Shown one piece after another: positions 1 through 23,415 of a stretch of DNA of 23,415 bases. Source of the stretch: a virus; IMG/VR virus record IMGVR_UViG_3300048091_000189, positions 1-23,415 of that record, one strand, 5' to 3'. Numbering within the stretch: position 1 is the stretch's first letter; each line of letters opens with the position of its first letter. The position numbers and the translations under genes are program-made. The notes beneath the pieces were generated by a model. That model did not search any database. It saw only the letters and a list, made by a program, of their open reading frames with translations, and was not told the origin of the DNA.

Positions 1-1
1 A

Positions 2-61
2 CAGATGATTCGCCAGATGATTGCCGAGTTGGAAGACGTGCTGGTGGTACTCAAGAAATAA
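2..61 (+). CDS. C-terminal end of a MerR-family regulator (host gene, partial)
   Basis: Nineteen codons are open from the window edge to a TAA, ending in [13 protein letters not shown] recognise this as the usual C-terminus of the MerR-like regulator that follows ihfA in pseudomonads, and the tRNA-Pro directly downstream fits that locus. The DNA-binding part lies outside the window, so the family call rests on the tail and on context. It is host chromosome, not phage, and sets the left boundary of the prophage. Confidence 0.65.
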
Positions 62-150
62 AAAGCTGCTTTTGAATACTTCCAGTTTTCAAAAGCTTGC
101 GATATATTCTTGAGCGCTCTTCGAGGTGAAGGGTGAGATGAAAAACCAGT

Positions 151-227
151 CGGGGCGTAGCGCAGTCCGGTAGCGCACTAGCATGGGGTGCTAGGGGTCG
201 AGTGTTCGAATCACTCCGTCCCGACCA
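151..227 (+). tRNA. tRNA-Pro (anticodon GGG)
   Basis: A 77-nt cloverleaf can be folded. The acceptor arm pairs CGGGGCG (151-157) with CGTCCCG (217-223), with one G-U pair, then discriminator A and an encoded CCA (225-227). The anticodon arm CTAGC/GCTAG encloses the loop ATGGGGT, giving anticodon GGG, and the T-loop carries TTCGAAT. The phage integrase gene begins 80 bases downstream, so the 3' half of this tRNA is the likely attachment site, with the gene left intact by phage-supplied identical sequence. Confidence 0.95.
195..227 (+). other. Probable attL core (3' part of tRNA-Pro)
   Basis: Tyrosine-recombinase phages commonly integrate into the 3' end of a tRNA gene, and the integrase here lies next to one with its 3' end toward the tRNA. 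The identical segment shared by attL and attR should therefore lie in roughly the T-arm and acceptor end. The other copy (attR) is beyond the right edge, so the exact core cannot be fixed from this window. Confidence 0.5.
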
Positions 228-243
228 AATAATTCAATGACTT

Positions 244-272
244 AGGCCAATGTTTACAGCATTGGCCTTTTT
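244..272 (+). terminator. Rho-independent terminator after tRNA-Pro
   Basis: AGGCCAATG (244-252) pairs perfectly with CATTGGCCT (260-268) around a seven-base loop and is followed by a run of five T. It ends the tRNA transcript and keeps it from running into the convergent integrase gene. It lies on the phage side of the attachment core, so it was supplied by the incoming phage. Confidence 0.8.
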
Positions 273-277
273 CATGC

Positions 278-299
278 GCGTGACATTTGCGTGACTTCT
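278..299. repeat. Tandem GCGTGAC repeats (candidate integrase arm sites)
   Basis: GCGTGACATTT (278-288) is followed at once by GCGTGACTTCT (289-299), giving two heptamers GCGTGAC with an 11-bp period, between the attachment core and the integrase stop codon. Arm-type sites of tyrosine recombinases are short direct repeats at this kind of position. The role is inferred from location and periodicity only. Confidence 0.4.
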
Positions 300-306
300 C
301 CATTTC

Positions 307-1485
307 TCACGCCTGCTTCCTCTTCAATATTGTCAGCACCGGCCCACGCGAATCGGTTGCTGATACCATATTTGCAGCTTCAATCAGATGCCCTAGCTCA
401 GCGCCCGAGTAGTGACTGGTGATGCTGCCGTTCTTATGACCCAGAAGAGCCTTTCGGTCTTCCTCGGTTACGCCCGCCGCTCGAAGGCGACGGCCAAACG
501 TGTGCTTCAAATCGTGAATCCTGATCGACAGATAGCCAGGGTGAGCGGGGCGAAGGTTTTCCTCCTGCCAGAGTTTCGCCGCTCTCACTCGCGCCTTCTT
601 CCAAGCCGAGTCGTTCATCCGGTGCATTGCGTTGCCGTTGTAAGGAAAAACCCATTCCTTGCTCAGGCCGCGCTGCTGATCAATGATCGACTTGGCTACG
701 CTGTTCAGCACCACCAGGCGCTCGTCGCCATTTTTCACGCCAGACCGTTCGTGTCTGCCGCCAAAGTCAGCCGGGATCAGGAACACACTGGTACCGAGTT
801 CCGGCACCGAAATCTCCCAGTCCCACCTCAGCTTGCAAACTTCCTGCTCGCGACAACCGGTGTTCACTTTGAACAGCGCCATCGTCTGCAGGTGGGCCGG
901 CAACTCCCCGAAAAGAATCGACTGCTCCTCCCACGACATCGGATAGGGCTTGCGACTCGATTTCTTCTCTTCCAGCTTCGTGAGCATTGGCACGCTATCC
1001 AGCCACGGCCGTCGCTCATCGTCTCGCCACTTCCTGGCACACAACGACAAAACCCGAACTACACGCTCGATCGAGATATTCACCGTTCTGTTGCTCACGC
1101 CTTTCTTCACCTTGCCATCCGGCAGCGTTTTTGTCGCCAACCTGTCCTTTATGAAAGGCCCAAGGGCCTGGTCATCAATATGGGTCAGCGGCATGTCGCC
1201 GATGAATTCGTCCAGCTGTGAAAGGTGGTGAGCCGAAAGCTTGATCGAAGGCTGATCCTTGAATTCGACCAAAAAACGCATCGCCGCATCCCGCCACGTT
1301 CTGACCTGCCGAACGCCGTAGACCTTCTCCTGCCGGATCTGCTCCAGTCGATGTATCAGGTAGCGCTCTGCTTCTTGCCGGTCACTTGTTCCAGTAGATT
1401 CGTAAAGTCTTTCGCCGTTGATCTTCTTGTCGATATGCCAGAGACCTTTCCTTTGGGAGAGGCCTGTGATCGTTTTTCGCGCCAT
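307..1485 (-). CDS. int: Phage tyrosine recombinase (integrase)
   Basis: This 392-residue protein catalyses site-specific integration and excision between attP and the tRNA-Pro attB. The N-terminal arm-binding and core-binding regions cover about residues 1-175. The catalytic domain shows Arg212 in NTGCREQEV, a candidate beta-hairpin Lys251, His324 in HDLKHTF, His350 in LLGHK and the nucleophile Tyr359 in SHYSG. The second conserved arginine (HxxR) is a lysine here (HDLK), a variant I believe occurs in related phage integrases. The ATG has AAGGAG seven bases upstream. The gene overlaps the upstream reverse-strand gene by 130 bases, so expression of the two is probably coupled. Confidence 0.97.
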   Translation of the reverse strand: MARKTITGLSQRKGLWHIDKKINGERLYESTGTSDRQEAERYLIHRLEQIRQEKVYGVRQVRTWRDAAMRFLVEFKDQPSIKLSAHHLSQLDEFIGDMPLTHIDDQALGPFIKDRLATKTLPDGKVKKGVSNRTVNISIERVVRVLSLCARKWRDDERRPWLDSVPMLTKLEEKKSSRKPYPMSWEEQSILFGELPAHLQTMALFKVNTGCREQEVCKLRWDWEISVPELGTSVFLIPADFGGRHERSGVKNGDERLVVLNSVAKSIIDQQRGLSKEWVFPYNGNAMHRMNDSAWKKARVRAAKLWQEENLRPAHPGYLSIRIHDLKHTFGRRLRAAGVTEEDRKALLGHKNGSITSHYSGAELGHLIEAANMVSATDSRGPVLTILKRKQA

Positions 1486-1742
1486 TGTGTTTCTCCTTTC
1501 TGGCGCTCGCTGCGGGGCAATTGTTGCTCCCTCGCGCCCTTTTTATCAATTGCCTTGGCTGCCACATAGGACGATGCCCACGCATCAAGCTCCTGGCGAT
1601 CGAAGCCGACCCCGCGCTCCCCGATCGGGAACTCGTTCACGAACGGCCTGACGATTTCGTTAAACAACGGCAAGTTCATGCTCAAGTAGGCAGGCGCCTC
1701 GCCGGCCCGGATAAAGCGTGGCTGCAATTTTTGTGCGCCCAT
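1356..1742 (-). CDS. Excisionase-like / DNA-binding protein overlapping int
   Basis: A 128-residue basic protein whose first 60 residues resemble short recombination directionality or AlpA-like factors (FIRAGEAPAYLSM near the start, DRQELDAWASSYV near residues 48-60), followed by a Lys/Arg-rich tail. AAAAGGA eight bases before the ATG supports the start. The last 130 bases run inside the integrase gene in another frame. A small basic DNA-binding gene immediately upstream of int fits an excisionase (Xis) that would steer the integrase towards excision. The family is not certain; the position is the strongest argument. Confidence 0.6.
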   Translation of the reverse strand: MGAQKLQPRFIRAGEAPAYLSMNLPLFNEIVRPFVNEFPIGERGVGFDRQELDAWASSYVAAKAIDKKGAREQQLPRSERQKGETQWREKRSQASPKGKVSGISTRRSTAKDFTNLLEQVTGKKQSAT

Positions 1743-1819
1743 ACAGCATCCTTTTCCCCTGCTGGGGCAGTTAATTGGTGATGCTCCATGCCGCGCGTGG
1801 CGGCAGAAGGTGGTATTGG

Positions 1820-2116
1820 TTAGGCCAGCGCTTCGATGGGCTTGGCCTTGGCCTTGCGCTGGAAGTAATGCTCCAGCTCGTCGTCATCGTCGATGCTGAC
1901 TTGGTCAGGAAGAATGCCCTTGGCGTCCACGAGCGCGGTGCCACCGTTGTAGCAACTGATTTCCTCATAAGCAGCGCCTTCGAATTCCATCAGGTCGTCG
2001 CTGGCGCCGTAGACGATCACCAGGCCAGAGTCTTAGGCGATCTGGATCAAATCCTCATGGATGCGGCAGGGGTAAGCGTTACCGGTAATCCGGCCCGCGA
2101 GGTCTTCTTTGTTCAT
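1820..2116 (-). pseudogene. Conserved small phage protein interrupted by an in-frame TAA
   Basis: Reading starts at an ATG with GGAG seven bases upstream and runs MNKEDLAGRITGNAYP and on to codon 27. Codon 28 is TAA, and the same frame then continues DSGLVIVYGASDDLMEFEG to a stop at 1820, for 98 codons in all. The acidic downstream part reads as a typical small phage protein and has no ATG of its own; a GTG at 2020 could allow internal restart without an obvious ribosome site. A single C-to-T change would turn CAA (Gln) into this TAA. No function is known to me. Either the gene is dead or it makes two short pieces. Confidence 0.7.
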
Positions 2117-2136
2117 GGCATAGCTCCGCCCGCCGT

Positions 2137-2235
2137 TCACCGGCAGGCTGGTAGGTGAAAGAGGGGTAACTTGCGGCGTTGAAAGTCAGTGCAGCGGACG
2201 ATAACGGTCTGGCCGTCGCGAGAAAGCGGCGGCAT
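2137..2235 (-). CDS. Very small ORF (32 aa), function unknown
   Basis: The frame encodes MPPLSRDGQTVIVRC then TDFQRRKLPLFHLPACR. It ends 20 bases before the ATG of the interrupted gene downstream, so it could be the preceding cistron of the leftward operon. There is no clear ribosome site before the ATG, and upstream codons without ATG stay open for only about 20 residues. The rather normal amino-acid mix and the GC-rich third positions argue for coding, but the length is too short for certainty. Confidence 0.35.
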   Translation of the reverse strand: MPPLSRDGQTVIVRCTDFQRRKLPLFHLPACR

Positions 2236-2612
2236 TGCGCTGAAGGAGAGGTGGCTGCAATTGCGGTGGGCCCTTGGGTTGGTGGTTCATTGTCGTGATC
2301 GCATGTAGCAGTACAGTTAGGGGAATAGGCGAGGGAAATTATGGGTAATCCCACTGTGTCGTCGATCGAATAGCAAGGCTCGGTTGTCTATGCCAGTCAA
2401 TGGCGGACATCCACATTCGCAGTGTGGCAACTCTAGAAGACTGCAGCGACGAGGCTCCAGCCATTGGCGGTGATGCTTAAGTTGTGCCAGCGTGCTTTCT
2501 CCCGTAACTTATCAAGGTTTCCGTGGTTAAAATAGAACGTAATGGCTGATTCTTGCGGCTAAATGTTACAAGCTAGTTTCTCAAGTTTTTGACCTATCAT
2601 TAAGGAGATCAG
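2236..2612. other. Intergenic stretch upstream of the protease gene
   Basis: I find no convincing gene in these 377 bases. A+T content rises towards the right end, marking the edge of the cargo. A TAAAAT hexamer at 2528-2533 could be a -10 element for the rightward protease pair, but no good -35 lies at the correct distance. A weak CCACA/TGTGG hairpin lies near 2410-2428. Confidence 0.5.
2601..2612 (+). promoter_or_regulatory. Strong ribosome binding site of the protease gene
   Basis: TAAGGAG is followed by a short A/T/C/G spacer and the ATG at 2613. This near-perfect Shine-Dalgarno fixes the start of the protease and indicates that the cargo pair is well translated when transcribed. Confidence 0.75.
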
Positions 2613-3260
2613 ATGGACCATTTTACTCAGCGCGTAGTCTTGATCGGAAAGATAGCGCCCGATAGCGTAACTTTATTGGGTACAGGTTTTTTTGTCGGTA
2701 CAGAAGGACTGCTAGTTACTTCTCGGCACGTTGTTGGTAATGACGCTAATGGAATAGTGGTTATTGCGCCGAATATCAACTCGTTCAATCAATACCAAGA
2801 TGTTAGTGATAGGTCGTGCAAGCCCATAAACGCCACGATAGTAGAAGTCAATCCAATTGCTGATATTGTGTTACTTAAGATTGATGCGCGGGTACAAGAT
2901 GTTACGGAGCTTGGTACGCTAGATGAGGTAGAAGTCGGCGAAATGCTTGATATTGTGGGTTTTCCTCATTGCGTAGATGGTCGCAGAGTTCTTACTTATC
3001 AATCTGCTACGATCGGTGCTAAGGTTCTATTGGAAGCCAGTTCGGTGAAAATTAAGCACGCTGTAATAAATTCGCAGACGCGACCGGGGCAGTCGGGATC
3101 TATGGTTTTTAGTAAAAGATTGAATAAAGTTGTCGGCATGCTGTCTGGAACTTATATTCCGCAAGGCGGCGGTACAATTATGGTGATGGGAATAAATCCA
3201 GCTGAACTTAACCAGACAAGTCATATTTTGTCTGCGGAGTATATAAGGGAGATGGTTTGA
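2613..3260 (+). CDS. Trypsin-like serine protease (cargo)
   Basis: This 215-residue protein has the features of the chymotrypsin-fold family: GTGFFV near the N-terminus, catalytic His39 in LLVTSRHVVG, Asp84 in NPIADIVLLKI and Ser161 in RPGQSGSMV. There is no signal peptide or membrane segment and it starts almost directly with the protease core, so it should act in the cytoplasm, unlike DegP-type periplasmic enzymes, and it has no PDZ domain. The next gene starts on the last base of this one (TGATG), so the two are translationally coupled. The region is richer in A+T than the phage core and lies against the direction of the early operon, as expected for acquired cargo. The substrate is unknown; the coupled partner is the first candidate. 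Confidence 0.85.
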   Translation: MDHFTQRVVLIGKIAPDSVTLLGTGFFVGTEGLLVTSRHVVGNDANGIVVIAPNINSFNQYQDVSDRSCKPINATIVEVNPIADIVLLKIDARVQDVTELGTLDEVEVGEMLDIVGFPHCVDGRRVLTYQSATIGAKVLLEASSVKIKHAVINSQTRPGQSGSMVFSKRLNKVVGMLSGTYIPQGGGTIMVMGINPAELNQTSHILSAEYIREMV

Positions 3261-3691
3261 TGGGCTCTAGGGTATTCGCTTTTAGTGGTGAGGAAATACT
3301 AGGTTCTCTTAAGCCATATCAGAAAGGTCTAGTGGCTGAATTACTTGTTGGACATGATGAAGAAACCGCGGCTAAAATTTGGCTGTCCTCTACCGGGCCA
3401 TTGGATCTACGTAGGTTTGGAGGATTGCCAGAGCATGGCAGTGACGCCTTCTTTCAGCGATTTAAAGCGGAGTTTCGCGCTTTCGTTTGTGGCGGTGAGC
3501 GTTACAACGACGAACGCAATGAGTTGTTTAAAATTGCGGAGCCAGTCGCAAGATATGTCGTCACCGCCATTAGTGTAGCTGTAGCATCGACTCTGGGGAT
3601 TGCCGTAGGCCTAGTAGTTCCTGCTGTGGCCCTTTTGCTAAAGGTGGTAGGTAAACTGGGGGTAAATGCGTGGTGTGAGATCAATCCTTAA
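3260..3691 (+). CDS. Protease-coupled protein with C-terminal hydrophobic segments
   Basis: This 143-residue protein has a polar, charged N-terminal part (1-92) and a long hydrophobic stretch at about residues 98-131 (VARYVVTAISVAVAS, then GIAVGLVVPAVALLLKVV), enough for one long or two short membrane helices. A TTG codon lies just before the ATG, but the ATG overlapping the protease stop by one base is the natural start. I recognise no named family. Small proteins encoded next to trypsin-like peptidases occur in bacterial conflict systems, and a membrane-active protein held in check or released by proteolysis would fit, but nothing in the sequence proves this. Confidence 0.7.
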   Translation: MGSRVFAFSGEEILGSLKPYQKGLVAELLVGHDEETAAKIWLSSTGPLDLRRFGGLPEHGSDAFFQRFKAEFRAFVCGGERYNDERNELFKIAEPVARYVVTAISVAVASTLGIAVGLVVPAVALLLKVVGKLGVNAWCEINP

Positions 3692-3765
3692 AGCTCCCTA
3701 TGTCGTGTTTGCGTTTAGTAGGTCTGCTGCATGATTGAGGCACATACAAGCTCTTTTTCGCCTCT

Positions 3766-3797
3766 AACGCCGGCTCAGCGAGGCGGCGTTTTCATTT
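3766..3797 (+). terminator. Terminator of the protease cassette
   Basis: AACGCCG (3766-3772) pairs with CGGCGTT (3784-3790), with CTC/GAG continuing the helix beyond a G-G mismatch and a three-base loop. The stem is followed by TTCATTT. It lies 75 bases after the stop codon of the membrane-segment gene and closes this rightward unit. Confidence 0.65.
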
Positions 3798-3837
3798 GTG
3801 AGTGGGAAGGCGCAGGCGATTCAGCCCCGGCGGATTT

Positions 3838-4076
3838 TTAAGGCGAATAGGCTACAGATGTGGAGTACTTCGTTGGTATGTTTGACCAGCCCCGCGACAA
3901 TGCTCCTATTGATGATGTCCCGCCATCCATGTTCTGAACAAGCCCTTGGCAGCGCTTCAGGGTAAGCTGGTCGGTCATTTCGCCGTATTGCATTTCCCAT
4001 GTCGGATGGTGGTTGCGGACTTGCTTCTTGGGATAGCTGTCGAGAAAGATGCCATGTAGTGGCCGCGTTCGGCCAT
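3838..4076 (-). pseudogene. Frameshifted remnant of a small leftward early gene
   Basis: Two adjoining leftward frames read as one protein if a single base is restored near position 4049. The first gives MAERGHYMAS, the second FLDSYPKKQVRNHHPTWEMQ, then YGEMTDQLTLKRCQGL and on to a TAA at 3838, about 79 residues. The second frame has the GC-rich third positions of the surrounding phage genes, while the competing frame does not. I do not recognise the family. It lies between two + strand cargo units and on the strand of the early operon, so it is probably an original operon gene damaged when cargo arrived. Confidence 0.4.
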
Positions 4077-4257
4077 AAGTACGCCGGGCGCGCGATTGCC
4101 TTAGCGATGATTTACTAGAAGATGTTTCGCATGGATGTCGTCCTATGCCGGGGCATGCCCGGGCGGTGTAGGGATTGCTAGAAGTGCTTGCTTGCAGATT
4201 TGATGGTTTACTTGCCCGGCGGCTTAGAGCAGGTCGTGCGAAACCAAAAGGATATGT
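4077..4257. other. Non-coding spacer before the two-TM cargo gene
   Basis: No gene is apparent. GCCGGGGCATGCCCGGGC near 4147-4164 is a short GC-rich palindrome. AAAAGGA six bases before the ATG at 4258 serves as ribosome site for the next gene. No good promoter pair was found. Confidence 0.5.
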
Positions 4258-5178
4258 ATGAAACGGGACAAAATGATCGAGGCAACGATCTGGGCTATTT
4301 GGTGGCTGGTTGTCGGCGGTGCCAGCTTGTGGGTGATCGTCGGTTCAATTGGATATTTCAATAAATCGGGATGGCTGCCTAGCGAGGCTGCTGGGTGGGC
4401 ACAGGCAATAGGTGCAGGTGTGGCTATAGTTGTTGCGTCTTTCATTCCGATGTGGCATGCAAAAGTTGCTACGAGAGAGAAACAACGCAATTTACTTGGG
4501 GTTGTACGTGTTTTATCAGATGAAGCTATGGAGAGCCTTTGGTTATTAACTAATAACTTCATTTATCCGCACAAAGAGCAAAGGATGATGAGGGAGTATC
4601 TATATCACAAGAGGGATCAGGATTGGCCTGGGCTTCTCGATGCTATAAATAAAATACCAATTTCTGAGCTTCCTCCCGCTAGCGCTAAAGTCCTCGGCTG
4701 TTTGCGCGACGCGGTCGCGTATGGCTTGGCAGTAGCAACTGATTTGCCAAAATGGGTGGATCGCAGCTATTCCCAGCCAGACGTGGTTATTGCTCTCCGG
4801 GCAAAACGGGATATTTTAACACTGTTTCGTGCCAGCTTGCCGCATATTGATGGAGTTTCCGTCTCTGGAAAGGTGGCCGCTCAACGCCGTGGTGAGTTTG
4901 AGGAAAGGAGTCGTCCCGTTTCAGAGCCCTATGCAATCGATGGAGTGAAAGTGTTCCGGAGATATGTTTGGGATAATGGCGTAGCAGTCGTTCCATTAGC
5001 GGTCTATATCCAATGTTTGTTTCCTTACGATAATTTTGAGTGTGCGAGTGAAGCCTTCGGAGCAGAGGGTAATTGGAAAACCTTCGAGGAGGCTGAGAAC
5101 TTTGTCGTTCAGAAAGCAAGCACGATTATCTGGAATAACTACGATTGGCAGGTTTACTTCAAAACTTTATTAAGGTAG
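4258..5178 (+). CDS. Two-TM membrane protein with cytoplasmic domain (cargo, unknown function)
   Basis: This 306-residue protein has two hydrophobic N-terminal helices (about residues 10-33 and 48-66), then a mainly soluble 240-residue region starting with basic residues, which places that region in the cytoplasm. No catalytic motif stands out; the C-terminal part is rich in aromatic residues. The ATG is preceded by AAAAGGA. Base composition is lower in GC than in the early operon and the gene runs against it, ending nine bases from the convergent methyltransferase stop. Such lone rightward genes in a leftward phage operon are usually lysogenic-conversion or defence cargo. I do not recognise a family. 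Confidence 0.7.
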   Translation: MKRDKMIEATIWAIWWLVVGGASLWVIVGSIGYFNKSGWLPSEAAGWAQAIGAGVAIVVASFIPMWHAKVATREKQRNLLGVVRVLSDEAMESLWLLTNNFIYPHKEQRMMREYLYHKRDQDWPGLLDAINKIPISELPPASAKVLGCLRDAVAYGLAVATDLPKWVDRSYSQPDVVIALRAKRDILTLFRASLPHIDGVSVSGKVAAQRRGEFEERSRPVSEPYAIDGVKVFRRYVWDNGVAVVPLAVYIQCLFPYDNFECASEAFGAEGNWKTFEEAENFVVQKASTIIWNNYDWQVYFKTLLR

Positions 5179-5186
5179 ATGAGTTT

Positions 5187-7244
5187 CTATGCTGCTACCG
5201 CCTGGCGCCGGGCTGCTGACCATGGGTCATTGGCCTGCGCCAGGGCGGCCATAGGCGGCGGGCTGACGCTGTTGCCGCACATGTGCACCTGCTGAGTTTT
5301 GGTGAACGGTTTACCGTCCGCGCCGTGGCTGATGATGTAGTCGGCGGGGAAGCCCTGAGCCTTGTACAGCTCGGCCGGTTGCAGCATCCGAAGGCAGATG
5401 TCGACGATCACGTAAGGCGTTCCCTTGATGGTCACGGTGACCAAGCCCAGCCGATCCTTGGTGGTAATGGTTGGCGCTGGCGCGTCGGCGGCGCTCATGT
5501 TCTCTGTGCCGTAGTAGCTGATCAGGAATGCTGCGACCCGCAGTGCACCGGCTTCAACTTCTGGCGAAAGCTGAAACTCAACCAACGAACTTTTGCCGCC
5601 ACCGCCGGCCGTGATAGTCGGCGCCGGTTCGTCCACACCCTGGCCAACGCTGGCGCCGAACTGGCGCTCCATGAATGCAGTGACCAGTCCATGGTGAGTG
5701 CCGCCGGCGCTGATGGTGTGCAGAGGATCGGCAGCGTCCCGTGCGTCACAGTTGCCACGCAAGTGCACTAGGTTTGCCGTCACCAACTGCTGCTGGCTGC
5801 CGGTGTTTGTAACCGTTGTCATCGGATCCTTGATGCTCTTGGCTGCCGTAGTGTTGAAGCCGCCATTCATCTGGGCCATGAACACCGTTGAGATACCCAT
5901 TGCGTGGGCGGCACCGGCAGGGCGCTGATAATTACCGCCGCTGGTGATGGTCGGCAGCGGTTCGTAGAGCGCCTTTCCTTCATCAGCAAACCGAAACTTC
6001 ACCAAGTGAGCAGCTGCGAGCGCATGCTTCACGCCGCCGGCGACCACGGTGCCCAGTGGCTGATCAAGGCCGGGCACGCGCGGCTCCTGCCCGGCCCGCT
6101 CTCCGTAGCCTGTTTGGATCAGAGTAGGGCTGATCAACGTCAGCTCGCCGCGATTCGCGCAGGTAACCGTCGGCAGCGGGGCGTGGGGGTCGTTGATGCG
6201 ATCGCTGCCTTGATGTGTGGCTGGTGCAATGATTGGGCTGGCCATAGCGAAAGAACCACCGCGCGGCCACGACGTCACGGTGCGCAGCGGGTCATGCGCA
6301 GACTGCACGCTTTCCCCTGACCAGTTCGCGATCGGCACAATGAATGGGTCTGCAGCATCGATGACGAATTTCTTCATGCCCTTGGCGATCCGGCGAAGCG
6401 TGGCCGGTGCCAGTGGTTTCGGGCGGTCGAAAATGCTTTTGCTCGGGATCGTCCAGTCGATGCACTCCGCGGCGGTGCGCCACTTCTTCTGGCCCTTAAC
6501 CGGGTGTTTGGCGTGGGTCGGCTCAGGCCAGTTGATCGGCTGCCCATCACATCGGGCGATCATAAACAGGCGTTCGCGGCTGGTCGGTGCGCCGAAGTCG
6601 CAGGCCTTGATTACCTTCCACTCAACGACGTAGCCCATGGCTTCGAGCAGTGCCACGAAGCGGCGCCATGTACGGCCACGCTGCTTTGGATCTGGGATAA
6701 GGAATTGCTGGCCGACCGGCACAACCTCACCAGGTGCAGCCACTTCGCCGCCAAGCTTCACCACGCGGCCGGTTGCCTTGTCGCGCTTAGCGATCAGTCT
6801 GCCCCACTGCAAAATCTGCTTAACGTTCTCGAGGCTGATCACTCGGGGGCGTTTCATGCCGGCCCACTTGAGGCCGATCCACGACAGGTTCCGGATCTCG
6901 CGCTTGCGCGGCTGACCACCGGCCGCCTGGCTGTGGTGGGTGCAGTCGGGTGACATGTGGAACCAGCCAACGGCCTTGCCGCCGCACTCGGTGTCCGGAT
7001 CACCTTCGAACACGTCGGTGGTGTAGTGCACGGCGCCCGGATGATTCACGGTGTGCATACTGATCGCCTGCGGGCTGTGATTTTTCGCGACGTTCACCGC
7101 GCGGCCAAGGCCCATCTCCAGCCCGGTACCGGCACCGCCACCACCGCAGAAGAAGTCGACGACGATCTCATCGTCTTGAGTGCTGAAGCCGAGTCCGTAT
7201 TGAGTTTTGAAATCGAAGGGGTGTTTCTTCTGTTGTGCGGACAT
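5187..7244 (-). CDS. dcm: Phage DNA (cytosine-5) methyltransferase with eight internal repeats
   Basis: A 685-residue enzyme that transfers a methyl group from S-adenosylmethionine to C5 of cytosine in DNA, most likely to protect phage DNA from host restriction. Motif I is DFFCGGGGAGTG (about 31-41), the catalytic Cys101 lies in SPDCTH (the common Pro-Cys is Pro-Asp-Cys here), ENV is at 139-141, SRER at 222-225 and the closing MCGNSVSPP near 655. Between motif VIII and the final motifs, where the target recognition domain sits, are eight degenerate repeats of the form P-L-x-T-[IV]-[TSV] (near 319, 355, 396, 429, 474, 507, 540 and 588). The ATG at 7244, preceded by GAGG, is preferred over a start 44 codons upstream that would overlap the divergent gene and lacks a motif. 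Confidence 0.93.
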   Translation of the reverse strand: MSAQQKKHPFDFKTQYGLGFSTQDDEIVVDFFCGGGGAGTGLEMGLGRAVNVAKNHSPQAISMHTVNHPGAVHYTTDVFEGDPDTECGGKAVGWFHMSPDCTHHSQAAGGQPRKREIRNLSWIGLKWAGMKRPRVISLENVKQILQWGRLIAKRDKATGRVVKLGGEVAAPGEVVPVGQQFLIPDPKQRGRTWRRFVALLEAMGYVVEWKVIKACDFGAPTSRERLFMIARCDGQPINWPEPTHAKHPVKGQKKWRTAAECIDWTIPSKSIFDRPKPLAPATLRRIAKGMKKFVIDAADPFIVPIANWSGESVQSAHDPLRTVTSWPRGGSFAMASPIIAPATHQGSDRINDPHAPLPTVTCANRGELTLISPTLIQTGYGERAGQEPRVPGLDQPLGTVVAGGVKHALAAAHLVKFRFADEGKALYEPLPTITSGGNYQRPAGAAHAMGISTVFMAQMNGGFNTTAAKSIKDPMTTVTNTGSQQQLVTANLVHLRGNCDARDAADPLHTISAGGTHHGLVTAFMERQFGASVGQGVDEPAPTITAGGGGKSSLVEFQLSPEVEAGALRVAAFLISYYGTENMSAADAPAPTITTKDRLGLVTVTIKGTPYVIVDICLRMLQPAELYKAQGFPADYIISHGADGKPFTKTQQVHMCGNSVSPPPMAALAQANDPWSAARRQAVAA

Positions 7245-7293
7245 AGGGGATCCTCGCCGGGCTATAGTGGCTTCGTCGTTAAAGGAGATGCGC

Positions 7294-7953
7294 ATGCGAA
7301 TTTTTCTTGGGGTATTAGGGTTTTCGATATTCGGATCTGCGGTAGGGTTAGGCCTTTGGCTTTTGGGCAGTGGCAAGCTTTCAGGCGCTGAGTTCGTCGC
7401 GTTCGTGATCTCGTCTACGGTAATTGCAGGAATAGTTTCCTTTGCTCCTGAAATTCAGGAGTTTTCTGTGGCGGGCAATGTTGTTAAGTTGCGGGAGGTC
7501 AAGAACGATGCGATAAAATCGATTGAAGTTCTAAAGCGATCCCAGATCGAATTGCTTCGATTAATGCTTCGAACAAAATCTTTTATAATAAGAACTTGGT
7601 GTCAAAATCCAGATAAACCCGCCATTGACGCTGATTTCTGGGACATCGTGGCAGAGATAAAGCGAATTGAAGCTGTTAATGTTGTGAAAGCTGAGTTAGT
7701 GGCTTGCATAGACAGGATGCTTCCAGAGCTTTATCTGGTCGCCATTGGGCAACCTTGTCCGTGGCGAGAGGGATTCTGGATACATAAAGATATTGCCGAT
7801 GTGGCTGCGGATGTATTAGATCCTAAAATGCTCTCAGAAACTTCAAAGCTTCTCGAACATGATGATGAATCAATTTATAAGAATTTTGCTAAGTTGCGAA
7901 TACTAGAGATGAAAAGATTATATGAGTTGAAGGATTCTCTGTCGGCAAACTAA
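7294..7953 (+). CDS. Two-TM membrane protein with helical cytoplasmic domain (cargo, unknown)
   Basis: This 219-residue protein has two N-terminal membrane helices (about 3-25 and 32-52) and a helical, charged C-terminal region. AAAGGAG lies six bases before the chosen ATG; a longer frame to 7207 would run into the divergent methyltransferase start and has no ribosome site. It is A+T-rich and overlaps the stop of the next leftward gene by four bases. The architecture, two N-terminal helices then a soluble domain, is like that of the 306-residue protein on the other side of the methyltransferase, though I see no clear sequence similarity. Function is unknown; phage-borne exclusion or defence is possible. 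Confidence 0.7.
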   Translation: MRIFLGVLGFSIFGSAVGLGLWLLGSGKLSGAEFVAFVISSTVIAGIVSFAPEIQEFSVAGNVVKLREVKNDAIKSIEVLKRSQIELLRLMLRTKSFIIRTWCQNPDKPAIDADFWDIVAEIKRIEAVNVVKAELVACIDRMLPELYLVAIGQPCPWREGFWIHKDIADVAADVLDPKMLSETSKLLEHDDESIYKNFAKLRILEMKRLYELKDSLSAN

Positions 7954-8333
7954 CTACCCTGCAAAAAAGATTGTTTTGGCGCAATAATTTCGTCTTCATG
8001 CTCTGGCGGATCGAGGGCGAGCGACATCATGCCGGCGGCCTCAATCAGTCGCGACACCTTTTCAGCGATAACAAAAGGTGTCGTGACACAGCGCAGCATC
8101 GCGGCCTGGGTATCGAAGTCGGCGGCGATCAGGTTCATCAGCAGCAGCTGGTAAACCTCCTGCTGGTTGTTGATGCCGTGCGCAGCCATGACCCGCTTGA
8201 TGTCAGGTTTGAACACGCCGGCCACCTCAATCGTAAACTTCTCGACGCCCAATGCAGCGTCCTTTGCTGCTGCCTTCTCGCGCTTTTTGCGCTGCTTCTG
8301 GGCTTCCGCCGTCAGCGCCTGTTCTTCGGCCAT
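7950..8333 (-). CDS. Conserved phage early protein, unknown function
   Basis: A 127-residue protein with a charged Ala/Lys/Glu-rich N-terminus (1-30, likely helical) and a helical middle containing VFKPDIKRVMAAHGI and QEVYQLLLMNLIAADFD, somewhat like a small DNA-binding or oligomerising domain. GAGG before the ATG supports the start. It belongs to the leftward early operon between the HTH protein and the methyltransferase. I recognise no named family. Confidence 0.75.
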   Translation of the reverse strand: MAEEQALTAEAQKQRKKREKAAAKDAALGVEKFTIEVAGVFKPDIKRVMAAHGINNQQEVYQLLLMNLIAADFDTQAAMLRCVTTPFVIAEKVSRLIEAAGMMSLALDPPEHEDEIIAPKQSFLQGS

Positions 8334-8402
8334 GGCCTACCTCTTCAATTCCGCTGGCCGGCAAGTCCAGCCAGGTCTGTCGTTTGCGTTGTTGGATTCG
8401 AA

Positions 8403-8996
8403 CTATGCGGCGCATGAAGTACAGCCGCGCCGCGCTTTCGGATAGTCGATGCCGTGATTGGCGATGATTCGTTCGAACGTCTTATTTGCGATACCCAGAC
8501 GGCCACAGGCCTGCCTCCGTGTGATTCCCAGCTCAAGGAAGGCGCGAATCCGTTCGGCGAACTTTGCGTCGCGGGCCTCCAGATCCTGTTCGCGATCTTT
8601 ACCGGTTAATCGGCCGCGAGCTGCACCCTTGAACGTCAGGTTGTGGGCCTGAGCGATGTTGTAAAGAGTGCGGCGACTGATGCCCAATGCTTCAACGACT
8701 TCTGCCTGCGTGTGCGTCGGTGCCATTTCGCGAATTCGTTCGAGCTGCTTCACGCGCTCCTGGTGGCGAATGTCTTGAGCGGACAACGGTTGAGGCGGAG
8801 CAGGCGGCCGGCGCCGGAAAAACGGCTTTGGTGCCGGCGGCATCTGGTTGCTGTAGGTGATCGGCTTGGGCTTATACCCGATGGGCTTGGCTTCTTCGAT
8901 CTTTCCGCCGGCGGCCAGGTATTGGTCGACCTGCGCCGCCAGTTCATTGGATTTTGGCCGAAGGGCTTCGACCAAACTGAGGTGGTTGCTGATCAT
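8403..8996 (-). CDS. Phage DNA-binding protein with two helix-turn-helix segments
   Basis: In this 197-residue protein, residues 93-120 (THTQAEVVEALGISRRTLYN) and 150-175 (GITRRQACGRLGIANKTFER) both look like resolvase-type helix-turn-helix units. They are joined by a basic linker and preceded by a proline-rich stretch. It probably binds DNA as a regulator of the early operon or a replication accessory. The start has GAGG in front of it and lies eight bases after the stop of the Gp157-like gene. Confidence 0.75.
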   Translation of the reverse strand: MISNHLSLVEALRPKSNELAAQVDQYLAAGGKIEEAKPIGYKPKPITYSNQMPPAPKPFFRRRPPAPPQPLSAQDIRHQERVKQLERIREMAPTHTQAEVVEALGISRRTLYNIAQAHNLTFKGAARGRLTGKDREQDLEARDAKFAERIRAFLELGITRRQACGRLGIANKTFERIIANHGIDYPKARRGCTSCAA

Positions 8997-9003
8997 GCTG
9001 GCC

Positions 9004-9567
9004 TCACTTAATCCGGATCGAACTGTCGCCGCGCTCCAAATGCGCGTAGGCAGGTTCTTCGAGCAGTTCGTGTTCTGCGTCTTCGCCGGCGTCCATGCGC
9101 TTGCGCACGGCTTCGTTGTGCTCGCGAATTTCCTTGAGCTTTGCGGCGATCGCGTTCTTGTCCGGCGTGATGCTGGTGCTCACCGACGTGAGTTCGTCAG
9201 GTACCGCGTCTTCGTTGTCCACGATGACCTTCTCTTTGCCTAAGGCTAATGTGATGGTGAACAGCGGTCGCTTGATCGACTTGAGGTTGGCGGCTTCCAT
9301 GTTTCGGCGAAGGTAATCACTGATCTGGGCAACGCTGTTCGATTTGATGCGCTTGAGCTCTTTCAGGCGCTCAATTTCCGTGTCGATTGCCGTCACGTCG
9401 CTTTCAATGTTGCGGCGCAGCATGACGATGTTGTCAGCCTTAACCGCGAACTCGCCTTGGATCTCGTCCATTGCGTGCTGCAGGGCCTCTTTCAGGCCCT
9501 CGTCATCGGTGTCTGCCATTCCCTGAAGTTCGGCAAGCTTGCCGGTCAGTGCGTAGAGCTGGGTCAT
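9004..9567 (-). CDS. Gp157-family phage protein
   Basis: This 187-residue mainly helical protein matches what I know of the siphophage Gp157 family: an N-terminal coiled helix with ALQHAMDEIQGEFAVKADNI, then IERLKELKRIKSNSVAQISDYL, and a small beta part with SIKRPLFTITLALGKEKV. Members are typically encoded beside recombinases and single-strand DNA proteins, and have been linked to phage resistance in streptococci. AAGGAG precedes the ATG. It overlaps the annealing-protein gene by four bases (ATGA), so the two are made together and probably act in the same recombination step. Confidence 0.88.
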   Translation of the reverse strand: MTQLYALTGKLAELQGMADTDDEGLKEALQHAMDEIQGEFAVKADNIVMLRRNIESDVTAIDTEIERLKELKRIKSNSVAQISDYLRRNMEAANLKSIKRPLFTITLALGKEKVIVDNEDAVPDELTSVSTSITPDKNAIAAKLKEIREHNEAVRKRMDAGEDAEHELLEEPAYAHLERGDSSIRIK

Positions 9568-10298
9568 GCTGCATTCTCCTTGCGGGGCTCAATAGCCGCT
9601 TTGCGTTCTTCAAAGGCGCGAGTGATTCGCGCGATGAACGTCGGCTCGTTGCGGCGGGTCGCCTCGCGGATGTATTTGACGTTCAGCATTTTCAGCTCAT
9701 GGCTGGTCACGGCCTTGCCCATCGTCTCTACGGCCGAGTTGAGCCATTCGAGCCGCTCCTGCTTCTGGCGCAGGATCTCAGCGTCCTTATCTGCCGCCTG
9801 ATCAATCGCCTGTTCTTCCTTGAGCTGGGCGACGTAGGTTTGGTCATCGAACATGCCGAGGAACACGTCGGCACTGAAGCCGAGCATCGATAACGACTTC
9901 TTGATTGCGTCCGTCAGCGACTTCTTCGGCGCTTCGCCGTCGGTAGTAGTGCCGTACTTCGATTTGTAGAGGTAGCGTGTGCAGCCGTACTGCTCAATTT
10001 CACCGCGCTTCCCATCCAGCTCGAACCAGAAACGAATCTTGATGGTGTGGTTCAACTCGCGGCCCAGCACCAGGCGCTTGTCTCCTTCGCCGCTGACCAT
10101 TTCGGAGCCCTCATCGAAGCGCTCTTCAATGATCGACCAGCCGAACCCGATACCGACCGGGCCGAAAATTTCAGTCGCCTTCATGATCATTGCGGTGCCG
10201 TTTAGGCTGGTGATCTTTTGACCACCTACTTCGGCCGCTTTCGTGTATCGGGTGTCAGTCGTACTAACCTTTTCCCAAATATGCATGTTCATGGACAT
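9564..10298 (-). CDS. Single-strand DNA annealing protein (Rad52/Sak-like recombinase)
   Basis: A 244-residue protein with SLNGTAMIMKATEIFGPVGI near 30-50, YGCTRYLYKSKYG near 104-116 and the signature APKKSLTDAIKKSLSMLGFS near 123-142 followed by a charged, helical C-terminus. This pattern (an N-terminal annealing core, then A.TDA..KAL..LG) is that of Rad52-type phage annealing proteins. It would pair complementary single strands during phage recombination and replication. AGGAG lies six bases before the ATG. The downstream Gp157-like gene is translationally coupled to it. Confidence 0.82.
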   Translation of the reverse strand: MSMNMHIWEKVSTTDTRYTKAAEVGGQKITSLNGTAMIMKATEIFGPVGIGFGWSIIEERFDEGSEMVSGEGDKRLVLGRELNHTIKIRFWFELDGKRGEIEQYGCTRYLYKSKYGTTTDGEAPKKSLTDAIKKSLSMLGFSADVFLGMFDDQTYVAQLKEEQAIDQAADKDAEILRQKQERLEWLNSAVETMGKAVTSHELKMLNVKYIREATRRNEPTFIARITRAFEERKAAIEPRKENAA

Positions 10299-10387
10299 GA
10301 GTCTCTCCTGCGCCCTGTTTCCAGGGCACTGTGTGTTGTATGTCAGATGTGGGATATTTCAGAAGACAAGATCAAAAGGATCAAACC

Positions 10388-10660
10388 GTGCCGAAAACGA
10401 AAATCATCGAAGCTCCAAAACCTAGTTGTGGGTTTTACGGAGCCACGACGAAAAACACCGGATTGAATCAGCGAGAAACGCTAGAGGAGATAATGATCAA
10501 TCTCGCAACATCCCTCGGCATTAAGGTGATTCACAAGGCGCTCACAGCTCGCGATAATTATATATACGAAGCACAGCACCCTAGCTTTGGCAGCTTTCAA
10601 AGTGCGTCAAATACGATCCTTGAGCTGTCTAGGGCCCTGGCGAAAAAATCTAGTTTGTGA
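10388..10660 (+). CDS. Small cargo protein on the opposite strand, unknown
   Basis: The frame gives 90 residues beginning MPKTKIIEAPKPSCGF from a GTG that has AAAAGGA seven bases upstream. Upstream in-frame ATG codons exist (10331, 10340) but lack a ribosome site. The protein is basic, with a helical middle (RETLEEIMINLATSLGIK). It runs against the early operon and overlaps the end of the convergent 38-residue gene by 11 bases, as do other rightward cargo genes here. No family is recognised, and the call depends on the start codon being used. Confidence 0.5.
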   Translation: MPKTKIIEAPKPSCGFYGATTKNTGLNQRETLEEIMINLATSLGIKVIHKALTARDNYIYEAQHPSFGSFQSASNTILELSRALAKKSSL

Positions 10661-10766
10661 CGCGATCAGCCAGAGCGCTGAGCAACATCAGGAAGGTGTA
10701 AAGCGCGATGACTCGAAGCGAGCCGCGCCGAATCAGCACGCGGCGCGCCCGCTGAAGACTGGTCAT
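10650..10766 (-). CDS. Tiny membrane protein (38 aa)
   Basis: The ATG overlaps the stop of the preceding small frame by four bases (ATGA), like its neighbours in this chain, which is the main reason to accept it. The peptide starts with a basic stretch (MTSLQRARRVLIRRGSLR) and continues with one membrane helix (VIALYTFLMLLSALAD). It would sit in the inner membrane with a basic cytoplasmic end. Function is unknown. The upstream frame is interrupted by a stop, which may reduce its expression through lost coupling. Confidence 0.55.
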   Translation of the reverse strand: MTSLQRARRVLIRRGSLRVIALYTFLMLLSALADRVTN

Positions 10767-10888
10767 CGAAACACGTGGTAGGTGGTGGAGCGCGGCACCT
10801 GGCACACGCCATAAGAGTCGCGAGCTGCGCTGTAGGCAGCCAGAACTACCAGCAAGCCGGCGGCAAGACACTAGAACATGACTTTCAT
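10763..10888 (-). pseudogene. Tiny membrane protein gene with an in-frame TAG
   Basis: The ATG overlaps the preceding stop codon (ATGA), then the frame reads MKVMF, TAG, and continues CLAAGLLVVLAAYSAARDSY and GVCQVPRSTTYHVFR to a TGA that overlaps the next ATG. The overlaps at both ends show that the full 41-codon frame is the original gene. The hydrophobic helix lies after the stop, so the membrane peptide is lost unless the TAG is read through. CAG to TAG by one C-to-T change would explain it. Confidence 0.65.
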
Positions 10889-11079
10889 GACCGTGCCCTC
10901 ACAGCGATGCGTCCGCCTTTCATCGTCACCGAAAGACGCTGCGGGAGGCTGTCGACCAGATCCTCGCGCTTGCGGCCGATCACCTCGTTGAAGGGCAGGC
11001 CGAAGCCGAGGATCGCAATACGGCGCTCGATGTCGTCGAGCTGCTCGTCGACCAGAGTTTTAACCGGTGCAGTGGTCAT
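10885..11079 (-). CDS. Small early phage protein (64 aa), unknown
   Basis: The protein starts MTTAPVKTLVDEQLDDIERR and is highly charged and helical, ending in a basic tail. AGGAG lies seven bases before the ATG, and the ATG overlaps the previous stop by four bases. It belongs to the chain of short coupled genes upstream of the annealing protein, an arrangement typical of lambda-like leftward operons. No family is recognised. Confidence 0.7.
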   Translation of the reverse strand: MTTAPVKTLVDEQLDDIERRIAILGFGLPFNEVIGRKREDLVDSLPQRLSVTMKGGRIAVRARS

Positions 11080-11291
11080 GCCGAAACTCCTTTCAGGTAA
11101 CCGTTGCGCTCGACGAACTTGGCGTCCAGCGCATCGCGATAACGGTTGGCAGTGCGGGTGTCGATGATCTGGGCAAACTCGGCCATTTCGATCATGCCCA
11201 TGACGAAGGTGCGATCAGGTACCGGAGTGCATGACTTGCGCATCTTCGCGATTTCAAGGCCCAGCCGGGCCAGTGCAACCTGATTGCTCAT
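11076..11291 (-). CDS. Small early phage protein (71 aa), unknown
   Basis: This mostly helical protein (MSNQVALARLGLEIAKMRKS at the start) overlaps its neighbours by four bases on both sides, so it is a member of the coupled leftward cluster. It has no cysteine pair, signal or membrane helix. It reads as a normally composed GC-rich phage gene, but no family is recognised. Confidence 0.7.
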   Translation of the reverse strand: MSNQVALARLGLEIAKMRKSCTPVPDRTFVMGMIEMAEFAQIIDTRTANRYRDALDAKFVERNGYLKGVSA

Positions 11292-11710
11292 AGCTCGTTG
11301 TCCTCGGCTTGAGCGACCAGCGCGTCATCAACAAGGGGGCGGAGTAGGCCCTCTGCAATCTCGCCAAGCTTGCCGAGCGGATGACCGCTGTTGCCGAGTA
11401 GCTCAGCAGCGGCTGTCTTGTCAGCGCTGCCATTCGCGGTCGCGATCAGGATCCAGCCGAGCGCCGGCGTGTTCACCTCACTATCGGCGAGACGGTTGTT
11501 TACGTACTCATCAACAGCAAGAGCAAACTCTTCTACGGTCACGCCCTGAGGTGCGCGCATTCGACGCTGGAATGTCACATCAGAGCCGCGTAGCAGATCC
11601 TCGGTGCCGTTGTAGAGCCACTCACTTCGCACATCCTCCTGCAGGGTTTCGCTGACAGGCAGGGGCTGACGACGCTCAAGATTCAATTGGGCAAGCTGTA
11701 AGGGATTCAT
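11288..11710 (-). CDS. Early phage protein (140 aa), first gene of the coupled cluster
   Basis: The start MNPLQLAQLNLERRQPLP is chosen because GGAGG lies five bases upstream; the frame is open for a further 15 codons to 11755 without a ribosome site there. The protein is acidic, with a VTVEEFALAVDEYVNN segment in the middle. It opens a run of coupled small genes (11710 to 10650) transcribed from P_L about 0.9 kb away. No family is recognised. Confidence 0.7.
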   Translation of the reverse strand: MNPLQLAQLNLERRQPLPVSETLQEDVRSEWLYNGTEDLLRGSDVTFQRRMRAPQGVTVEEFALAVDEYVNNRLADSEVNTPALGWILIATANGSADKTAAAELLGNSGHPLGKLGEIAEGLLRPLVDDALVAQAEDNEL

Positions 11711-11830
11711 GATCGCCTCCAGAGTGGCGAGAAGGAGTAGGCGAGGGCCGCCCATCCGTTTTAATCATTCGACCGCGACGAGAGCGGCGGCATTCATTGG
11801 TTTTTCGTTCCGTTTATCAACAAAACTCGG

Positions 11831-11880
11831 ATGCACTCATCCGCTCCGCTGGTTGCCGTTGGGCGCGGAGGGGAGTGCAT
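11831..11880. repeat. Two-tier inverted repeat upstream of the early cluster
   Basis: ATGCACTC (11831-11838) pairs perfectly with GAGTGCAT (11873-11880), and inside it CTCCGC (11844-11849) pairs with GCGGAG (11865-11870). The element lies between the convergently arranged leftward gene cluster and the rightward exported protein gene. On the reverse strand it is followed by CCGAGTTTTG, a weak terminator-like tail. Confidence 0.5.
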
Positions 11881-11962
11881 TCGGGTGCTGTCGGGGTTGA
11901 TGTGCAGGGAGAGTTGCTGCGACTACACTCGCTTGGCGAGCTTCTTAAATTCGGAGACTTAA

Positions 11963-12286
11963 ATGAAGCTGATCTTTCGTTTGGGTATTTGCGTCTCGTT
12001 GCTGACTTTTGGAGCGTGCACATTGGCAGCTGAGAAGGACGGTAATGGTGCTTTGGCGTTGATCGTCACTGCAAAATTCGCCGGAGGTTGCGGAATCTTC
12101 TCGCAGATGGCGGCCTTTCAACAGTCAACGAAAATGACTGGAGGAGATGCGTTTCTTGAGCGATTTCTCAGCACGGAATCCGCCAGACTTGGCATGACGT
12201 CGGATCAATATGTTGAGCAATGTCGTCACTCAAATGAGATCTACCAGTCCTATTACGACCAGCTTATCGGTGAGCCGAGTCATTAA
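11963..12286 (+). CDS. Small exported protein (107 aa), lysogenic cargo candidate
   Basis: The N-terminus MKLIFRLGICVSLLTFGAC followed by TLAAEK is a classic Sec signal peptide with likely cleavage near residue 23. The Cys19 context lacks the usual Leu at -3, so a lipoprotein is less likely. The mature part, about 84 residues, has two cysteines (43 and 87) that could form a disulfide in the periplasm and a helical C-terminal half. GGAG lies six bases before the ATG. The gene runs opposite to P_L transcription and sits between P_L and the early cluster, where lysogeny-expressed cargo would escape repression. No family is recognised. Confidence 0.7.
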   Translation: MKLIFRLGICVSLLTFGACTLAAEKDGNGALALIVTAKFAGGCGIFSQMAAFQQSTKMTGGDAFLERFLSTESARLGMTSDQYVEQCRHSNEIYQSYYDQLIGEPSH

Positions 12287-12313
12287 TTTCAGAGCAGTTT
12301 CGTCCGCATCCCA

Positions 12314-12344
12314 AAGCCCGCTCATGGAGCGGGCTTCAGTTATG
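12314..12344. terminator. Bidirectional-type hairpin (t_L1-like on the reverse strand)
   Basis: AAGCCCGCTC (12314-12323) pairs perfectly with GAGCGGGCTT (12327-12336) around a three-base loop. Rightwards it follows the exported-protein gene by 27 bases. Leftwards it lies immediately after the stop of the small basic ORF, where lambda has t_L1. Neither side has a full T-run, so termination may be partial or need help. Confidence 0.65.
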
Positions 12345-12507
12345 CTTTTCGCCGTGACCCGCTACTGGCGTCGGTCACCGGCTCTATCAAATTGTTCCTC
12401 CAGCCGCGGGCCTTAAGGCTTGTCTCCCGCTGGATAACTGCTTTCGACGTTTTACGCTGCACGCCCGGGTCAGTTGCCAACCCTCTGAACCGTTGAGGCC
12501 GGTTCAT
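12340..12507 (-). CDS. Small basic ORF in the position of lambda N (candidate antiterminator)
   Basis: The 55 codons encode a peptide with 13 Arg/Lys and only 4 Asp/Glu, beginning MNRPQRFRGLATDPGVQRKT. AAGG lies six bases before the ATG. The same frame is open upstream to 12645, but that TTG is the P_L -35 element and so cannot be in the P_L transcript. It is the first ORF after P_L and directly follows a boxA and hairpin, exactly where lambda-like phages encode N, whose arginine-rich peptide binds boxB RNA. Sequence similarity to any N protein is not evident to me, so the call rests on position and charge. Confidence 0.4.
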   Translation of the reverse strand: MNRPQRFRGLATDPGVQRKTSKAVIQRETSLKARGWRNNLIEPVTDASSGSRRKA

Positions 12508-12525
12508 CGCTGCCTTCGAATCTGG

Positions 12526-12569
12526 GCCGGTGGTGATCCGGCAATGTGAAACGGTGTCGCTAAAGAGCG
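12526..12569 (-). promoter_or_regulatory. nutL-like site: boxA plus boxB-like hairpin
   Basis: On the leftward transcript CGCTCTTTA (12569 to 12561) is an exact match to bacterial boxA. Nineteen bases on, GCCGG and CCGGC (12542-12538 and 12530-12526) form a 5-bp stem with a seven-base loop. The order P_L, boxA, hairpin, basic ORF, terminator-like hairpin matches lambda nutL-N-t_L1. The hairpin loop is longer than the five bases of lambda boxB. Confidence 0.55.
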
Positions 12570-12616
12570 GCGGGTCTGTTGAGGCCCTGACGCCTTCTTG
12601 CTTCGGCGTTGAAGCA

Positions 12617-12645
12617 AATTTAGAAAACTTAACAAGATCGGTCAA
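12617..12645 (-). promoter_or_regulatory. Early leftward promoter P_L
   Basis: On the reverse strand TTGACC (12645-12640) is followed by exactly 17 bases and TAAATT (12622-12617), a good sigma-70 promoter starting near 12610. An operator-like site (12619-12632) covers the -10 and part of the spacer, so repressor binding would block polymerase. It should drive the whole leftward operon down to the integrase region. Confidence 0.7.
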
Positions 12646-12687
12646 GCCTTATTTTTAGAAAACTTAACAAAAGTTTAGGGAGATTAA
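12619..12687. promoter_or_regulatory. O_L: three repressor-type operator sites
   Basis: Three 14-bp sites of the form TTTAG-N4-[C/A]TTAA occur: TTTAGAAAACTTAA at 12619-12632 and again at 12654-12667 (the 17-bp segment TTTAGAAAACTTAACAA is repeated exactly), and TTTAGGGAGATTAA at 12674-12687. They overlap and flank P_L. The same pattern occurs three times on the other side of the repressor gene, so the repressor and/or the Cro-like protein is the probable ligand. Confidence 0.65.
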
Positions 12688-12698
12688 TTTTCGGGCAC

Positions 12699-12721
12699 AA
12701 AAAAACCCGCCGATTGGCGGG
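12699..12721 (-). terminator. Terminator of the repressor transcript
   Basis: On the reverse strand CCCGCC, a four-base loop and GGCGGG (12721-12706) are followed by seven T. It lies 24 bases after the repressor stop codon and separates repressor transcription from P_L just beyond it. Confidence 0.85.
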
Positions 12722-12744
12722 CCTTGGGAAGGGGTGGTGTTACG

Positions 12745-13458
12745 TCAGTTCGCGCCGCGTGAGTACATCGCCCACCAAAAGACGTGACCGAGAATGGCTA
12801 TCTGCTGTTCTTGGATCTGCTCGAAGGTGTAGTCCTCGTCCGGGTGCTCATCGCGATTGAAGCTGCGGAGCCTAATGCCGATCGGGATACGGTAGAGCTG
12901 CTTCACCCGGAGCTGGCCGTTATGGTTAATGGCATACATCTCGCCGTCGACCACATCGCGCAGGGTGTTCTTTCCGATGTTGATGCCAACCGTAGCGCCG
13001 TCGCGCAGTACCGGCACCATGCTGTTGCCGCTAACAACCACGCACTTGGCGTTGCTGAATTGAACGCCATTGTGGCGAAGGTCTTTCTTGAAGAAGCGCA
13101 GCCGAGAGCTGTCGCTCTCCTCTATAGCAAATCTTCCAGAGCCTGCTGCCAATTCCACTTCTTGAAGAAACGGGACGTAGACCTCGTCGTCATCGAGTGG
13201 GGTGTCGTCATCCCACGTTTCGATGGTTCCAAGCGGGATCTGCTTATGCGCCTCGGGTGAGCCAACGCCATCAGACAGCCAGTCCGGCGAGCAATCTAAG
13301 GCTTTGGCCAGGGCGAGGAGGTTTTTACCTTTCGCCCCATTCGTTCCGGCCAGCCAGAAGGAGACGGTCGTCCGAGAGACGCCAGTCATTTCGCTTATGT
13401 CAGTCGCGCGCAGGCCCTTGGCCTCCATTCGACTCTTCAATCGTTCGCTGAAATTCAT
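12745..13458 (-). CDS. CI-like phage repressor with S24 self-cleaving domain
   Basis: This 237-residue protein maintains lysogeny. Residues 1-60 are an HTH_3-type domain (DISEMTGVSRTTVSFWLAG as the helix-turn-helix), and the C-terminal half is a LexA-like S24 peptidase: cleavage site Ala105-Gly106 in ELAAGSG, Ser146 in VSGNSMVPVL and general-base Lys186 in GQLRVKQLY. RecA-stimulated self-cleavage should therefore induce the prophage. The ATG at 13458 has no Shine-Dalgarno; a -10 hexamer ends seven bases before it, so the mRNA is probably leaderless. A frame extension to a TTG at 13476 would run through the operator and is not needed. Confidence 0.95.
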   Translation of the reverse strand: MNFSERLKSRMEAKGLRATDISEMTGVSRTTVSFWLAGTNGAKGKNLLALAKALDCSPDWLSDGVGSPEAHKQIPLGTIETWDDDTPLDDDEVYVPFLQEVELAAGSGRFAIEESDSSRLRFFKKDLRHNGVQFSNAKCVVVSGNSMVPVLRDGATVGINIGKNTLRDVVDGEMYAINHNGQLRVKQLYRIPIGIRLRSFNRDEHPDEDYTFEQIQEQQIAILGHVFWWAMYSRGAN

Positions 13459-13459
13459 A

Positions 13460-13520
13460 TTTAGGATTCTAAACAAGCATCTGTTTAGATAACTTGCGCT
13501 TTTCTGTTAACATTTCTAAA
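13460..13520. promoter_or_regulatory. O_R: three repressor-type operator sites
   Basis: TTTAGGATTCTAAA (13460-13473), TTTAGATAACTTGC (13484-13497) and TTAACATTTCTAAA (13507-13520, inverted orientation) are spaced 24 and 23 bases centre to centre, close to the spacing of the lambda O_R sites. The first abuts the repressor start codon and covers the P_RM -10; the second and third cover the -35 and -10 of P_R. This gives the logic of a classic two-way switch. Confidence 0.7.
13466..13490 (-). promoter_or_regulatory. P_RM-like repressor promoter (leaderless mRNA)
   Basis: TAGAAT on the reverse strand (13471-13466) matches five of six -10 bases and is followed by exactly seven bases and the repressor ATG, so transcription should begin at or next to the A of the start codon. 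The -35 region is poor, as is usual for a maintenance promoter that depends on the repressor for activation. Confidence 0.6.
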
Positions 13521-13522
13521 CT
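13494..13522 (+). promoter_or_regulatory. P_R-like early rightward promoter
   Basis: TTGCGC (13494-13499), a 17-base spacer and TAAACT (13517-13522) form a moderate sigma-70 promoter pointing at the Cro-like gene 28 bases further on. Operator sites overlap both hexamers, which explains how repressor would shut it off. Confidence 0.55.
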
Positions 13523-13550
13523 CGCTCGTAATGAAGTGGAGAAACCTTAA

Positions 13551-13760
13551 ATGACGTATGACCAAGCCCTGCATTTTTTCGGCACGCCAGGCGCCATCGG
13601 TGACGCGCTGCGCGTAACCCGAAGTCGCGTCTCGCAGTGCCGATCTGCCGGTGGCTTCTCCTACCCAATGCAATGCGTGTTGGAGAAGGAGTCCGCCGGT
13701 CAGCTCACTGCGAGCCGTCTCGACGAACCGGCCAGCTCGACCAAGAAATCTGCCGCATAA
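13551..13760 (+). CDS. cro: Cro-like regulator
   Basis: This 69-residue protein is encoded divergently from the repressor and is the first gene after P_R. Residues 14-32 (GAIGDALRVTRSRVSQCRS) form a helix-turn-helix like that of Cro/YdaS proteins, and the C-terminal third is polar and probably disordered. GGAG lies nine bases before the ATG. By position it should bind the same operators and favour lytic growth by repressing the repressor promoter. A contact-specific Cro identity was not tested. Confidence 0.8.
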   Translation: MTYDQALHFFGTPGAIGDALRVTRSRVSQCRSAGGFSYPMQCVLEKESAGQLTASRLDEPASSTKKSAA

Positions 13761-13789
13761 CCAATTTCAACAGCCAGGAGCATCGAAGC

Positions 13790-13990
13790 ATGTACATGGA
13801 TCCCAACCAAAAGCGCGCCATCCCGGTGAAGGTTCGTTTCGAACCAGTGCTTGACCGGATTCTGCGCAAAGCCGCCACGAAGACTCGCATGCAGCATGCG
13901 ACCTATCTGTACGAAATCATCGAGTGGGCAGTCGCCAATGGTGTGATCGAGGAACTGATGCAGGACAAACAAGAAGATATCGCGGGCTGA
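13790..13990 (+). CDS. Small ribbon-helix-helix-like regulator (66 aa)
   Basis: The protein begins MYMDPNQKRAIPVKVRFEPV, where IPVKVRF is a plausible beta strand, followed by two helices (LDRILRKAATKTR and ATYLYEIIEWAVANG). That order is the Arc/CopG fold seen in small phage regulators. AGGAG lies about ten bases before the ATG at 13790; a second ATG two codons later is also possible. In this slot, next to cro, lambda-like phages carry CII-type or other accessory regulators. Confidence 0.65.
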   Translation: MYMDPNQKRAIPVKVRFEPVLDRILRKAATKTRMQHATYLYEIIEWAVANGVIEELMQDKQEDIAG

Positions 13991-14009
13991 AGCCCCTTTG
14001 GAGGGCCAA

Positions 14010-14216
14010 ATGACCGTAGAGCTTGAAAGGCTGCCCCCGCAAACGCGGAAAAGGGTGGAGGGGTTGATGCACGCCAATGACTGGAGTTTCAGTCAAGCCA
14101 TCAACTCGATGATGGAAACCGCGATCGCATGCGGTGCGCTCTCAGAAGTAGGGCGCAAGAAAGCCAAGGTGCTGAAATTGGTGCCCCCAATGAGGGCCTC
14201 TGGCAGGGACTCTTAA
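14010..14216 (+). CDS. Small helical regulator-like protein (68 aa)
   Basis: It starts MTVELERLPPQTRKRVEGLM and continues with a helix (WSFSQAINSMMETAIACGAL) and a basic C-terminus. The layout resembles the preceding ribbon-helix-helix-like gene, though similarity is weak. GGAGG five bases before the ATG decides the start against a frame extension four codons upstream. It is the last gene before a boxA-like and terminator-like region. Confidence 0.65.
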   Translation: MTVELERLPPQTRKRVEGLMHANDWSFSQAINSMMETAIACGALSEVGRKKAKVLKLVPPMRASGRDS

Positions 14217-14278
14217 GGGTAATCCAGAGGGCCTCTGCCAAATTCGAGACGAAAAAAAGCCGGGGTAGTGACCCGGCT
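14208..14278 (+). promoter_or_regulatory. nutR/tR1-like stretch: boxA-like, palindrome and terminator hairpin
   Basis: ACTCTTAAG (14209-14217) is near boxA, CAGAGGGCCTCTG (14225-14237) is a perfect short palindrome, and AGCCGGG (14258-14264) pairs with CCCGGCT (14272-14278) around a seven-base loop. GAGGGCCTCTG also occurs at 14192-14202. The hairpin has seven A in front, so it is a strong terminator for leftward transcription and could pause rightward polymerase, as expected for an antiterminated early operon. Confidence 0.45.
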
Positions 14279-14305
14279 CTCTTACAACGCGTTGTGGAGC
14301 AAATC

Positions 14306-15100
14306 ATGCACCAATCAATCCAAACGATCAATACCCCGGCCAGTGTCGCGACACAATTTGGCAACGGTGAAAACGTGTCGCGTACCACTATGTCTTCTCG
14401 CGAGATCGCCGAGCTGGTGGAGGCGCGCCACAACGATGTGATCGCCACCATCGAGCGCCTCTTCAGCAAAGGACTTTTACGATCTACTCGTAAAACTCGC
14501 AGGGAGGCTACCGGCGGACGTCCGACCGATGTTTACGATTTAATCGAGCGTGACACGCACCTGGTGGTCGCCGGTTATAGCGACGAGCACCGAGCTCGCG
14601 TCATCGATCGCTGGCAAGAACTGGAGACTCGGGGCGCCCAGACTCAGCAGCTTTCCACGATTGAAATCCTGCAGATCGCAATGGAGTCTGAAAAGGCCCG
14701 CTTGCTGCTGACTGTTAAGGTCGAGCAACAGGCTGAGAAAATCCACTCCCTGGAAAACCTCTTCAAGGAAGGGATGACCCACACCCAGTTCTGCAAAGGG
14801 CTCAATGGGGTCAACGTCATGCAGGTGGGCAAGTTTCTTGAGGGCCGCAACTGGCTCTACAACGAGAGCAAATCCGGCCTGCGCTTCCGTGTGGCGTCCT
14901 ACGCCCGCGACAAGTACATGACCGAGCACCAGCACGAAGTCACTCCCCACGGCAAAGAGCCGTTCGTTTCCTTCACGCCAGTTCTGCTCAAGAAGGGCGC
15001 TGTGCGCCTGTACGACCTGTACCTGGCCGGCGAGCTGCCAATGAAGAAGACGTGGGACGGGCTGTTCACCCATGACAAAGCACTCAAGGGGGCCGCGTGA
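14306..15100 (+). CDS. Antirepressor-type protein: Rha domain plus KilAC-like C-terminus
   Basis: A 264-residue regulator. Residues about 28-105 match the phage Rha (pRha) regulatory domain (MSSREIAELVEARHNDVIAT, then GRPTDVYDLIERDTHLVV), and residues about 140-245 resemble the KilAC/ANT domain of P1-type antirepressors (FKEGMTHTQFCKGLNGVN and VGKFLEGRNWLY). The two halves are linked by a predicted coiled helix. GGAG lies six bases before the ATG. Such proteins interfere with repressors or regulate lytic genes. Its last base is shared with the start of the replication gene that follows. Confidence 0.88.
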   Translation: MHQSIQTINTPASVATQFGNGENVSRTTMSSREIAELVEARHNDVIATIERLFSKGLLRSTRKTRREATGGRPTDVYDLIERDTHLVVAGYSDEHRARVIDRWQELETRGAQTQQLSTIEILQIAMESEKARLLLTVKVEQQAEKIHSLENLFKEGMTHTQFCKGLNGVNVMQVGKFLEGRNWLYNESKSGLRFRVASYARDKYMTEHQHEVTPHGKEPFVSFTPVLLKKGAVRLYDLYLAGELPMKKTWDGLFTHDKALKGAA

Positions 15101-15882
15101 TGGCTCGCATTCGTACCGTCAAACCCGAGTTCTGGTCGAGCGAGCAGGTTATGTCCTGCCGCCCGATGGCTCGGCTACTGTTCATTGGTCTGTGGAATTT
15201 CTGCGATGACGGCGGCAACCACCCGCTGGCACCGCGCACCATCAAGGCGTTGGTGTTCCCCGGTGATGACATCACCACCGAAGAGGTGAGCAATCTGCTG
15301 GGCGAGCTGGAAGGCGCTGAGCTGATTCAGAGCTATTGGGTGACGGGGAAAAACTACTTCCACGTTCGCGGCTGGAAGCATCAGAAGATCGAGAAAAAGA
15401 ACTTCAAATACCCTGCGCCGCCATCTGAGTTCGACGATCAGTCGGAGAGCATTCGCCAACAATTCGCCGAGGAGTCGTCGACTGATCGTCGACCGGTAGA
15501 CCCCGGAAGGGAAGGGAAGGGAATAGGAGAAGATCAACACAACACTCTACACGCGGACGAGAAAAATTCGGTCGACCCAAAGTCTCCAACCGAGATGACA
15601 CTCGACTGGGTGCCTGACCAGAAGCTGCTGAAGTCCTACGCGCTGCGCATGGCGATTCCGGTAGCTGAGTTTACCAGTGAGGCGACCGCAGCCTTCGTCT
15701 GCCACTACTCGGCCTCTGGCCGCGTCGAGACTCAGGCCTCCTGGGTAAGCCTGCTGGTCAAGTGGATGAAGCGTGACAACGCAACGGCCAGTAATGTGCG
15801 CCAGTTCCCGCTGCGCAAACAGGCAAACGGCCCTGACTTCGACGGGCGCGACTGGGCTGAAAACATGGATGGTGTCCTGTGA
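15100..15882 (+). CDS. Phage replication initiator-like protein (lambda O position)
   Basis: This 260-residue protein has an N-terminal winged-helix-like region typical of phage replisome organisers (MARIRTVKPEFWSSEQVMSC, then ARLLFIGLWNFCDDGG), a low-complexity polar linker (about 115-170) and a C-terminal DnaT-like domain (SASGRVETQASWVSLLVKWM). It should bind the phage origin and help load the host helicase. The ATG overlaps the antirepressor stop by one base (TGATG). A Gly/Arg/Glu-rich stretch encoded around 15500-15530 in the linker may mark the origin repeats seen inside O-type genes, but I see no clear iterons. Confidence 0.85.
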   Translation: MARIRTVKPEFWSSEQVMSCRPMARLLFIGLWNFCDDGGNHPLAPRTIKALVFPGDDITTEEVSNLLGELEGAELIQSYWVTGKNYFHVRGWKHQKIEKKNFKYPAPPSEFDDQSESIRQQFAEESSTDRRPVDPGREGKGIGEDQHNTLHADEKNSVDPKSPTEMTLDWVPDQKLLKSYALRMAIPVAEFTSEATAAFVCHYSASGRVETQASWVSLLVKWMKRDNATASNVRQFPLRKQANGPDFDGRDWAENMDGVL

Positions 15883-16661
15883 GCAAGCCGAAGCCGCCAC
15901 AAAGCGCGGCCCAGCTCTTGAAATCATCTGGCGCGAATGCTGACGTGGTGGCTGCGATGGGCAGCCATCAGCCACCAGCTGTTCCGGTCATGCCGAAGAC
16001 GTTGCCGCCCGAAGCTGTCGATGTCGTGAACTCGCTGTTTCGTGAGCTGCAGGCGATCTTCCCGGCATGGAAGCAGGCCTGGCCGACTGACGACGCACTC
16101 AACTCTGCAAAGCGCAGCTGGACGAAGGCATTCATGGTCGAAGGGATCAGCCAGCTCGAGCAGATCCGATTCGGTGTTGAGCGCTGCCGGATGCTGGGCA
16201 CTGACTTCATGCCGAGTGTCGGCAAGTTCATCAGGCTGTGCCAACCGACGCCAGAAATGCTGGGCATCCCACCGCACGACAAGGCGTTTCGTGAGGCGCT
16301 AGAAAACGCCCATCCCAGCCGTTTCGGTAATCGCACCTGGTCGCATGACGCAGTCCGTCACGCCGCGCTGCAATGCGAGATGCACAACCTCGGCGACCTT
16401 GAACCGGACAAAGCCAGCGAGGTGTTCGACCGCACCTACGACATCACCATTCGGCTGCTAGTGCAGGGCTTGCCTCTAGAAGACATTGCCAAAGGAATCG
16501 GGCATGACGGTCAGAAAACCGAGCTGCAGCGTGCCGAGGAGCATGGAGACTTGCGCCAGGCGCGGTTGCTGGAAATTCAGCAGATCCCAACATCTGGCGC
16601 CGCAGCACGGGCGCAACTGCTGGCCAAGTTCGGCAGGAAGAATACGGAGCTACGGACATGA
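15879..16661 (+). CDS. Replication protein P-like helicase loader
   Basis: This 260-residue protein follows the O-like gene with a four-base overlap (GTGA start). The middle region (VVNSLFRELQAIFPAWKQAW and RSWTKAFMVEGISQLEQIRF) is characteristic of the lambda P family, which binds host DnaB and brings it to the O-origin complex. The N-terminal 35 residues are a proline-rich tail. The O-P pair completes the replication module of the rightward early operon. Confidence 0.85.
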   Translation: MSKPKPPQSAAQLLKSSGANADVVAAMGSHQPPAVPVMPKTLPPEAVDVVNSLFRELQAIFPAWKQAWPTDDALNSAKRSWTKAFMVEGISQLEQIRFGVERCRMLGTDFMPSVGKFIRLCQPTPEMLGIPPHDKAFREALENAHPSRFGNRTWSHDAVRHAALQCEMHNLGDLEPDKASEVFDRTYDITIRLLVQGLPLEDIAKGIGHDGQKTELQRAEEHGDLRQARLLEIQQIPTSGAAARAQLLAKFGRKNTELRT

Positions 16662-16882
16662 CCATCGACAAACAAAAACTCCAGAAGCTGCTGTGGGCCG
16701 AGGCCGCGTCATTCCGGTCTGACTGCGCAGAGTGGAAGCTCAATACTGAAGCGCTGCAGGACTTTCTCGGCGAGAGAACGGTGGAAGAGGTTGCGCTCGA
16801 GCTGCTGGCTGAGAACGAACGTCTGACGAAGCAGCTCGGCGAAATGAGCGAGACGCCACATACCAACGTGGTGCAGCAATGA
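16658..16882 (+). CDS. Small early protein (74 aa), unknown
   Basis: An acidic, helical protein starting MTIDKQKLQKLLWAEAASFR and containing a leucine-rich helical segment (VEEVALELLAENERLTKQLG) that may form a coiled coil. It overlaps both neighbours by four bases (ATGA) and so is translated with the replication and recombination genes. The position corresponds to the variable nin region of lambda. No family is recognised. Confidence 0.75.
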   Translation: MTIDKQKLQKLLWAEAASFRSDCAEWKLNTEALQDFLGERTVEEVALELLAENERLTKQLGEMSETPHTNVVQQ

Positions 16883-17280
16883 ATCCCGAATACACGATCC
16901 GCGACCAGCGCGACGTCAATCGGCTGGCCGGCGTTCTGCATGCCATCGACCTGAGCAAGCCGAAGGTCGTTGTGATCCGCGACGAGAAACGCCCGGACAT
17001 CTGCAACCGCAAGATGTGGGCAATGCTCAAGGACGTATCCGAGCAGGTGATCTGGCACGGCAAGAAACTGACTAGTGAGGACTGGAAGTGCCTTTTCAGT
17101 GCCTCGCTCGAAAAGCAGCGCGCGGAGCCTGGCCTCGACGGCGGCTTCGTCGTCATGGCCGTCTCGACCCGCAAGCAGTCGCAGAAGTGGTTCAGCGATT
17201 TGTTCGAGCTGATGCACGCTTTCGGCGCCGAGCATGACGTGCGCTGGACTGAGCAGGACAAATGGGGCGGGAGGTATTGA
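16879..17280 (+). CDS. ninB: NinB family recombination protein
   Basis: This 133-residue protein matches NinB (Orf) of lambda, a recombination mediator that binds single-stranded DNA and helps the phage annealing pathway. Diagnostic segments are NRKMWAMLKDVSEQVIWHGK and MAVSTRKQSQKWFSDLFELM, with the characteristic KLTSEDWK between them, and family length is about 140. It starts four bases inside the previous gene and the next gene starts on its last base. Confidence 0.93.
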   Translation: MNPEYTIRDQRDVNRLAGVLHAIDLSKPKVVVIRDEKRPDICNRKMWAMLKDVSEQVIWHGKKLTSEDWKCLFSASLEKQRAEPGLDGGFVVMAVSTRKQSQKWFSDLFELMHAFGAEHDVRWTEQDKWGGRY

Positions 17281-17879
17281 TGCGGACTGCACTCAAGGAT
17301 GTGAAGCAGAAAACCTGCAAGGCCTGCGGCGAGAAGTTCGCGCCGATGTTCAACACCACTCAGGTGGTGTGCAGTCCGAAATGCGCACTGGCTCACGCGC
17401 CGGCGAATCAAGAGAAAGCCCGCAAGGCCATCGCCCAGCGCGATCGGCGCGAGATCCAGGTTCGCAAGGAGAAGCTGAAGAGCAGGGCGGAACATTTGCG
17501 CGAAGCCCAGGCAGCCGTGAACGAGTACGTCCGCCTGCGTGACGCGCACCTGCCATGCATTAGCTGCGACTCGATGCCGAACGACAACAACCTGATTACA
17601 GGCAGCCGTTGGGACGCTGGGCATTACCGATCCGTCGGCGCCTGCCCTGAGCTGCGGTTCGAGCCGCTGAACATTCACCGCCAGTGCGTGAAGTGCAACC
17701 GCAACCTGTCCGGCAACGCCGTGGAATACCGCATCCGGTTGGTGCAACGCATCGGTGCCGAAACAGTGATTTGGCTGGAAGGGCCTCATGAGCCCCGCAA
17801 GTACACCGTCGACGAAATCAAAACCATCAAGGCCGAATACCGAGCCAAGACCCGCGAACTGAAGAGGGCTGCAGCATGA
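17280..17879 (+). CDS. ninG: NinG family recombination protein (Rap-like nuclease)
   Basis: In this 199-residue protein residues 12-40 contain a zinc-finger-like CKAC and CSPKC pair, followed by a coiled basic region, then CISCDSM, a GHYRSVGACPELRFEPLNIH motif and CVKCNRNLSGN. This is the signature of NinG/Rap, a Holliday-junction or branched-DNA nuclease with an HNH-like core. The ATG at 17280 overlaps the NinB stop; a frame extension to 17262 lies inside ninB and is not favoured. With NinB, Gp157 and the annealing protein it completes the phage recombination set. Confidence 0.93.
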   Translation: MRTALKDVKQKTCKACGEKFAPMFNTTQVVCSPKCALAHAPANQEKARKAIAQRDRREIQVRKEKLKSRAEHLREAQAAVNEYVRLRDAHLPCISCDSMPNDNNLITGSRWDAGHYRSVGACPELRFEPLNIHRQCVKCNRNLSGNAVEYRIRLVQRIGAETVIWLEGPHEPRKYTVDEIKTIKAEYRAKTRELKRAAA

Positions 17880-18571
17880 TCTATCCAAGTGTACTGAACG
17901 CAGTTGTCTCGGCCCTCGCGGCTGAGGCGATCGACAACACCAGCAAGCAGGCGTGGCAGAAGCTGTACAACTCTGCCGATGAGGAGGAGGGGGGCGATCT
18001 GGCGACACTGGTTCGCTCTCGCGGCGCCGACACCATCGACCGCACCCAAGTGGATTGCTGGGTATCTGCCCGGCTGCACAGTGCACTCGAGCAGAAGCAC
18101 TGGGATGCGCTGGTCGCGAAATACAGCACCCACAAGGGCCGCAAGGTGCAAGCCATTGCTGCACTGCAAACGCAGATCAACACGCCGGCGCCGAAGCTGT
18201 TCCTTTTCAAGGCGAGCACCGCATGGGCAATCCCGCAGCTGAAAGGCGTTCGGCCGAAGGTGGCCACCTCCGTGTCAGTCGAGATCCCGATCGATGCGCC
18301 AGAGTGGCGCCGCGAGGCTGTGGTGAAGGCTGCGCTGGCTGCCGGTCAGGCGAAGGTGAAGCGTGACAGCTCCCGATCCGCCGACATGATCGTGCTCAAG
18401 GACAGCTTTTACGACATGAACACCTGGGACAACGACGGCACGCCGGAGTCAACTCGCCGCCGGTGGCGTCAGGATATCGGCAAGGCTGCTGATGACCTGG
18501 TGAACGAAGCTCTGGCACATGCCGCCGACATTCTTGGAGGCGAGGGATTGCTGATCGAACAAGCGGCGTGA
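17876..18571 (+). CDS. Protein in the Q position (candidate late antiterminator), unknown family
   Basis: A 231-residue protein starting MIYPSVLNAVVSALAAEAID, four bases inside ninG. The region near 59-95 (DCWVSARLHSALEQKHWDAL and ATYSTHK-like segment) recalls the short helical core of phage antitermination Q proteins, but no zinc site or other certain motif is visible. It is the last gene of the rightward early operon and is followed by a promoter candidate and two terminators, precisely the place of lambda Q, which makes RNA polymerase ignore terminators before the lysis genes. The functional call is by position. Confidence 0.6.
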   Translation: MIYPSVLNAVVSALAAEAIDNTSKQAWQKLYNSADEEEGGDLATLVRSRGADTIDRTQVDCWVSARLHSALEQKHWDALVAKYSTHKGRKVQAIAALQTQINTPAPKLFLFKASTAWAIPQLKGVRPKVATSVSVEIPIDAPEWRREAVVKAALAAGQAKVKRDSSRSADMIVLKDSFYDMNTWDNDGTPESTRRRWRQDIGKAADDLVNEALAHAADILGGEGLLIEQAA

Positions 18572-18578
18572 TTGCCTG

Positions 18579-18607
18579 TTGACATCAGTGAGCGAATGAG
18601 CGAAATT
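18579..18607 (+). promoter_or_regulatory. Late promoter candidate (P_R'-like)
   Basis: A perfect TTGACA (18579-18584) is followed after 17 bases by GAAATT, a weak -10. It lies just after the Q-position gene and about 70 bases before a strong terminator, the same arrangement as lambda P_R' and t_R'. The weak -10 keeps confidence moderate. Confidence 0.4.
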
Positions 18608-18652
18608 AATCCCATCCTGTCATTCCTGCGCGTATCGAGGGGTGACAAACGA

Positions 18653-18680
18653 AACCCGGCCAAGTGCCGGGTTTTTTGTT
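18653..18680 (+). terminator. Strong rightward terminator (t_R'-like)
   Basis: AACCCGGC (18653-18660) pairs with GCCGGGTT (18666-18673) around a five-base loop, followed by more T. It closes the rightward early operon or a short late leader, and on the reverse strand it also lies right after the leftward small gene. Confidence 0.88.
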
Positions 18681-18906
18681 ATGGGATTTCTGTGTAGCTC
18701 ACGTCGGTATAGCCGGAGTCAATGCACATAGTCTTAAAAGTCTGTCGAGTTCGGTCGCCCCATGCCTTATCTCTCATCGGAATGCTGAATCGCTGCGCGA
18801 CTATTTGCCATTCATCATCTGCATAGAAATGATCAGCCTGATGTACAAAAGTCTTTCTGTCGCCGCCTTTGGTGTAGCTGATTTCGAAATTGCGAATGTC
18901 AGGCAC
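18679..18906 (-). CDS. Small protein on the reverse strand (75 aa), unknown
   Basis: The GTG at 18906 is preceded by GAGGAG with a six-base spacer, which decides the start; the ATG at 18948 has no such site. The protein begins MPDIRNFEISYTKGGDRKTF and is rich in aromatic residues and charge, probably a small beta-containing domain. It lies between the Q-position gene and HicAB and runs against late transcription. I do not recognise a family; the position suggests lysogenic cargo. Confidence 0.7.
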   Translation of the reverse strand: MPDIRNFEISYTKGGDRKTFVHQADHFYADDEWQIVAQRFSIPMRDKAWGDRTRQTFKTMCIDSGYTDVSYTEIP

Positions 18907-18957
18907 AGTTTTCTCCTCGGTAGATGTTATCCATATCGAACAACCCAATTTAGTTTA

Positions 18958-18982
18958 AAGCCCACCACGCGTGGGTTTTTTT
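18958..18982 (+). terminator. Second rightward terminator
   Basis: CCCAC (18961-18965) and GTGGG (18971-18975) form a short stem followed by seven T. No rightward gene ends here, so its target is transcription coming from the late promoter or from readthrough of the first terminator. Confidence 0.7.
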
Positions 18983-19198
18983 ATGCCTCGAATTCACCGG
19001 CAGCCAGGGCAGCCCTAGGGAAGGCCTGGACGTCGATAGCCGGATAGTGCGACGCACGGAATCAACCCCGGCAGCCCGCGCACTCTGACCTCACATGCTT
19101 GTGGAGTGGCGCGAGACTGGATCAGCGAGATCGATGCAAAGGGGCGTCGACGTTGAGAAGGTCTTCGGCCGACAGCTCGAAAAGACGAGCGCACCTAT
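18983..19198. other. Non-coding spacer between terminator and hicB end
   Basis: No complete gene is seen. One rightward frame near 19040-19160 reads like a protein fragment ending in ARDWISEIDAKGRRR but has no start codon in range, and may be a remnant of an original late or nin-region gene displaced by HicAB. Confidence 0.35.
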
Positions 19199-19663
19199 TC
19201 AGGGCCTCGGAGCCAAACCTTTTGCAGGTCGACCGGTACCAGCTGCAAATGCATGCTCCTTTACGATCTGCAGCCTAAGACCAAACTGATCAAGAGCGTC
19301 CTCCAAGCTTTCCATTTTTGAAGTGTGCTCGAAATCAACAAGCCGAGCGGCCGCAGTAGGAGATATCCCTAGCATCGAAGCCAGGTCTGCTTTTGATTTC
19401 CCTGTGTGGATCAACTGATTCCAAAGGATGATTTTCGCCAAGGTAACGGCCGAAAGCCGGACGTGGTGGTCACCCTGACCGGACGAATGAGGGATTTCAC
19501 GTTTTTGATCCACGTAAATGGAGAGCGCCAAGGTTAACCCCTCGATAGCATTTTCGAGTAGTTCCTCTAGCGTATCCCCAGCGCTATGAGCTTCTGGGAT
19601 GTCCGGGCAGGTCGACCAGAAATGATCGGACTCTTCGTGAGCAATGATTTTGTAGTTGTACAT
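19199..19663 (-). CDS. hicB: HicB-type antitoxin
   Basis: This 154-residue antitoxin has the HicB partial RNase H-like fold at residues 1-50 (MYNYKIIAHEESDHFWSTCP, then DTLEELLENAIEGL) and a C-terminal helix-turn-helix at about 90-110 (SKADLASMLGISPTAAARLV). It would bind and block the HicA toxin, and with it repress the shared promoter through the inverted repeat upstream of hicA. AGAGGAAAATT precedes the ATG. It follows hicA by 50 bases in the usual toxin-first order. Confidence 0.9.
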   Translation of the reverse strand: MYNYKIIAHEESDHFWSTCPDIPEAHSAGDTLEELLENAIEGLTLALSIYVDQKREIPHSSGQGDHHVRLSAVTLAKIILWNQLIHTGKSKADLASMLGISPTAAARLVDFEHTSKMESLEDALDQFGLRLQIVKEHAFAAGTGRPAKGLAPRP

Positions 19664-19713
19664 AATTTTCCTCTATTGAGAGCTGACTTGTCGCGAGCAG
19701 ATGAGTTGGGGCC

Positions 19714-19896
19714 TCATTTGAGGCCCAGTTGCTTGATTATCTCTTTCCGAAGCCCTTCACCTATTTCTTTTGATCCGTGGCTTGGAAAAATTGTTTGTCG
19801 ATCCTTATAGCGAATCTTGAAGTGGCTTCCTTTTGCTGACTTCGAAAACTCGACCCCTCGGGACTCCAACCATCTTCTGAACTCGCTGTACTTCAT
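19714..19896 (-). CDS. hicA: HicA-type mRNA interferase toxin
   Basis: A 60-residue protein of typical HicA size with the double-stranded RNA-binding-like fold: MKYSEFRRWLESRGVEF at the start, catalytic His25 in KGSHFKI and the ending LRKEIIKQLGLK. It cleaves mRNA when free of HicB, which stabilises the prophage or helps defend the lysogen. AAGGAGG with a short spacer before the ATG at 19896 fixes the start; a longer frame to 19956 would run through the promoter and operator. Confidence 0.93.
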   Translation of the reverse strand: MKYSEFRRWLESRGVEFSKSAKGSHFKIRYKDRQTIFPSHGSKEIGEGLRKEIIKQLGLK

Positions 19897-19925
19897 CAAC
19901 CCTCCTTTATGCGTTGATGAAGTAA

Positions 19926-19967
19926 GTGTATATACATAAGTGTTCAGTGTAAACACTTATGTATATT
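19926..19967 (-). promoter_or_regulatory. hicAB promoter and operator palindrome
   Basis: ATATACATAAGTGTT (19931-19945) and AACACTTATGTATAT (19953-19967) are perfect 15-base inverted repeats with a seven-base spacer. On the reverse strand TTTACA (19954-19949), 17 bases and TACACT (19931-19926) form a promoter whose -35 lies in the palindrome centre, so an HTH-containing HicB complex on the palindrome would exclude RNA polymerase. Confidence 0.75.
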
Positions 19968-20064
19968 CTACAGGGTGTTCGGAAGCGGCAATTCTTCACT
20001 CGGCTTTCCTGCAAATATCTGCACAGGTCGATCTATCAATCTCCCCAAAGGGGAGGCAACCCGG

Positions 20065-20388
20065 ATGCCAAACATGCCTGACAAGCCAGACACATGGGCC
20101 AAGATCTGGCTGGCGTTGAGCAATCCGCTAATGGCGGGCGTCATCATGGCCATCACAGTTTGCTTGCTTCGCGTGATTTACGACGGGAAAGAAACCAGTA
20201 AGCGTCGAATCGTGTTCGAGTCGCTTATCTGCGGATCTCTCAGCCTGGTCGCATCGAGCGTGATCGAGTGGATGGAGTGGCCCCCGAGCCTGTCGGTTGC
20301 TGCTGGTGGCACGATCGGGTTCCTCGGCGTGACAGCCATACGCGAACTGGTGACCCGCTTCCTCGGTCGCAAGGCGGATGCCGCATGA
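20065..20388 (+). CDS. Phage holin
   Basis: This 107-residue membrane protein has three hydrophobic stretches (about 18-38, 55-70 and 78-95), starting with MPNMPDKPDTWAKIWLALSN, and a basic C-terminus, as in class holins of pseudomonad phages. It forms the lysis lesion in the inner membrane. GGGGAGG lies eight bases before the ATG at 20065, while a second ATG nine bases later could give a shorter variant, possibly the holin/antiholin pair. It overlaps the spanin gene by four bases. Confidence 0.8.
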   Translation: MPNMPDKPDTWAKIWLALSNPLMAGVIMAITVCLLRVIYDGKETSKRRIVFESLICGSLSLVASSVIEWMEWPPSLSVAAGGTIGFLGVTAIRELVTRFLGRKADAA

Positions 20389-20771
20389 AGACCTTCGCTG
20401 CTGCAATCATCATCGCCCTAGTCGGTCTGCTTCTCGTTGGGATTCAGCAATCGCGCGTCGTCGCCCTTCGCGGGGAGGTGGCATTCGAAGCCAGCGAGAA
20501 GAAGAAGGCGGTAGACGCCAACCTCGAAAGCCAGGCCACGATCACCACGCTGCGCGCCGAAGCCCAGCGCAACGCCGATTACCAGAAAGACCTGAACAAG
20601 CGGTTGCAGGCCAGTCAGGCCAAAGCCAAAAAGGCGGAGAAGAACTTTGATGAACTCAAACGCAACAGCAAGCCTGTTCGTGATTGGGCTGCTCAGCCTC
20701 TGCCTGACGGCCTGCGCGGTAAAGCCGCCAGTGGTAACAAAGACAGCGGCAGTAAGAGTCGAGCCCCCTGA
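20385..20771 (+). CDS. Rz: Inner-membrane spanin (Rz-like)
   Basis: A 128-residue protein with an N-terminal membrane anchor (MKTFAAAIIIALVGLLLVGI) followed by a long charged periplasmic coiled coil (about 30-100, rich in Lys, Glu, Ala). The C-terminal end is proline- and charge-rich. It spans the periplasm with the Rz1 partner and fuses the membranes at the end of lysis. The ATG overlaps the holin stop (ATGA). Confidence 0.88.
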   Translation: MKTFAAAIIIALVGLLLVGIQQSRVVALRGEVAFEASEKKKAVDANLESQATITTLRAEAQRNADYQKDLNKRLQASQAKAKKAEKNFDELKRNSKPVRDWAAQPLPDGLRGKAASGNKDSGSKSRAP

Positions 20772-20913
20772 ACTGGTGCCGTGTGAGCGGGTAGCTGAGG
20801 AAGACCTCGCCGACAACGGCCAGCTGTGGGAATTGAAGAATCAAGCCATCAACCTGCTCGACACTTGCGCAGACCAGGTGGACGCGCAGATCAAGCGCAG
20901 TCAAAGCAAGTAG
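20650..20913 (+). CDS. Rz1: Outer-membrane spanin lipoprotein (Rz1-like), nested in Rz
   Basis: This 87-residue frame starts inside the Rz gene and runs beyond its end in another frame, the classic nested arrangement. The signal MNSNATASLFVIGLLSLCLT is followed by the lipobox LTAC, so the mature chain begins at Cys22 and is anchored in the outer membrane. The start has GGAG about ten bases upstream. Residues after the lipobox are proline-rich (VKPPVV), usual for Rz1. Confidence 0.9.
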   Translation: MNSNATASLFVIGLLSLCLTACAVKPPVVTKTAAVRVEPPELVPCERVAEEDLADNGQLWELKNQAINLLDTCADQVDAQIKRSQSK

Positions 20914-20966
20914 GTCGCGACACGTTTCGCTGGAGTGCAAATTGTGTCGCGGCACTGGAGCAGAGA

Positions 20967-21158
20967 ATGACCAACGTAACCCGCCTGCGCCACGCGCTGC
21001 CATTGAGTGCGGACATCAACAAGGCAGTGGTCGATCTGGATGCAGCGATCGCCAAGGCCATCGCTGCCGCCAAGTCCGCCGGCCTGCCTCAAGGGCTGGT
21101 GGTGGCAATTCTCCACGGACAGGCTCATGCCCAGACGCACGAAATGGTGAAGGTATGA
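20967..21158 (+). CDS. Small phage protein (63 aa), unknown
   Basis: An alanine-rich helical protein starting MTNVTRLRHALPLSADINKA. GGAG lies six bases before the ATG. It ends in an ATGA overlap with the next small gene. Short proteins like this are common between lysis genes and terminase in pseudomonad phages; no function is known to me. Confidence 0.75.
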   Translation: MTNVTRLRHALPLSADINKAVVDLDAAIAKAIAAAKSAGLPQGLVVAILHGQAHAQTHEMVKV

Positions 21159-21343
21159 CCGCACAAATCCATGACATCGCCGATCAGCGCCCGCACCTGA
21201 TGGTAGTAGCCAGTGACGGCGCCCATGTCATTCCCCGCGCGCTGATCCAGTCAGTGATCGACGGCAAGCAGCCTTCCACCATCCTCACTGAGCCGGTAGT
21301 GCAGCGCATCATCGAAGAGTGGCTGCAGAAGGTGAGCGCATGA
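21155..21343 (+). CDS. Small phage protein (62 aa), unknown
   Basis: The frame begins MTAQIHDIADQRPHLMVVAS and continues with a helical C-terminal half. It overlaps the preceding stop and the following start by four bases each (ATGA), so it belongs to a coupled trio of which the third is interrupted. No family is recognised. Confidence 0.75.
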   Translation: MTAQIHDIADQRPHLMVVASDGAHVIPRALIQSVIDGKQPSTILTEPVVQRIIEEWLQKVSA

Positions 21344-21594
21344 CCGCCAAGCTGATCGACTTCAAACGTGAAGGATGGTGAGACGCTGCGAAGACACTGC
21401 GCAAGATCGCCTACGACCTTGATGCTGGTGTCCATCCGGAATGCACCGTAGGCGCCTTGACCCTGATCGGCCCGAAAGGGCAGGTGACTGTGTTCGGGCT
21501 TGGCCCCAAGTGCGACGACCTGCAATGCCTAGGTGCCATGCGCCTGGGTGAGCAGAAGCTGATTGATGTGCTGCTGGATGGCGGGGAGGGGTAG
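21340..21594 (+). pseudogene. Small phage protein gene with an in-frame TGA
   Basis: The ATG overlaps the previous stop (ATGA). The frame reads MTAKLIDFKREGW, then TGA at codon 14 (21379-21381), then DAAKTLRKIAYDLDAGVHPE and on to a TAG at 21594, 84 residues in all. The downstream half has normal phage codon use and no start of its own near the break. Its C-terminal part (GAMRLGEQKLIDVLL) is like small phage proteins of this slot. CGA (Arg) to TGA by one C-to-T change, or TGG to TGA, would explain it. Confidence 0.7.
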
Positions 21595-21596
21595 GT

Positions 21597-21618
21597 GTGC
21601 CGCAGGTTAGTGCGGCAC
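21597..21618. repeat. Perfect hairpin between converging small genes
   Basis: GTGCCGCA (21597-21604) pairs with TGCGGCAC (21611-21618) around a six-base loop. It lies between the end of the interrupted rightward gene and the end of the leftward 70-residue gene. There is no T-run on either strand, so it is not a standard intrinsic terminator. Confidence 0.5.
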
Positions 21619-21625
21619 GGATGGA

Positions 21626-21838
21626 TCACTCAGCGTTAAGTTTCAGCGCTGCTTGGATTTGATCTGCGTAAGTGGAAAGATTGTTTAGCTCCCATTGAAG
21701 CTGAGTTGCACCACTCGAATTCAATACCTTGGCTTCAATAAGTTTTAGTGCCGCAGCAACTGCCGCTTCACGGGCTTTGTCCGGCCAGTCCCTGCCGTTC
21801 ATATCTTTAGCGTTTAGGGATTTGTACAAATCTGACAT
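21626..21838 (-). CDS. Small leftward protein in the late region (70 aa), unknown
   Basis: A helical protein starting MSDLYKSLNAKDMNGRDWPD, with AAGGA seven bases before the ATG. It runs against the late operon between small genes and the terminase, another single reverse-strand insert. Composition is less GC-rich than the neighbours. No family is recognised; it may be cargo expressed in the lysogen. Confidence 0.7.
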   Translation of the reverse strand: MSDLYKSLNAKDMNGRDWPDKAREAAVAAALKLIEAKVLNSSGATQLQWELNNLSTYADQIQAALKLNAE

Positions 21839-21914
21839 GTTGCTTTCCTTGCTGATGAGTTGATCGCTACCAATACCGGCAACACGCCATTATTTCAATA
21901 CCTTGAGAATTCCC

Positions 21915-22523
21915 ATGACAACCAAGCAACCCGACTGGGAGGCGATCGAACGAGCCTACCGGGCAGGTCTGCTTTCTATCCGTGAGATCGCATCAACCCA
22001 AGGCATCACCCACGGCGCCATCAACAAGCGCGCGAAGCGGGATGGATGGGAGCGAAACCTGAAGGCAAAGATCCAAGCCAAGGCTGATGCGCTGGTATCC
22101 AAACGCACGGTATCCACTGAGGTATCCAGCAAACAGGCGGATACCGAAAGGGAGATCATCGAGGTCAACGCTGAGGTCATTGCGAACATCCGCATGGCTC
22201 ATCGTGGCGACATCTCGCGGGGCCGGCGACTGACCAACAAGTTGTTGGACGAACTGGAAGGCTTGACCGACAACCGACACCTGTTCGAAGAGCTGGGCGA
22301 GCTGATGCGCTCCGAAGACGACAACGGACAGGACAAGCGGAACGATCTGTATCAGAAGATCATCGATCTGCCTGGTCGCTCCAAGACGATGAAGGAAATG
22401 GCTGAGACGCTGAAGACCTTGATCTCGCTCGAGCGCCAAGCCTACGACCTCGACACCAAATCTGGCGGCAACGACGCCGACGAGCTATCCAAGCTGATGG
22501 ACGATCTATCGAAGGACGCCTGA
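21915..22523 (+). CDS. terS: Terminase small subunit
   Basis: A 202-residue DNA-recognition subunit of the packaging motor. The N-terminus holds a helix-turn-helix (RAYRAGLLSIREIASTQGIT then AINKRAKRDGW), followed by helical oligomerisation regions and an acidic C-terminus that probably contacts the large subunit. The ATG at 21915 is chosen; a TTG four codons upstream is in frame. It lies one base before the large subunit gene, whose product it directs to the phage DNA. Confidence 0.88.
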   Translation: MTTKQPDWEAIERAYRAGLLSIREIASTQGITHGAINKRAKRDGWERNLKAKIQAKADALVSKRTVSTEVSSKQADTEREIIEVNAEVIANIRMAHRGDISRGRRLTNKLLDELEGLTDNRHLFEELGELMRSEDDNGQDKRNDLYQKIIDLPGRSKTMKEMAETLKTLISLERQAYDLDTKSGGNDADELSKLMDDLSKDA

Positions 22524-22524
22524 C

Positions 22525-23415
22525 ATGAAGCCCGAGCACATGAAGCTGCTCCGGGATAAGCGTTGGAGGCTGAACAATCTCTACTTCATCACCGACAAGC
22601 AGGGGAAGAAAACCCGCTTCCGGATGACGGACGAGCAGATTGAATACTTCGATGGGATGCACACGCGAAACATCATCCTGAAGGCTCGTCAGCTCGGCTT
22701 CACCACTGAATGCTGCATCATCCAGCTCGACGCCGCACTGTTCGAGTCGGCCAAGTGCGCGCTGATTGCCCACACCCTGAACGACGCCAAGCGGCTGTTC
22801 CGGGAGAAGGTGAAGTACGCCTACGACAACCTGCCGAAAGAGATCCGCGCCGCGAATCCTGCGAGCAACGACGCTGCCGGTGAGTTGGTGTTCAGCAAGG
22901 GCGGTTCGCTTTACGTCAGCACCTCGTTCCGGGGCGGCACGCTGCGTTATCTGCACGTCTCCGAGTTTGGGAAGATCTGCGCCAAGTTTCCGCACAAGGC
23001 GCGCGAGATCGTCACTGGCGCGTTTGAGGCGGTGGCCACCGATTGTTTCGTCACGATTGAATCGACAGCGGAAGGCCGGGCCGGCTACTTCTTCGATTAT
23101 TCCCAGACTGCCGAGAAGCAACTGCTGTCTGGCACGCCGCTCGGCAAGCTGGATTGGAAGTTCTTCTTTTTCAGTTGGTGGAAGAACAAGGCCTACTGGC
23201 TCGATCCAACCGAAGCGATCATCCCGCAGCGCCTGACCGACTACTTTAACGAGTTGTTCGCGAAACACGGCATCGACACGAACCCGGGCCAGCGCGCCTG
23301 GTACGCGGCCAAGGAGAAGACTCTCGGCGACGACATGAAGCGGGAATACCCGTCGATCCCGGCCGAAGCCTTCCAGCAGTCGATCGAGGGCGCTTACTAC
23401 GCCCAGCAGTTCACC
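22525..23415 (+). CDS. terL: Terminase large subunit (partial, right edge)
   Basis: The frame is open from the ATG at 22525 to the window end, 297 residues. It is the packaging ATPase and nuclease. The ATPase core shows the terminase-type Walker A variant ILKARQLGFTT (about 51-61), a Walker B region ending LRYLHVSEFGK (about 140-150) and the coupling motif TIESTAEG (about 177-184). The nuclease domain should follow beyond the edge. It starts one base after the small-subunit stop. Confidence 0.95.
   Translation, partial: MKPEHMKLLRDKRWRLNNLYFITDKQGKKTRFRMTDEQIEYFDGMHTRNIILKARQLGFTTECCIIQLDAALFESAKCALIAHTLNDAKRLFREKVKYAYDNLPKEIRAANPASNDAAGELVFSKGGSLYVSTSFRGGTLRYLHVSEFGKICAKFPHKAREIVTGAFEAVATDCFVTIESTAEGRAGYFFDYSQTAEKQLLSGTPLGKLDWKFFFFSWWKNKAYWLDPTEAIIPQRLTDYFNELFAKHGIDTNPGQRAWYAAKEKTLGDDMKREYPSIPAEAFQQSIEGAYYAQQFT

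Follow-up and report, generated by a model that had tools for sequence, protein, structure and literature searches.

The locus raises the question of what a trypsin-like protease gene and the small gene that overlaps its stop codon are doing together in the cargo region of a prophage, and whether they form a defence module. The whole stretch of DNA analysed, referred to here as the window, is a viral record of 23,415 bp and carries repressor and recombination genes in addition to a tRNA-Pro and an integrase. Nucleotide comparison revealed that its DNA is similar to that of Pseudomonas phages. The two genes are referred to as M35A (protease) and M35B (partner), after the family to which they are assigned below, and L002 is a second viral contig that carries them. 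The features of the locus are as follows.

151-227, tRNA-Pro, adjoining the integrase gene
307..1485, minus strand, prophage tyrosine integrase (Phage_integrase, E = 6.9e-13), the left edge of the cargo slot
2518..4009, stretch common to the window and L002, 84% identical (blastn)
2600..2612, plus strand, ribosome-binding site region of M35A (AAGGAG), from the sequence
2613..3260, plus strand, M35A protease gene, 215 aa; ATG at 2613, stop codon at 3258-3260
2727..2729, plus strand, codon of the catalytic His39, kept in 55/55 relatives
2862..2864, plus strand, codon of the catalytic Asp84, kept in 54/54 relatives covering the site
3093..3095, plus strand, codon of the catalytic Ser161 (RPGQSG motif), kept in 55/55 relatives
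3260..3691, plus strand, M35B partner gene, 143 aa; ATG at 3260-3262
3407..3424, plus strand, M35B residues 50-55, T-x-x-F-G-G motif, from conservation in a low-confidence model loop
3548..3658, plus strand, M35B residues 97-133, hydrophobic two-helix segment, from hydropathy, conservation and model helices
3766..3794, plus strand, intrinsic terminator hairpin AACGCCG-GCTC-AGCG-AGG-CGGCGTTTTC, conserved in L002 and paired in the fold of 3692-3810

M35A, whose translation begins MDHFTQRVVLIG, and M35B are encoded on the same strand and overlap at TGATG (3258-3262), such that the ATG of M35B shares the A of the M35A TGA. An earlier note on this DNA had placed the start of the partner on the last base of the protease, and this reading was correct. 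Purine-rich ribosome-binding sites were identified 5' of both starts. The pair is A+T-rich, as also noted before, with 45.6% G+C compared with 56.1% in the rest of the window; only 7 of 447 sliding windows of the same size were as low. The terminator ascribed to the pair was borne out by a G+C-rich hairpin with a T run that is conserved in L002, although a consensus terminator scanner did not list it. A promoter scan of the window revealed no candidate above chance.

The pair occupies a slot of a Pseudomonas-type prophage, with the tRNA-Pro/integrase end on one side and the early genes on the other, in agreement with the cargo position proposed for it. The integrase end of Pseudomonas phage SC_8_H2H8_2017 (L005) is closely related to that of the window, and the equivalent slot of this phage (6812-9901) contains a reverse transcriptase gene (RVT_1) and genes for two Lcl_C-type proteins instead of M35; this cargo looks like a diversity-generating retroelement and the slot like a cargo hotspot. 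Two other cargo-like genes of the window lie on the same strand as the pair and encode proteins with a hydrophobic N-terminus, one at 4258-5178 with no family match and one at 7291-7953 that matches phrog_8083 (function unknown). A Proteo-phage-1 RNA (RF03044, 77 bits) was identified at 18998-19076 (plus strand). The approximately 200 bp past the terminator (3810-4009) are still similar to L002 and are perhaps the remnant of a gene on the minus strand.

Family searches identified the pair, with near-certainty, as a copy of PDC-M35, a two-gene phage-defence candidate (PDC). M35A matched PDC-M35A (PDLC04593) over its full length (E = 1.1e-88; PADLOC-DB v2), and M35B matched the PDC-M35B models PDLC04594/4595/4596 (E = 4.9e-44/1.8e-35/6.2e-15; PADLOC-DB v2), with the PDLC04594 match covering residues 5-141. 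No family was matched by M35B in Pfam. The earlier note had stated that the partner fits no family, which the PDC-M35B match overturns, and had suggested an undescribed two-gene defence module; judged from sequence, the pair is a well-supported candidate for such a module, but it was already catalogued. A paper that used this database release describes PDCs as putative systems without experimental validation, obtained from guilt-by-embedding (PMC10855318). A literature search did not return the name PDC-M35 or any paper on its mechanism or testing. PDC-M35 is thus listed but mechanistically blank, and the pairing, co-evolution and mobility data come from the present analysis.

The catalytic residues of M35A lie in the motifs TSRH39VV, PIAD84IVLLK and RPGQS161GS. 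All three aligned with PF13365 Trypsin_2 (E = 1.1e-15; Pfam) and were conserved wherever covered in 55 relatives, confirming the complete set previously read from the sequence. The protein has no N-terminal hydrophobic signal, also as described. An AF2 model of M35A (pLDDT 85.7), made like that of M35B with rows from plasmid records left out, matched the HtrA-type catalytic domains of MucD, HtrA1 and DegP in a fold search (Z ~20-22), and weak sequence similarity to DegP/DegQ/HtrA was observed. M35A shares with HtrA proteins an S1-type protease domain with a catalytic triad; their PDZ domain and export signal are absent, and its 215 aa comprise the protease domain only. PADLOC also revealed weak similarity of M35A to RT-Protease XI (E = 3e-14) and to the HamA protease part (E = 2e-5). 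M35A is therefore a predicted stand-alone cytoplasmic trypsin/HtrA-type serine protease. A trypsin-type Arg/Lys specificity was considered and set aside, as the near-invariant Gln155 stands where trypsin has Asp189, an equivalence inferred from the S1 motif by hand alignment.

M35B combines a polar N-domain with a C-terminal hydrophobic segment, as originally described; the best 19-aa Kyte-Doolittle window of the C-terminal segment had a mean of 2.3 compared with 0.3 in the N-domain. The hydrophobic segment (approximately residues 97-133) was kept in all full-length M35B relatives, with Pro121 invariant and Gly113 and Lys132 near-invariant. The AF2 model of M35B (pLDDT 85, pTM 0.82) is all-helical. 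Its N-domain is followed by a poorly predicted loop (pLDDT 68 for block 41-50 and 53 for block 51-60), by two hydrophobic helices (97-112 and 116-133) and by a last, short helix. Within the poorly predicted loop, otherwise variable in sequence and length, the motif T-x-x-F-G-G/A was conserved (F in 37/42 and G in 37/42 partners). A conserved motif is unusual in a loop of variable length, and we propose T-x-x-F-G-G as a candidate protease recognition site, which would be a natural place for a cut.

Fold searches with M35B returned no convincing match, only globin/Bcl-2-like and other folds at Z < 4. Pore formation by M35B is for this reason a guess, and a Bcl-2-like or colicin-like pore is not claimed. 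The profile searches and structure predictions called for in the earlier note thus gave a family for both proteins and an HtrA-type fold for M35A, but no convincing fold for M35B. The partner had been judged too short for a gasdermin, and its 143 aa, its all-helical model and the lack of a gasdermin match in Pfam and PADLOC scans agree with this. No nuclease match was found for the window partner in Pfam, PADLOC or other profile scans. Pfam domains of the effector-associated (EAD) and trypsin-co-occurring (Trypco) conflict systems were found neither in the window partner nor among the matches listed (25 of 32) for 43 partners at E<=1. A Microcoleaceae genome encodes a 161-aa protein (L080, 359-844) that is laid out like M35B in its C-terminal part (hhalign probability 75%), with no protease gene within the contig piece examined; small membrane effectors of this kind perhaps form a wider superfamily.

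Relatives were collected using a degenerate hand-made pattern around the catalytic serine (V-x-N-x-Q-x-RPGQSG). The pattern gave 8 matches in viral contigs, all true relatives. In 84,980 species genomes it matched 54 places; 44 of them were true relatives, and the other 10 were chance matches and excluded. True loci by pattern numbered 53, window and L002 included, and two plasmid copies (Priestia and Klebsiella) bring the protease set to 55. The pattern counts too few of the diverged members, and the prevalence given here is therefore a minimum. A second pattern (VGFPH...GR) returned mostly unrelated loci; single-protein scans of the viral contigs revealed one close relative only, and an automatic alignment scan found the same single viral locus and none in the genome contigs. 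In phage records the protease had DegP-like matches only and the partner had no match, and no M35 match was found in E. coli genomes. The protease relatives span about nine phyla. A strong M35B match was present in 6 of 62 genomes of one cyanobacterial family and in 1 of 296 genomes of a Bacteroidota order. M35 was single-copy in 15/15 carrier genomes searched and absent from 14/14 control genomes.

The earlier note held that proteases found mostly without the partner would speak against a two-gene module. Partner sequence was present directly downstream of the protease in all 51 loci with continuing sequence, which favours a pair. The partner was detected by profile in 49 of these loci; in the others it was frameshifted (L010) or fused by a deletion that joins the protease to the C-terminal part of the partner (L054). 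M35B started -4 to +4 nt from the end of M35A in all but one of the 49 profile-detected loci, the exception being L042, in which both genes are disrupted. The distance matrices of M35A and M35B were correlated over 44 complete pairs (r = 0.88, compared with <=0.17 in 1000 label shuffles), and the two trees were concordant, with the same clades in each. Pseudomonadota, Bacteroidota, Bacillota, Actinomycetota, Spirochaetota, Campylobacterota and Cyanobacteriota were intermixed in the trees; the contigs that carry the members from Planctomycetota and Chloroflexota (L039, L071) are cut. Comparison of the window with L002 revealed 86% (M35A) and 83% (M35B) protein identity and a dN/dS of ~0.21 (M35A) and ~0.28 (M35B), indicating purifying selection.

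L002, an otherwise unrelated contig that bears an integrase, has only 2518-4009 in common with the window, and thus the pair entered two different prophages as a 1.5-kb cassette. In four other prophages (L007, L008, L012, L058) the pair lies ~475-510 bp from a P2-type portal gene. Some M35 loci were near tyrosine integrases, and the Priestia and Klebsiella copies are plasmid-borne. In Pallidibacillus (L053/L083) the pair directly follows hsdMSR, and in an Actinomycetes MAG (L063/L084) it is enclosed in a type I restriction operon, with HsdS upstream and HsdR downstream; in a Clostridia MAG (L065) it adjoins HsdR. Most sampled neighbourhoods were no obvious defence island. We sought a constant third gene in the M35 neighbourhoods and found none; the genes upstream of the pair vary (HTH, Fic, acetyltransferase, phosphoesterase, HicB-like). 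PADLOC neighbour tallies, in which kinase models dominate, were left out of the evidence. Taken together, these data establish that the protease and partner of M35 form an obligate pair that co-evolves and is mobile, and that the catalytic residues are intact.

Two individual loci are described here in their own right. The Klebsiella plasmid (L004, 3573-4743) carries a divergent M35 pair with an intact protease and a partner that ends at approximately residue 107, cut by transposon/integron DNA upstream of an aadB cassette. In Shewanella fodinae (L024, 4360-7640), a tyrosine integrase resembling that of an integron is encoded upstream of the pair in the opposite orientation, with a few short ORFs on the strand of the pair in between, which suggests that the pair is carried as a gene cassette.

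A variant form was found in six Microcoleus/Tychonema-type genomes, in which M35B is ~191-198 aa long. In L032, L037, L064 and L066, the added length consists of a tail that is the C-terminal two-thirds of a YefM antitoxin, and the next gene overlaps it and encodes a YoeB-type toxin of intact length (YoeB_toxin, E = 7e-11 for L064 and 8e-11 for L032; Pfam). PhdYeFM_antitox was matched by 4 of 43 partners (E = 7.5e-6 for L064 and 9.8e-4 for L037, both below the gathering score), with the L064 tail aligning to positions 36-71 of 74. In L027 and L036, the tail begins in the same YefM-like way and then differs, and a ParE-like toxin is encoded by the gene that overlaps it (L027 toxin against Pfam ParE_like, E = 7e-14). 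The lost YefM end persists downstream in L027, indicating that the first antitoxin-tail/toxin cassette was interrupted by insertion of a second one. Genome G004 also contains an ordinary 78-aa YefM with 81% identity to the fused tail, and a YoeB-like frame begins behind it; this comparison identifies the replaced part as the N-terminal DNA-binding part. Compared with the canonical YefM in L088, this part is absent from the fusions, with M35B in its place. The fused tails were under mild purifying selection (dN/dS ~0.33-0.46 where measurable). A limited literature search found no description of an M35B-antitoxin fusion. The fusions suggest protease-gated control of exchangeable outputs; they could also stem from a single event in which the pair landed by chance in a yefM gene, without functional coupling.

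The reading that we prefer, tentatively and at somewhat less than an even chance, is built by analogy: infection would activate M35A, which would cut membrane-anchored M35B and release a toxic output. The N-domain and C-terminal hydrophobic hairpin would place M35B in or on the inner membrane. During infection M35A would become active and cut M35B, perhaps at the TxxFGG loop between the N-terminal helices. In the common form, the hydrophobic C-terminal part would then act on the membrane, causing depolarisation or arrest and hence abortive infection. Where M35B is fused to an antitoxin tail, as in some cyanobacteria, this tail would be disabled by the same cut and the neighbouring YoeB/ParE-type toxin set free. 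Cleavage of M35B by M35A, its trigger, the membrane damage and the antiphage effect are all steps that we infer. Cleavage is favoured by known systems that combine a trypsin-like protease with a pro-effector, together with the weak similarity of M35A to the HamA protease part and RT-Protease XI. HamM-type pro-nucleases are cut by a protease fused to HamA, and the gene trees of that pair are similar (PMC12799240); bacterial gasdermins are activated by proteolysis (PMC13236601). Against the preferred mechanism, neither protein has a sensor domain, which leaves the trigger unexplained. A broader and rather doubtful reading is that M35 is a general protease-gated switch, in which the output carried by M35B can be exchanged: in most bacteria it would be a membrane-active hairpin, and the M35B of filamentous cyanobacteria would bear an antitoxin tail restraining a YoeB/ParE-type toxin. 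Active M35A would destroy or release this tail, giving a protease-triggered toxin-antitoxin system and abortive infection.

A serious rival, possible though on the whole unlikely, reverses these roles. M35A would be the executioner and M35B a membrane-bound regulator (inhibitor and/or sensor) that restrains a destructive protease until infection, for example through membrane disturbance, frees it to cut host or phage proteins. Strict pairing and co-evolution suit an inhibitor as well as a substrate, and a small partner, membrane-anchored by its hydropathy, beside a protease without its own sensor domain fits this arrangement. However, intact M35A is encoded beside a frameshifted M35B in L010 and a truncated one in L004, so free M35A is apparently tolerated, although these are two cases only and could reflect decay or misreading; the antitoxin tails of the cyanobacterial variant, moreover, are attached to M35B and not to M35A. 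Intact proteases beside broken partners and antitoxin tails on M35B thus argue for M35B as a restrained output over a restraint, on evidence that is thin, coming from two broken copies and one cyanobacterial lineage.

Superinfection exclusion, in which M35B at the membrane would block phage DNA entry or receptor function and the protease would serve for maturation only, appears distinctly unlikely. Prophage cargo encoding a small membrane protein under purifying selection would suit it, but many contexts are not prophages, some copies lie inside restriction operons, and growth arrest is an output better suited to the cyanobacterial toxin-antitoxin fusions. We give similarly little credence to an addiction-like stabilisation or stress module of mobile elements without an antiphage role. 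M35 does occur on plasmids, in prophages and beside integrases, with type II antitoxin tails in some variants; its recurrent siting in or beside restriction operons and the PADLOC phage-defence listing speak against this role, and its usual two-gene form has no recognisable antitoxin. An ordinary HtrA-type quality-control protease with an incidental neighbour is barely credible, for although the fold and the weak similarity to DegP/DegQ/HtrA would suit one, M35A has no signal peptide or PDZ and is single-copy in the 15 carriers searched and sporadic in distribution, and strict M35B pairing and mobility contradict the housekeeping role that the earlier note had named as a possible refutation. 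Candidacy as a defence module is favoured by the strict pairing, concordant trees, catalytic triad, selection, toxin-antitoxin fusions, and restriction-operon, prophage and plasmid contexts.

The antitoxin-tail fusion and the swapped second cassette constitute a natural experiment, which predicts that M35B is the substrate of the protease and holds the output in check. If this is true, M35 would be a compact, sensor-less two-gene form of protease-activated cell suicide, to be placed beside the gasdermins and pro-nucleases, and a protease-gated variant would be added to the toxin-antitoxin systems.

Compared with the PDC-M35 entry of PADLOC-DB v2, which comes without a mechanism, the window copy showed no difference: both proteins match end to end, and the gene order and overlapping stop and start are alike. 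M35A shares the protease domain fold of HtrA/DegP/DegS proteases (Z ~20-22) but, unlike them, has no PDZ or export signal, is mobile and is always paired with M35B. The cyanobacterial variant resembles the YefM-YoeB type II toxin-antitoxin system in its C-terminal antitoxin part and overlapping toxin gene, and differs in that M35B replaces the N-terminal part of YefM and a protease gene lies upstream. Like the nuclease-protease pairs of Hachiman, AVAST, Lamassu and DRT systems (PMC12799240), M35 combines a trypsin-like protease with a dedicated partner, has similar gene trees for the two and is spread over defence contexts. In contrast to HamM pairs, M35A is free-standing, encoded upstream and attached to no sensor enzyme, and the partner is a 143-aa predicted membrane protein rather than a metallo-beta-lactamase nuclease. 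M35 also differs from bacterial gasdermin/CARD-NLR systems, since M35B is all-helical in its model and matches no gasdermin family, and no NLR/CARD gene is nearby; however, the logic proposed for M35, a trypsin-like protease activating a membrane effector, is the logic of those systems (PMC13236601).
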